Assembly: GCA_026993525.1 (NCBI GenBank)
Contig: JALWSS010000145.1
Span: forward strand, 1 to 50,457
From: Saprospiraceae bacterium
GTDB lineage: Bacteria > Bacteroidota > Bacteroidia > Chitinophagales > Saprospiraceae
Direction: 5' to 3'
Length of the DNA: 50,457 nucleotides
Positions 1 to 50,457 of the stretch are shown here, one piece after another (position 1 is the first letter of the stretch; every line of letters starts with the position of its first letter). The notes under the pieces were generated by a model. It was given only the letters and a program-made list of their open reading frames with translations. It was not told where the DNA came from and ran no database searches. Made by a program: the position numbers and the translations under genes.

Positions 1-58
1 CGAACCGGTGACCTCCTGATCCACAGTCAGGCGCTCTAACCAACTGAGCTACAACGGG
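1..58 (-). tRNA. tRNA-His (GTG), 3' part cut off by window edge
   Basis: Read on the minus strand, the sequence gives acceptor 5' strand CCCGTTG (58 to 52), TA at positions 8-9, D stem GCTC/GAGC, anticodon stem CCTGA/TCAGG with the seven-base loop CTGTGGA, and the start of the T arm (ACCGG TTCG). The loop places GTG as the anticodon, so this is histidine tRNA. The rest of the T arm and the 3' acceptor strand lie left of the window. The base before position 1 reads T, so the usual bacterial extra G at -1 is not encoded at that place. A well-formed promoter lies upstream (109-138). Confidence 0.9.
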
Positions 59-108
59 ATTCTAATGATGATGGAAGGTATTTTCCATAGCTGCTTTTTA
101 AAGCGGGG

Positions 109-138
109 CAAAAGTAGAAATACCTGGCAATTGTTCAA
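109..138 (-). promoter_or_regulatory. Bacteroidota-type promoter of tRNA-His
   Basis: On the minus strand TTG (138-136) is followed after 19 nt by TACTTTTG (116-109), a full match to the Bacteroidetes sigma-A consensus TTG-N17-20-TAnnTTTG. It ends about 50 bp upstream of the tRNA 5' end and points toward it. Confidence 0.6.
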
Positions 139-178
139 AACCCAATTGCAATTCAGCCAAAATCTTTTACCGGCGGCT

Positions 179-215
179 AAAAACATGGGCAGGCGCTCGA
201 GCCTGCCCTGTTTTT
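179..215. terminator. Bidirectional terminator after the PDZ gene
   Basis: GGGCAGGC (187-194) pairs perfectly with GCCTGCCC (201-208) around a six-base loop. It is flanked by A5 on the left and T5 on the right, so it can act in both directions. It lies about 30 bp past the stop codon of the leftward PDZ gene and also separates that gene from the tRNA-His promoter. Confidence 0.75.
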
Positions 216-238
216 CAATCCCGCTTTGGTTTATTGCC

Positions 239-2245
239 TCAATTCAGACTAACTTTTTTAATTGATGCTTTGCCATTTTGGACAACCACGATGGTATAAA
301 CACCCGGCACTTTTTGCGCAAGGTCCAGGAAATCCTCGAAACGCCCGCTGTAGTCAATCAGTTCTGCGTCGTAAATGACTTTGTCGTTTTGGTTGACAAC
401 CTGGATTTTCAGGTCACCTGAAGACGGCAGGTCAAACCCAAATTCAAACTTCCCGGAATCCACATCAGCTTTCAGTTGAAAACCCGACAGATCCAGCCCG
501 GGACTTACAGACCCGGCAAGCAGCCCGGCCGCTTTCAGCCTGTTGATGTCCTCCTCCGCATCTTCCACCTTCATGGTGATGTGGTCAAGTGAATGTCTTT
601 GGTCCGGTTCATTGTCATTAACGATGACGTCGTGGTGCTTGAACCTGATCTTCGGAGCCTCGCCAAGCTTCACCACGACATCGGCGTCTTCTCCACAATC
701 GCAGTTGTCACAATTCCTGGTCTCAGCCAGGGATTTCATGGTAGCACTGCCTTTCATTTTTTTTCCGTTCCGCAAATAATCCACCTCAATTGTTTCACCC
801 GGCCGGATGGAATTGATGGCCACCTTTACATCTTCCCAATCAATCAACTTGTTGCCATTGATGGCAATCAACACATCGCCCTTTTGCAAGCCCGCCTGTT
901 CGGCAGCAGAGCCCCTGACCACGGAAACCGGGATTCCAGCTGTGCCATCAGCCTTGTATTGCTGTGTGATCCCAAAGAAAGGGTCCTCACAATCGTTGGC
1001 AGGCTCAGCCTTTTCCTCCCTCCTCTCGTATTTGCCGAAGGTGATATTTACTTTCCGCTTTTCTCCCTGTCTGTAAATGTGCAACACAGCAGAATCACCG
1101 GGCTTGTACCGCTTTAGGATAGAGGCCAGGCTTTGCTCTTCTCCAACCCTGAATTCATCAATGCCATAGATGTAGTCAAAGGGTTTCAGCCCCGCCTTTT
1201 CAGCGGCGGACCCCGGAACAATGCCGGTAATGTAGGTGCCGTAGGGATTGTCAATGCCGAGCTTGGCAGCTTTTTCCTTTGAAATCTTTTCAACATACAC
1301 ACCGATAAAAGGCTTGTCGGCCTGCTGCCAATAGAGATCATCTGACGCTGTGTCTTCCGTTTCAATCTCATCCGGAACTTCAATCCGGAAATTCTCCTCC
1401 TCTATGACTATTTCCGGAATGTCTATTCTCATATTGCCAAATCGTGCCCCCAACTTTCCCTTTGTTGTGTGCAATTGTCCTCCTCTTTCGAAATCAATGG
1501 TGACCTCTTCGTCCGCATCCACGTTGTTGATTGCGGTACGCAAATCGTCCCAGTCCAATATGGGCTTGCCATTGAACTTCTTGATGATGTCCCCATCCTG
1601 TAGCCCCATTTTCCCAGCCGGTGAATTCCGGCTTACCCGGATGGATACCCCGTCATAATCTTCGGCACGTTCCTGAATGGCAGGACTGACACCCAGCCAA
1701 ACAAATTGCTGCTTGCTGAAAACATAGCCCAGGCGTCCGGAGTCGTCCAGGTTTACGGCTACCGTTTGCTCCTTGCCGTTTCTGATAAAATGAATATCTA
1801 CGCGGTCGCCAGGTTCCAATTCACTCAACAAATCCGGGAAAGACCGTTCCCCGTTCACATATCTGCCATTGATCCCAATGAGGTAGTCGAAGGGTTCAAA
1901 CCCTGCTTCTTCGGCGGGTGTTTCAGGAAACACCTTCACAATCATGCTGCCGTAAACATTGTCGTACCCCAGGCGTTTGGCTTTTTCAACCGGAAGTTCT
2001 TTTAGTTGCACTCCCAGTCGGGCCTTTTGTTGAGGAGTGGAAAAATTCACCCGCCAACGAAGATTTTTTTCCTCAAATCTGTCCGCAAGTGCTTCGGCCT
2101 TCGAGGCAACCCGATCAGCCATTGATTCGACCTTGTCGGCGAGGCGCTCTACATCTTCGTCAAAGTTCTCGTTCAGCTCAACCTGTGCCCCGACGCCAAG
2201 GCTCCAAATGGTCAATGCGAAAAACAACAAATACAATCTTTTCAT
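239..2245 (-). CDS. Secreted four-PDZ-domain protein with type IX-like C-terminus
   Basis: The protein has 668 aa. The start at 2245 was chosen because MKRLYLLFFALTIWSLGVGA is a clean signal peptide; the reading frame stays open about 60 codons further upstream without one. A charged helical stretch (about 28-60) is followed by four PDZ domains at about 77-166, 183-265, 312-404 and 422-503. PDZ1 and PDZ3 resemble each other, as do PDZ2 and PDZ4, so the array looks like a duplicated pair. A short cysteine cluster (NCDNCDC, 511-517) follows. The last 90 residues form a beta-rich tail ending in GVYTIVVVQNGKASIKKVSL, resembling type IX sorting/secretion domains. No protease domain is visible, so this is not a DegP/HtrA or CtpA enzyme. 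A role as an envelope scaffold or substrate-binding protein is inferred. Confidence 0.85.
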   Translation of the reverse strand: MKRLYLLFFALTIWSLGVGAQVELNENFDEDVERLADKVESMADRVASKAEALADRFEEKNLRWRVNFSTPQQKARLGVQLKELPVEKAKRLGYDNVYGSMIVKVFPETPAEEAGFEPFDYLIGINGRYVNGERSFPDLLSELEPGDRVDIHFIRNGKEQTVAVNLDDSGRLGYVFSKQQFVWLGVSPAIQERAEDYDGVSIRVSRNSPAGKMGLQDGDIIKKFNGKPILDWDDLRTAINNVDADEEVTIDFERGGQLHTTKGKLGARFGNMRIDIPEIVIEEENFRIEVPDEIETEDTASDDLYWQQADKPFIGVYVEKISKEKAAKLGIDNPYGTYITGIVPGSAAEKAGLKPFDYIYGIDEFRVGEEQSLASILKRYKPGDSAVLHIYRQGEKRKVNITFGKYERREEKAEPANDCEDPFFGITQQYKADGTAGIPVSVVRGSAAEQAGLQKGDVLIAINGNKLIDWEDVKVAINSIRPGETIEVDYLRNGKKMKGSATMKSLAETRNCDNCDCGEDADVVVKLGEAPKIRFKHHDVIVNDNEPDQRHSLDHITMKVEDAEEDINRLKAAGLLAGSVSPGLDLSGFQLKADVDSGKFEFGFDLPSSGDLKIQVVNQNDKVIYDAELIDYSGRFEDFLDLAQKVPGVYTIVVVQNGKASIKKVSLN

Positions 2246-2439
2246 GATCCTTTTGAACTTTTGATCCAATTCAATTTTTGAATGCTTCAAATTCGCTCCG
2301 GAATGCGGCCCGAATTCCAGTTGATAGACAATTTTTATTTGGCGAAAGTTGCACTGATATTTTGTATTCAACAGGCATTGCAGACAGGACCAGACCAAAG
2401 ACACCGGAACAATTGTCAATTTCACCAATTGCCTTGACT

Positions 2440-3810
2440 ATGAACAGGTTTTTCCATTTTTGTTTCACGCTCTTCCTGATTTCGCTTGGCGTCATTGCGT
2501 CAGGCTGTTTTGGAGGCAGGAAAGCTTCGCAGTATTCAACCATGGAAAGCAACTCCCTGGACACCTCGCTCATCGTGATACCCGTCACCATCAAAAAAGG
2601 CGAACTGGAGAAAACCATCAACAACAACCTCCCCGCCGTACTTTACGAAGATTCATCAACAGCGGATGACGGTCTGGCATTCAGGGCCTCAAAACGGGAT
2701 TCCGTTGAGATAGAAATTTCGGATGATACCATCCGTTACAAAGTGCCGCTCAATTTGTGGTTCAGGAAAAGCCTTGCCATCACATCCGTTAGTGGGCAGG
2801 GAGCTTTGCGGCTGGACTTCAAAACCCATTTCTTCATCGATCCTGAATGGAACCTGAATACCCAAACTCAGATATCTTCGTATCAATGGCTGGAGAAACC
2901 CCAGATCAACATTGGTTTCACATCCATTCCGGTCACCCCAATTGTGGATTATTTCTTGGAACAATCAAAAGACCAGATCGCAGCCAGCATTGACACTTTG
3001 ATCCGGGATCAATTCAGCCTCCGGCAAAATATCGAAACTACCTGGAAAGAACTTCAGCAGCCCATTTTTCTCTCCGAAGAATACAACACCTGGTTGTTGC
3101 TCAACCCCAAAGAATTGCGCGTCAGCCCCATCCGGAATACTGAAGACAGCCTGGTCATCAAAGCATTTGCCTCCGCAACTCCGAGGATATTTGTCGGCCC
3201 GCAACCGCCGGTTAGTGCCCCCCTGCAACTGCCCGCATTTGAGTACCGGGAACCACCGTCAGAGCGCATTGCACTCAAAGTGAAAACGGCAGTGGCTTTT
3301 GCCGAAGCTACCAGAATTTCAAAAATGAACATGGCGGGTGAAACCTATGACTTCGGAAAGCGAAAAGTGAAAGTGGAAGACATCCTCATAACCGGTAAAG
3401 GAAATCAACTGTCTGTCAGGACAACCCTTTCCGGCAGCTACAACGGTGACATTGTTTTCGTTGGCAAACCGGAGTACAACCTAAAGAGAAATCAAATCAG
3501 GATTGAAAAGCTGGAAGTTGACTTTTCTTCGAAAAAAAGCCTCTTCAAAACAGCCGCCTGGCTGTTCAAAGGCAAACTGAAAAAGGAAATTGAAAATACC
3601 CTGAACAGTTACCTGGAGGATTACATCACGGAGCTGTACACGGAACTGGAGGAGTCGCTGAAACATTACGAGCTGGCACCGGGAATTATCCTGACCGGAG
3701 AGTTGGGTGAGGTTGAACTGTCCAAACTGTATGTATCCACTGATGCCATCAATTTTCAAATCGCATTGGATGGAAAAACAATGGTATTAATCGGCAGCGG
3801 GAGCAACTGA
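2440..3810 (+). CDS. DUF4403 family lipoprotein
   Basis: The protein has 456 aa. The start at 2440 gives a lipoprotein signal peptide with the lipobox ending ASGC (Cys23). The N-terminal segment with IVIPVTIKKGELEKTINNNL and the paired beta-rich halves fit the DUF4403 family, whose members are envelope proteins of unknown function related to lipid-binding (BPI/TULIP-like) folds. It is divergent from the PDZ gene across a 194-bp gap that must hold both promoters. It ends one base before the convergent small gene at 3812. The family assignment is from remembered sequence pattern; function is unknown. Confidence 0.75.
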   Translation: MNRFFHFCFTLFLISLGVIASGCFGGRKASQYSTMESNSLDTSLIVIPVTIKKGELEKTINNNLPAVLYEDSSTADDGLAFRASKRDSVEIEISDDTIRYKVPLNLWFRKSLAITSVSGQGALRLDFKTHFFIDPEWNLNTQTQISSYQWLEKPQINIGFTSIPVTPIVDYFLEQSKDQIAASIDTLIRDQFSLRQNIETTWKELQQPIFLSEEYNTWLLLNPKELRVSPIRNTEDSLVIKAFASATPRIFVGPQPPVSAPLQLPAFEYREPPSERIALKVKTAVAFAEATRISKMNMAGETYDFGKRKVKVEDILITGKGNQLSVRTTLSGSYNGDIVFVGKPEYNLKRNQIRIEKLEVDFSSKKSLFKTAAWLFKGKLKKEIENTLNSYLEDYITELYTELEESLKHYELAPGIILTGELGEVELSKLYVSTDAINFQIALDGKTMVLIGSGSN

Positions 3811-3811
3811 G

Positions 3812-4180
3812 TCAGCCATCGAGTTTTCGGTGGAAGCGCAACAAGTGGTTGGGCGCCTGCTCATTGTAAAGCTCCAGGATCAGTACATTCTTCTTCCTGT
3901 TATCCGAAGGAAACAGAATCTTTACAGGGTTGTGGACATAGCCATTGTCCTCGAAAAGCAGGATTTGTTTGTTGCGGGTGCGAAGCCTGAATTTCACAAG
4001 GGTTTCAACATCTTCTGGCAGGGGAACGTCCTGATAACCCTCCTCTTTCAGAAACTGCCTGACCATTTCATAGGTGCTGGCCAGGGATGAGCCTTTGAAA
4101 GCAGTTCTGTAAACCAACCCGTCACTCACTACTCCCTGGTATTCTTCCCCGGCTTTTGGAAATTTGCTTCTGATTGGCAT
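3812..4180 (-). CDS. Conserved-looking hypothetical protein, 122 aa
   Basis: I do not recognise this family. The protein is soluble, has no signal peptide or membrane segment, and starts MPIRSKFPKAGEEYQGVVSD. It has alternating charged and hydrophobic segments that look like a small alpha/beta domain. It has its own TATTTTTG promoter element 22 bp upstream and is convergent with the DUF4403 gene with one base between the stop codons. Codon use and coding character match its neighbours, so it is likely real. Confidence 0.65.
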   Translation of the reverse strand: MPIRSKFPKAGEEYQGVVSDGLVYRTAFKGSSLASTYEMVRQFLKEEGYQDVPLPEDVETLVKFRLRTRNKQILLFEDNGYVHNPVKILFPSDNRKKNVLILELYNEQAPNHLLRFHRKLDG

Positions 4181-4201
4181 GAGGATTTAAAATTAAGGGC
4201 G

Positions 4202-4209
4202 CAAAAATA
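4202..4209 (-). promoter_or_regulatory. -7 element for the 122-aa gene
   Basis: TATTTTTG on the minus strand matches TAnnTTTG and is followed by GCGCCC, a common start-site context in Bacteroidota. It lies 22 bp before the start codon at 4180. No clear TTG was found at the expected distance. Confidence 0.4.
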
Positions 4210-4319
4210 ACTGTGTTGGAAGCGTGCCCGAAAAAAAACATTTTGAACTTCAAAGGCACAATTTTTTTGTGCATCTTAGTGCCAACCATCAAACATGCTC
4301 ACGAAAAACTTTTTCAACC

Positions 4320-4757
4320 ATGATGAATGAAAGACTCTCTGCCATAATGACCAAGGAGGTGGTCTCTGTAAATCAGGATAACACCCTGGAAGAAGTTAAA
4401 AAGTTGCTATTTGAAAAACGCATTCACCACATTCCGGTAGTTGACGATGAAAACAAATTGGTGGGAATCATTACATCCTGGGATCTGATCAAGTCACAAA
4501 AACCCTTTAACGAATACGGCGACATCAAAGTGGCAGAATTGATGACAAAAAATGTGGCGGCTCTTGGCCCCAATGAATTGATTGGCGCAGCAGCCATGAT
4601 TTTTCTGAAAAACCTGTTTCACGGGCTGCCCATTGTTGATGATGACGGCAAATTGGTGGGCATCGTCACTACCCACGACCTTCTCTTGTACGAGTACAAC
4701 AAAGAGTATCCAAACGACCCATTCATCAAGGCAACCAACTGGCTGGTCAATCATTGA
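4320..4757 (+). CDS. Tandem CBS domain protein
   Basis: The protein has 145 aa from the MMNERL start; translation may instead begin at the second Met (4323). Two CBS domains fill it (about 8-65 and 73-135), each with the typical IPVVDDENKLVGIIT or LPIVDDDGKLVGIVT pattern. Such stand-alone CBS pairs bind adenine nucleotides or S-adenosylmethionine and act as energy or ligand sensors, usually for a partner protein. No partner is obvious here: the neighbours are a small unknown gene and a CysZ-like membrane protein. An upstream in-frame extension has poor, basic sequence and was not used. Confidence 0.85.
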   Translation: MMNERLSAIMTKEVVSVNQDNTLEEVKKLLFEKRIHHIPVVDDENKLVGIITSWDLIKSQKPFNEYGDIKVAELMTKNVAALGPNELIGAAAMIFLKNLFHGLPIVDDDGKLVGIVTTHDLLLYEYNKEYPNDPFIKATNWLVNH

Positions 4758-4765
4758 CCGGCCTT

Positions 4766-5509
4766 TCAATTGTCAATATCTTCCAGGCGTTTCACAGTTT
4801 CAATTGTTGCGGCCACGGTACCGATCGGCATTGCTACCAGGAAACCCACAAAGGTGAAAAGGAGCAACAAGAACACCATTCCGTTTCCGATGGCCAGCCC
4901 CCGGTGCGCTTTTACAAATCTGATGCTGTCCCGGTATCCGAAATGCCGCTCCAGCGCAAAGTCCAGGTTGCCGAAGCCGGCATAATATGATTGAAGTACA
5001 AATATCAATGCACTTGTAAATGGGGTGAATACCGGGATCAGGCCAATGATGAGCAAGAGGATGGTAAGGCTGAGTTCCCGCAACAGGTTTCTGACAGCTA
5101 TTGCCAGCCCCCGGGAGATGTCTTTCAGGATTTTTGACAATGACCACCCCACGTTATCCTCAAAACCGGTCAATTGCATTTCCACCTTTTCTGACAAAAC
5201 ACTGAGAAACGGAGCGGTAACCACCATTACCAGTTGTTTGAAGATCAGCAGCCCCAGGGCAGCCAGTAGCAAACCCCCAAAAATGCTGGCAATACTACTC
5301 ACCACACCTTTGGCAAAATCCCATTTCCAAAAACCAATGATGTACTGCCCGATGTCATCAGAAAGGCCGTAAGCTGTTGCGAAGATTGCAACGCCGATCA
5401 GAATACTGATCAGGCCCGGCAACAACACATAGCCCCACATCCTGAAGCGGGAAACGTGTTCGACTGCCTTTACATAAGAAGTGAAGCCTGAAACGAAATC
5501 ATTGAACAT
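4766..5509 (-). CDS. EI24/CysZ-like membrane protein
   Basis: The protein has 247 aa and several strong hydrophobic segments (about 24-48, 68-100, 140-175, 210-235). The middle signature LLAALGLLIFKQLVMVVTAP and the segment around SYYAGFGNLDFALERHFGYR fit the EI24 domain family, which includes CysZ, the inner-membrane sulfate transporter of Proteobacteria. In Bacteroidota these proteins are usually annotated only as EI24 domain proteins, and sulfate transport is not shown. The gene is convergent with the CBS gene, 8 bp apart. It may link to sulfur assimilation, but nothing nearby supports that. Confidence 0.75.
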   Translation of the reverse strand: MFNDFVSGFTSYVKAVEHVSRFRMWGYVLLPGLISILIGVAIFATAYGLSDDIGQYIIGFWKWDFAKGVVSSIASIFGGLLLAALGLLIFKQLVMVVTAPFLSVLSEKVEMQLTGFEDNVGWSLSKILKDISRGLAIAVRNLLRELSLTILLLIIGLIPVFTPFTSALIFVLQSYYAGFGNLDFALERHFGYRDSIRFVKAHRGLAIGNGMVFLLLLFTFVGFLVAMPIGTVAATIETVKRLEDIDN

Positions 5510-5548
5510 ACCGATGAGATTTGAGGGCTAAAATTTCAAGTCAAAAAC

Positions 5549-5582
5549 AAAAGGACTCCCAATTTCTACCGGGAGCCCTTTT
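5549..5582 (-). terminator. Terminator after the 464-aa gene
   Basis: AAAAGG-CTCCC (5549-5560) pairs with GGGAG-CCTTTT (5571-5582) with one A/C mismatch and a ten-base loop. On the minus strand it is followed by a TTTTGTTTTTG tract, as expected for a Rho-independent terminator of the leftward gene ending at 5609. Confidence 0.6.
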
Positions 5583-5608
5583 GATTCGACTTGCGCAAGC
5601 CAGAAAAA

Positions 5609-7003
5609 TCAACTGGTTGCTGTTTTGCGCTTGCGGCGCGTTTTGAAAAGTTCAACAACCTCTTTTTCCGTCAGAAAGTTGAGATCAACAAATGTGGTGG
5701 AAACAAACTTCTTGATGTCCTGATAATCCTTGCCTCGTTTATCGGTGAAATGCTTGAGCAGGCGTTTCACATAGGCCATACAGGTATGCTTGATGGCGAG
5801 GTTGAATTGCTCATGACCGAAAATGTTGATATAAACCGTAAAGACCTTGGTGATTTCAAACAGCTCCGGATAATCGGTTTCTTCCAGATTGCTGATAAAA
5901 GTGTTGAGGTAATGCAGGATGGTCATCCGGACACATTCGTTCACAGTTGACCTTCCTTCGTGCTGATTGTAGAAGGTTTTTACAGCCTCCATTGCCTCTT
6001 CGGTATGGTACCCAGTGGAGTGGACGGTAGCCATCAGTTCATAATACCTGGTCAGGTCATCCGCTTTGCTGTGGTCCAGAATGTTGTAAATGCGGGCATC
6101 GGCATAAGCATCCAGGTTCACGCGGCTGCTGTGGTGCATTTCGAGCAGGAAGTGCAACCACGAATCAATGAATGACTTGTGCTTCTTTCTGGTTGCGTTA
6201 AAGTGCTCAGCAAGGTGAGCCGTGTATTCATCATCGAGGTCAAAGAAACAAGCGTATATACCCATGATCTGCAGGTGCTCATCGTGCCCCTGAAACTCCT
6301 TGTTGCCAACGAAATCTTTCAAAAACGGAAGCAAACTGGTGTTGTCAAGACTCCTTTCGATCCGGTAGATCAGAAACTCTTTTAGCGAAGCAAAATAAAC
6401 TTTCAGTTCACCAACATTTGTTGGAAACTCAGCCGTCATGTAATTGAATGAGCGAAACTGCCTTGCGTAGATCTCCAAACCTTTCTTCCTGCCTTCCGCA
6501 GTGCGGTACTTATCCAGTTTTTGAGATTGCAGAAAATACCTGATGCGTTTATTCTCAATGGTGTTGATGAGGTTCGTGATCCAGATATCACTGCTGAAAG
6601 CAAATCCCATCTGAATGCTCTGGCCAATTCTCTTTTTCAAAATCTCAAAATTCGGAGAGTTGCAGATGGCAAGCAGAACGTCCTGAAAATGGGTTTGAGG
6701 ACGAACATATTTCAGGCTTTCATCCAGCTCGCCCCTCAGAACGCTGTAACCCAAAAGCCGGGGTAAAAACAAGCCCTCAAAATCCTCTTGCATGATGCGT
6801 TTTTCAAAGGCGATCAATTGAAGTGGGTTTTCTGAAGCCACGCGTTCGTGAATGGCCTCTATTCTGGGCTCGAAATTGGCCTTCAGTTGCTCGTAATAAA
6901 CTTCCTCTTCCTCTTCGAGGTAAGCTGCCAGTTCTTCAGACTCCTGAATTTCCGATGCAAGTGCATCGAGTTCTTTGAGATATTTTTTGTCTAAATCCAA
7001 CAT
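5609..7003 (-). CDS. Helical protein of unknown function, 464 aa
   Basis: I do not recognise this family. The start at MLDLDKKYLKELDALASEIQ (7003) is preferred over a GTG 12 codons upstream, because the upstream option lies inside a strong hairpin. The N-terminal 50 residues are a charged, coiled-coil-like helix with a run of glutamates. The rest is predominantly alpha-helical with repeated aromatic-rich helices, as in helical-repeat solenoids. The C-terminus is basic (KTRRKRKTATS). There is no signal peptide, membrane segment or catalytic motif. A 16-bp perfect hairpin lies just upstream. It is probably a conserved lineage-specific cytoplasmic protein. Confidence 0.75.
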   Translation of the reverse strand: MLDLDKKYLKELDALASEIQESEELAAYLEEEEEVYYEQLKANFEPRIEAIHERVASENPLQLIAFEKRIMQEDFEGLFLPRLLGYSVLRGELDESLKYVRPQTHFQDVLLAICNSPNFEILKKRIGQSIQMGFAFSSDIWITNLINTIENKRIRYFLQSQKLDKYRTAEGRKKGLEIYARQFRSFNYMTAEFPTNVGELKVYFASLKEFLIYRIERSLDNTSLLPFLKDFVGNKEFQGHDEHLQIMGIYACFFDLDDEYTAHLAEHFNATRKKHKSFIDSWLHFLLEMHHSSRVNLDAYADARIYNILDHSKADDLTRYYELMATVHSTGYHTEEAMEAVKTFYNQHEGRSTVNECVRMTILHYLNTFISNLEETDYPELFEITKVFTVYINIFGHEQFNLAIKHTCMAYVKRLLKHFTDKRGKDYQDIKKFVSTTFVDLNFLTEKEVVELFKTRRKRKTATS

Positions 7004-7021
7004 GACCTGGTTTATTTTGAA

Positions 7022-7059
7022 AAGAACCTGGAAGAGCACTTAAGCTCTTCCAGGTTCTT
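7022..7059 (-). terminator. 16-bp perfect hairpin between methyltransferase and 464-aa gene
   Basis: AAGAACCTGGAAGAGC (7022-7037) and its exact complement (7044-7059) enclose a six-base loop. On the minus strand the stem is followed by a partial T tract (TTCTTTTC), so it probably ends the TrmH transcript. Its 3' edge is only 18 nt from the start codon of the next gene, so it could also shape that gene's 5' leader. Confidence 0.55.
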
Positions 7060-7134
7060 GCGTTAGAATTTTCCAATCTTGAATCGGGTGCAAAGATAGC
7101 AGCACATGGGCACAAAACAAAACATGTATAAGCC

Positions 7135-7908
7135 TTATTTCCGTTGCCTTGCCCATTCGGAAACCAGTATACCACATGCCACCGAAGCGTTAAGGGATTC
7201 CGCAAATCCACCTTTCCCTTTCGGTATGGTTAAAAGTTGATCGGCCGCATGCAGCAACTGTTCTGATACCCCCCCACTTTCATTGCCCAAAACCAAGATG
7301 GCACACGCCGGAAATGAATGATCATAAACACTTTTGCCATTTAATGTAGCAGCAAAAACAGGAAGACCTTCCAGCTGGGTTCGCAACTGTTTCAGTTCCA
7401 TTTGAGGACTGTTGATGCGCAGAAAGGCTCCCATGCTCGACTGGATCACTTTGGGATTGAACACCTGGACCGTTCCCGGGCTTCTGACTACATTTTTGAT
7501 TCCAAACCAATCGGCGATGCGCAATATGGTTCCGAGGTTGCCGGGGTCCTGAATTCGATCCAGATAGAGGGTCAGACCATTTTCAGCCGCACGCATATCC
7601 AGTTTCTGCTCCGGTTGCCTGGCCACCACCAGCACCTGGTTGGGTGTGCTGAGCAAGCTGAGTTCCCCAAAACTTTTCTCATCTGCTTCGTACAAGATAT
7701 GCTTGTAAGTGCTGGTAATCGCCGGATTCCTGTCAATCCATTCCGGTAAGGCAACAATCAACTCAATGGAAACATGCTCATCATGGAGCATTTCATCAAC
7801 GATCCTGGTGCCTTCCGCAATGAAATTCTGATACTTTTGGCGGTATCTTCCTCTGTGAAGAGATTTGATATACTTTGATTTGCTTTGAGACAATTTCATC
7901 AGATTCAT
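7135..7908 (-). CDS. SpoU/TrmH family RNA 2'-O-methyltransferase
   Basis: The protein has 257 aa from the MNLMKLSQSK start; the Met at 7899 is an alternative. The N-terminal region is the RNA-substrate-binding domain (NFIAEGTRIVDEML). The C-terminal half carries the three SPOUT motifs: DRIQDPGNLGTILR (motif 1), LVLGNESGG (motif 2) and IPKGKGGFAESLNASVA (motif 3), which form the knotted SAM site and supply the catalytic Arg and Asn. The enzyme methylates the 2'-OH of a ribose in rRNA or tRNA; the target cannot be read from sequence. It is divergent from the TamL-like gene, an arrangement that I recall from other Bacteroidota. Confidence 0.9.
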   Translation of the reverse strand: MNLMKLSQSKSKYIKSLHRGRYRQKYQNFIAEGTRIVDEMLHDEHVSIELIVALPEWIDRNPAITSTYKHILYEADEKSFGELSLLSTPNQVLVVARQPEQKLDMRAAENGLTLYLDRIQDPGNLGTILRIADWFGIKNVVRSPGTVQVFNPKVIQSSMGAFLRINSPQMELKQLRTQLEGLPVFAATLNGKSVYDHSFPACAILVLGNESGGVSEQLLHAADQLLTIPKGKGGFAESLNASVACGILVSEWARQRK

Positions 7909-8046
7909 ACAGTTAGTGTCCTGATAAACAGTGGCTTCCAAATAATGAAACACACTTTTCCCTTCCTTTCTTCTGCAATTGCTGCGCTGCAATTATACCC
8001 GACACGAAATGGTTGGAAAAAGATTCGTCGCCATCTTTCAGTTTGG

Positions 8047-10542
8047 ATGGAGGGTTTGGTCACGGAGCAAGCCCGGAATCCCCGTCCGAACCACTTCGCT
8101 TTGAGCGCAATTGCATTCAGCCTTTTGTTGGTCATTGGTTCGGGCTGTAACACCACCCGTTTTTTAGACAAAGAGAAAGGAGAAATGTTCCTGGTGGAAA
8201 ATGAGATCGTATTTGAACGGGCCGATGGCAAAGTAAAGAACAAATCCAACCTCGAATACGAACTCCTTCAGATAGCCCTCCAGAAACCAAACAAAAAATT
8301 TTTCGGGGTTCCGCGCCAATATTTTTACTACACCTCCACGGATACGCTTGACAAAACCCCCTTTGGCATGAGTGGAGAAAGGGTAAAAAAGCGCCTGCTC
8401 GCTGAAGAACCGGCAATTCTGGACACCTCACTGGTGGATCAGTCGGTTGATTTGATGCGGGCGCACCTTCAAAACAAAGGCTACTTTTTCGCAAACGTGT
8501 GGAAGGAAATAGTTGTCAACAAAAAGAAAACAAAAGCAAGGGTCAAATACCACGTGCAGCCCGACGGCAGGTTCACCATAGACTCTTTGTGGTATGTAAG
8601 CAAAGACACGGCGGTCAAAGAACTGCTCGACTCGGTCAAGCATTTGTCGGTGCTTCAGCCAGGCAGCCCAATTGACAAAAACCTGTACCAACAGGAAGTA
8701 TCGAGAATTACCACCTTTCTGCGGGATAACGGATATGCCTATTTCTATCCGCAATACATCTCCAATCTGCAAGGCAGAGACAGCAGCAACGCCCTTTTGA
8801 AAGCCGATGTTGAATTGGAAATCTTGTTGCCACCCGGAAAACAACGGCACCAGGTCTATCACATCGGAGACGTCTATATTGATCCTGATTTCGACCCTTT
8901 TGTCGGAAATGCGCATAAAAAAGATACCGTCATCAACGGCTTCCATTTTCTATTGGAAAAAAATGAACGCTTCAAGGTGAAACCCAGGACGATCCTCAGT
9001 TCCCTGTTTTTCGCCCCTGGAAACCTGTACCGGCAAAGTGAGATAGATAACTCCATCCGACAGTTAAGTGGCCTTGGGGTGTTCCGGCCTCCTTCATTCA
9101 GGTTTGAAGAAGATTCAATTGAAACGGGCAAGCTGAACTTTACCATCCTGCTGACACCCAACAAAAAATGGGAAATTGGTGCCGACTTCGACATCAGCAC
9201 TACCGAACGCAAAAACCTGGGTAGTTCGGACCTTTTGGGCCTTTCTTTCAGCCCTTCGCTGCGCAACAGGAATTTCCTGCGAGGCGCAGAGTTGTTTGCA
9301 TTCAACACAGACCTGGGAATCGAACTGGCCTTCCCCAGTGGGTCAAGGTCCTTGATCAACACCGTTGATTTCAGACTGCAAGCGGATCTTTATTTGCCAA
9401 GGCTGGCCAACTATCTGGGAATCTGGAATGGCCTGACCAAAAGCGGCATTTTGTCACAAAGGACCTGGCAGGATATGCGCCAAAAGGCCACCAGCCGGTT
9501 TTCCAGCAGTTACAACCTGCTCATCTTGCTGGACAATTACCGCCTCCAGTTTGCGAACATCTCTTATGGATACGACTACCCCAAGTCTTTGAAAAACAGG
9601 TATTTGATCAACCACATGGGCTTTGACCTGCTGGTGCCGGAAGTCACGCCCAACTCCCGTTTTGACACCTTGCTGCAGGGCCAGCCCCTTTTGAGGAACA
9701 GTTTCAGCCGCCAGTTTATCTCCGGAATAATCTTCAGGGATTTAACCTGGATACACACCTCAACTACCAACGCCAACACCAACCACTGGTATTTCCGTGG
9801 CACAGTGGACCTCTCAGGCCTGGAAGCCATGGCCGGCAATTCCCTGTATAAATTGGTTTCCAACAATGAGGCAGACCTCCGGTTTTTCGGGATAGACTTT
9901 TCACATTACATGAAACTGGAAGGAGACCTGCGCAGGAACTGGGTTTTCAGCCCAAATCGCTCACTGGTCGCAAGGGCCAATATTGGATTCGCCACGCCTT
10001 ACTATCAGTCATCCACTGTGCCTTATGTGAAACAGTTTTACGTTGGTGGCCCGTACAGCCTGCGCGGATGGTATGCAAGGTCGCTCGGCCCCGGCTTGTA
10101 CAAGGACCCCCTGACTGAAGATCGCTCCCAAAGAAACTTGTATTACCAGTCCGGCGACATCAAAATAGAGTTCAATCTGGAATACCGGTTTCTGCTCATG
10201 CGGCCTGCAAATCTGTTCAACCTCTACGGTGCCTTTTTTATTGACGCCGGAAATGTCTGGACGAGAAAAGAAGATGAAGGCAGGCCCGGCTCCCAATTTG
10301 CCCTGACCCGCCAGTTGCAGGACGGAGCCATTGTTCAGGACAATTTCCTTCGGGAAATGGCCATTGGCAGTGGATTTGGTACCCGCTGGGATTTCACCTA
10401 CTTCATCCTCCGACTCGACCTGGGAGTTCCACTCCGAAACAACTACCCCGACCCCGCCCGCTCCAATTCCTATTGGAACCAGGTAGCACAACTGGGCTTT
10501 AAGGATGTTATCTTCAACCTCGGCCTTGGTTATCCATTTTAG
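8047..10542 (+). CDS. tamL: Omp85 family outer-membrane lipoprotein (TamL/BamA-like)
   Basis: The protein has 831 aa from the start at 8047, which gives a signal peptide ending in the lipobox IGSGC (Cys34). An upstream ATG at 7945 would bury this signal behind 34 extra residues. POTRA-like domains occupy roughly 40-400 (for example QVYHIGDVYIDPDFDPF), followed by a surface-antigen/D15 beta-barrel. The barrel carries the conserved inward-loop motif GGPYSLRGW and ends in ...LGLGYPF with the terminal aromatic residue typical of the barrel. In Bacteroidota the TamA counterpart is a lipoprotein called TamL and works with TamB. No tamB is present in this window, so the assignment to TamL rather than another Omp85 paralogue is an inference. 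Confidence 0.8.
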   Translation: MEGLVTEQARNPRPNHFALSAIAFSLLLVIGSGCNTTRFLDKEKGEMFLVENEIVFERADGKVKNKSNLEYELLQIALQKPNKKFFGVPRQYFYYTSTDTLDKTPFGMSGERVKKRLLAEEPAILDTSLVDQSVDLMRAHLQNKGYFFANVWKEIVVNKKKTKARVKYHVQPDGRFTIDSLWYVSKDTAVKELLDSVKHLSVLQPGSPIDKNLYQQEVSRITTFLRDNGYAYFYPQYISNLQGRDSSNALLKADVELEILLPPGKQRHQVYHIGDVYIDPDFDPFVGNAHKKDTVINGFHFLLEKNERFKVKPRTILSSLFFAPGNLYRQSEIDNSIRQLSGLGVFRPPSFRFEEDSIETGKLNFTILLTPNKKWEIGADFDISTTERKNLGSSDLLGLSFSPSLRNRNFLRGAELFAFNTDLGIELAFPSGSRSLINTVDFRLQADLYLPRLANYLGIWNGLTKSGILSQRTWQDMRQKATSRFSSSYNLLILLDNYRLQFANISYGYDYPKSLKNRYLINHMGFDLLVPEVTPNSRFDTLLQGQPLLRNSFSRQFISGIIFRDLTWIHTSTTNANTNHWYFRGTVDLSGLEAMAGNSLYKLVSNNEADLRFFGIDFSHYMKLEGDLRRNWVFSPNRSLVARANIGFATPYYQSSTVPYVKQFYVGGPYSLRGWYARSLGPGLYKDPLTEDRSQRNLYYQSGDIKIEFNLEYRFLLMRPANLFNLYGAFFIDAGNVWTRKEDEGRPGSQFALTRQLQDGAIVQDNFLREMAIGSGFGTRWDFTYFILRLDLGVPLRNNYPDPARSNSYWNQVAQLGFKDVIFNLGLGYPF

Positions 10543-10838
10543 GGCTCCCTGCTGAATCCCCATTTGCGGTGGGAAGTTGGGAGGGGATTCGGGAGTCTCG
10601 GGATTGCCTCTCACCAAAACATTGGGTACACAGAGAAAAACCTCCGCGGGCTTTGTGGCCTCCGTGCGAGGCATCCAGGGGCTGAGAGAAGTTGATACCG
10701 AATCGGGTTCTGAACTAAAAACACCATTTTCCTTCGGTAAAAGGAATTTTTGCAATGCGCTCCTTTCAGGACTTTCATGATCGTTTATTGAAAAATTGTT
10801 CGAATCTTTAGCGCATCAATTCAGCGAACTGCCGCCCA
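10543..10838. other. Gene-free gap with repeat traces
   Basis: No coding sequence was seen. The gap holds CGGGAGTCTCGGGATTG (10581-10597), a GAGAGAAGTTGAT trace (10683-10695) like the core of the dispersed repeats, and a CACAGAG...TTTGTGGCCTCCGTG segment (10630-10668). That segment resembles the CACAGAG-rich intergenic repeats known from Bacteroidota and Planctomycetes. The promoter of the downstream transporter should lie in the last 100 bp, but no full consensus was found. Confidence 0.4.
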
Positions 10839-13226
10839 ATGAACAGATCAATACCACTTCGCAGGAAGTTTGGGACTGCACCGGTGTTTTTCACCGCGAT
10901 TTCCACCATTCTCGGGGCCATCATGTTCCTGCGGTTTGGCTTTGCCGTTGGGCAGGTGGGCTTTGCCGGAACCCTGCTTATCATACTCATCGGGCACGCA
11001 GTGACCATCCCCACGGCCATGGCCATTGCAGAAATTGCGACGAACCAAAAGGTGGAAGGTGGGGGTGAATACTTCATCATTTCCAGAAGCTTTGGCCTCG
11101 TCATCGGCTCCGCCATCGGCATAGCGCTTTACTTCTCACAGGCCATCAGTGTGGCTTTCTACATCATGGCTTTTTCGGAATCCTTTACACCACTTATCCA
11201 TTGGATGACAGAACACCTCAGCCTTCCGGGATGGCTTGTCCGGGTTTTGGAACAAAAGCAAACGGTGGGCATTCCGGCTCTGCTCGGTCTTACCTATATC
11301 ATGTTGACCAAAGGCGCCAACCTGGGCGTAAAGGCGCTTTACGTTGTTGTCGCAACCCTCGGCATATCGCTGGTGGCTTTTTTCGTCGGAAAAACAGAAT
11401 ACAATCAAAACAACACTTTCGATCCTTTTGCAAGTGTCAAAAATGTGCATCCCGATCGGATCAACAACACCAACGACATCGCCCGGCACCTGGTGCCCAC
11501 AGACGAATTGATCAGCAACAATCCGGATACCATCCGGCAAAGCCCTCCTGCCAGCAATCAAATGCAGGATTTTGGGTACTTGCTGCCAGTGGGTTTTTTC
11601 ACGGTCTTTTCCATCATCTTCCCGGCTTTCACCGGAATGACGGCAGGTGTGGGCCTGTCAGGAGACCTCAAAGACCCCGGCAAATCCATCCCTGTCGGAA
11701 CCCTGGCCGCGACGGTAAGCGGCATGATCATTTACATTTTCATTGCTTACAAATTGGCGGTGTCCGCTCCTCCGGAACAACTGGCTGACACTTCCAGACT
11801 GGTGATGGCCGATATCGCCTGGCAGGGCTGGTTGATCGTACCCCTCGGCCTTGCCGCCGCAACCATTTCATCGGCCCTGGGATCCATTATGGTAGCTCCC
11901 CGCACGCTTCAGGCCATTGCACGGGACCATATCTTCCCGATGCCCAAGGCCAACAGGTGGCTGGCAAAAGGCAAGGGGCGCAACGACGAGCCTTACAATG
12001 CCAGCATTTTCACCATTCTCATTGCCGGAGCCTTCATACTGGCAGGTGCCCTTGACAGCGTTGCACAGATCATCTCCATGTTTTTCATGGTCACATACGG
12101 GTCTTTGTGCCTCATTTCTTTTCTCAACCACTTTGCAGCTGATCCGTCGTACCGCCCCAGGTTCCGGTCGCGGTGGTTTCTCTCCTTGTTTGGGGCCGTC
12201 GCCTGTTTTGGCTTGATGTTTTTCATGAACTCGGCTTATGCCATTCTGGCCATTGCACTCATGGCAGGGCTTTACTACTTCATTTCGTATTACAACCCGG
12301 ACAAAAGATCAATTGCTGTAATCTTTCAGGGAGTCATTTTTCAAATAAGCCGTCAAATCCACGTCTTTCTGCAAAAGGCGAAGAAAGAAAAATCAAAAAG
12401 CTGGAGGCCATCGGCTGTGGCCATGTCTGAAGCCACCTTTGAACGGATGTGCCTGTTTGACCTTTTGCGATGGATTGCGCACAAATACGGCTTCGGCACT
12501 TACATACATCTGAACAAGGGATTTCTCTCCGCACAGGCCCATCAGCATGCAGAGCAGGCAAAACAACGGCTGATCAAAATGGCCGAGGTGAGCCACAGCA
12601 ACATCTATGTGGACACCATGGTGAGCCCTTCCTACACTTCCAGCATTGCATCAGTGATTCAGCTACCCGGAATTGCCGGCACAGAAAACAACCTCGTCTT
12701 GTTTGACTATGCCAGCTACAACCCTGACAATCTGGACGATATTCTTGACAATTACAACCTCATTCGATCGGTAAACTTTGATGTAGCAATTCTGGCCTGC
12801 AACGAAAAGGGGTATGGTCTTAAAAAAGAAATCCACATTTGGCTGACCTCTTCAGATTTTGAGAATGCAAACCTGATGATCCTGCTGTCCTACATCATAT
12901 TGGGCCATGATGACTGGCGTGAAGGTCAAATCAAAATATTTGCGCTTTATCCGGAATCAACCATTTCCGAAGAAAAGAAAAGATTGTATGGACTCATCAA
13001 GGCCGGACAATTGCCCATCTCGGTCCATAACATCCAGGTGCTTGAAAGGAAAGAAGACGAGTCCAAACGGCAGGTCATCAAACGATACTCTGAAGATGCA
13101 GACCTCGTCGTAGTCGGCTTTCGGGGTGAAGCTCTAAAGAAAAAAGGCGCTGAACTTTTTACCAGTTATCAAATCCCCTGCAACACGCTGTTTGTAAATG
13201 CCGCCAAGCCGAAAGATATCAAGTAG
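10839..13226 (+). CDS. SLC12/cation-chloride cotransporter-like APC permease
   Basis: The protein has 795 aa. The N-terminal half is a 12-helix APC-fold permease: FGTAPVFFTAISTILGAIMFLRFGF is the unwound first helix of SLC12/amino-acid permeases, and FPAFTGMTAGVGLSGDLKDP is the conserved helix-6 region. The region from about residue 500 is a cytosolic domain as in Na-K-Cl and K-Cl cotransporters. It ends with a USP-like stretch (DADLVVVGFRGEALKKKGAEL). The ions carried cannot be read from the sequence; members are annotated as Na-K-Cl cotransporter or amino-acid permease. The start is the first Met of the conserved region. Confidence 0.85.
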   Translation: MNRSIPLRRKFGTAPVFFTAISTILGAIMFLRFGFAVGQVGFAGTLLIILIGHAVTIPTAMAIAEIATNQKVEGGGEYFIISRSFGLVIGSAIGIALYFSQAISVAFYIMAFSESFTPLIHWMTEHLSLPGWLVRVLEQKQTVGIPALLGLTYIMLTKGANLGVKALYVVVATLGISLVAFFVGKTEYNQNNTFDPFASVKNVHPDRINNTNDIARHLVPTDELISNNPDTIRQSPPASNQMQDFGYLLPVGFFTVFSIIFPAFTGMTAGVGLSGDLKDPGKSIPVGTLAATVSGMIIYIFIAYKLAVSAPPEQLADTSRLVMADIAWQGWLIVPLGLAAATISSALGSIMVAPRTLQAIARDHIFPMPKANRWLAKGKGRNDEPYNASIFTILIAGAFILAGALDSVAQIISMFFMVTYGSLCLISFLNHFAADPSYRPRFRSRWFLSLFGAVACFGLMFFMNSAYAILAIALMAGLYYFISYYNPDKRSIAVIFQGVIFQISRQIHVFLQKAKKEKSKSWRPSAVAMSEATFERMCLFDLLRWIAHKYGFGTYIHLNKGFLSAQAHQHAEQAKQRLIKMAEVSHSNIYVDTMVSPSYTSSIASVIQLPGIAGTENNLVLFDYASYNPDNLDDILDNYNLIRSVNFDVAILACNEKGYGLKKEIHIWLTSSDFENANLMILLSYIILGHDDWREGQIKIFALYPESTISEEKKRLYGLIKAGQLPISVHNIQVLERKEDESKRQVIKRYSEDADLVVVGFRGEALKKKGAELFTSYQIPCNTLFVNAAKPKDIK

Positions 13227-13680
13227 GGGGTTTGGGAAGGTTTTTTGAAAGTTTTTTGAAGGTTTTTGGTCGCGAGCTTGCCTCGGGATTGGAAGGTTTC
13301 CTCCTCCCTCAATTCCTCAATTCCTGAGTGCACTGCAAAAAGTGGTATTTCCAATCAGGAAGGAAAGTTGATAAATAATTAAATATTTAACCATCTGGAG
13401 TACAATCAACGACGTATCCCAAGAACCTAAAAAACCCATTCAAAAACCCACAAAAACATGGTTTCCTTCAGAAATGGGGGTTTTTGCCCCGATAGCCATC
13501 GGGGGACTCATTCCTCAAATCCTCGATTCTTCAATTCCTCGATTCTTCAATTCCTCGATTCTTCAATTCCTCGATTCTTCAATTCCTCGATTCTTCAATT
13601 CCTCGATTCTTCAATTCCTCAATTCCTCGATTCCTCCCCCGATGCCGATTATTATCGGCACGGGAGTCAATTCCTCAATT
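13227..13680. repeat. Repeat-filled intergenic region
   Basis: No gene was seen. From left to right: a G/T-rich segment with three AAGGTTTTTT/AAAGTTTTTT units (13237-13266), a CTCGGGATTGGAAGG trace (13281-13295), CTCAATTC octamers, an AT-rich stretch with no feature, the perfect hairpin CCCCGAT-AGCC-ATCGGGG (13487-13504), a 16-bp tandem repeat (13521-13616), and a nested palindrome around TGCCGATTATTATCGGCA (13643-13660). Confidence 0.8.
13521..13616. repeat. 16-bp tandem repeat, six perfect copies
   Basis: The unit CCTCGATTCTTCAATT is repeated six times without change, followed by shortened versions (CCTCAATT, CCTCGATT) to 13632. Each unit is two related octamers (CCTCGATT and CTTCAATT), so the array probably grew from an octamer like GAGGAATT on the other strand. 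Two + strand frames stay open through it only because 16 is not a multiple of three and the unit lacks stops in those frames. It is not a gene. Confidence 0.9.
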
Positions 13681-14784
13681 TCACCACCTAATTTTATTCA
13701 GGTCCACGCAATTTCTGACGAGTTCAACGGCCCGTCGGGCTTTGCCCAATGTTTGAACATTGATTTTGACTTCCATGGTACTGATCTGTACAGCGGTTCC
13801 GTAAGTGTCAAGCGGTGTTGAAATGATCGGGATGTTGTTTTTAAAAACATAGTTGGCAAATTCAAAACCTTCATCGAGGCTGTCGAGCAAGACACCATCG
13901 CCGGTGAGTACAATACCAGCCAGTGGGTTGTCAATCCCTTCCCGCTCACTCAATTCGATGATTCTTCCCAAAGAATCATTCAACCTGTTGGCACTGGTTA
14001 CAAGGAGCAGCCCCTGGGTCTCGGAATTGAATTGATATTTTGGCAAGAGGGAAGCAGCTACGACCTCTTCGACGAGGTTGTTCAATCCGGCCGGATTGGC
14101 CAGCACCTTTCCCTGGATACGCCCCCGGATGGTGTCTAAAAGGGGATAGAGCAAAGTTTTGTCATAGGGAATCAGACCGAGCAATGGAATGTCCCATTCC
14201 CGGAGTTTCATGCCCACGTAATGCTCAACCTTGTCCACTTTTTCAGGCAACACCTTGTTGATGATAACGCCTGCCAGCTTAACGTTTTGCTCCCGGAACA
14301 AAGACAGGCAAAGGTTCAAGCGGTCAATGGTGTATCCTACCCCACCCTCCACGATAAGTATTACCGGAGCGTCCAGCATTTTGGCCACGTCGGCGTTTGA
14401 CAGGCCCACCACGGAACCTACACCCGGGTGGCCGGTTCCTTCATAGACCACCATTTCATATTCTGCCTCGAGGATTTGAGCTGCCGATTGTACATCTTCC
14501 CGGTAAGTATATTTTGACGGTTCATCGAGGAAAGCCTGTGTTGCACCGGGCCCCAGGATAACGGGGCTGTGCACTTTAGCCACCAAATCGAAGTGCATCA
14601 TGGTTGAAAAGAGCAGGGCGTCTTTGTCCACCTGAAGGTTTTTGAAATCAACGGCCCCCTGTCCAACGGGTTTGCAGTAGGCTACACGCTTGCCGGCTTC
14701 ACGGAATGCCTCAACAATTCCAAGGGTACAGGTGGTCTTTCCAACGTGCTGGTTTGATGCTGCTATGTATAGTTTCGTCGCCAT
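13681..14784 (-). CDS. BioD-like P-loop ATPase with DRTGG domain
   Basis: The protein has 367 aa. The start at MATKLYIAASNQHVGKTT (14784) sits 20 bp after a perfect promoter. The N-terminal 220 residues are a dethiobiotin-synthetase-like domain with the P-loop GKT (15-17), the VYEGTGHPGVGSV switch segment and the LAGVIINKV motif. The C-terminal part (about 230-345) is a DRTGG domain. This two-domain layout equals the N-terminal regulatory part of long phosphotransacetylases (COG0857), here without the catalytic Pta domain. It is therefore unlikely to be biotin synthase machinery; a sensory or regulatory role linked to acetyl-phosphate metabolism is possible but unproven. No biotin or pta genes lie nearby. 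Confidence 0.8.
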   Translation of the reverse strand: MATKLYIAASNQHVGKTTCTLGIVEAFREAGKRVAYCKPVGQGAVDFKNLQVDKDALLFSTMMHFDLVAKVHSPVILGPGATQAFLDEPSKYTYREDVQSAAQILEAEYEMVVYEGTGHPGVGSVVGLSNADVAKMLDAPVILIVEGGVGYTIDRLNLCLSLFREQNVKLAGVIINKVLPEKVDKVEHYVGMKLREWDIPLLGLIPYDKTLLYPLLDTIRGRIQGKVLANPAGLNNLVEEVVAASLLPKYQFNSETQGLLLVTSANRLNDSLGRIIELSEREGIDNPLAGIVLTGDGVLLDSLDEGFEFANYVFKNNIPIISTPLDTYGTAVQISTMEVKINVQTLGKARRAVELVRNCVDLNKIRW

Positions 14785-14803
14785 GTTTTGAATTTCAAAA
14801 GGC

Positions 14804-14831
14804 CAAATGTATTCAATAAGGATCAAAACAA
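14804..14831 (-). promoter_or_regulatory. Promoter of the BioD-like gene
   Basis: On the minus strand TTG (14831-14829), 17 nt, then TACATTTG (14811-14804): a full match to the Bacteroidota promoter consensus, 20 bp upstream of the start codon. Confidence 0.65.
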
Positions 14832-14852
14832 AAGAGGAGTGAGTGCCCTTGG

Positions 14853-14975
14853 TGGTTGAGAGAGGTTGATCCCGGGACAAGCCCGGGAGGTTGAGAGAAG
14901 TTGACCCCGGGGCAAACCCGGGAGGTTTAGAGAGGTTAGAGAGGTTTAGAGGGGTTTAGAAAGGTTTAGGGGATT
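14853..14975. repeat. Dispersed hairpin repeat with GAGAGGTT tail
   Basis: Two successive units of the form GTTGA-CCCGGG-n-CCCGGG-AGGTT occur at 14865-14892 and 14900-14926. Each pairs into a short GC hairpin and is followed by GAGAG runs, then a tail of AGAGAGGTTTAGAGG-like octamers. The same structure recurs at 25150-25307 and 39507-39622. Confidence 0.8.
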
Positions 14976-15061
14976 AACCAACTTCATTTACAGTAAACGC
15001 CGAGGTTAAATGACTTTATTCAGGTGACTCAGGACTTTGATCAGGATGAATTTGGGCAAAC

Positions 15062-15099
15062 AAAAAAGCTCATCCCATTGAAAAGCACCGGGATGAGCT
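15062..15099 (-). terminator. Terminator of the sulfur operon
   Basis: AGCTCATCCC (15067-15076) pairs exactly with GGGATGAGCT (15090-15099). On the minus strand the stem ends in a six-T run. It lies 20 bp beyond the stop codon of the molybdopterin enzyme, the last gene of the operon. Confidence 0.85.
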
Positions 15100-15119
15100 C
15101 TGTGTAAAAAAATGGCTTT

Positions 15120-17987
15120 CTATTCTTTGATGTAATAGGTTTCCTCGTCCGGTTTCAACGCCCTTTTCATCCACAAAGGTCTCCGCAGATTGTTGGGTCC
15201 GGGTGCAGGGCGGGCCATTTTCAGCCAGTTGCGGTACACTTCCATGCTTTTTTTGGTATCCACAAACACATCGCCGTAGTTGTCGCCGGGTTTTGCTTTC
15301 TCGAGCCTGACTTTCTGGTGCCAGCAGTGCATTCCGGAAATGGGGTCCGGATGCACGGGGAAAGTGATGTTCTGGTGTACACCACCGTCGCTCCAGAAGA
15401 TACGGGCGCTGTCCTTGTCATTGCTTTTAAAGGGCTTGATGCCGGCAATTTGCTTCATGCGCCAACCCCCTTTGCCATCACTCTCGATCTTCACGGTTGA
15501 GGTTCCCCAACGGTTGCCGCCGGGGTCTTGTGGACGGCGCCAGCGGCCCAGGTGGTGAGAACAAGCCACCACACCAGGTTTCATGCCTTCGGTAACCCAC
15601 ACCTTGTCAACGAAATAGCCGATTTCGGTATTTACCCGAAGGAGATCACCGGTTTTAACGCCGAGTTTTTCAGCATCACTGGTGTGCATCCAGATGGGGT
15701 TTCGCTGTGATATTTCATAGAGCCACTTTGCATTGGCGCTCCGGGAGTGGATAAGGGTGGGTAGCCTGAACGTTGGCACCAGGGGGAAATCTCCTTTTGA
15801 CCGATCCATGTTCTCTTCATGGATATGGCTTTTGATATAGGTAGGAATGGCGTATTCGGGCCATTTCCAATCAACCATTGTCTGGCTGTAGAATTCGTTT
15901 TTACCCGAAGGAGTAGGAAATCCTTCCACCAGCTTGCCGTGGTGAAGTACACCAATGGTTTTGCCGTTTTTCTTTACGGTACCGATCTCTTCGTCAATCT
16001 CGGCACCTTTCAGCAGTTCCTGGTCCTTTTCCCTGAGGTTCTTCTCATACGAGCCGATTTCTACATGAAAAGCGCCGTACTTGTGCATGTACTCCATCGG
16101 GGTAAGGCCTTCTTTTTCAGCAGCTTCGGGCAGGCCTTTTGTATTTTCAAAGATGTATTGGTAGTACTCGTCAATGGTAATTTTTTCGCCGGGCCGGTAA
16201 GGGGATTCAAAGTGTTTCCGAATCCCGAGCGAACCGTCCGGGTCAATCCGCCATGAAAGCTCGATCCAGAACTCGTCTTCTTCCCAGACTTCACCCGGAT
16301 TCACCTCGTAGGTGAAAGTGAAGTCCCTTCCGTCGCGTCTTGCTTTTTCCCGGAGTACAGGTTGCCGGAAGGCGATCCATACACCGGAGTGGGTGGCATA
16401 GCTGTTCAGGTCGTGGCGCTCACTGGCCAGCCCCATGGGCAGCACATAATCGGCAAAGTAGGCCGTTTCGTTCCAGGTGGGCGTCAATGCAGCGTGAAGG
16501 CCAAAGCACCTGGGGTCCTTGTAGGCCTCCATCCACATAAAGCCATCCGGATAGGTCCAGACCGGATTGAATACCCTGGAGAAATAAACATCCATGAAGC
16601 CCCTGCCTTCCTTCAGAAAATGTGGCAGCAGGAATGACATTTCGAAATAAGCCAATGGGTATTCCTTCGGGAAATGGAGTTCGTTCCAGAACTTTTGGGC
16701 TGGAGGTGTGTCAAAGAATTTGGGTTTGAACTTGTTCCAGGAGTTTGGTGAAGTACCACCCACCGTACCAACGGAGCCGGTAATGACATTCAGGAAATGC
16801 AGACAGCGGGCCACCGCCCAACCGCCCAGGTTTCCGGAACCGGCTGAGCGCCAGTTGTGGGTAGCCAGTTTTGTTCCGGCATCCGCAATCACCTTCGCCA
16901 CTTCTTCGATTTGGCTTGCAGGCACGCCGGTTTCCTTTTCGGCAAATTCGGGCGTGTATTCCGCATAGACCTCCACCAGGGTCTCGATGAATGCTTCGAA
17001 AGTGCATGGCCTGGAGGGGTACTCGGCCTTCATGTATTGCTGCCAGTTGGTCCATTGCTCCATGTACGCCCGGTTGTACCAACCATTCTTCAACAGTATC
17101 CTTGCAATGGCGAGCAACAAAGCCGCTTCCGTGCCCGGATAGGTAGGCATCCAGTAATCCGCCATACTGGCAGTGTTGGAAAGGCGGGGGTCCAAAACGA
17201 TCAATTTGGCGCCTTTCATTTTGCCCTCCATGATCCGTTGGGCGTGAGGATTGAAGTAGTGGCCACTTTCAAGGTGAGCCGAGATCAGCAGGATGGCTTT
17301 TGCGTTGGCATGATCGGGTGAGGGGCGGTCATGGCCATACCAGATGGCATAACCGAAGCGGGCGCCGGAAGAGCAAATGTTGGTGTGGCTGTTGTGGCCA
17401 TCCACTCCCCACGCCTGCAATACCCGGTTCATGTAGCCCTCATGGCCCGGGCGGCCAACATGGTAGGCTATTTCGTTGTTTCTGCCTTCCTGCAAAGCTT
17501 TGCGGATTCTGCCTGCAATGTCATCCAGCACCTCATCCCAACTCACCCGTTCCCATTTCCCTTCACCTCTTTCGCCGGTGCGTTTAAGCGGGTAAAGGAT
17601 CCGGTCGGGGTCGGTAATCTGATTGATGGTTGCAGGGCCCTTTGCGCAGTTGCGGCCGCGGGAGCCGGGGTGCCAGGGGTTCCCCTCAAACTTTCGCACC
17701 TCATTGGTCTCTTTGTCAATGTAGGCCAGCAAGCCACAAGCACTTTCGCAATTGAAACAAGTGGTGGGAACGATCGAGTAGCGCTTTTTCTGCTTTTTGG
17801 GCCAGGCTTTGGCCTCGTATTCCTCCCAATCGTCCCACTTGTCAGGCGGCGGGTAATTAGTCAGATCACCAGGTTCAGTAATTGGTGTCAGTGTGGAAGC
17901 GTACTCTTCTTCTTTGTGGAGGTTTGGAATCAAACCAATGCCCTCTGCAAGTTTTTCAACAAAAGACGGTTTGTGCTTGTAAGCCAT
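15120..17987 (-). CDS. Molybdopterin oxidoreductase catalytic subunit (SoeA/PSR-like)
   Basis: The protein has 955 aa and belongs to the DMSO-reductase superfamily. A [4Fe-4S] site is formed by Cys77, Cys80, Cys84 and Cys114 (CFNCESACG...CAKG). The bis-MGD fold follows, with the candidate Mo-ligand region NICSSGARFGYAIW (Cys205/Ser206). The C-terminal cofactor-binding domain includes RNPIWMHTSDAEKLGVKTGD. There is no Tat signal, so the enzyme should be cytoplasmic. This argues for a SoeA-type sulfite dehydrogenase over periplasmic polysulfide or thiosulfate reductases. It is the last gene of the operon behind sqr and the FeS-NrfD fusion. The size is close to that of SoeA proteins. The substrate is inferred, not shown; other sulfur oxyanions or arsenite-like substrates remain possible. 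Confidence 0.85.
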   Translation of the reverse strand: MAYKHKPSFVEKLAEGIGLIPNLHKEEEYASTLTPITEPGDLTNYPPPDKWDDWEEYEAKAWPKKQKKRYSIVPTTCFNCESACGLLAYIDKETNEVRKFEGNPWHPGSRGRNCAKGPATINQITDPDRILYPLKRTGERGEGKWERVSWDEVLDDIAGRIRKALQEGRNNEIAYHVGRPGHEGYMNRVLQAWGVDGHNSHTNICSSGARFGYAIWYGHDRPSPDHANAKAILLISAHLESGHYFNPHAQRIMEGKMKGAKLIVLDPRLSNTASMADYWMPTYPGTEAALLLAIARILLKNGWYNRAYMEQWTNWQQYMKAEYPSRPCTFEAFIETLVEVYAEYTPEFAEKETGVPASQIEEVAKVIADAGTKLATHNWRSAGSGNLGGWAVARCLHFLNVITGSVGTVGGTSPNSWNKFKPKFFDTPPAQKFWNELHFPKEYPLAYFEMSFLLPHFLKEGRGFMDVYFSRVFNPVWTYPDGFMWMEAYKDPRCFGLHAALTPTWNETAYFADYVLPMGLASERHDLNSYATHSGVWIAFRQPVLREKARRDGRDFTFTYEVNPGEVWEEDEFWIELSWRIDPDGSLGIRKHFESPYRPGEKITIDEYYQYIFENTKGLPEAAEKEGLTPMEYMHKYGAFHVEIGSYEKNLREKDQELLKGAEIDEEIGTVKKNGKTIGVLHHGKLVEGFPTPSGKNEFYSQTMVDWKWPEYAIPTYIKSHIHEENMDRSKGDFPLVPTFRLPTLIHSRSANAKWLYEISQRNPIWMHTSDAEKLGVKTGDLLRVNTEIGYFVDKVWVTEGMKPGVVACSHHLGRWRRPQDPGGNRWGTSTVKIESDGKGGWRMKQIAGIKPFKSNDKDSARIFWSDGGVHQNITFPVHPDPISGMHCWHQKVRLEKAKPGDNYGDVFVDTKKSMEVYRNWLKMARPAPGPNNLRRPLWMKRALKPDEETYYIKE

Positions 17988-18020
17988 TCTGAAAACAGTT
18001 GTTGATAAATATACAATATG

Positions 18021-18057
18021 AAAGGTGGAGCATTAAGCAATGAAATACTCCACCTTT
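18021..18057 (-). other. Intercistronic hairpin
   Basis: AAAGGTGGAG (18021-18030) and CTCCACCTTT (18048-18057) pair exactly across a 17-base loop, in the 79-bp gap between sqr and the molybdopterin gene. No T run follows on the minus strand, so it is more likely an mRNA processing or stability element than a terminator. Confidence 0.5.
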
Positions 18058-18066
18058 TGACGGTTG

Positions 18067-19257
18067 TTAAGCAGTTCCCTTAAGGATTTTGTTCCAGTAC
18101 ATCCAGGGCAGGACATACTTTTTCAGCAGCCACATTGACCAGCGCTCTTTTGCCTGATTGAACGGGAAGGTCTCCTGAGGTGTGTTGCTGTAATCAAACT
18201 CGGCAAGGATCAATTTTCCATAGCCGGTTACCAACGGGCAAGAGCCGTAACCATTGTACTTGTCGGTGAGTGAGCCTCCGTCAATTACGTGCAAGAGGTT
18301 CTCAACCAATACAGGCGCCTGTTTTCTTACCGCAGCACCGGTTTTGGCGTTGGGGGTGCTGGATACATCGCCCAGGCTGAAAACATTTGGATAACGATTG
18401 TGCTGCAAAGTGAACTTGTCCACGTCCACCCAGCCAAAAGCATTGTCCGGAATTGCAAGGGGTGATTTTTTGATAAAATCAGGGGCGCTCTGTGGGGGTG
18501 TCACGTGCATCATGGCAAACTCCACTTCGTGGCGTGTTCCTTCCTTGTCTTCGAAAACAGCCTTTTTGTTGGGTCCGTCCACCTCTACCAGGTTGTGCAG
18601 GAAATGCGGGGTAATCTGATAGCGATCGTAAACTTTTTTCAGGGCCACCTCGTACTTGTCCACCCCGAAAATCCGGCTGCCACCGGAGTAAAAGTGAATG
18701 TTCACTTTGCCCAACAGGCCGTGCTTACGGAAGTAATCACCGGCCAGGAACATGATCTTCTGAGGAGCACCACCACACTTGATGGGCGTATTGGGTGCCG
18801 TGAAAATTGCATTGCCAGACTTGGTATTCCGGATGCACTCCCATGTGTACGGAGCCGTTTGAAAAGTATAGTTTGAGGTTACGCCGTTTTTACCAAGTGT
18901 TTCTTTCAGGCCCTTGACTTTATCCCAGTCGAGCTGAATGCCCGGAGCAACCACCATGTAGTCATAGGTGTAAACTGCTCCGCTTTTGCAAGTCACTTTG
19001 TTCTGCTCCGGCTCAAATGTCTCGGCAGCATCTTTTATCCAGGTAGCACCTTTCGGGATAAAATCCCCTTCTTTCCGCTCAGTTGCTTTCACATCAAAAG
19101 TACCTCCACCTACGAGGGTCCAGGCGGGCTGGTAGTAGTGTTTCTCAGACGGCTCGATGATGCCGATGTCCAATTTCGGGCGCTTGCGCAACAGCCTGGC
19201 CGCTACTGACAATCCAGCATTGCCACCGCCGATGATCAAGATTTGATGATGTTTCAT
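18067..19257 (-). CDS. sqr: Type II sulfide:quinone oxidoreductase
   Basis: The protein has 396 aa. It has an N-terminal FAD-binding motif (GGGNAGLSVAARL) and the hallmarks of type II SQR, the mitochondrial-like group: YQPAWTLVGGG at 42-52, Cys161 in KCGGAPQKIMF and Cys340 in YGSCPLVTGYGKLILAEFDY. The two cysteines are the catalytic sulfide-oxidising pair. The enzyme is a monotopic membrane flavoprotein that oxidises sulfide, reduces quinone and passes the sulfane sulfur to an acceptor such as sulfite, glutathione or CoA. It lacks the third cysteine of type I SQR and is clearly not NADH dehydrogenase. It sits 60 bp after the FeS-NrfD gene and 79 bp before the Mo enzyme. Confidence 0.9.
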   Translation of the reverse strand: MKHHQILIIGGGNAGLSVAARLLRKRPKLDIGIIEPSEKHYYQPAWTLVGGGTFDVKATERKEGDFIPKGATWIKDAAETFEPEQNKVTCKSGAVYTYDYMVVAPGIQLDWDKVKGLKETLGKNGVTSNYTFQTAPYTWECIRNTKSGNAIFTAPNTPIKCGGAPQKIMFLAGDYFRKHGLLGKVNIHFYSGGSRIFGVDKYEVALKKVYDRYQITPHFLHNLVEVDGPNKKAVFEDKEGTRHEVEFAMMHVTPPQSAPDFIKKSPLAIPDNAFGWVDVDKFTLQHNRYPNVFSLGDVSSTPNAKTGAAVRKQAPVLVENLLHVIDGGSLTDKYNGYGSCPLVTGYGKLILAEFDYSNTPQETFPFNQAKERWSMWLLKKYVLPWMYWNKILKGTA

Positions 19258-19317
19258 GATTGTTGGTTTTGTTTGATGAAACTGAAATTCATTCTCAAGC
19301 GAGGGGTGTGCCTCACC

Positions 19318-20937
19318 TTAGTTCAGTGGAATTCTTTGGGGTGCCTCAACCCATATTTTCTCAGTAATGAGAATGCCCGCAAGTACGAGAATACTTGCAA
19401 GGAGCATTACCTCATTGCCCCCGTATATGAGCATGGCAAGTGGAATGATATTTCCGAGGGTGATAGCGCCAATCCAAAACAACCCGGAATACCTTCCTTT
19501 GGTAATCATGTCCACTGTCAGTTCAGCATCTTCTGTTGGATGTTTCATGACCAGCTCCACAATTATTGTCAGCAGATTGATTCCAATGCCAACCAGCATT
19601 ACCTGGCCCAGGTAACCCGATGTGGTTTCAAAATTCCCGAGGAAGTAAGTAGCAATGGCCAGAGCTGCTGCTCCTGCCATAAAGCTGTGCACCAGCATGT
19701 GAACGGCCAGTGAAGGACTCTGCCAGAAATCACGGCCTTTGGCCTGAGCGAAGAGAAATGCCGTGTAAACTGCTGTGATCACACCGGAAACTACTGCCAG
19801 CCAAAATGATATTTGCGAAGCGAGCTTCCAGCCAAACATGGCTGAAACAGCCAGCAAAGTCAGCATGGCCCCATAAAGGGTGATCGCGTAAGCCCCTTTC
19901 ACCAGCCAACTGCTCCATTGCGGACGCAGCAACACATATAAAAAACGAGTGGGTTGATCCAGGTCCTTGATGAGCAAAATACCCGTGAGACCAAGAAAAA
20001 CCAGTGAAATCAGAACTGTTGCAGTCCCCATCCCCAGCATTTCAAAATCCATCAAACCGGAAAATTCGGGGAATAGAGAAGCAAGGGCCAAAACGAGAAA
20101 TGCACCGGCGGCAATGGCTTTGGTCCATACATATCCACTCACTTCCCAGCCCCACAAAATGCCTTTGTCAGGAACATCATAAACCCGTTTTTGATTTCCA
20201 AGCATTACATGGGCAGAGCTTGCAGGCCTTTCGGCCCCGGCACTGACCGTGGTCTCCTTCATGACTGTCGCCACAATATCATCTCCATCGTAGGCCAGCT
20301 TTTCCGTGTCTTTGGCAAAGTGCCCTACACCCCGCACCTGAGCTCCCCAAAGCGTGATGTTGGTTTTTTCAGTGGCCACAGGGTTCAGGGCAGTCTCGTC
20401 ACCATCAATGTAAAAGAGGTTTGGGTGTGTACCTTTGGATGCCTTCCTTACGGTAACCGTTTCACGGGACAGCAGCTCAGCTATTTCAGAATGAGGGTTG
20501 TCTATGTCGCCGCTGATGATGGCATGCTCCGGGCAAACATTTACACAGGCTGGTTCCAACCCCACATCAATCCGTTGAGCACAGTAGTTGCATTTGGCCG
20601 CAGTGTGGGTATCCGGATCAATGTACAAAGCATCATAAGGACAAGCCTGCATACAGGATTTACACCCGATACACCGGTTTTTGTCAAAATCCACAATGCC
20701 GTCCGGCCGGAAATAAAGCGCTTCCACCGGGCAAATCTCAACGCAAGGAGCGTCGGTGCAGTGGTTGCAGCGCATTACCGTGAAGACCCTTCTTGTGTTT
20801 GGGAAAGTGCCCTTTTCAACCTGCTTGACGAAAGTTCGATAAACGCCAACCGGAACGTCATGCTCTGACTTACAGGCAGTTGTACAGGCGTGACAACCAA
20901 TGCACTTCCGGTTGTCAATGATAAATCCGTACTTCAT
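19318..20937 (-). CDS. Fused 4Fe-4S ferredoxin / NrfD-type membrane subunit
   Basis: The protein has 539 aa. Residues 1-200 carry sixteen cysteines in four ferredoxin-type groups (12-22, 57-69, 89-99, 116-135), enough for four [4Fe-4S] clusters, as in DmsB/PsrB/SoeB. A linker of about 60 residues leads to eight or so membrane helices (265-530) of the NrfD/PsrC/SoeC type, which exchange electrons with quinone. In most complexes of this family the FeS and membrane subunits are separate genes; here they form one chain. No Tat signal is present, so the FeS domain faces the cytoplasm with the Mo subunit. It is the first gene of the operon and should connect the Mo enzyme to the quinone pool used by SQR. 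Confidence 0.85.
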   Translation of the reverse strand: MKYGFIIDNRKCIGCHACTTACKSEHDVPVGVYRTFVKQVEKGTFPNTRRVFTVMRCNHCTDAPCVEICPVEALYFRPDGIVDFDKNRCIGCKSCMQACPYDALYIDPDTHTAAKCNYCAQRIDVGLEPACVNVCPEHAIISGDIDNPHSEIAELLSRETVTVRKASKGTHPNLFYIDGDETALNPVATEKTNITLWGAQVRGVGHFAKDTEKLAYDGDDIVATVMKETTVSAGAERPASSAHVMLGNQKRVYDVPDKGILWGWEVSGYVWTKAIAAGAFLVLALASLFPEFSGLMDFEMLGMGTATVLISLVFLGLTGILLIKDLDQPTRFLYVLLRPQWSSWLVKGAYAITLYGAMLTLLAVSAMFGWKLASQISFWLAVVSGVITAVYTAFLFAQAKGRDFWQSPSLAVHMLVHSFMAGAAALAIATYFLGNFETTSGYLGQVMLVGIGINLLTIIVELVMKHPTEDAELTVDMITKGRYSGLFWIGAITLGNIIPLAMLIYGGNEVMLLASILVLAGILITEKIWVEAPQRIPLN

Positions 20938-21003
20938 TTAAAAGCTCGTTTTTCCTTTTTTCTCAATGGGGTCGTAAAAGAAGAACATGCCCAATTGCTT
21001 TAA

Positions 21004-21019
21004 GGTGACATTGATCACA
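21004..21019 (-). promoter_or_regulatory. CRP/FNR-family-like operator upstream of the sulfur operon
   Basis: The + strand reads GGTGACATTGATCACA, that is GTGA-N6-TCAC (21005-21018), the exact half-site spacing of CRP-type sites, with a good outer match on one side. It lies about 70 bp before the start codon of the first operon gene. A second palindromic stretch, TATCA-CA-TGATA, follows at 21040-21051. Regulation by a CRP/FNR homologue is inferred only. Confidence 0.4.
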
Positions 21020-21265
21020 ATAAAAAAGAAAGAAAACAATATCACATGATAGAATGACGAAAATTATTCTCCTTACAGACCATCGGTTTGCCAAATAAAA
21101 TTTGACAACTTTTCGGGTGGAAAGATGATAAAATTTGGTGGATTTTGGCAAGGTGACCCCAACTAATCCCCGCAACCCGGGTTACAATGTGCTGGTTCCA
21201 ACCATCAGGAAAAACTTTACCCGAATACAGCCAGGAAACCAGCTCCGCTGATAGGTATAACTTGT

Positions 21266-21273
21266 TATCTTTG
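21266..21273 (+). promoter_or_regulatory. -7 promoter element of queA
   Basis: TATCTTTG followed by CGCGC matches the Bacteroidota TAnnTTTG element and typical start context. It lies 150 bp upstream of queA, so the transcript would begin with a long leader that contains the inverted repeats at 21315-21396. No clean TTG lies at the standard distance. Confidence 0.4.
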
Positions 21274-21314
21274 CGCGCTTTCTGAAGGCCCTTCTTGTCA
21301 TACTGTACTCGACT

Positions 21315-21396
21315 CGAAGTGGTTTGAGAATAACCCATCACTCTCGTTAAGTGTGGATGGGGAGTTTGGGCGGCGTACGCCGCCCAAACCACTTCG
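21315..21396 (+). promoter_or_regulatory. Structured leader of queA with overlapping inverted repeats
   Basis: CGAAGTGGTTT (21315-21325) pairs perfectly with AAACCACTTCG (21386-21396). GTTTGGGCGGCG (21364-21375) pairs perfectly with CGCCGCCCAAAC (21378-21389). The two pairings share the AAAC at 21386-21389 and cannot both form fully. A third, smaller stem is CCATC/GATGG (21335-21339 with 21356-21360). The block ends 27 bp before the queA start. Confidence 0.5.
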
Positions 21397-21423
21397 TTTT
21401 GAGTATATAAACTTCTGAAGTTA

Positions 21424-22488
21424 ATGAGGACTAAACTTTCTCAATTCAATTACGAACTCGACCCCTCTTTGATAGCCCAATACCCGGCACCAAACCGTGA
21501 TGAATCCAAACTGATGGTTCTTCACAGGGATACCGGCAAGATTGAGCACAAGGTTTTCAAAGACATCCTCGATTATTTTGACGAAGAAGATGTAATGATC
21601 TTCAACAATACGAAGGTCTTCCCCGCAAGAATGTTTGGCCGCAAAGAAAAGACAGGCGCCAAAATTGAGGTCTTTTTGCTTCGGGAACTGAATTCCGACC
21701 AGCGCCTGTGGGATGTCCTCGTAGATCCTGCACGGAAGATTCGTGTTGGTAACAAGCTGTACTTTATGGACAGCAAAGACAATGAATTGCTGGTAGCCGA
21801 AGTAGTTGACAATACAACCTCCAGGGGACGGACCATCCGCTTCCTTTTTGACGGAACGGATGAAGAGTTCCGCACCAACCTCAACAAGCTCGGAAACACC
21901 CCCCTGCCCAAATACATCAGCAGGGAAAGCGAAGAAATTGACAGAGAAAGGTATCAAACCGTGTATGCCAAGGAATTGGGTGCAGTAGCAGCCCCAACAG
22001 CAGGTCTTCACTTCAGTGAAGGCTTGATGAAACGCCTCCAGATCAAAGGAATTGATTTTGCAGAAGTGACCCTTCACGTGGGGCTTGGCACCTTCCGGCC
22101 CATCGAGGTTGAAGACCTTTCCAAGCACAAAATGGATGCAGAGTACTTCCGGGTAACCCGTGAAGCTACTGACATTGTGAACAAAGGCAAACGAGAAGGG
22201 AAAAGGGTTTGTGCCGTAGGCACGACTTCTATGAGAGCCATCGAAAGTGCTGTTTCGGCTGAGAGCCTTTTGAAACCGGTCGAGGGCTGGACCAACCTCT
22301 TTATTTATCCCCCATTTGAATTCCACATTGCCGATTCAATGATCACCAACCTGCACCTGCCAAAATCCAGTTTGCTGATCATGGTATCTGCCTTTGCAGG
22401 AACTGAATTCATCAAGGAAGCTTACGCAGAAGCCATCAAGCACAAATACCGTTTCTACAGCTACGGTGATGCCATGCTCATCCTTTGA
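21424..22488 (+). CDS. queA: tRNA preQ1(34) S-adenosylmethionine ribosyltransferase-isomerase
   Basis: The protein has 354 aa, the normal length for QueA. It uses SAM as a ribosyl donor to convert preQ1 at tRNA position 34 into epoxyqueuosine. Family segments are plain: the N-terminal [46 protein letters not shown], the [13 protein letters not shown] motif, [10 protein letters not shown], and the C-terminal [18 protein letters not shown]. The ATG follows directly after the structured leader. It is single, with a strong terminator behind it. No other queuosine genes are in the window. Confidence 0.97.
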
Positions 22489-22511
22489 CCAGTTCCTCTC
22501 ACAATCCACTC

Positions 22512-22550
22512 AAAAAGCGGAGCCTCTGTTGATGTTCCGCTTTTTTTTTT
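22512..22550. terminator. Terminator of queA, shared with the convergent gene
   Basis: AAAAAGCGGA (22512-22521) pairs with TCCGCTTTTT (22536-22545), followed by a ten-T run on the + strand. The stop codon of the convergent methyltransferase begins at the last T. The A5 on the left allows weaker action on the minus strand. Confidence 0.9.
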
Positions 22551-23728
22551 CACAAAACCTGAACGGCCAGCCCCTTGAGATAAGCACCTTCCGAATGGTA
22601 CAGATTTACCGGATGATCGGGAGATTGTGACAAATGGTGCATGACCCGCACCTGTCTTCCGGCCTCCAATGCTGCCGCTACAATGGTGTTGTAAAACAAG
22701 GCCCTGTCAACAACCCTGCTGCACGAAAAAGTAAACATCACTCCCCCGGGGGCCACCTTCTTCATGGCAGCAGCGTTCAGTCGTTTATAGCCCTGAACAG
22801 CTTTGTGTCGCTTCGCAAAACTCTTTGCATACGCCGGTGGGTCCACCACCACCACGTCGTATTGCTCACAACTTTTCAGGAACTTCAAAGTATCTTCCAC
22901 GAATGATTTGTGGGCATCCATACCGGGAAAGTTCATCTCCACGTTCCGGTCACACCATGAAATGGCCTTGTCAGAGGCATCAACCGAATGAACCAAACGG
23001 GCTCCTCCTTTCAAGGCATAAATAGAGAAGCCCCCGGAATAGCTGAAACAGTTCAGTACCCGTTTCGCTTCGCAATATGGCTCAATGAGTTCACGGTTGT
23101 TTCGCTGGTCCAGAAAGAAACCCGTTTTCTGTCCCGATACCCAATCAACATGGAATCGGATACCATTCTCGAGCACGGGTTCCGGATTGGCCTCACCCCG
23201 GATAAAGCCATTTGCCAAAGGAGCGGCGTAATTTGCCGGAAGGGTCTCGCTGCTCTTGTCATAGATGGCGCTGATTTCACCATTTCCAACATTCAGAATT
23301 GCTTCGGCGATTTGGTCAATGCTCCTGTGCATCCCTATGGAATGACATTGCACCACTGCCACCTCCCCATATACATCCACCACCAGGCCCGGCAAGCCGT
23401 CGCCCTCAGCGTGGACCAGCCGATAGCAGGTGGTCCGGTCAGGTGCCGGCAACGAAAGCGTATGCCGGTAATCGAAAGCACTTTTAAGTTTTTGGTTCCA
23501 AAAATGGTTGTCTATGGACTCTTCCCGAAAGGTGAGTATCTGCACGGAAATACTTCCGTTGTGGAAGTGACCTGTAGCCAGGTAATTCCCCCTGTGGTCA
23601 GCAACCTTTACCAATTCACCGTCAGCTATTTCCTTCGTCGCCAGATTTTGGATGGCTCCGGAAAAAATCCAGGGGTGAAAGCGCCTGACAGGTTTCTCTT
23701 TGCCGGGTTTGAGTTGAAGAGTTTTCAT
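22550..23728 (-). CDS. Class I SAM-dependent rRNA methyltransferase (RlmI-like)
   Basis: The protein has 392 aa from MKTLQLKPGKEKPVRRFHPW (23728); the longer open frame upstream lacks any conserved sequence. An N-terminal PUA domain (RRFHPWIFSGAI, LVKVADHRGNYLATGHF) is followed by an RlmI-type middle region with VSGQKTGFFLDQRNNR. The Rossmann methyltransferase core has VLNCFSYSGGFSIYA (SAM motif I) and the catalytic-region motif VVVDPPAYAKS. RlmI of E. coli makes m5C1962 in 23S rRNA; the same target is likely but not shown. Confidence 0.9.
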   Translation of the reverse strand: MKTLQLKPGKEKPVRRFHPWIFSGAIQNLATKEIADGELVKVADHRGNYLATGHFHNGSISVQILTFREESIDNHFWNQKLKSAFDYRHTLSLPAPDRTTCYRLVHAEGDGLPGLVVDVYGEVAVVQCHSIGMHRSIDQIAEAILNVGNGEISAIYDKSSETLPANYAAPLANGFIRGEANPEPVLENGIRFHVDWVSGQKTGFFLDQRNNRELIEPYCEAKRVLNCFSYSGGFSIYALKGGARLVHSVDASDKAISWCDRNVEMNFPGMDAHKSFVEDTLKFLKSCEQYDVVVVDPPAYAKSFAKRHKAVQGYKRLNAAAMKKVAPGGVMFTFSCSRVVDRALFYNTIVAAALEAGRQVRVMHHLSQSPDHPVNLYHSEGAYLKGLAVQVL

Positions 23729-23787
23729 CGTTTTGATTAGTAATCGAGCGGCGAAGGAAAGAAGAATTAAAGAGCCGGACAATAGAA

Positions 23788-23829
23788 AAAGGTCATGCCT
23801 CCAGCAATTGCACGAATGACATGACCTTT
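23788..23829 (-). terminator. Terminator of the nucleoside permease gene
   Basis: AAAGGTCATG (23788-23797) pairs exactly with CATGACCTTT (23820-23829) across a 22-base loop. On the minus strand a T5 run follows. It lies just past the stop codon at 23844. Confidence 0.75.
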
Positions 23830-23843
23830 CTGAGGAGAAGATA

Positions 23844-25046
23844 TCAGGCCGGCTGCTTCCGCTCTTTGAAAAACATGGAGAACAGCAGGAGTACCAATCC
23901 CGAAATGGCGGCTGGCACCAGCCATACGTTTTGCCAGTTGTGTGAGTTTTCACCAGTTGTGTAAGCATCCACCACCAGTCCGGCGATGTAAAAACCAATC
24001 AACATGCCCACACCGTAAGTAGCCAGGGTGATGAGGCCCTGAGCGGCACTTTTGAATTGCTCGCCGGCTTTGTTATCGGTGTAAATCTGGCCGGTTACGA
24101 AGAAAAAGTCGTAACAGATGCCGTGCAGCAAGATACCTGTCATCAGCATCCAGAAACCGGAACCGGCATCTCCCTGTGCGAACAGGACATACCGGAGCAC
24201 CCAGGCTGCCATGCCTATGAGCAGCATTCGTTTCACTCCAAGCCTGACAAACAGGTAGGGCATGAGAAACATGAACACCACTTCTGACATTTGTCCGAAA
24301 GTCATCTTACCGGCTGCCGCCGGAACTGACAGCTCATTCAGGAACTGATTGGCGAAGCTGTAATAAAAGGCGAGCGGAACGCAAATGGCCACTGAAGCGA
24401 TAAAGAAAACCAGGAAGTTGCCGTCTTTGAGCATTCCAAGTGCATCCAGGCCCAGCACTTCTCTTATGCTGACATCTTTGCCAGCTTTTGGAGGAGGTGT
24501 TTTGGGCAAGGTGAAACTCATCACACCCAAAACGGCAGCGGCAATGGCAGCCATTTTAAAGGTAAGTTCAAGTGTACCCTTCTGCTCCCAGGCAAACCAG
24601 CCGATCAGCAGTCCGGCTACGATCCAGCCTATTGTGCCAAAGACCCTGATCCAGGGGAACTCCTTCTCGGTGCTATCCATCTGGTTGAAGGAAATGCTGT
24701 TCACCAATGCGAGGGTGGGCATATAAAGGATCATATAACCCAACAAAACGGGGAAGAATGCTCCGAAGTCCTGCACCGAAGCCAGATACCAAAGCAGCAC
24801 CGCCCCAATGATGTGCAGGACACCAAGGATGCGCTCGGCATTGAAAAACCGGTCGGCTATGAGTCCGATGATGAACGGAGCAATGATGGCGCCCCATGAT
24901 TGTGTACCGTAGGCAATGCCGGTATCGGCCCCACTGGCATTGAGCTGTGCTGAAAGAAACCTGCCCATCGTCACAAACCACGCACCCCAGATGAAAAACT
25001 CCAGGAACATCATGGTGGACAATTGAATTCTCGTACCTGATTTCAT
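23844..25046 (-). CDS. Nucleoside:H+ symporter family MFS permease (NupG-like)
   Basis: The protein has 400 aa with twelve predicted membrane helices. The start MKSGTRIQLSTMMFLEFFIWGAWFVTMG and the segment WGAIIAPFIIGLIADRFFNAERILG fit the nucleoside:H+ symporter family (NupG/XapB). The substrate would be nucleosides, moved into the cell with protons. In Bacteroidota this family is often close to sugar-phosphate or dehydrogenase genes. The upstream neighbour here is the truncated 6-phosphogluconate dehydrogenase gene, separated by a dispersed repeat, so the two may no longer form an operon. Confidence 0.85.
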   Translation of the reverse strand: MKSGTRIQLSTMMFLEFFIWGAWFVTMGRFLSAQLNASGADTGIAYGTQSWGAIIAPFIIGLIADRFFNAERILGVLHIIGAVLLWYLASVQDFGAFFPVLLGYMILYMPTLALVNSISFNQMDSTEKEFPWIRVFGTIGWIVAGLLIGWFAWEQKGTLELTFKMAAIAAAVLGVMSFTLPKTPPPKAGKDVSIREVLGLDALGMLKDGNFLVFFIASVAICVPLAFYYSFANQFLNELSVPAAAGKMTFGQMSEVVFMFLMPYLFVRLGVKRMLLIGMAAWVLRYVLFAQGDAGSGFWMLMTGILLHGICYDFFFVTGQIYTDNKAGEQFKSAAQGLITLATYGVGMLIGFYIAGLVVDAYTTGENSHNWQNVWLVPAAISGLVLLLFSMFFKERKQPA

Positions 25047-25149
25047 GGTAAGTCGTTTGAGTTTTGATGTTTATGATGGAATAATCCAGCGAACAAGATA
25101 ATGAGTCCCCTGAAAAAAGTCATTTTACACTGGAGTTGACTGTAAAGAA

Positions 25150-25307
25150 GTGGTTGATCACGATCCGGGAAGTTGAGAGTAACCTGTCCCGAGGATCGGA
25201 AGCATAAAGCCTTGGTTGATCCCGTCCCAAGACGGGAGGTTTAGAGCAACCCCTCTCAACCCCTCTCAACTCCTCCAAACCCCTCTAAACCCTCTAAACC
25301 CTCCCCC
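25150..25307. repeat. Dispersed hairpin repeat that ends the gnd frame
   Basis: The unit GTTGATCCCGTC-n-GACGGGAGGTTTAGAG (25215-25246) has the same plan as the repeats at 14853 and 39507. A tail of CCCCTCTCAACC/CCCTCTAAACC octamers follows on the opposite strand sense (25249-25307). A degraded second unit with ATCCGGGAAGTTGAGAG lies at 25163-25179. The octamer tail runs into the 3' end of the 6-phosphogluconate dehydrogenase gene and supplies its last 17 or so codons and its stop. Confidence 0.85.
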
Positions 25308-26026
25308 CCTTTGATGGCGTCCGGCTTCGGGTCTTTGGAAAAGGCATTCTCCAACAACCCGATCAACCAACCCCGGATGGCCGGGCCGTGGTTCCACACT
25401 TTGGCCACCGCTTTGATATCCAATTCGAACTGGCTCTTTTCCAGCACTTCAAAGCCCTCGGCAATGGCCTGCATCATGCCGTACCCGATGCCGTTGTGGA
25501 CCATCTTCACAAAATGGCCGCTTCCGGCGGCACCGGTGTGCAGGTGCCCGCCTTTCACCGAAATGGCTGTAAAAAGCGCTTTCAACGGGGCGTAGGCTTC
25601 CGGTTCTCCGCCCACCATGGTACAGGCTCCGTTCAAAGCCCCGTCTGTGCCTCCGCTGGTTCCACAATCTATGAAGTGGATGCCCTTTTCCTTCAGGCTG
25701 CCATATCGCCGGAGGCTGTCGTTGAAATTGCTGTTGCCGCCGTCTATAATGGTGTCACCGGGTTCGAGCAATTGCGACAGTTCATCAATGACGGATTCGG
25801 TAGCCTCCCCTTCAGTCACCATCACCCAAATGACTTTGGGCTTTGGAAGGTGCAGCACGACACCGGCCAGGGAGGAAGTTGTCTCTATACCATCGGCACT
25901 GGCCATTCTCCGGTTATCGGGATTTTCATCATAAGCCAGCACTTTGAAGCCGTTTCGTTGCATGTTGCGGGCCAATGGATTTCCCATCTTTCCCAGCCCC
26001 ACCAGGCCGAGGGTAGTCAGTTTCAT
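25256..26026 (-). pseudogene. gnd: 6-phosphogluconate dehydrogenase (decarboxylating), C-terminally truncated by a repeat
   Basis: The reading frame encodes 256 aa; this short YqeC/GntZ-type 6PGDH is usually about 300 aa. The NADP-binding start MKLTTLGLVGLGKMGNPLARN, the IIDGGNSNFNDS motif, the catalytic Lys region GHFVKMVHNGIGYGMMQ and the start of the C-terminal helical domain (RGWLIGLLENAFSKDPKPDAI) are intact. After that the frame reads KGGEGLEGLEGFGGVERG, which is translation of the dispersed GAGAGGTT repeat, and the stop codon also comes from the repeat. The missing 45-60 residues form part of the substrate and dimer interface. The enzyme is therefore probably inactive or altered. The adjacent GntP gene is also broken, which supports loss of the pathway. 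Confidence 0.75.
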
Positions 26027-26092
26027 AACCGGAATTGTTTTGTGGTTTTATCTGGAAAAGCAGTTGTTGCCGCAGGCGACCTTAAAACTGAG

Positions 26093-26187
26093 TGCCCCGA
26101 TGCCGAAGGCTTTCGGGCTATCGGGGCAAAAATCCCCAATTCACGAAAGGCTCATGTTATTGATCCCGGGATCTTCTCGGGATTGAA
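26093..26187. repeat. Nested palindromes of two dispersed families
   Basis: TGCCCCGA (26093-26100) pairs with TCGGGGCA (26121-26128), enclosing a second inverted repeat CCGAA/TTCGG. This is followed by GATCCCGGGATCTTCTCGGGATTG (split: GATCCCGGG at 26163 and CTCGGGATTG ending 26187). The first shares the 17-mer TTTTTGCCCCGATAGCC (minus strand, 26132-26116) with 13481-13497. Confidence 0.65.
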
Positions 26188-26310
26188 ATGCGTCGTTGAT
26201 TGTTCACCTTCCCTTAAACCGTTCAATTGCAATCAACTACGCATAAAAAAACCTAAAAAACCTCTCAAAAAAACCTTTCAAAAACAAGCACTAACCGGAA
26301 TGTGACCTTT

Positions 26311-26829
26311 TTACAGTAGACTCAAAACTGAATCCAGCAACAAGCAGCCAATGAGCCCGACAACTGAGACAATGGTCTGCATCACCGTCCATGACTTCAT
26401 CGTTTCAATGACCGAAAGGTTGAAATATTCTTTGAATAACCAAAATCCGGTACCGTTTAGTTGTGAACATACCAGGCTGCCGGCACCTGTGGCCAGCGCC
26501 GGCAATTCCGCATTGACACCGCCCATTTCTACCAATGGCAACACCATTCCCGCCGCTGTAAATGCAGCTACGGTGGCAGAACCCGCCGTTATCCGAAGGG
26601 AATCAGCCAACAGCAATGGTGACTAATTGCAAGGACTCCACAATGTAGTTGTTGGTACTGCCGTCAACCGGCATCTTTTGAAGGCTCCACCACCTGCAAT
26701 GATGGGCCGGAGGAAACTGATCCCAACGAGGACGATTAAAACAGGCATGAGGACAACAGTGACGTGCCAGGTACCGGTACGCAGAATGGCTTCAGGGTAC
26801 AACACCTTCAGGATTGAAACAAATGGCAC
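26311..26829 (-). pseudogene. gntP: Gluconate:H+ symporter (GntP family) remnant
   Basis: Only parts of the C-terminal half remain, in shifted frames. The piece 26829-26690 reads GTWHVTVVLMPVLIVLVG...IIAGGGAFK, the conserved GGGAFK region. A second frame continues as GSTNNYIVESLQLVTIAVG and then stops. A third (26616-26311) gives ITAGSATVAAFTAAGMVLPL, GAGSLVCSQLNGTGFWLFKEYF and SWTVMQTIVSVVGLIGCLLL, the standard GntP C-terminus. At least two frameshifts and loss of the first 250 or so residues make it non-functional. It directly follows the truncated gnd, the usual partner in gluconate use. Confidence 0.75.
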
Positions 26830-27345
26830 AAATACATGCTTTTTTCGCCGATGACTTTTATCAGCATTTACCCATGACGAGAATCATTGGACACCCTGAG
26901 ATGCCACTCTATTATTGCCCCTGTTACAGGAAATCAGTGCCCAAACGACGGGCATTCCTGAGATTGGAAGTTAGTAAATATTCTCCTGCTTAACGCATCA
27001 GAATAATGGCGGGCTGGAGTTGGGAATGGGAAATGAGAGGATGATGATTAGTTAGATACATGCCTGAGTTTTCCAACCCTAACCACCAAACCATCTTACA
27101 GGCATTCATTTGTTGTGATCGTTGTAGCCGCCGATACTGCCGACGGAGGTTGTAACGTGAAATCATTGCCAACCGGTCCGCCAGTTTTTCGGTGTTTTTA
27201 CACCGAAATCAAACGAAAATAGTCAAGCTATCGAAGGACTCATTCTTCAATGTGAGAGGTGTATCATGGAAGCCACTAATCGTGGCTTCCCTTTTTTGTG
27301 CCATCGTGAAATGGGAATAAGAGCGGTCTTCCCTGAATGAGCAGC
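26830..27345. other. Gene-free stretch, probably decayed sequence
   Basis: No convincing gene on either strand. Short open frames (for example a 39-codon + frame from 26876 and a 60-codon - frame ending at 26990) have no recognisable domain. The stretch ends in an orphan + strand terminator. It probably holds eroded remains of the gluconate region or of a lost + strand gene. Confidence 0.45.
27268..27297 (+). terminator. Orphan + strand terminator
   Basis: GGAAGCCAC (27268-27276) pairs exactly with GTGGCTTCC (27282-27290) around a five-base loop, then CTTTTTT. The T run is on the + strand, but no intact + strand gene lies upstream in the preceding 4 kb. On the minus strand, where nusB ends at 27346, no T run follows. 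Confidence 0.7.
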
Positions 27346-28284
27346 CTACTCATCAATCAAACCCCTGCCTTCTTTTACGATCTTGCCTTCTTTGTTGAGT
27401 TGCTTCATCAACTTGTCAAGAATACCATTGATGAAGTCTTTGCTTTTGGGTGTGGAGTACAATTTTGATATCTCCACAAATTCGTTCAGGGTCACTTTGG
27501 TGGGAATGGTAGGAAAATCCAGCAACTCACACAGCGCCATTTTCAACAGGATCATATCAATGACCGCCAGACGGTCGGCATCCCAATTCTTGAGGGTGGG
27601 TTCTATTATCTTCAGAAACTCATCGTTGCGGTCAATGACCTCTTTTAGCAAATGCTCGCCAAATTCAGTCACTGCCTCTTCGTCAGGGAAGTGTTCATTG
27701 TAAAAGTCACCTTCCACCGGCAGGGCTTTGATGGTTTTCTTCATGGCTCCGACAACGAGGGATTTGTCGTCAATCCAGGACATGTAGTTGTCTTCCATCA
27801 AATCGGTGAAGTGTTCGCTTGCAACACAGGCTTTATACAGTTGAAGAAGCGTCTTCCGGTAAAAATCAAATGAGTTGTCTTTCGCATCAACCAACTCGCT
27901 GTAAGCTTCTGTTTTGGCGAAATCGTTGTAAAGCAGGCGGGTGTTATCCTCGTCAATGAGGTCGTTCAGATGGTGTTTCCGGAATTGTTGCTGAAGGCCA
28001 TGATTTTCCACCAGAGATTGCACCAGTGGGTTTTCAAACAGGAGCGGTTTGAATTTTTTGTCTTCGTCAGAAGGCCTCAATTTGGACTGACGCCTTTTAT
28101 GATCCTCCTTTGCGTATTCTGTCACCTTCAAAAACTGGAGAAGATTAAACAGATACAGTTCATAGGATTTTTTGATACTCTGCCTGTAAAGTCTGGTGGC
28201 TTGTTGCGGGGTCAACTCACCGTCTCTACTCATGGCATAAAGCACCTGCATAACTTTTATGCGGATGTTCCTTCTACTCAGCAT
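27346..28284 (-). CDS. nusB: Transcription antitermination factor NusB (long form)
   Basis: The protein has 312 aa, about twice the length of E. coli NusB, as is usual in Bacteroidota. It begins MLSRRNIRIKVMQVLYA, the conserved NusB start. The NusB core lies in the C-terminal 130 residues: WDADRLAVIDMILLKMALCELL, PTIPTKVTLNEFVEISKLYSTPKSKDFINGILD. The extended middle is charged and helical. NusB binds boxA RNA with NusE (S10) and promotes rRNA antitermination. The basic tail ends GKIVKEGRGLIDE. Confidence 0.95.
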   Translation of the reverse strand: MLSRRNIRIKVMQVLYAMSRDGELTPQQATRLYRQSIKKSYELYLFNLLQFLKVTEYAKEDHKRRQSKLRPSDEDKKFKPLLFENPLVQSLVENHGLQQQFRKHHLNDLIDEDNTRLLYNDFAKTEAYSELVDAKDNSFDFYRKTLLQLYKACVASEHFTDLMEDNYMSWIDDKSLVVGAMKKTIKALPVEGDFYNEHFPDEEAVTEFGEHLLKEVIDRNDEFLKIIEPTLKNWDADRLAVIDMILLKMALCELLDFPTIPTKVTLNEFVEISKLYSTPKSKDFINGILDKLMKQLNKEGKIVKEGRGLIDE

Positions 28285-28433
28285 AATTTCAATCGTTGCG
28301 GTGGCAAAAGAACAATTCGGATCAACTTACCCTTTGTGCATTTGACAGCCGCCGGTTTTTGTTCAATGAGGGTGCAAATAAATGCAATTTTATTTAAACC
28401 GATTGCCAATAAATTGCGCAGCATCCTATAAAG

Positions 28434-28470
28434 ATCCGGGGGCAAGAAGTTCAGCTTCTCACCCCCGGAT
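28434..28470. terminator. GC-rich hairpin after the DoxX gene
   Basis: ATCCGGGGG (28434-28442) pairs exactly with CCCCCGGAT (28462-28470), with a smaller GAAG/CTTC stem inside. The stop codon of the leftward DoxX gene is 8 bp away. The long T run (T6) is on the + strand; on the minus strand only CTTTAT follows. It probably still ends the DoxX transcript. Confidence 0.6.
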
Positions 28471-28477
28471 TTTTTTA

Positions 28478-29962
28478 TCACTTCAGGTATTTCGATTGTA
28501 TCTCCTCAAAAGAAGGCATCTTTCTGAAGTGCCATTTAGCCACAATTTTTCCATCGTGCCAGAGCACCAGACCGGGATTCGACCGCTGTATGGTCTTGAT
28601 CAACAGGTCATCGGCCACATAAAACGGCCAGGCACTTTGGGTTTCGTGGCGGAAGTCATCGATCAGGGCCGGTGGGTTTGGTGCAGTAACTACAAACACC
28701 TTGTACCCCGCCTGTTCGGCCTTTTCCAGAACCGGATTGAGAATATCCGTGTAGCGCTTTACGTAGTCAGGATCAAAGCTGTAAACTTCCTGCTGCACCT
28801 TCCGCTCAACAATGTCGCCAACACTCCAGATGACAGAGTCAACGCCATCAACCTGAATGGTGTCAGCTACCATGATGGTATCCCTGACCAGCACTTCTTC
28901 ATTCCCCGGATCGGCATTTTGGTAAATCTTGTAAGCCGTGACCATGAATGAATACCCGGGATCATTCAGAATATCTTCTGTCACATTGTTGCCATCGAGG
29001 TCGCTGATGTCAAAATCACTGATCTTGCTGGGTTCGATGGTGGGTTCGGTTTTGATCTGCTCAAATTCCCACTCTTCCTTCGGGTAATCCCTGAACTCCT
29101 TCAGGTACTGTTCATAGGGGAGCGTAACAACCTGACCGGTGTTTTTATTGGTCATCCTGTAATGGGTGATTTGCACATTGGCCATGGCTTCTTCTTCGGC
29201 AAGTTTCTGCGCCCTTACATCCGTGCCGGCTTTGAATGGACGGAAATCAAAGATCGGTTCATTCCAGGCGTAATTCCTCACACAAAAGACCAAAAACAGT
29301 ACGGAGGTCAATGCCACAATGGCAATGCGGACCCTGGAAGTGAACAGCCTGTGCATATTGCGATGGGCGAGAACAAAATATACGGAGGGGAAAAGCAAGA
29401 AGATGTCTTTAAGGAAGGATTCCTTTGGTTTCAACTTGATGAAATCGCCGAAACATCCGCAATCAGTCACCCGCATATTGGTTTCCACATAGGGGCCCCA
29501 TTGGCTGAATTCAAAGAAGTTGACACCGGATGGAACATAGCCTGTGAGGTAGGTGAATCCTGTAAGTATGGTAAAAAACACCACCAACAGGAAAAACAGC
29601 CAGGCCGTCAGCTTTGGTCTTGCACCTACGATCAACATCACACCCAGTGCAATTTCAAATACGATCATTGCGACGGAAATCATCAGGCCATGCCCGGACA
29701 ACCACGGAAACACAGGAGCGATGAACGACAATGCGGTTTCATTGAAAGTGTAATAGAATTCAGCAAAGTACTGCTCCATTTTAAAGGCGGTTCCCAGCGG
29801 ATCAACGGCTTTCACAAAGCCGGAGAAAATGAACAGGGAGCCGCAGAAGTGCTGCACAAAGGTCATCAGTACCGACTTGTGCTCCTTTAGCACAAATACC
29901 GTCAGCCCCGTCAGTATTGCGGCAGCGATGGCTACATAGATCAATAAGGTAAAAATCGTCAT
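28478..29962 (-). CDS. DoxX/MauE-type membrane protein with thioredoxin-like C-terminus
   Basis: The protein has 494 aa from MTIFTLLIYVAIAAA (29962); the longer frame adds only unconserved residues. The N-terminal 240 residues have about six membrane helices of the DoxX/MauE type (FCGSLFIFSGFVKAVDPLGTAFKMEQYF) and the motif DCGCFGDF. The C-terminal 250 residues are extracytoplasmic or cytoplasmic and end in a thioredoxin-like fold (DILNPVLEKAEQAGYKVFVVTAPNPP...LVLWHDGKIVAKWHF) without a CXXC pair. Together with the upstream DUF1599 gene, 19 bp away, this is the BT_3928-type pair found across Bacteroidota, often next to tpiA. A redox or thiol role is likely; the exact function is unknown. Confidence 0.8.
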   Translation of the reverse strand: MTIFTLLIYVAIAAAILTGLTVFVLKEHKSVLMTFVQHFCGSLFIFSGFVKAVDPLGTAFKMEQYFAEFYYTFNETALSFIAPVFPWLSGHGLMISVAMIVFEIALGVMLIVGARPKLTAWLFFLLVVFFTILTGFTYLTGYVPSGVNFFEFSQWGPYVETNMRVTDCGCFGDFIKLKPKESFLKDIFLLFPSVYFVLAHRNMHRLFTSRVRIAIVALTSVLFLVFCVRNYAWNEPIFDFRPFKAGTDVRAQKLAEEEAMANVQITHYRMTNKNTGQVVTLPYEQYLKEFRDYPKEEWEFEQIKTEPTIEPSKISDFDISDLDGNNVTEDILNDPGYSFMVTAYKIYQNADPGNEEVLVRDTIMVADTIQVDGVDSVIWSVGDIVERKVQQEVYSFDPDYVKRYTDILNPVLEKAEQAGYKVFVVTAPNPPALIDDFRHETQSAWPFYVADDLLIKTIQRSNPGLVLWHDGKIVAKWHFRKMPSFEEIQSKYLK

Positions 29963-29981
29963 GTCTGTATAAATGATTGGG

Positions 29982-30572
29982 TTAGTCGGTGGTCCGGGAA
30001 GCGGAATTGCCGCCACCCTGCTCACTCAACCGGATCAAAGCAAATATTGCATAGTTAATGATGTCGAGGTAGTTGGATTCCGGCCCTTCAGAAATCAATA
30101 ACAGTTTGCCGCCCTCGTTGTCCTCGATCTGTTTCAGCCGGAGCAGTTTCATCAGTATCAGGTCGGTGATGGAGCTGATGCGCATTTCTCTCCAGGCTTC
30201 ACCGTAATCGTGGTTTTTTGCCTGCATGAGGGTGCGTGCAGTGTTGATCTGCTCTTCATACAGGGGCAACAGCTCTTCCAATGAAGCCTTTTCAGGATGC
30301 GGTTCGGATTCAGAAACAGGGTGCTCCAGTTGAATAAGGGCCATCACGGCGTAATTGACGATGCCGATGAAATCGCCTGCTATGCTATCTCCCACTTTTT
30401 GTGTCTTTTTTTCCTGAATGGAGCGAATACGCCTGGCTTTGATCATCAACTGGTCGGTCAGGGAAGAAGGGCGCAAGATGCGCCATGAGGCACCGTAATC
30501 AGCGTTTTTTTTCACAAAAACATCACGGCATTTCGCCACCGCATCGTCGTACTGTTTCAATGTTTCACTCAC
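29982..30572 (-). CDS. DUF1599 domain protein (two repeats)
   Basis: The protein has 196 aa. Two similar halves occur: KCRDVFVKKNADYGASWRIL...SLTDQLMIKARRIRSI and ARTLMQAKNHDYGEAWREM...SITDLILMKLLRLKQI. Each has the K-N-x-DYG-x-W pattern of DUF1599, a Bacteroidota family related to all-alpha nucleotide-binding (MazG-like) proteins. Function is unproven. It has a TAGATTTG promoter element just upstream and is transcribed with the DoxX gene 19 bp downstream. It is cytoplasmic, with no signal peptide. Confidence 0.85.
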   Translation of the reverse strand: MSETLKQYDDAVAKCRDVFVKKNADYGASWRILRPSSLTDQLMIKARRIRSIQEKKTQKVGDSIAGDFIGIVNYAVMALIQLEHPVSESEPHPEKASLEELLPLYEEQINTARTLMQAKNHDYGEAWREMRISSITDLILMKLLRLKQIEDNEGGKLLLISEGPESNYLDIINYAIFALIRLSEQGGGNSASRTTD

Positions 30573-30587
30573 TGTTTAAAATTTGCG

Positions 30588-30595
30588 CAAATCTA
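30588..30595 (-). promoter_or_regulatory. -7 element of the DUF1599-DoxX operon
   Basis: TAGATTTG on the minus strand, followed by CGCAAA, matches TAnnTTTG. It lies 16 bp before the start codon at 30572. No clear TTG is present at the -33 position. Confidence 0.45.
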
Positions 30596-30737
30596 AATGC
30601 TTCGGGATAAATCAGGCCCTGAATAAAAAGTACCTTCGGGTAAGGTGCATTCCGTCACAATGGCCGCTGAAAATCATTTGTAATTTTCAGCCTTGGTTTC
30701 GCAAACTTGTTGCGAAGCGAAGAGAATTGAAAACACC

Positions 30738-30989
30738 ATGCTTAAGCAAATTGTCAACTGGATTTTCATCCTGCCCATCAAGGTTTACCAATGGGTTATT
30801 TCGCCCATGTTCCCGCCGTCTTGTCGTTTTCAGCCTACCTGCTCGCAATATGCCGTTGAGGCCATCAAAGAATGGGGGCCCCTCAAAGGTATTTACCTGG
30901 CTGTGCGGAGGGTTTCACGCTGCCACCCCTGGTCAGAAGGTGGTGAAGATCCCGTTCCGAAAAACCCCAAAAGACAAGCTAAGGCCTGA
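30738..30989 (+). CDS. yidD: Membrane protein insertion efficiency factor YidD
   Basis: The protein has 83 aa, normal for YidD, starting [19 protein letters not shown]. The family signature [22 protein letters not shown] with its cysteines and the C-terminal [18 protein letters not shown] are intact. YidD is an amphipathic, membrane-associated helper of YidC-mediated insertion. In many bacteria it lies between rnpA and yidC near the origin; here it stands alone, as is common in Bacteroidota. Its last 11 bases overlap the convergent acetyltransferase gene. Confidence 0.93.
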
Positions 30990-31515
30990 GGTTTCTCTCC
31001 TCCCATTCCGTGCTGTTCAACTCAAAAAGGACCCCTGGGTGTTCCGCAAATTCCATTTTGCCCAGCATACGCATACCTGTCTTTTCCAGCACCCGGACGG
31101 AGGCCTTGTTCAACACCATGGCCCTGCCGATGATGCGCTGCAAACCCAATTGCTCAAACCCGTATTTCAGGCAGCCCGTTGCCGCTTCGGTGGCGCATCC
31201 CTGCCCCCAGAATTTTCTGAAGAACCGGAATCCGAGGTCCGTCGCATCCAATTCTTCAACATGGCGCAACCCGCACCAGCCAAGCACCTCTCCGCTTTCC
31301 TTGTTTACAACAGCCCAGCGGCCATAGCCGTATTTTTCATAGTGGTCGTAATTGCGAAGAAATGCTTCGGCAGCCTGGATACTTTCAAAGGGAGGGTCAC
31401 CGGTGTATTTGATCACTTCCGGGTCATTGTTGAGCTGAAAAAACCAATGAGCATCCACAAGCTCCAATTGCCGGAACTTGAAGCGCCTGGTTTCGAATAG
31501 GTAATTCCTGTCCAT
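30979..31515 (-). CDS. GNAT family N-acetyltransferase (RimJ/RimL type)
   Basis: The protein has 178 aa. It begins [22 protein letters not shown], typical of the Acetyltransf_3 group. The acetyl-CoA pyrophosphate-binding loop is visible as [15 protein letters not shown], and the [21 protein letters not shown] segment is the usual N-x2-S-x2-L-E-K-x-G motif. It transfers an acetyl group from acetyl-CoA to an amine; the acceptor (protein N-terminus or small molecule) cannot be told. It is convergent with yidD, overlapping by 11 bp. Confidence 0.9.
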
Positions 31516-31534
31516 GCAGAATTGCCATTTTCTG

Positions 31535-31575
31535 AAAAAATATTCTCCCGGTTCAACAACGGGAACCGGGAGAAT
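31535..31575 (-). terminator. Terminator of the BNR protein gene
   Basis: ATTCTCCCGGTT (31542-31553) pairs exactly with AACCGGGAGAAT (31564-31575) across ten bases, followed on the minus strand by a T6 run. It lies 7 bp past the stop codon at 31582. Confidence 0.85.
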
Positions 31576-31581
31576 TACGAG

Positions 31582-34500
31582 CTACTCGGTTTTGGGAACC
31601 GTCAGCACATCCACTTCCAACTCCCGGATCAGTTTGTTGAACAGCGGCACTTTCTGATCCCGCATTTCGTAATACTTCGCCAGCCAGTCGTCAATCTCCC
31701 TGGTCAGTTCCTCTTTCACCTGAATGGCCTGGGTTGTGGGCGGGTAATCGCCCCGCATGAGGGAATTCAGGTGCCCCAGTTTATTGGTCAGGCGAATGGG
31801 AAAATTCAGTGGGTCCTGCCGGGCCCTGTTCTTCGTTTGATAGAGGGCTTCCTCCACGGCGGTCATGATGGAATCCATTTCTGAAGACAGCTCGATCAAC
31901 GGCTGGAGTTTCTCATCTTTTTTGTCCAGCGTTTTGGTGAGTGATTTGGCCTTTGAGCGCAGCGCTCTGATCTCTTTGATGGCAGTGTGCGCTTCGGTGA
32001 GCTTATCCCTCACCTCCATCGCAAAGTCAAATTGTTTCTGAATGTCCTCCTGCGAAACCTCGCTTCTGGGGTCCTTCACTATCCTGAACGGCTGTTCCAT
32101 CACTGTGCTGTCAATGGTCAATCGTACAGTGTATTCACCGGGCACAGCTTTCGGACCATTCAATGAAGCCCACCACAGGATCATTCCTTTGAAAGATTTG
32201 GCGTCCGGGTAGCGCATGTTCCAGTTGAACGTGTTGCTACCAGGTTTTACCGATAGCTTTTCGTTGCGTTTTTTCGATTTGGTGCTGAATTCCCGGATCA
32301 TATCCCCATCCTTTTCGAGAAAAGCGATTTTGACAGTGGTTTTGGAAGTATCAAAATCCGGCAAATAAAAATACACGTTCACCCCTCCGGGGTGGTTGGT
32401 ACCTGCCGTTTTGAGGTTCTTTCTTTGAAAACCATTCATCCGGTAGGCATCCACCGGTTTGAAGAGGAAGGGTTCATCGGCTTTGGTCGCATCAGAAAGC
32501 TGGTGCAGCACTGTCAGGTCGTCAATTATCCAGAGGCTTCTCCCCTGGGTGGCTGCTATCAGGTTGTCATTTTTGATGGCCAGGTCAGTGACCGGCACGG
32601 TTGGCAAGTTCAGTTGGAAGGGACTCCAACTGGCACCATCATCAAAGCTGATGTACATGCCCGATTCCGTTCCGGCATAGAGGAGACCTTTTCGCTTAGG
32701 ATCTGCCCGTACCACCCTGGTGAAATGATCTTCGGAAATGCCATTGACGATTTTTGTCCAGGTCTTGCCGTAATCACTGGTTTTGTAGAGGTATGGCCTG
32801 TAATCGCCCATTTTGTAGCTGGTGGCTGCAAAATAGCAGCCGCCGTCCTCGTAGGGGCTGGGCTCTATGCTGTTGATCATGGTCCATTCGGGCAGGTTGG
32901 GCGGGGTTACGTTCTGCCAGGACTTGCCGCCATCACGGCTGACATGCACCAGGCCGTCGTCGCTACCCACCCACAGGAGGTCTTTCACCCTGGCACTTTC
33001 AGCGGCAGAAAAAATGGTACAGTAGTATTCTACCGAGGTGTTGTCTTTGGTGATGGGCCCACCGGAAGGACCGAGTTTGGAGGGGTCGTTCCGGGTCAGG
33101 TCCGGTGAGATCACCTCCCAGCTGTTGCCCTCGTCATAGCTCACGTGCAAATGGTTGGAGGCGGTGTAGAGTTTGTTGGGATCGTGGGGGGAGAAGAAAA
33201 TCGGGTAGTTCCACTGAAAGCGGTATTTCATGCCTTCGGCGCCGTGCCCCATTGGGTTGTCAGGCCACACATTTACGGAACGGCTGAAGCCTGTTTTGTG
33301 GTTGCGGCGCTCCAGCAGACCATCGTAGCAACCTCCGTAAACGATGTCGTTGTCTTCCGGATCGATGGCGATATGGCCACACTCGCAACCCGCTGAGGGT
33401 TCCCAATCGTCTTCGCCAATGGAGCCGCCCTGGGTGCGGTGGTAAATGCGCACGGTGGAATTGTCCTGTTGGGCAGCGTAAATCCGGTAGGGGAAGTGGT
33501 TATCGGTGGTCACCCGGTAGAATTGTGCGGTGGGTTGATTGTGGTAGGTGCTCCAGGATTTGCCACCGTCGTAAGAAACTTGTGCCCCGCCATCATCAGC
33601 AATGATCATTCGCTTCGGGTCTTCCGGTGCTATCCACAAATCGTGGTGGTCGCCGTGGGGCGCATTGTAAGGTTTGAATGTATATCCGCCATCGGTTGAT
33701 TTGTGGTACCGCACGTTCATCACATAAACCACATCTTCGTTTTCCGGGTCGGCATAGATTCGGGAGTAATACCAGGCTCGCTGGCGCAATGAGCGGTCAT
33801 CGTTCAACTTTCGCCAGGTTTTTCCGCCATTGTCAGATCGAAACACGCCGCCGTTTTTTGCTTCCACAATGGCCCACACCCGGTTGCTGTTAACTGGTGA
33901 GACGGCAATGCCGATAATGCCGAGGGTATCTTTTGGCAACCCCGGATTGGTGCTGATGTCGGTCCAGGTGTCGCCCCCATCGGTGCTCTTCCACAAAGCA
34001 GAGCCCTCGCCGCCACTCTCCAGGCTGTACGGGGTGCGCCGCACCCGCCAGGTGGAAGCGTAGATGATCCTCGGATTGTTGGGGTCCAGGATGAGGTCAA
34101 CTGCACCTGCGTTTTCATTGGCGAAGAGGATGCGTTCCCAGGTGCCGCCACCGTCTTTGCTTCGGTACACTCCCCTTTCTTCAGAAGGCTTGTACAAATC
34201 GCCCAGCACTGCGGCGTACACCAGGTTTTCATCTTTCGGATGCACCCGTACCCTGGGTATATGCCGGGAATTGTCAAGGCCTATGTGTTTCCAGGTGGCT
34301 CCGGCATCCTCGCTTTTCCACATGCCGTAGCCGTAGGACACATTTCCCCTGACCGTAACCTCTCCGCCACCAACGTAAATGACATTGTGATCACTTTCAG
34401 CAACGCTGACCGCGCCGATGGAGCCACCAAAGTAGCCGTCGGAAATGTTTTCCCAGGTTTCGCCTCCATCTGTTGTTCTCCAGACGCCTCCGCCTGCTGT

Positions 34501-34752
34501 ACCGAAGTAGAACAGTTTGGGCTGGCCCGGCACGCCGGTAACCGCTGCTGAGCGGCCCCCTCTGAACGGCCCGACCAGGCGCCATTGCAAGGCGTCGTAA
34601 AGCTTTTGGTCATAAGAGGTGGTTGCAACAACCGGCGTTCCTTTCTTTTTGGATTTCTTTCGCTGCGCAATTGCTGAGTCGGGTAAGCAAATGAGCATGC
34701 CCAGCAGAAGAATACCTGCCAGCCTTAACAGTGGGTGTGATTTCAGTTTCAT
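31582..34752 (-). CDS. Secreted BNR/Asp-box propeller protein (VPS10/sortilin-like)
   Basis: The protein has 1056 aa. The start at 34752 gives the signal peptide MKLKSHPLLRLAGILLLG...AIAQ. From about residue 60 to 760 there are eleven Asp-box motifs of the S-x-D-x-G-x-T/S-W form (for example TTDGGETW, SEDAGATW, SKDGGGTW, STDGGDTW, SYDGGKSW, SRDGGKSW). These are read as two seven-bladed beta-propellers as in VPS10 and xyloglucanase-like proteins. A beta-rich domain and a C-terminal charged helical region (about 900-1050) follow. No type IX sorting domain is visible at the end. In Bacteroidota such proteins are annotated as glycosyl hydrolase or sortilin-like; enzymatic activity is not shown by the sequence. 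Confidence 0.85.
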   Translation of the reverse strand: MKLKSHPLLRLAGILLLGMLICLPDSAIAQRKKSKKKGTPVVATTSYDQKLYDALQWRLVGPFRGGRSAAVTGVPGQPKLFYFGTAGGGVWRTTDGGETWENISDGYFGGSIGAVSVAESDHNVIYVGGGEVTVRGNVSYGYGMWKSEDAGATWKHIGLDNSRHIPRVRVHPKDENLVYAAVLGDLYKPSEERGVYRSKDGGGTWERILFANENAGAVDLILDPNNPRIIYASTWRVRRTPYSLESGGEGSALWKSTDGGDTWTDISTNPGLPKDTLGIIGIAVSPVNSNRVWAIVEAKNGGVFRSDNGGKTWRKLNDDRSLRQRAWYYSRIYADPENEDVVYVMNVRYHKSTDGGYTFKPYNAPHGDHHDLWIAPEDPKRMIIADDGGAQVSYDGGKSWSTYHNQPTAQFYRVTTDNHFPYRIYAAQQDNSTVRIYHRTQGGSIGEDDWEPSAGCECGHIAIDPEDNDIVYGGCYDGLLERRNHKTGFSRSVNVWPDNPMGHGAEGMKYRFQWNYPIFFSPHDPNKLYTASNHLHVSYDEGNSWEVISPDLTRNDPSKLGPSGGPITKDNTSVEYYCTIFSAAESARVKDLLWVGSDDGLVHVSRDGGKSWQNVTPPNLPEWTMINSIEPSPYEDGGCYFAATSYKMGDYRPYLYKTSDYGKTWTKIVNGISEDHFTRVVRADPKRKGLLYAGTESGMYISFDDGASWSPFQLNLPTVPVTDLAIKNDNLIAATQGRSLWIIDDLTVLHQLSDATKADEPFLFKPVDAYRMNGFQRKNLKTAGTNHPGGVNVYFYLPDFDTSKTTVKIAFLEKDGDMIREFSTKSKKRNEKLSVKPGSNTFNWNMRYPDAKSFKGMILWWASLNGPKAVPGEYTVRLTIDSTVMEQPFRIVKDPRSEVSQEDIQKQFDFAMEVRDKLTEAHTAIKEIRALRSKAKSLTKTLDKKDEKLQPLIELSSEMDSIMTAVEEALYQTKNRARQDPLNFPIRLTNKLGHLNSLMRGDYPPTTQAIQVKEELTREIDDWLAKYYEMRDQKVPLFNKLIRELEVDVLTVPKTE

Positions 34753-35313
34753 TGCACTACAGTTTTTGAATACTTCAATTTGTTGATCCGGAACATACTT
34801 CCGGGTGACCGGGCAAAATAGAAAATACCACCAAAGAAATGCCCGGATATGATACTTTTTCAATCATAACGAGGCATTACAAATGACTGATTTATAGATA
34901 TTTCCGAACAACACATGGAATTTTACCCTAAAAATGGTAGATACATTAGAGAAAAAAGGCAAGGCTTTTGAAATGGGAGGGGCAAGTTGCATAAATACAG
35001 CGGTTTATGAATGCAACTTTTTGAACTACCTATTTTCCCGAAAAGGAGAACAACCGCAGGAAAACATACTATGAGAAATCTTTTCCTGCCTTTTTTTCGC
35101 TTCCCCTTTTTCAGAACAAGTCCGTCGTCATTCTCTGAGAAGAAAACTACTTACAGGTGACCACAATTGCGGTTTCACCGGGCGGTGATTCAATGATCAT
35201 TTCGCAATGGTCATTGGGTTGACACCCTACGTGATGCCGGGATTGCACAAGCCTGGGACTTGCCTCCATTTCCTGTTTTCCCAACTCCAAATTCTTTAAC
35301 TAAATCATTTCCC
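34753..35313. other. Intergenic region with two + strand terminator-like hairpins
   Basis: No gene was seen in 561 bp between divergent genes. AGTTGCAT (34985-34992) pairs with ATGCAACT (35011-35018), followed by T4. CAGGAAAA (35057-35064) pairs with TTTTCCTG (35081-35088), followed by CC and T7 (35091-35097). Both point rightward although no + strand gene precedes them. They could end a small RNA starting near 34900 or form a leader of the large gene at 35314. Confidence 0.5.
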
Positions 35314-38300
35314 ATGATGAAACCGGAAGTTACTAAACCGGCTTTCAGGAGGCTATCTATCATCCTGAGCTTTGCGCTTGGACTGTTTGTTTCGGCCTAC
35401 GGCCAACCGACTCCATCCATCACCGGCGACACCGTAGTGTGCCCCGGCGACACGCGTTTCTATGCCACCGACTTTGTTCAGGGAAACTCCTGGACCTGGG
35501 CAACCTCCCCGGGTGGCGTAATCATCCAAAACTTCGGGAACTTCGTAGAAGTGAAGTGGACCGGCAATCCCAACAGCAGCCAATGGATTTCTGTGACCGA
35601 AACGGACACCAACAACGTTTCCGTGACCGTGCAAAAAACGGTGCTCATCAAGAACACCAACATGTCCTGCAACGACAATGTGTACGTTTCACTGGATCAA
35701 ACCGGGCACGCACTGATCACCCCCGACATGTTGCTGGAAGGCCCCTACAATACCTACGAGGGCTATACAGTAGTAGTTACAACCTCATGGGGTGCCTACC
35801 TCGGTGACCTGCTCGATTGCAGCCACATCGGCCTGACCCTCACCGGAAAAGTGACGGTGGATTGCACCGGAAACTCTTGTTGGGGAACCATCCACGTGGA
35901 AGACAAATCAGCACCCAAATGGCAATGCCCGGCCGACACCGTTGACATTGCCTGCGAAACCGATATTGACAGCCTGCCCCACCCCCCTGTCTTTGACAAT
36001 TGCGACCAGGACCCCTTGATTTCCCTCACAGGTATCACCATTGACAATGACGACATCTGCCAGGGTGTTGACATCGTGCGCTACTGGGTGGCAACGGATG
36101 ATTACAACAACAAATCAACCTGTACCGAACACCTGCGCATTCCTGCCGATGGCGGCGTGATCTTCCCCGATGACCGCATCTGGCAGTGCATTGACTACTA
36201 CACCTACCCCAACATTGTGGAACCCACACCCTACACCGGCGACCTTGAAACCACCGGTTCGGGCATCGTTCAGGGAGTCAATGGGGTTTATTGCCAATAC
36301 ACGGCCGTACACCAGGACGAGATACTCGAGAACTGTGGAAACACCTTCAAAATAATCAGAACCTGGACGGTCATCAACTGGTGCAACAACGAGATCATTA
36401 CCGTAGATGGCTTCGGAAACGACAACGAGCAGATCATCAAACTGATTGATACCATTCCGCCGCTCATCACGGTGGAAGACCTCACCATCAATGCAAACAT
36501 CGCCGGCCCCAATGCCATTTTCTGCGCCTCAACCGGTGAACTGCCCGCCCCGGTGGTTTCGGATGAGTGCGGGGAGGTGACGGTACAGATATTCACCCCC
36601 GTTGGCGAAGCCGACTACAACAATGGCTATGATGGCAAAGAGGGCGGAAATGTGCCCTCTCCGGGACTGCACATCGGAGAACACGACGTGGTTTACAAAG
36701 TGACGGACGGCTGTGGCAACATCACGCTTGATACCATTACCCTTACCGTAGCCGATCTGTTTCCGCCAACGGCCATTTGCGACGAAATAACAACCACTAC
36801 ACTGGATGTTTTCGGCCATGCAGAAGTGTTTGCCGACATCTTCGATGACGGCAGCCACGACAACTGCTGCATCAGCCACTACCGGGCCCGCCGCATGGAT
36901 GAACCTTTTGCCAATTTCGAGCCTTCCGTGGTCTTCGATTGCGACGATGACGAAGTTCAGGTGGTTGTCAGGGTTTACGATTGCTTCGACAATTACGGTG
37001 AATGTATGGTGGTAGTGCATGTTCAGGACAAGATCGCTCCTTCCTGCATTGCACCACCGGACAAGAACATCAACTGCAGTGAATTGCCGCCCGACATCAC
37101 CGAAGCCTGGATTCAATCTCACGGCGAGGCGGCCACCTACGACAACTGCGGCGCCGAGCTGGTGGAACTCCCCTACCAGGAGTCACTCGACGGCTGCGGA
37201 GGCGGCACCATTCTGCGCCAGTGGATAGCAGTTGACAGTTCCGGAAACATTTCGGGTACCTGTACGCAGAACCTGAACATCATCCCGGTTTCTGACTGGA
37301 TCATCCATTTCCCGCCCAACTTTACCGGCGGCTGTGGTGACAGCCTTGCCGCTGACAGCCTTCACATCGAAAACTTCGGTTGTGACCAGTTTGCGGTGAG
37401 TGTGAAAGACCAATATTTCAGCATATCCAACGACACGGTTTGTTTCAAAATAGTGCGCACCTACAAGGTCATTAACTGGTGCTATTACGATCCGTACAAA
37501 GACCCCGTCAAGGTTCCCACAGACCCGCTTGGAGCCTGGATTGACGAGACCTACAGCGACTACCACGGTGCTTTTGAGTATCAGCAGATCATCAAGATCC
37601 ACGACGAAACACCGCCGGTGCTCTCCTACCCCTTTACCCAGGCATTCTGCAGCTATGATTCGCTGTGCGAAACGGGCAATGTCTATGTGCCGGTCTTGAT
37701 AGATGGTGAGTGCTCGGACTATTTCGACATTGTTTATCACCTGGACATCAATGCCGATTTAACCATTGACGAAACCGGTGAAGGATTTTTCGAAGGCGTG
37801 CTGCCCATGGGACCACACAAGATCCATTACAGCATCCAGGATGGCTGCGGCAACGAATCCGTCATTGACATTGACTTTTCGGTGGTGGATTGCAAAGCGC
37901 CCGTGCCCATTTGCAAGAATGGTCTCATCGTCGAGATCATGCAAACCGGTATGGTGGAAGTTTGCGCTTCAGCTTTCGACGACAAGACCTTTGACAATTG
38001 CAGCGACCAACTGTACTTCTCTTACTCACAAGACATTGCCGACAGTTGCCACACCTTCTTCTGCTCAGACACCTTTCAGGAAATTCCGGTGGAAATCTGG
38101 GTGACCGATGAATCCGGCAACCAGGACCACTGTGAAACTTTCGTGACCATCCAGGACAATATGTTCCACTGCGACACCGGTGTGCCACTTTCCGGTCATG
38201 TAGCCACCGAAGCTGAAAAAGATGTAGAAGGTGTGGAACTCATGCTCAACAGCCAGAACGGCGACCTGAATGCGATCACCGACCAAAGTGGATGGTACCA

Positions 38301-39435
38301 GTTTGCGGCGCTTGAATCCGGAATTGACTATTCCATTACGCCTTCAAAAGACGATGATCTCCTCAACGGGGTGTCCACTTTTGACCTGGTGCTGATCTCA
38401 CGGCACATCCTCGGTGTTGCCAGTTTGGATTCACCGTACAAGATCATCGCCGCTGATGTCAACAATTCCCAATCGGTGACCACCCTGGACCTGGTGCTGC
38501 TTCGCAAAGTGATCCTTTATGTGAATGATGAGTTTCCGAACAACAAGTCCTGGCGCTTTGTGGACAAGGATTTCGTGTTCCCAAACCCCGAAAACCCGTG
38601 GGCCACTGAGTTCCCGGAGGTCATCAACCTCAACAACCTGAGTGCTGAGGTGACTGACGCTGATTTCGTCGCAATAAAAGTGGGCGATGTCAATGGAAAT
38701 GCCATCACCAACCTGAACGATGATGAAACAGATGAGCGCTCAGCCGGCACCCTGGTACTCAAAGCTGATGACAGGCATTTTACCGAAGGGCAACACATTG
38801 AACTACGCATGCAAACAGAACAAGCGGTGTCTGTCGCCGGGTATCAGATGGCCATTGAGTACGATGCCCGCAAACTGATGCTGACAGGTATTCAAACCAG
38901 CAGCTCGTCACAGGCAGAGAATTTTGCCTTCAATGAGTTTCGTTCCGGGCTGATCCTGATGAACTGGTACGACAACGGTTCCGCAAACCCCGGATCCGAA
39001 TTGCCGAAGATAGAATTTGAAGCCCTGGCCCCCGGACAATTGAGCAACTCGGTGAGCCTGGTCGAAAACTACCTGACACCGGAGGCCTACACCAAAGCCG
39101 GTGACGCCGGATTTTACGAAGTGAAAGATATCCGGCTCGGATTCAATTCACTGTCTTCGTCAAATGCAGCGATTGCGTCCTTGCGCAACATTCCGAACCC
39201 GTTTGCCGGAGCCACAACCCTTCAGTTCAGCACCACAACCGGCGGGCAGGTGAAACTCCTGATCACCGACATGGATGGCAAACTGGTCTGGAGCCACGAA
39301 GACCACTACGAGCAAGGCCTCCACGAACTACGGCTTGCCGATGAAAGCCTGCCCGGACAAGGTGTTTACATCTGCCGGATGCTTTGCGAAAGCGCTCAGG
39401 AAACCATCAAGCTCGTAAAAGTTACCCGCCCCTAA
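35314..39435 (+). CDS. Large secreted protein: HYR-like repeats, dockerin- and cohesin-like modules, type IX sorting domain
   Basis: The protein has 1373 aa from the MMKPEVTKPAFRRLSIILSF start (35314), which gives a signal peptide ending near AYGQ. Residues of about 20-110 form a PKD/Ig-like domain (GDTVVCPGDTRFY). From about 190 to 930 there are six cysteine-rich HYR-like units, each opening with D-x-x-P/AP and carrying F-D-N-C (DKSAPKWQCP, DTIPPLITV, LFPPTAIC, DKIAPSCIAP, DETPPVLSY, DCKAPVPIC). Then come a carboxypeptidase-regulatory-like domain, a dockerin-like pair (NGVSTFDLVLISRHILG / DVNNSQSVTTLDLVLLRKVIL), a cohesin-like beta domain (VAGYQMAIEYDARKLMLTGI) and a type IX sorting domain ending in GVYICRML. 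It is expected on the cell surface or released. A role in adhesion or polymer binding is inferred. Confidence 0.85.
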   Translation: MMKPEVTKPAFRRLSIILSFALGLFVSAYGQPTPSITGDTVVCPGDTRFYATDFVQGNSWTWATSPGGVIIQNFGNFVEVKWTGNPNSSQWISVTETDTNNVSVTVQKTVLIKNTNMSCNDNVYVSLDQTGHALITPDMLLEGPYNTYEGYTVVVTTSWGAYLGDLLDCSHIGLTLTGKVTVDCTGNSCWGTIHVEDKSAPKWQCPADTVDIACETDIDSLPHPPVFDNCDQDPLISLTGITIDNDDICQGVDIVRYWVATDDYNNKSTCTEHLRIPADGGVIFPDDRIWQCIDYYTYPNIVEPTPYTGDLETTGSGIVQGVNGVYCQYTAVHQDEILENCGNTFKIIRTWTVINWCNNEIITVDGFGNDNEQIIKLIDTIPPLITVEDLTINANIAGPNAIFCASTGELPAPVVSDECGEVTVQIFTPVGEADYNNGYDGKEGGNVPSPGLHIGEHDVVYKVTDGCGNITLDTITLTVADLFPPTAICDEITTTTLDVFGHAEVFADIFDDGSHDNCCISHYRARRMDEPFANFEPSVVFDCDDDEVQVVVRVYDCFDNYGECMVVVHVQDKIAPSCIAPPDKNINCSELPPDITEAWIQSHGEAATYDNCGAELVELPYQESLDGCGGGTILRQWIAVDSSGNISGTCTQNLNIIPVSDWIIHFPPNFTGGCGDSLAADSLHIENFGCDQFAVSVKDQYFSISNDTVCFKIVRTYKVINWCYYDPYKDPVKVPTDPLGAWIDETYSDYHGAFEYQQIIKIHDETPPVLSYPFTQAFCSYDSLCETGNVYVPVLIDGECSDYFDIVYHLDINADLTIDETGEGFFEGVLPMGPHKIHYSIQDGCGNESVIDIDFSVVDCKAPVPICKNGLIVEIMQTGMVEVCASAFDDKTFDNCSDQLYFSYSQDIADSCHTFFCSDTFQEIPVEIWVTDESGNQDHCETFVTIQDNMFHCDTGVPLSGHVATEAEKDVEGVELMLNSQNGDLNAITDQSGWYQFAALESGIDYSITPSKDDDLLNGVSTFDLVLISRHILGVASLDSPYKIIAADVNNSQSVTTLDLVLLRKVILYVNDEFPNNKSWRFVDKDFVFPNPENPWATEFPEVINLNNLSAEVTDADFVAIKVGDVNGNAITNLNDDETDERSAGTLVLKADDRHFTEGQHIELRMQTEQAVSVAGYQMAIEYDARKLMLTGIQTSSSSQAENFAFNEFRSGLILMNWYDNGSANPGSELPKIEFEALAPGQLSNSVSLVENYLTPEAYTKAGDAGFYEVKDIRLGFNSLSSSNAAIASLRNIPNPFAGATTLQFSTTTGGQVKLLITDMDGKLVWSHEDHYEQGLHELRLADESLPGQGVYICRMLCESAQETIKLVKVTRP

Positions 39436-39474
39436 AAAGACAAACAGGATAGATAGATTTGGAGTAAAGTTTGG

Positions 39475-39506
39475 GCTGCCCCTCTTCACTGAGGGGTGGC
39501 TTTTTT
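39475..39506 (+). terminator. Terminator of the large secreted protein gene
   Basis: GCTGCCCCTC (39475-39484) pairs with GAGGGGTGGC (39491-39500) with one mismatch-like position, followed by T6 (39501-39506). It is 40 bp past the stop codon. Confidence 0.85.
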
Positions 39507-39622
39507 GTTGAGAAAGGTTGATCCCGATTTTAGGTGGAGGTTGAGAGGAGTTGATCCCGAGTCAAGCTCGGGAGGTTGAGAGGAGTTGAGAGGAGTTGAG
39601 AGGAGTTGAGAGAGGTTTTCTC
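39507..39622. repeat. Dispersed hairpin repeat with GTTGAGAGGA tail
   Basis: GTTGATCCCGAG-TCAAG-CTCGGGAGGTTGAGAG (39550-39581) contains a perfect CCCGAG/CTCGGG hairpin. It is preceded by a degenerate unit (GTTGATCCCGATTTTAGG) and followed by about four tandem GTTGAGAGGA decamers. Same family as 14853-14975 and 25150-25307; the CCCGAG core also equals the palindrome inside the tRNA-like units at the right end. Confidence 0.85.
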
Positions 39623-39665
39623 AAAAGAGACCATCAGGCCAAGCGCCGAAATAGAATTCAGAACA

Positions 39666-39697
39666 TTGTCCATTCCGTAAAAGGGAATATATCTTGG
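39666..39697 (+). promoter_or_regulatory. Probable promoter of the TonB-dependent receptor
   Basis: TTG (39666-39668), 21 nt, then TATCTTGG (39690-39697), one mismatch from TAnnTTTG. It ends 20 bp before the start codon at 39718. Confidence 0.35.
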
Positions 39698-39717
39698 CAG
39701 CTGAAACCCACTGTTAA

Positions 39718-41811
39718 ATGAAAAAAAACAAGCTCCTCCTTCCTGTTTTTTTACTCTTGCTGGCCCATCACCTTCATTCACAGGATGGCATCCGGGACAC
39801 CCTCATTGTAGAAAACCTTGAAGCGGTTACAATATCTGCACTCAGGGTGCCGGAGAATCCTTTCATGTCACCCACTTCCCTTTCCGTTGCTGACACCGCC
39901 ATCCTGAAATTCACCCAAGGGCTGGCCCTCAACGAGGCCCTTGCCAGCATTCCCGGTGTTTTCGTCCAAAACAGTGAAAATTTTGCGCAAGACCTCCGCA
40001 TATCCATCCGGGGTTTCGGAGCCAGGTCGGCTTTCGGAATCCGGGGTGTAAAAATCCTGGCTGACGGCATTCCCGAGAGTACCCCGGACGGCCAGGGCCA
40101 GGTGGACAATCTCGATCCTGCATTGGTGGAATCAATGGAATTGATCAGAGCCTCAGCGGGCGCTTTGTATGGTAATGCTGCGGGTGGAGTGCTCAACGTT
40201 TCTACGCTGAATTTCAATCCGGGCAACGACTTGCAAGCCAGTGTGGCTGCCGGTTCTTTCGGTTTCAGAAAATGCGTTTTTTCGCTTCGCAATGGGTCCG
40301 CAAACAAGCTGGCCTGGCACCTGCGGGCTGCCCACACGAAGATTGACGGTTTTCGTGAGCACTCCCGCATGAAGCAATGGAACCTGAATGCAGGCCTCAG
40401 ATACCATATTTCCAAAAGCTTATCGGCTACCCTTCTGGCAAACTATGTGAACAGCCCGTTGGCCGAAGACCCCGGTTCCATAAGCCTGGAACAAAGCCGG
40501 GCCGACAGGGCCTCAGCCTATGTGAACAACATCGAATACAACGCCGGAGAATCGGTAGAACAAGGAAGGGTTGCCGTCATTTTGACGAAGCAACTGAAAT
40601 CGGACGGCCAACTGGCGCTCAGATCATACCTGACCGTGCGGGATTTCGAAAACAGGCTGCCTTTTCAGAACGGAGGTTCGGTCAGGCTAAACAGGAATTT
40701 TTACGGGGTCAGCCTGAGCTACCAGGTTAGGAAAACCCTGGCAGGAATGCCACTGACAGGATTTACCGGAGTGGAAATCAACGTGCAGGAAGATGACCGG
40801 CAGCGGTTCAACAACCTGAACGGCATCAGGGGCAATGTCACCCTGAACCAATTGGAATCCTTCAACGAATCAGGTCTGTTCACCACCTGGAGAATTCAGT
40901 TTTCAGACCCGCTGGCTTTTAGGGCATCCTTGAGGTACAGCAGGGTAAAGCTTGAAAGCACTGACAAGTTTTTGTACGATGGGGATGATTCCGGCCGGAA
41001 AGAATACGAGCGCCTGGTGCCGGCTTTGAACCTGACCTGGCGATTGAACAAACGTTTTGCAGTATTTGGCGGTTACACCTCCGGCTTTGAAACACCCACA
41101 TTGAACGAACTGACCAACAACCCGCTCCAATCCGGTGGTTTCAATCCGGAACTACAACCGCAGTGGGCCAATACCGTTGAGCTGGGGCTGCGCATGAGAA
41201 CTGCAACACAAAATATCTCAGGTGAACTGGTGCTGTTTTACATTGACCTGGAGAATGAAATCGTGCCCTTTGAACTGGCTCAATTTCCAGGCAGAACTTT
41301 CTACCAAAACAGCGACAATTCCGAAAGATCGGGAGTTGAGTTGAGTTTTTCTGCCAAACTTGCAGATGGGCTTGTTTGGAGAATGAACTATACAAATTCA
41401 AATTTCAATTACCGGCAATTTCGTCCCCCTGGGAAAGATTACTCCGGGAACCGGCAACCGGGCATCCCCAGGCATCTTTTGTGGAATGCCTTGCACTACA
41501 GCACCCGTCATGGATTCCAGGCATCGCTGCAAGCGCAATACACCGGTAAGATGTACGCCAATGACACCAACTCTGCCGAAGTAAAAGGTACGTTTGTTGT
41601 CAATGGGCGAATCGGGCGTGAGTTTTCTGTCAGTGGGAGCGCAGTGTCCGTCACCCTGGGTTTGAACAACATTTTTGATCAAAGTTATTTCTCAAATGTG
41701 CGCATCAATTCCTTCGGTGGGAGATTTTACGAACCGGCTCCGGGCAGAAATTGGTTTGTCAGAATAAAATTTTCGATGGCAGGTTCAGGTGAAGAACAGC
41801 ACCACAAATAA
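39718..41811 (+). CDS. TonB-dependent receptor
   Basis: The protein has 697 aa with the signal peptide MKKNKLLLPVFLLLLAHHLHS. The plug domain (about 35-155) has LNEALASIPGVFVQ, LRISIRGFGARSAFGIRGVKILADGIP and ASAGALYGNAAGGVLNV. The barrel carries the usual DYSGNRQPGIPRHL segment and a C-terminal ...NWFVRIKF. It lacks the N-terminal carboxypeptidase-like domain of SusC proteins and has no SusD partner, so a siderophore, ferric dicitrate-like or other metal complex is more likely than a glycan. About ten polar residues (AGSGEEQHHK) follow the final barrel strand, which is unusual because the strand normally ends the protein. No TonB or transporter genes lie nearby. Confidence 0.9.
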   Translation: MKKNKLLLPVFLLLLAHHLHSQDGIRDTLIVENLEAVTISALRVPENPFMSPTSLSVADTAILKFTQGLALNEALASIPGVFVQNSENFAQDLRISIRGFGARSAFGIRGVKILADGIPESTPDGQGQVDNLDPALVESMELIRASAGALYGNAAGGVLNVSTLNFNPGNDLQASVAAGSFGFRKCVFSLRNGSANKLAWHLRAAHTKIDGFREHSRMKQWNLNAGLRYHISKSLSATLLANYVNSPLAEDPGSISLEQSRADRASAYVNNIEYNAGESVEQGRVAVILTKQLKSDGQLALRSYLTVRDFENRLPFQNGGSVRLNRNFYGVSLSYQVRKTLAGMPLTGFTGVEINVQEDDRQRFNNLNGIRGNVTLNQLESFNESGLFTTWRIQFSDPLAFRASLRYSRVKLESTDKFLYDGDDSGRKEYERLVPALNLTWRLNKRFAVFGGYTSGFETPTLNELTNNPLQSGGFNPELQPQWANTVELGLRMRTATQNISGELVLFYIDLENEIVPFELAQFPGRTFYQNSDNSERSGVELSFSAKLADGLVWRMNYTNSNFNYRQFRPPGKDYSGNRQPGIPRHLLWNALHYSTRHGFQASLQAQYTGKMYANDTNSAEVKGTFVVNGRIGREFSVSGSAVSVTLGLNNIFDQSYFSNVRINSFGGRFYEPAPGRNWFVRIKFSMAGSGEEQHHK

Positions 41812-42118
41812 TTGATTAGCTGCGACTTAAAAAATAATATCTCCTTGTATAAGATCAAGTTGCGCCATGTAGCAGTCATCCTGTCGGCCCGATTTTTGAA
41901 AATTGTGCCCTGATCCGTGCAGCATTTGAACGGCTGTACGTGTAAGAATTTATCCAAAACGAAACCCGCCCCCCTGAGGAGTGTACCCGACACTCCCGAA
42001 GAAATCCTTCAAAATTTTCCCGTCAGTAAGAAACGCTGGTTACCCCTCATGAATTAACGGCTGTGCAATGCACCCCCACCGTGAGTACAGCCGCATCCAT
42101 GAACTAATCCAAACAACG
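41812..42118. other. Intergenic stretch with one small hairpin
   Basis: No gene was seen. GGAGTGT (41978-41984) pairs with ACACTCC (41990-41996) across five bases without a T run. No terminator of the receptor gene and no full promoter consensus could be found. Confidence 0.4.
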
Positions 42119-43240
42119 ATGAAACAACTATGGACGCAACTCACATTGGGTACTTTATTGGTATTGTGCCTGATCATTCCACCGGCTCACCTCCAGGCCA
42201 CCACTTCTATTGACGACGCCAGGATAACGACCCGCCTGAGGAACATGAGTCAGATCATTCCATCTGATTTTTCCACCAGGGCAAAAGGCTATGTCAAAGG
42301 CTATCTCTATCACAGGGATGACACGGAAAAACTGCTCGGCAAGACCGCCCGGTACTTTCCCATTTTTGAATTTTTCCTGGACAATTACAACCTTCCGGAA
42401 GAGCTCAAGTACCTGCCCATCATAGAATCCAGGCTGAGACCCTACGCCTATTCAACAGCCGGAGCCGGTGGCATGTGGCAATTTACCACGCCAACTGCCA
42501 GGCACGTAGGTCTGAAGGTCAATCGCTACCTGGACGAGCGACGAGACCCCCACAAATCCACCAAAGCCGCACTGAAATACCTCGCTTACCTTCACGAACA
42601 ATTTAACAGCTGGGAATTTGCCCTGGCGGCGTACAATTGCGGAGAAGGCAGGGTGCGCAAGGCCATGGCCAGGGCGGGCAGCCGCAATTTCAAAAAGGTG
42701 CTGCCTTATTTACCGAAGGAAACCCAATTGTACGTTCCAAGATTTCTCGCCGGACAATACATCTGCAGGTATTACATGGAGCATGGACTGGTTCCGCAAT
42801 TGCCTCCGGCCGATTTGCTGCATACGCAAACCGTAATGGTTTACAAGGCATACAGTATGTTCAAAATATCAAACGTCACCGGGGTGCATATAAAAACCCT
42901 TAAAGTGCTGAACCCGGCTTACTACGACAATTACATCCCCGCCAGCCAGACAGGCAATTACCTGACTGTTCCACAACGATCTTTTGCCTTGTTGATAGAT
43001 TACGTCAGCGAAAAGGAGGGCTGGAAGCCATTCGCCAGGCACCGGAAGACCGGCTACTACGCCACGAAATGGATCGTCGGAAAAGGGGATACTTTGGAAA
43101 AACTGGCTGCACTTTGCGGAGCGACAAAATATCAGATCATGCAGTGGAACAACCTGCGTACCTCCGAATTGTACAATGGACAGATACTGCACCTTTACTA
43201 TGCCGTGCCAACGGTACAGACAACCGGCCCAAAAGCCTGA
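42119..43240 (+). CDS. MltD-like membrane-bound lytic transglycosylase with LysM domain
   Basis: The protein has 373 aa from MKQLWTQLTLGTLLVLCLII (42119), a signal peptide; the upstream extension to 42068 is not signal-like. The SLT (family 1) domain spans about 80-250 with the catalytic Glu103 in ELKYLPIIESRL, then AYSTAGAGGMWQF and ALAAYNCGEGRVRKAM. A LysM domain near the C-terminus (about 318-365, WIVGKGDTLEKLAALCGATK) would bind peptidoglycan. The enzyme cleaves the MurNAc-GlcNAc bond to form anhydromuramic ends. One LysM, not two as in E. coli MltD. Confidence 0.92.
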   Translation: MKQLWTQLTLGTLLVLCLIIPPAHLQATTSIDDARITTRLRNMSQIIPSDFSTRAKGYVKGYLYHRDDTEKLLGKTARYFPIFEFFLDNYNLPEELKYLPIIESRLRPYAYSTAGAGGMWQFTTPTARHVGLKVNRYLDERRDPHKSTKAALKYLAYLHEQFNSWEFALAAYNCGEGRVRKAMARAGSRNFKKVLPYLPKETQLYVPRFLAGQYICRYYMEHGLVPQLPPADLLHTQTVMVYKAYSMFKISNVTGVHIKTLKVLNPAYYDNYIPASQTGNYLTVPQRSFALLIDYVSEKEGWKPFARHRKTGYYATKWIVGKGDTLEKLAALCGATKYQIMQWNNLRTSELYNGQILHLYYAVPTVQTTGPKA

Positions 43241-43281
43241 CCGCAACCCACAAAATCAACAAAGTTGATCCCATGAACAAA

Positions 43282-43313
43282 CAAGCCGCCTCCGGAATTC
43301 CGGAGGCGGCTTG
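43282..43313. terminator. 32-bp perfect palindrome between convergent genes
   Basis: CAAGCCGCCTCCGG (43282-43295) is followed by AATT and the exact complement (43300-43313). It lies between the stop codons of mltD-like (43240) and glutamine synthetase (43341). Short T-rich tracts on both sides allow bidirectional termination. Confidence 0.8.
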
Positions 43314-43340
43314 AATTTATTTTGGTGCCGGAAAGGAAGA

Positions 43341-44408
43341 TCAATTGTCTTTCGCAGCTTGCTTGCCCTTTTTCACTTTCCTGGCTTTGCCATTGTCTTT
43401 GGCATGCACTTCAAAAGCGTGTCCGAGGGTCTTCATGATCCTTGCAACGATGCGGTACGGGTCAGCATTGGAAGCCGGGCGACGGTCTTCCAGGTACCCT
43501 TTCCAGTCCTGAGAGGTAGCCACAGGCACCCTGATGGAAGCGCCCCGGTCGCTGATACCCCAGGAGAACTTGTCAATGGCCTGGGTTTCATGGAGGCCGG
43601 TCAGGCGCATTTCATTGTCGGAGCCATATTCCTTGATGTGTTCATTGTGATAAACGGCAAATTTTTCGAAGATAGATTCAAACAATTCTTTGCCACCAAC
43701 CTCGCGCATTTCATGGGTGGAGAAGTTGGTATGAAGCCCGGAGCCGTTCCAGTCACCTTGCAAGGGTTTTGGATGGAATTCAACTTTTACATCGTACTTC
43801 TCCGCCACTCGGTGCAGCAGGTATCGGGCCACCCAAAGGTCATCAGCGGCGCGTTTGCCCTTGCCGAAGATCTGGAATTCCCACTGGCCAAGGAGTACCT
43901 CGGCATTGATACCCGTTATGCTCAGTCCGGCATCGAGGCAGAGGTCGAAATGTTCCTCAACCAGATCGCGGCCCGAGCAATTTTCGACACCTACGGAGCA
44001 GTAGTAAGGACCTTGCGGGCGCGGATAACCTTTGGGCGGGAAACCGAGCGGAATGCCATCCCTGGTGAGTACATACTCCTGCTCGAAACCAAACCAGTAG
44101 TCTTTATCGTCGTCGAAGAGGGCTCTGGTGTTAGACTCGTGCGGGGTACCGTCCGGGTTGTACACTTCACACATGACCAGAAAAGCGGACTTTCGTGCGG
44201 GGTCGGGGTAAACTGATACAGGTTTTAGAATGCAATCAGAAAAGTTGCCTTCTGCCTGTTTTGTGGAACTGCCATCGTAAGCCCACAGCGGGAGAGATTT
44301 GATGTCGCCATGGAAAAAATCCATGTCGAGCACTTTGGTTTTGCTGCGCAGGTTGGGTTCGGGCTTGTAGCCGTCAAGCCAGATGTACTCGAATTTGAAT
44401 TTAGCCAT
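43341..44408 (-). CDS. glnII: Glutamine synthetase, type II (eukaryote-like)
   Basis: The protein has 355 aa, far shorter than type I (about 470) or type III (about 700) enzymes. Type II hallmarks are clear: the start FKFEYIWLDGYKP, the WAYDGSSTKQAEG latch, FGFEQEYVL, GDWNGSGLHTNFST, and the substrate/ATP segment RPASNADPYRIVARIM. It makes glutamine from glutamate, ammonia and ATP in the cytoplasm. A basic Lys-rich tail (about 340-355) extends beyond the usual end. There is no adenylylation-tyrosine region as in type I GS, so control must be by other means; an attenuator-like hairpin lies in its leader. It is convergent with the transglycosylase gene. Confidence 0.95.
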   Translation of the reverse strand: MAKFKFEYIWLDGYKPEPNLRSKTKVLDMDFFHGDIKSLPLWAYDGSSTKQAEGNFSDCILKPVSVYPDPARKSAFLVMCEVYNPDGTPHESNTRALFDDDKDYWFGFEQEYVLTRDGIPLGFPPKGYPRPQGPYYCSVGVENCSGRDLVEEHFDLCLDAGLSITGINAEVLLGQWEFQIFGKGKRAADDLWVARYLLHRVAEKYDVKVEFHPKPLQGDWNGSGLHTNFSTHEMREVGGKELFESIFEKFAVYHNEHIKEYGSDNEMRLTGLHETQAIDKFSWGISDRGASIRVPVATSQDWKGYLEDRRPASNADPYRIVARIMKTLGHAFEVHAKDNGKARKVKKGKQAAKDN

Positions 44409-44481
44409 CGTTGAGGAAGTTTTAAAAAATTGAAAATGAATGCCTTAAAGATCAAGTGTCAAATTGCGTGCCTCTAAAAGC

Positions 44482-44520
44482 GAAAAGCGGTCGGGCGAAT
44501 AGCTCACCTGACCGCTTTTC
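44482..44520 (-). promoter_or_regulatory. Attenuator-like hairpin in the glnII leader
   Basis: GAAAAGCGGTC (44482-44492) pairs exactly with GACCGCTTTTC (44510-44520) across 17 bases. On the minus strand it is followed by GCTTTTAG. It sits between the predicted glnII promoter (44567-44574) and the start codon (44408), so it is in the 5' leader of glnII. There is no other upstream minus gene it could terminate, because the neighbour at 44748 is on the + strand. Confidence 0.5.
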
Positions 44521-44566
44521 TATGCTTAAAGTTCAGCTCGTTTTAACACGGTTGAAATTGTTTGCG

Positions 44567-44574
44567 CAAAGTTA
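44567..44574 (-). promoter_or_regulatory. -7 element of glnII
   Basis: TAACTTTG on the minus strand, followed by CGCAAAC, matches TAnnTTTG. It predicts a leader of about 150 nt for glnII. No clear TTG at -33. Confidence 0.45.
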
Positions 44575-44603
44575 GAGAAGAAAGTGCGGCTCCTGAAGTC
44601 CAG

Positions 44604-44624
44604 TTATCCACAGGAAGTGGATAA
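44604..44624. promoter_or_regulatory. Inverted DnaA-box pair
   Basis: TTATCCACA (44604-44612) is a perfect DnaA box. Its inverted partner on the other strand reads TTATCCACT (44624-44616), one mismatch. The two form a perfect 8-bp inverted repeat with a five-base spacer, in the gap between the divergent glnII and HhH genes. A weaker TTATCTACG lies at 44712-44720. Confidence 0.5.
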
Positions 44625-44747
44625 AGCTTTCTCGATTTCAATCGCCAAAACATCCTTCTAAAATATTTGCACAACTTGAAATAAATTTGGACGATGCCTT
44701 TCACACAGAATTATCTACGCTTTATTTGAGAAGGCAATTTTGCGAAG

Positions 44748-46892
44748 ATGGAGAAATTCCTGTTACATCCGGGCAAGCTGATCAGGACGGGCCTTCCGTT
44801 TCACGGCTTTGCCATCTTGCTACTCCCTTTGAGTGCATGGCTTGTTTTGCTGCCTTCTGAACTGTTCTCCCAAACAGACACGAGTCAGGTGGAGCCCGCC
44901 GCCATTGAAATACTGGAAGAATCGGCCGAGGGCACCCTCACCGAAGAAATATCCGACAATACCGCCTTTGAGCCATTGGATTATTACCGTCAGAACCGAT
45001 TGGATCTCAATACGGCCGATGCTGCCCAGTTGTCTCAGTTGTTGTTCCTGACCCCTCTTCAAGTAGAAAACATTCTGGCCTATCGGGAGGGGTTGGGGGC
45101 CTTCATCTCAATTTATGAACTACAGGCCGTTCCGGGAATGGACATTGCCACTGCCAAAACGCTGTTGCCATTTGTAAAGATTGGTGAAAACGGCAGTGTT
45201 GGTGCTTCGTTGAAGCAGGTGCTGAACTCAAAAGGCACGCACCTTATTATTGCCCGATGGGCGAGTACACTTGAAAAAGCAAAAGGATTTGAACAGCCTG
45301 AAGAAGTCGGAAGGTCTCGTTACCTGGGAGACCCGAACCGGTATTACCTCCGCTACCGGTACACTGCAGGCAGGTTCTTGTCGGCAGGCATCACCGCCGA
45401 AAAAGATGCGGGAGAACCCTTTTTTGCCGAAGGAAATGAACGAGGTTTTGATTTCTATTCAATGCACCTGGAGTGGAAAAGTCCAGGGGCTAAAGGGATC
45501 AGGTACCTGGGCATTGGCGACTACGAGGTGAATTTTGGGCAGGGATTGATCCAATACCATGGCTTCAGCACCGGCAAATCAGCCCTTACCACCTCGGTGA
45601 AAAGGGTGGCTCCGGTTTTTAAAGCCCACACCTCAGTGAATGAAATTGATTACTACCGGGGCCTCGCCATCGCCTGCCAGCTCAATCCCGCATTGACCAT
45701 CAACGCTTTCATTTCGAGAAATAAACGGGATGCCAATGTTGTGGAACCAACCGACAGCCTGCTTGCCGAAGATTTTCCGGACATCAGCTCACTCCAAAGT
45801 TCGGGATTGCACAGAACCGCCAGTGAAATAGCCGATAAAAACAGCACCACCCAAACGAGCTTCGGTTTCAGCGTGGGTTTCCGGCACCGTAAATTCCAGC
45901 TCGCATTGAACGCAGTCAGCCACAAGCTTTCCAACCCCCTCCAACCGCGTGAGGCACTTTACAACAGGTACTATTTCACAGGCACCACACTGTTCAACTC
46001 CAGTGCTTCCTATTCATGGACTTTCAGGAATGCCCACTTTTTCGGTGAAATTGCGACGGCTGACCTCGGGGCATTTGCCAGCATCAACGGGCTGTTACTT
46101 TCCCTTGGCAAGGGGATCGAAACCGCTTTCGTTTACCGCAATTACCAGAAGGAATTCACCAGTTTCAGTACCAGGGTATTCGGCGAAAGCCGCAACCCCT
46201 CCAATGAGTCGGGCCTGTATTTTGGAGCAAAAATTCAGCTTGCCCCCCGCTGGAAACTGAACTTGTACAACGACCAATGGAAAAATGACTGGCCCCGCTT
46301 CAGCAATGATGCCCCTGCCAGAGGTAATGAATTGCTGTTGAGGCTGACCTACGAGGAAAGGAGAAGGCTGATCGTTTACGGGCAATTGAAGCGGGAACTG
46401 AAAGAATCCAACTTTCAGTCAGAACTTCAAACCTCTCCTACCCTTCCCAAAGAAACCCTTCAATTTCGTGTCCACACAGCTTACCAGCTGGTTGATGGAC
46501 TGGAGATGAGAACGCGGTTTGATTGGGGAAAGGTGAGCCAAGGCCCGGAAACCCTGAAAGGGATCAGCATTTACCAGGATTTGATCTACAGACAGATGGG
46601 AAGCCCCTGGTCACTTTCCTGCCGCTATGCCATCTTCGACACAGAAGACTACGACATCCGGTTTTACCACTATGAAAACGACGTTTTGTACAGCTTTTCC
46701 ATTCCGGCTTATTTCAATGGCGGCATCAGGTATTACCTGAAGGTGCGATACAAAATACGAGGAGGGCCACAACTGGAGATCAGGTTTGCCAGAAGCACTT
46801 TTCCGAAGCTTGGAAGCATCGGTAGTTCGCTGGATCAGATTCAGGGCAATACCAAATCGGAACTCAAGTGCCAGCTATTCTGGAAGTTCTAA
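44748..46892 (+). CDS. ComEA-type helix-hairpin-helix protein with beta-barrel-like C-terminal part
   Basis: The protein has 714 aa with an N-terminal hydrophobic signal (residues 20-42, ending ELFSQ). The HhH region at about 80-140 (LDLNTADAAQLSQLLFLTPLQVENILAYRE and ISIYELQAVPGMDIATAKTLLPFV) resembles ComEA, the DNA-binding receptor of natural transformation. The remaining 560 residues are rich in alternating aromatic strands (RYYLRYRYTAGRFLSAGI, GDYEVNFGQGLIQYHG), like an outer-membrane beta-barrel. The combination is widespread in Bacteroidota and of unknown role; an outer-membrane function linked to DNA or protein binding is a guess. It is divergent from glnII, and its stop codon is one base from the convergent NamZ-like gene. 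Confidence 0.8.
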   Translation: MEKFLLHPGKLIRTGLPFHGFAILLLPLSAWLVLLPSELFSQTDTSQVEPAAIEILEESAEGTLTEEISDNTAFEPLDYYRQNRLDLNTADAAQLSQLLFLTPLQVENILAYREGLGAFISIYELQAVPGMDIATAKTLLPFVKIGENGSVGASLKQVLNSKGTHLIIARWASTLEKAKGFEQPEEVGRSRYLGDPNRYYLRYRYTAGRFLSAGITAEKDAGEPFFAEGNERGFDFYSMHLEWKSPGAKGIRYLGIGDYEVNFGQGLIQYHGFSTGKSALTTSVKRVAPVFKAHTSVNEIDYYRGLAIACQLNPALTINAFISRNKRDANVVEPTDSLLAEDFPDISSLQSSGLHRTASEIADKNSTTQTSFGFSVGFRHRKFQLALNAVSHKLSNPLQPREALYNRYYFTGTTLFNSSASYSWTFRNAHFFGEIATADLGAFASINGLLLSLGKGIETAFVYRNYQKEFTSFSTRVFGESRNPSNESGLYFGAKIQLAPRWKLNLYNDQWKNDWPRFSNDAPARGNELLLRLTYEERRRLIVYGQLKRELKESNFQSELQTSPTLPKETLQFRVHTAYQLVDGLEMRTRFDWGKVSQGPETLKGISIYQDLIYRQMGSPWSLSCRYAIFDTEDYDIRFYHYENDVLYSFSIPAYFNGGIRYYLKVRYKIRGGPQLEIRFARSTFPKLGSIGSSLDQIQGNTKSELKCQLFWKF

Positions 46893-46893
46893 G

Positions 46894-48120
46894 TCACTCA
46901 AAATCAGGATAAAGCAAATACTTTTTCCGGATATGTTTGAACGAGCTGAGTGCTTCCTGCCAGCTTTTTCTGATTGCTGATTCCGGCATCCCTGCCTGCA
47001 CTTGTTTTCTCAGTTCGGCCGTTCCGGCCAACTTTTCAAAATAGCCCGTTTTCAGGAAGAAAGAAGATTTGTCAGAATAGTTTTTGTAAGCCGTCAGGAG
47101 GTATCGGAGCTGGATGGTATTTAACGCTTTCAGACTGTCTGTGGGCAGGCCGCTCAGGTCCACTCCCCGGCATTTTTCACCCTGGTGTGGCGGGTACTTG
47201 GAACCGGCATTTGGTTGCGGAGTGAAGAAGAAATCACCCAACTGCAAATCCGGGGCGCCATAGCATTGAAATGGTATGTCCGTTCCTCTGCCCACGCTTA
47301 TTTGCGTTCCTTCGAAAAAACACAGGGAGGGATAGAGATACACCGCCCGCATGTTGGGAAGATTTGGCGAAGGTGGGAGGGGCAGCTCATAGCGTGTAGT
47401 GTGATCATAGTTTTGGCACGGGATGATTGTCAACGAACAACTGACTCCGTTCTCCAACCAGCCTTCACCATTCACCATTGTGGCCCATTCTCCAATGGTC
47501 ATTCCATAGACAATTGGCACCGGATGAAGCCCCACGTAGCTTTTGTATGCTGGTTCCAGCAACGGCCCGTCAATGTAAAAACCCAGTGGATTGGGCCTGT
47601 CCAGCACCATCACCGGCACATCGAATTCTGCACAGGCTTCCATGAGGTAGCTCAGCGCTGAGGTGTAAGTGTAAAAACGTACCCCCACATCCTGAATGTC
47701 ATACACCACCATGTCAATGTCGTCCAGGTCTTCTTTCCCGGGCTTTTTCTTTTTTCCATACAGTGAAATGACCGGAAGTCCCGACCGGGGATCTTTTCCG
47801 TCGGAAATATGCTCACCGTCGGCGGCAGTGCCTCTGAAACCATGCTCAGGTGCAAAAATCTTTTCAATCTGTATCCCTGCATTCAGCAAGGTATCAACCA
47901 GGTGGGTGGTCCCTACAAGCGAAGAATGATTGACCATCAGGGCCACCTTTTTGTCCTTTAACACAGGCAGGTATTCCTCAAGATTCCACGCACCTGGCAT
48001 TACCTGTAAAACCTCTTCATTGTTGCTGTCCGGATCATAGCTTTGAGCCTGGAACCGAGGACAATCGGATAACCCGAAGATGGCAAGAATTGCAACAAAT
48101 ATTTTTAACTTTACAACCAT
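46894..48120 (-). CDS. namZ: Exo-beta-N-acetylmuramidase NamZ family (DUF1343)
   Basis: The protein has 408 aa with a signal peptide (MVVKLKIFVAILAIFGLSDC...QAQ). The DUF1343 signature is strong: VALMVNHSSLVG, FAPEHGFRGTAADGEHISDGKDPRSGLPVISLYG, DIDMVVYDIQDVGVRFYTYTSAL, VLDRPNPLGF, SEGRGTDIPF-like (ISVGRGTDIPFQCYGAP). Characterised members remove N-acetylmuramic acid from the non-reducing end of peptidoglycan fragments in wall turnover or recycling. It lies in the same neighbourhood as a lytic transglycosylase but not in one operon. The first base of its start faces the + strand gene at 48196 across 75 bp. Confidence 0.9.
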   Translation of the reverse strand: MVVKLKIFVAILAIFGLSDCPRFQAQSYDPDSNNEEVLQVMPGAWNLEEYLPVLKDKKVALMVNHSSLVGTTHLVDTLLNAGIQIEKIFAPEHGFRGTAADGEHISDGKDPRSGLPVISLYGKKKKPGKEDLDDIDMVVYDIQDVGVRFYTYTSALSYLMEACAEFDVPVMVLDRPNPLGFYIDGPLLEPAYKSYVGLHPVPIVYGMTIGEWATMVNGEGWLENGVSCSLTIIPCQNYDHTTRYELPLPPSPNLPNMRAVYLYPSLCFFEGTQISVGRGTDIPFQCYGAPDLQLGDFFFTPQPNAGSKYPPHQGEKCRGVDLSGLPTDSLKALNTIQLRYLLTAYKNYSDKSSFFLKTGYFEKLAGTAELRKQVQAGMPESAIRKSWQEALSSFKHIRKKYLLYPDFE

Positions 48121-48195
48121 ATTGTTTCAATTTGTGCTGGAAAGGATTGGAACCGGGGAGCAGGCGAAAAGCAAATACCAACAGCAACTATCCAC

Positions 48196-49593
48196 ATGCC
48201 CAGGCGATACGCAATAATAGATGTTGAAACCACGGGAGGAAGGACGATACGCGATAAAATTACAGAGATCGCTATCGTTCTGCACGACGGAGAGCAGGTG
48301 CTTGACACCTTTGAGTCGCTTGTCAATCCGGAATGCCCCATACCCTATGGCATCACAGAACTGACAGGCATCAGCAACGAGATGGTTGCCGAGGCTCCCA
48401 GGTTCTATGAAATTGCGAAGCGAATAGTTGAAATGACCGAGGGGGCGGTTTTCGTCGCACACAATGTCCGGTTCGATTACGGTTTTGTCAGGGAGGAATT
48501 CAAACGCCTGGGGTTCACCTACTCACGAAAACAACTTTGCACTGTCCGCCTGGCAAAAAAAGCCTTTCCCGGTTTGCGTTCCTATAGCCTTGGCAACCTC
48601 ATCAGAACACTGAACCTCAACGCTGGGGCCCGGCACAGGGCCATGGGCGATACAATGGCCACCGTTGATCTTTTTGAAAGGATCATGCGGCTTGAAAACG
48701 GTGAATCACAGGCCGGCGACCTGATAAATCCTGGCATCAAAGAAGCCCTGTTGCCGGGGGCACTTAATCTTGAAAAAATTCATTCGCTTCCTCAAGAATG
48801 CGGTGTCTATTACTTTCACGACCAATACGGCCAGGTGGTGTATGTGGGCAAGAGTATCAACATCCGGAAGCGGGTCGCTTCCCATTTTTCCAATAAGACC
48901 GAAAAGGCCGGCAAGCTTCAGAAACTGGTGCACGATGTCAGTTATGAAGTGACCGGAAGCGAACTGATTTCCCTGTTATACGAATCGCATGAGATCAAGC
49001 GCCTGCGCCCCTCCATCAACAGGGCACAGAAAAACCGCACCTTTCCCTGGTCCATTTACGCTTATCAAAACCAGGCTGGCTATTGGTGCTTTGATGTGGC
49101 CCGGACTTCAGCCTTGAAACAGAAACAGCTCCCCGTATTGTCATCTTACCCTTCGGCAATGCAGGCCCGGTCCTGGCTCAAATCACTCCAACAGGAGTAC
49201 GAATTGTGTTTGAAGCTCTGCAACCTGGAAAAGTCGAACGGCCCCTGTTTCGATTATCATCTTCATAAATGCCACGGAGCATGCATTGCGCAGGAGGATG
49301 CCCGCAATTACAACAGCAGAGCCATGCAAGCTTTTGAGCAATGGGATAAAAGCTACCCACACGACAACTTCATCATTGTAGATTCCGGCAGGGATGAGGA
49401 AGAATGTTCCATAATACTGGTAGAGAATGGAACATACCGGGGATGGGGATTTGCGAGGAAAGACCTGGTAAACGGCGTCAATCCTGAAGGTGCCCATGAC
49501 ATCATCACCAATTTCGATGACAACCAGGAAATCAGGCGGATCATCCTGAACCAGCTTCGCAAAAACAGGAAGCTAAAAGTGGTGCCATATTGA
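48196..49593 (+). CDS. DnaQ-like 3'-5' exonuclease fused to a UvrC/Cho-type GIY-YIG nuclease
   Basis: The protein has 465 aa. Residues 5-165 are a DEDDh exonuclease: Asp9/Glu11 (DVETTG), Asp94 (AHNVRFD) and His147/Asp152 (HRAMGD). A GIY-YIG domain follows (about 197-275) with GVYYF, VYVGKS and NIRKRVASHF, and Glu263 as the likely metal ligand. Downstream, GPCFDYHLHKCHGAC (about 352) is the cysteine-containing segment typical of UvrC and Cho. The helix-hairpin-helix and RNase H parts of UvrC are absent. Such DnaQ-Cho fusions are known in several phyla and are thought to act in DNA repair. The start at 48196 is the first Met before the exonuclease core. Confidence 0.92.
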   Translation: MPRRYAIIDVETTGGRTIRDKITEIAIVLHDGEQVLDTFESLVNPECPIPYGITELTGISNEMVAEAPRFYEIAKRIVEMTEGAVFVAHNVRFDYGFVREEFKRLGFTYSRKQLCTVRLAKKAFPGLRSYSLGNLIRTLNLNAGARHRAMGDTMATVDLFERIMRLENGESQAGDLINPGIKEALLPGALNLEKIHSLPQECGVYYFHDQYGQVVYVGKSINIRKRVASHFSNKTEKAGKLQKLVHDVSYEVTGSELISLLYESHEIKRLRPSINRAQKNRTFPWSIYAYQNQAGYWCFDVARTSALKQKQLPVLSSYPSAMQARSWLKSLQQEYELCLKLCNLEKSNGPCFDYHLHKCHGACIAQEDARNYNSRAMQAFEQWDKSYPHDNFIIVDSGRDEEECSIILVENGTYRGWGFARKDLVNGVNPEGAHDIITNFDDNQEIRRIILNQLRKNRKLKVVPY

Positions 49594-49612
49594 CAGGCCC
49601 TGAAATGACAAA

Positions 49613-49633
49613 GCCGGCTGCATCGCAACCGGC
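49613..49633 (-). terminator. Weak hairpin after the DUF2853 gene
   Basis: GCCGG (49613-49617) pairs with CCGGC (49629-49633); on the minus strand TTTGT follows. It lies between the convergent exonuclease and DUF2853 genes and is the only terminator candidate there. Confidence 0.4.
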
Positions 49634-49663
49634 CCGTCCGTTGTTGTAAAATCACCCGATTAA

Positions 49664-49990
49664 TTACACTTTGACTCCGAGCTTTTGCGCCAGCATGTAA
49701 TAAAACACTGCGCGATACTTGTGGTTGGAGTCGTACTCTTCACAAACAGCCTTGATAGCTTCATCGAGCTTCGGGCTGTCCTTCAAGCCAAGTTTCTTGA
49801 TGAGGAAGTTCTGCTTCACACGATCGAGCTCCGACTGATCTGAGCAGGATACAAGGGATGAATCTCTGTTGTAGATTGATGGGCCAAGACCTTTTGTAAT
49901 GGCTCTGAGCTGATCCGCATCAACTGCTGAACGGGTCTTACTTTTCAGATCGTTCTGGTACTTGTCGAGGAGTTCATCAAATTTACTCAT
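49664..49990 (-). CDS. DUF2853 family protein
   Basis: The protein has 108 aa from MSKFDELLDKYQNDLKSK (49990), the typical start of the family; an in-frame extension to 50065 has no conserved sequence. It is a small all-helical cytoplasmic protein, with the conserved ITKGLGPSIYNRDSSLVSCSD middle and the YRAVFYYMLAQKLG end. Family structures exist, but no function is known to me. It stands alone next to the tRNA-like array, and no transcription link is visible. Confidence 0.8.
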   Translation of the reverse strand: MSKFDELLDKYQNDLKSKTRSAVDADQLRAITKGLGPSIYNRDSSLVSCSDQSELDRVKQNFLIKKLGLKDSPKLDEAIKAVCEEYDSNHKYRAVFYYMLAQKLGVKV

Positions 49991-50186
49991 GATGATGTTG
50001 TGTTTTGAGTTAAAAGTTGGAATCAGGCCAAAGCTAACGAATTCTCTTTTAAACATGACCTGCAAAAAAACTGACTCTTTGACGACAGGTTGAATCGGAA
50101 GTCACTTGTGGCAACAAATGGGAGAGAAAATCAGAAAATCCCCCTCCTACCATAACGGTTTCTTATACCTGACTCTTGTTCCGGAA

Positions 50187-50226
50187 AACCTGGGAGGCAC
50201 ACTAACCGGTCTGCGCTACAGGAGGG
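50187..50226 (-). repeat. tRNA-like unit A, only the 5' half recognisable
   Basis: On the minus strand CCTGTAGCGCAGACCGGTTA (50222-50203) and the following GTG match the 5' part of units B and C, including the D arm. After that the sequence (GCCTCCCAGG) diverges and no T arm or 3' acceptor can be found. This is the most eroded copy. Confidence 0.65.
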
Positions 50227-50230
50227 ACAT

Positions 50231-50256
50231 AAAAAAAGCGAGCCGCTTGACTCGCT
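50231..50256 (-). terminator. Terminator behind tRNA-like unit B
   Basis: AGCGAG (50237-50242) pairs with CTCGCT (50251-50256); on the minus strand a T7 run follows. The stem sits directly after the 3' end of unit B, and its sequence nearly repeats that behind unit C. Confidence 0.8.
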
Positions 50257-50262
50257 TCTGTG

Positions 50263-50337
50263 TCGGGGTGGTGCCGAGTTCTCGGCACGACCCTCCCGAG
50301 CACTCGGGAAGCACTAACCGGTCTGCGCTACAGGGGA
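50263..50337 (-). pseudogene. tRNA-Pro-like unit B, degenerate
   Basis: On the minus strand the D arm (GCGC AGACCGGTTA GTGC) and the 3' acceptor CACCCCGA are kept, but the 5' acceptor strand (TCCCCTG) no longer pairs with it. The anticodon arm is the perfect palindrome TCCCGAG-TG-CTCGGGA (50309-50294). The T arm is another palindrome, GTGCCGAG-AA-CTCGGCAC (50288-50271), in place of the normal T loop. It has no usable anticodon. Confidence 0.75.
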
Positions 50338-50342
50338 GACAC

Positions 50343-50368
50343 AAAAAAAAGCGAGACCCTTGACTCGC
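50343..50368 (-). terminator. Terminator behind tRNA-like unit C
   Basis: GCGAG (50351-50355) pairs with CTCGC (50364-50368); on the minus strand a T8 run follows. It starts 8 bp past the 3' end of unit C, as expected for a transcribed tRNA gene. Confidence 0.8.
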
Positions 50369-50375
50369 TTCTGTG

Positions 50376-50452
50376 TCGGGGTGGCAGGATTCGAACCATG
50401 AGCGACCCTCCCGAGTACTCGGGATGCGATAACCGGTCTGCGCTACACCCCG
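50376..50452 (-). tRNA. tRNA-Pro-like unit C with aberrant anticodon arm (probable tRNA pseudogene)
   Basis: It is 77 nt on the minus strand. The acceptor stem is perfect (CGGGGTG with CACCCCG, then A73). TA at 8-9, the D loop AGACCGGTTA and a TTCGAAT T loop are present, all resembling proline tRNA. The anticodon region is TCCCGAGTACTCGGGA (50424-50409): a palindrome that leaves a six-base or shorter loop with no U33 and no NGG anticodon. The T stem has three extra bases and poor pairing (GCTCATGG against CCTGCC). It is therefore unlikely to decode proline. Its own terminator follows. The promoter would lie beyond the window. Confidence 0.6.
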
Positions 50453-50457
50453 TAAAT

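Follow-up and report, generated by a model that had tools for sequence, protein, structure and literature searches.

Integrative elements that target tRNA genes leave, upon insertion, an intact copy of the gene and a displaced part of it. GTAG and CGTC are the tags of known REPs. CGTC repeats have been reported from Bacteroidetes among others and have been described as lacking a dedicated transposase (PMC3733652). SegB of phages T4 and T6 is a free-standing GIY-YIG homing endonuclease encoded in a tRNA cluster. In T6 it cuts inside tRNA genes, with RAWTSGAAC as the preferred motif (23 of 83 mapped sites), and together with recombination functions it brings about tandem amplification of a tRNA segment (PMC13096335). 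The original prediction knew of no bacterial family with the arrangement described below, and none appears among the matches listed from the open-access literature (titles and the starts of abstracts, without bioRxiv and most subscription journals), in which these elements are not described from bacterial chromosomes either.

The DNA analysed here, referred to as the window, is the entire contig C145 of a Saprospiraceae bacterium, 50,457 bases of a genome of 5.16 Mb in 230 contigs. Its final 260 bases hold three tRNA-Pro-like units (A, B and C) on the minus strand, which are tandem remnants of tRNA-Pro(TGG) at the contig end. Judged from sequence, the window probably holds the downstream end of an array of such remnants, the ORF-less footprint of a SegB-like GIY-YIG element that resides in tRNA genes; we put the probability of this reading at roughly 0.7. 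The features are as follows.

50376..50452, minus strand: unit C, a full-length copy derived from tRNA-Pro(TGG), with a palindrome for an anticodon arm and a decayed T stem (Rfam and comparison with the intact gene)
50409..50424, no strand: perfect palindrome TCCCGAGTACTCGGGA, standing where the anticodon arm of unit C should be
50343..50370, minus strand: terminator-like hairpin of the intrinsic type with a T run, after unit C (sequence and repeat comparison)
50263..50333, minus strand: unit B, derived from tRNA-Pro, with a palindrome in each of two arms (anticodon and T)
50294..50309, no strand, read on the minus strand: anticodon-arm palindrome of unit B, TCCCGAGTGCTCGGGA (TCCCGAG-NN-CTCGGGA), 7-bp stem, 2-nt centre
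50271..50288, no strand, read on the minus strand: T-arm palindrome of unit B, GTGCCGAGAACTCGGCAC (GTGCCGAG-NN-CTCGGCAC), 8-bp stem, 2-nt centre
50231..50257, minus strand: terminator-like hairpin after unit B, 95% identical over 41 nt to the hairpin after unit C
50200..50220, minus strand: unit A, a tRNA-Pro copy reduced to its 5′ part (TGTAGCGCAGACCGGTTAGTG)
49664..50056, minus strand: flanking gene beside the array, whose likely product (MSKFDELLDK...) begins inside the frame
48196-49593: exonuclease-like ORF with a GIY-YIG domain (494 aa); it lies some 0.6 kb from the array and encodes a fused protein, not one of the small element type

The tandem units that had been predicted are real. 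Unit C scores 29.5 bits against Rfam tRNA in a search within its own genome, and neighbouring units share parts (45 nt at 91% between C and B, 38 nt at 92% between B and A); the near-identical terminators foreseen after C and B are likewise present. The sequence CCGAGNNCTCGG has three matches in the window, all within the array, and none in 100 dinucleotide shuffles. The description of the arms as perfect palindromes is strictly true of the anticodon arm of C, while the two arms of B are stems around 2-nt centres. By eye, the hairpins take the place of the arms and are not insertions into them; in the anticodon arm of C, the 17 nt of the intact gene are missing and 16 nt stand in their place. 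The predicted destruction of both anticodon and T loop is seen in B, whereas C has lost its anticodon arm and merely has a decayed T stem, and neither unit therefore qualifies as a functional tRNA. A palindrome similar to that in the T arm of B, TGCCGA..TCGGCA, occupies the T arm of a remnant at the same locus in the congener G405.

ARAGORN finds no tRNA in the window, and an Rfam scan of the whole window at the gathering score lists a cut tRNA at 1-58 alone. There, on the minus strand, the left end of the window cuts a tRNA gene that scores 43 bits; its anticodon reads GTG by our reading, which makes it tRNA-His. Near the end of contig C153 there is another tRNA-His, so the tRNA-His locus may also be duplicated. 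No nuclease ORF of the small element type occurs in the window, where the sole GIY-YIG match is the fused 494-aa frame.

Elsewhere in the genome, long matches to the array are found only at the right end of contig C134. The order on C134 is dnaA, tRNA-Ser(GCT), an intact tRNA-Pro(TGG), its terminator and two further degenerate copies. This intact gene (L020:2561-2636) is the normal tRNA-Pro for which the original prediction had advised a search. C134 and C145 are probably the two sides of a single locus that holds five or more remnant copies. A homologue of the array-flanking gene of C145 is found about 2.8 kb downstream of tRNA-Pro in the congener G395 (68% identity, E 2e-46), which alone among 13 loci searched has one, and this supports the view that the two contigs border a single locus. 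The suggestion of a SINE-like, tRNA-derived amplifying repeat thus stands as regards amplification and hairpin arms and falls as regards dispersal, since long copies lie only at C145 and C134. A SINE-like retroelement is rejected on the same grounds: there are no dispersed copies at unrelated loci, and the two contig ends are most likely one place.

C145 and C134 both end inside the Pro array, and C171 and C80 both end inside an array of tRNA-Asp. The units could on this account be an assembly artefact of a repeat-rich contig end. However, several distinct copies have different flanks, among them a C134 copy that is nearly identical to unit C and was assembled separately, and equivalent units occur in the assembled genomes of other species. 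An error in unit C is therefore unlikely, and we regard an artefact as the origin of the array as extremely improbable.

The dnaA-tRNASer-tRNAPro locus was compared in 13 congeners, of which 12 were read; the thirteenth (G407), on a contig that stops at the locus, was left out. Units that are hairpin-armed or decayed are present in six of the 12 (G396, G398, G400, G401, G404, G405). In two of these, an intact GIY-YIG ORF directly follows tRNA-Pro, in two copies about 390 bp apart in G400 and also in G405, and behind the ORF lies a 3′ remnant with palindromes. The other six (G395, G397, G399, G402, G403, G406) have no clear unit at the locus, and in G402, perhaps also in G395 and G397, there may be a worn vestige between tRNA-Ser and tRNA-Pro. 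Ten of the 12 carry tRNA-Pro alleles without a nuclease match. From the wider family 30 loci were fetched, 22 of which hold tRNA-Pro. No partial copy is found in 19 of the 22, some of which are cut off by a contig end; the remaining three are the source genome, L236, where a piece stands at a contig end, and G411. The last has palindromes in both arms as well as a frameshifted GIY-YIG gene.

The intact tRNA-Pro genes themselves bear on how such an element might spare its host. The tRNA-Pro beside the broken nuclease of G411 is identical to that of the nuclease-free L257, and self-protection is therefore not explained by recoding of a rescue copy. In G400 and G405, tRNA-Pro has the same paired change in its T stem, but the anticodon arms of both match those of G403. 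A drive based on a recoded rescue tRNA is rejected on these two observations.

A further possibility is that the units are functional tRNA-like RNAs, acting as decoys or regulators under selection. The 5′ halves of the tRNA are kept, two units have terminator-like hairpins, and the units fold, with z-scores of −3.2 for unit B and −1.4 for unit C compared to −2.2 for the intact tRNA. Against this, the arms show free variation, the 5′ units are truncated, and the patchy occurrence of the copies, absent from 19 of 22 family-level loci and clear in half of the congeners read, leaves the tRNA mimic of the original prediction unsupported. We consider a selected RNA very improbable.

The pattern is not confined to tRNA-Pro. 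In the source genome, 43 Rfam tRNA matches were obtained and 40 places were compared with their surroundings. Seven tRNA genes have hairpin-armed copies, namely Pro, Asp, Asn, two Met, Arg and Cys. In the tRNA-Asp(GTC) copies, palindromes break the anticodon, T and D arms. Palindrome-broken copies also adjoin tRNA-Arg(CCT), the two tRNA-Met and tRNA-Cys, and the tRNA-Met copies of contig C65 have a T-arm palindrome. The 16-mer TCCCGAGTACTCGGGA of unit C occurs at eight places in the genome, all eight in tRNA-Pro or tRNA-Asp arrays, and the related TCCCGAGTTCTCGGGA at 12 places on other contigs. Given that the units recur in this way, both at seven tRNA genes of their own genome and at the same locus in congeners, the array of the window is not a stray pseudogene.

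It also has a partner that the first inspection of the sequence did not see. This is a small GIY-YIG gene, which lies beside such arrays in the source genome, occupies the tRNA-Pro locus in two congeners and adjoins tRNA genes in many phyla. PF01541 (GIY-YIG) has eight matches in the source genome. Five are small ORFs, all of them inside three arrays: three in the Arg(CCT) array (one of them with a stop), one in the Asp array and one in the Met array. The other three matches lie in long frames (655, 251 and 494 aa), of which the 494-aa one belongs to the window. In the Arg array (L089, C229:4000-10000), the three GIY-YIG copies, including the stop-broken one, alternate with tRNA-Arg(CCT) copies that carry CCTGCC..GGCAGG-type inserts in the D loop and the T arm, and two of the GIY-YIG copies, in near-identical units, are 543 bp apart. 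The assembled part of the tRNA-Pro array holds no nuclease gene. Its nuclease may have been lost, may lie in the unread stretch that separates C134 from C145, or may act from another locus (C80, C65, C229).

The genome is also rich in palindromes of the same general form. The pattern TCCCGAN{2,14}TCGGGA is found at 739 places (for example on C1, C9 and C19) compared to six for the control, and at 0 to 275 places in 39 relatives; a link between these and the window array is unproven. This abundance favours a reading in which tRNA genes are duplicated in tandem and decay in the ordinary way, REP-like TCCCGA..TCGGGA palindromes land in the dispensable copies, and the nuclease is incidental. Likewise, the palindrome TCCCGAGCTTGCCTCGGGA of the tRNA-Asn remnant on C177 is found again elsewhere in the genome. 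On the other hand, outside tRNA arrays the GTAC-core palindrome found in the window does not occur. A genome-wide coupling of nuclease and palindrome numbers is rejected, as the correlation between GIY-YIG count and TCCCGA-palindrome count over 40 genomes is weak (Spearman 0.35, p 0.025; 0.31, p 0.058 without the source genome), and this counts against the SegB-like reading.

A search for the pattern GGTTAG-N-TCCCGA..TCGGGA was successful in 27 genomes among 395 from the phylum, compared to three genomes for the reversed control. In the 29 loci fetched, some of which overlap, ARAGORN reports a tRNA in 17 (in one case about 600 bp off) and none in 12. Tandem arrays spaced 77-93 bp apart are present in four loci that were read (L095, L096, L099, L104). 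Near several hairpin-armed arrays in other genomes a motif search did not find GIY-YIG, which again suits the incidental role of the nuclease in the REP-like reading. In L096 (G273:C12), a run of tRNA-Asp genes lies among hairpin-armed copies, and three of them have a GCC anticodon on an Asp body and are called Gly by ARAGORN. This is an anticodon change inside an amplified array.

The linkage of nuclease and tRNA was then followed across bacteria. Named genomes were scanned with an alignment of five element proteins, which score 62-71 bits against PF01541 and have invariant Y, YIG, R, HN and E columns. The scan gave 123 loci, the best 80 of which were kept; these belong to Bacteroidota, Desulfobacterota, Patescibacteria, Chloroflexota, Planctomycetota, Nitrospirota and other phyla. 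Within flanks of up to 2 kb, ARAGORN finds a tRNA in 68 of these 80. The tRNA lies at most 300 bp from the GIY-YIG ORF in 66, on the same strand in 65 of the 66, upstream of the ORF in 42 and downstream in 24, and 15 isotypes are represented. From 43 tRNA places in 5.16 Mb, we estimate by simple arithmetic that such adjacency would arise by chance in less than 1% of cases. Since the query was built from tRNA-linked proteins, the linkage holds for one subfamily and not for all UPF0213-like proteins. A nuclease match was also found in 28 of 40 relatives searched, with an ARAGORN tRNA in 17 of the 30 loci fetched. Such a gene adjoins tRNA-Pro(GGG) in Draconibacterium orientale FH5T (L140), for example. 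This linkage resembles that of SegB in that a GIY-YIG gene stands beside tRNA genes of many isotypes, and the span over phyla speaks against an incidental nuclease.

The 12 named loci without an ARAGORN tRNA in the flank of up to 2 kb are not all devoid of tRNA sequence. Three (L142, L148, L154) have degenerate tRNA matches above the Rfam cut-off, L150 has a weak match below it, and L178 has tRNA-Pro-like ends on both sides, for which reason a tmRNA target at that locus is rejected. Another six have no tRNA-type match, and in four of these the ORF is near a contig end. At L169, the last of the 12, the subfamily's GIY-YIG ORF has a group I intron (2370-2636, 66.8 bits) directly downstream and no tRNA match was obtained; this hints at exchange between intron-linked and tRNA-linked nuclease lineages. 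In plasmid and phage collections, relatives of the element protein P0001 are found only below 60% identity, in 13 and 17 records, and a scan of viral contigs for the 5′ tRNA motif gave two contigs.

Among 120 distinct GIY-YIG domains, 31 pairs fell within the identity and saturation limits, and dN/dS is below 0.5 in all 31 (median 0.15; the pairs are not independent), so the ORFs are under purifying selection. In 40 of 66 named loci, the nearest-neighbour nuclease is found beside a tRNA of the same isotype (7.3 on average by permutation, at most 22 in 5000); 14 of the 80 loci were left out of this comparison, having no tRNA within 420 bp or no full GIY-YIG domain. When the neighbour is forced to come from another phylum group, 17 of 66 still match (mean 7.3, maximum 19 in 5000), the groups being coarse, assigned by us from titles, and including a mixed "other". 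Related nucleases thus tend to share a tRNA isotype, and relatedness follows the presumed target and not only the host. As expected of the class to which SegB belongs, the bacterial elements outside the window have a GIY-YIG domain with intact motif residues, the gene adjoins its presumed target, and relatives have nuclease-free alleles. Unlike phage SegB, they are chromosomal in bacteria and encode a protein of 80-90 aa. The nearest solved structures are UPF0213-type proteins (1zg2 and 1ywl, E 7e-15 and 5e-13) and, from 1e-6, SLX1; the titles of these structures say nothing of tRNA-linked elements.

A typical complete locus consists of an intact tRNA gene with a GIY-YIG ORF of 80-90 aa immediately upstream or downstream of it, together with truncated copies of that tRNA in which the anticodon arm, and often the T or D arm as well, has become a short hairpin, most often of the TCC..GGA type. 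In L107 and L108, the GIY-YIG ORF stands behind an intact tRNA-Pro and before the displaced 3′ part of a tRNA, which has a palindrome for an anticodon arm and contains the ORF-ending TAG in its D loop. All four downstream-type ORFs followed to their end (these two and those of G400 and G405) enter the D arm of the 3′ remnant and stop at TAG. The possession of an intact tRNA copy and a displaced part is shared with integrative elements that target tRNA genes. Unlike those, the repeated unit is about 0.4-0.5 kb, with room for one ORF, and the displaced part bears hairpins.

The remnants were surveyed in 110 loci (80 named, 30 from relatives), 84 of which had an ARAGORN tRNA within 420 bp and were analysed (68 of the 80 and 16 of the 30; in the relatives' loci the ORF was taken, unchecked, to lie at 1501-1740). 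In 65 loci, 109 partial tRNA copies were found that measure 14 nt or more; shorter copies and those outside two position classes were left out. A perfect hairpin with an arm of at least 6 and a loop of at most 8 is found at the break in 78 of the 109, compared to 5.5% in letter shuffles, and the other 31 have no perfect hairpin of 6 bp there. Bridged remnants, in which 5′ and 3′ tRNA pieces surround an insert, were picked without asking for pairing, and pairs failing the gap rules were left out. With loops of at most 9, a perfect hairpin of at least 6 bp fills 44 of 60 (42 of them distinct), and 16 have none; letter shuffles gave a mean of 2.3 and a maximum of 6 in 100 rounds.

The inserts come in two styles. 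In the first, about 10-17 nt are replaced by a palindrome of the TCC..GGA type (Asp, Asn, Met, Pro, Ile and others), and in the second, a CCTGCC..GGCAGG-type palindrome is purely inserted (for example in Arg, Asn and Val). A TCC start and GGA end are seen in 40 of 64 distinct locus/palindrome pairs. The account of SegB, in its available part, makes no mention of tRNA arms replaced by hairpins (PMC13096335). Tandem tRNA copies in the bacterial loci nevertheless resemble the segmental amplification of a tRNA region reported there. The position of the breaks offers a second likeness. Among the ten 5′ units with a readable T stem (41 of 51 have none), the tRNA match ends at most 5 nt past the TTC of the T loop in eight. 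The T loop or T arm is thus a point of break or replacement in the remnants, and the reverse complement of the SegB motif as given there, GTTCSAWTY, fits the T-loop sequence GTTCGAATC by our reading.

Like REP/RAYT and CGTC palindromes (PMC3733652), the hairpins are short repeats with many copies per chromosome, and in 17 of 44 bridged inserts the string CGTC runs across the hairpin foot (two hairpin bases counted), which recalls CGTC-tagged REPs and agrees with the REP-like reading. Counting two hairpin bases in this way, a GTAG or CGTC tag is found in 18 of the 44, mostly composed of CG from the tRNA and TC from the palindrome. The CGTC at the foot mostly joins tRNA bases to hairpin bases, and a tag that lies entirely beyond the hairpin, up to 8 nt away, is seen in only 5 of 44. 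Wholly unpaired tags accompany 3 of the 39 TCCCGA palindromes found in the 80 named loci; in a sample from the source genome they accompany 2 of 13. A kinship with CGTC-tagged REPs is conceivable on these counts. A cognate Y1 transposase flanked by the repeats, as in REP/RAYT systems, is also not seen: the two loci with a Y1_Tnp match contain no TCCCGA..TCGGGA palindrome, and RAYT-driven insertion is rejected. Moreover, remnants are found in genomes nearly free of other copies of their palindromes, with one match to TCCCGAGNNCTCGGGA in the genome of L122 and one to TCCGNNAGCTNNCGGA in that of L182 (up to 10 in other genomes). Taken with the evidence given above on both sides, decay of ordinary duplicates colonized by REP-like palindromes appears unlikely.

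A special form of the SegB-like reading assigns the palindromes a more active part. They would be the ends of an element whose GIY-YIG protein acts on DNA hairpins, the transposing unit being [hairpin, tRNA part, ORF, intact tRNA, hairpin], and ORF-less units would be solo ends. Identical palindromes do flank the ORF and intact tRNA in L141, L151 and L189, and near-identical ones in L129, and the structure-specific nuclease SLX1 is among the nearest solved relatives. In tRNA-Met remnants, the stem at one and the same place varies (TCCGCC, TCCGTC, TCCGTT, TCCGCT) and stays paired through the changes, in 98.2% of cells vs 24-57% when slid. This covariation comes from seven distinct rows, inserts of other length or type having been left out (for example L181, 14 nt); both-sided changes affect two of eight pairs, a number that 210 of 500 shuffles reach, while five of 500 reach the covariation score. 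Many palindrome-bearing units have no ORF, however, in some elements a palindrome stands on just one side, and neither a target-site duplication nor a base-resolved pair of empty and filled sites was found. Palindromes as element ends are a possible but doubtful version of events.

Under the SegB-like reading in its general form, the nuclease would cut tRNA genes at arms or loops, and recombination between tRNA copies would let the array grow or collapse, by analogy with phage SegB. The tRNA copies would provide the homology both for spread and for array growth, and remnants would persist once cut sites or arms had become palindromes. Weighing against this reading are the absence of a small nuclease ORF from the window, the named loci without an ARAGORN tRNA, the arrays where a motif search found no GIY-YIG, and the remnants that have no perfect hairpin. 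As to how and why the palindromes arise, we infer that they may be repaired sites that are no longer cut, or hairpins on which the enzyme acts.

More tentatively, these loci may exemplify a minimal class of selfish element that is found throughout bacteria, with a single structure-specific GIY-YIG gene in a duplicated tRNA gene and with arm-replacing palindromes that are hairpin ends or cleavage-proof scars. Such elements would recurrently break, copy and re-arm tRNA genes, and the hairpins they shed might feed the REP-like palindromes of Bacteroidota, including repeats without a known transposase. The finding joins two things that have lacked an explanation, the short perfect palindromes of Bacteroidota genomes and the tiny GIY-YIG proteins of obscure role. 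Should the nuclease cut tRNA genes, the loci would represent selfish elements of very small size that live on the chromosome, within essential genes, and they would offer a testable source of changes in tRNA copy number, of tRNA pseudogenes and of assembly breaks at tRNA loci.
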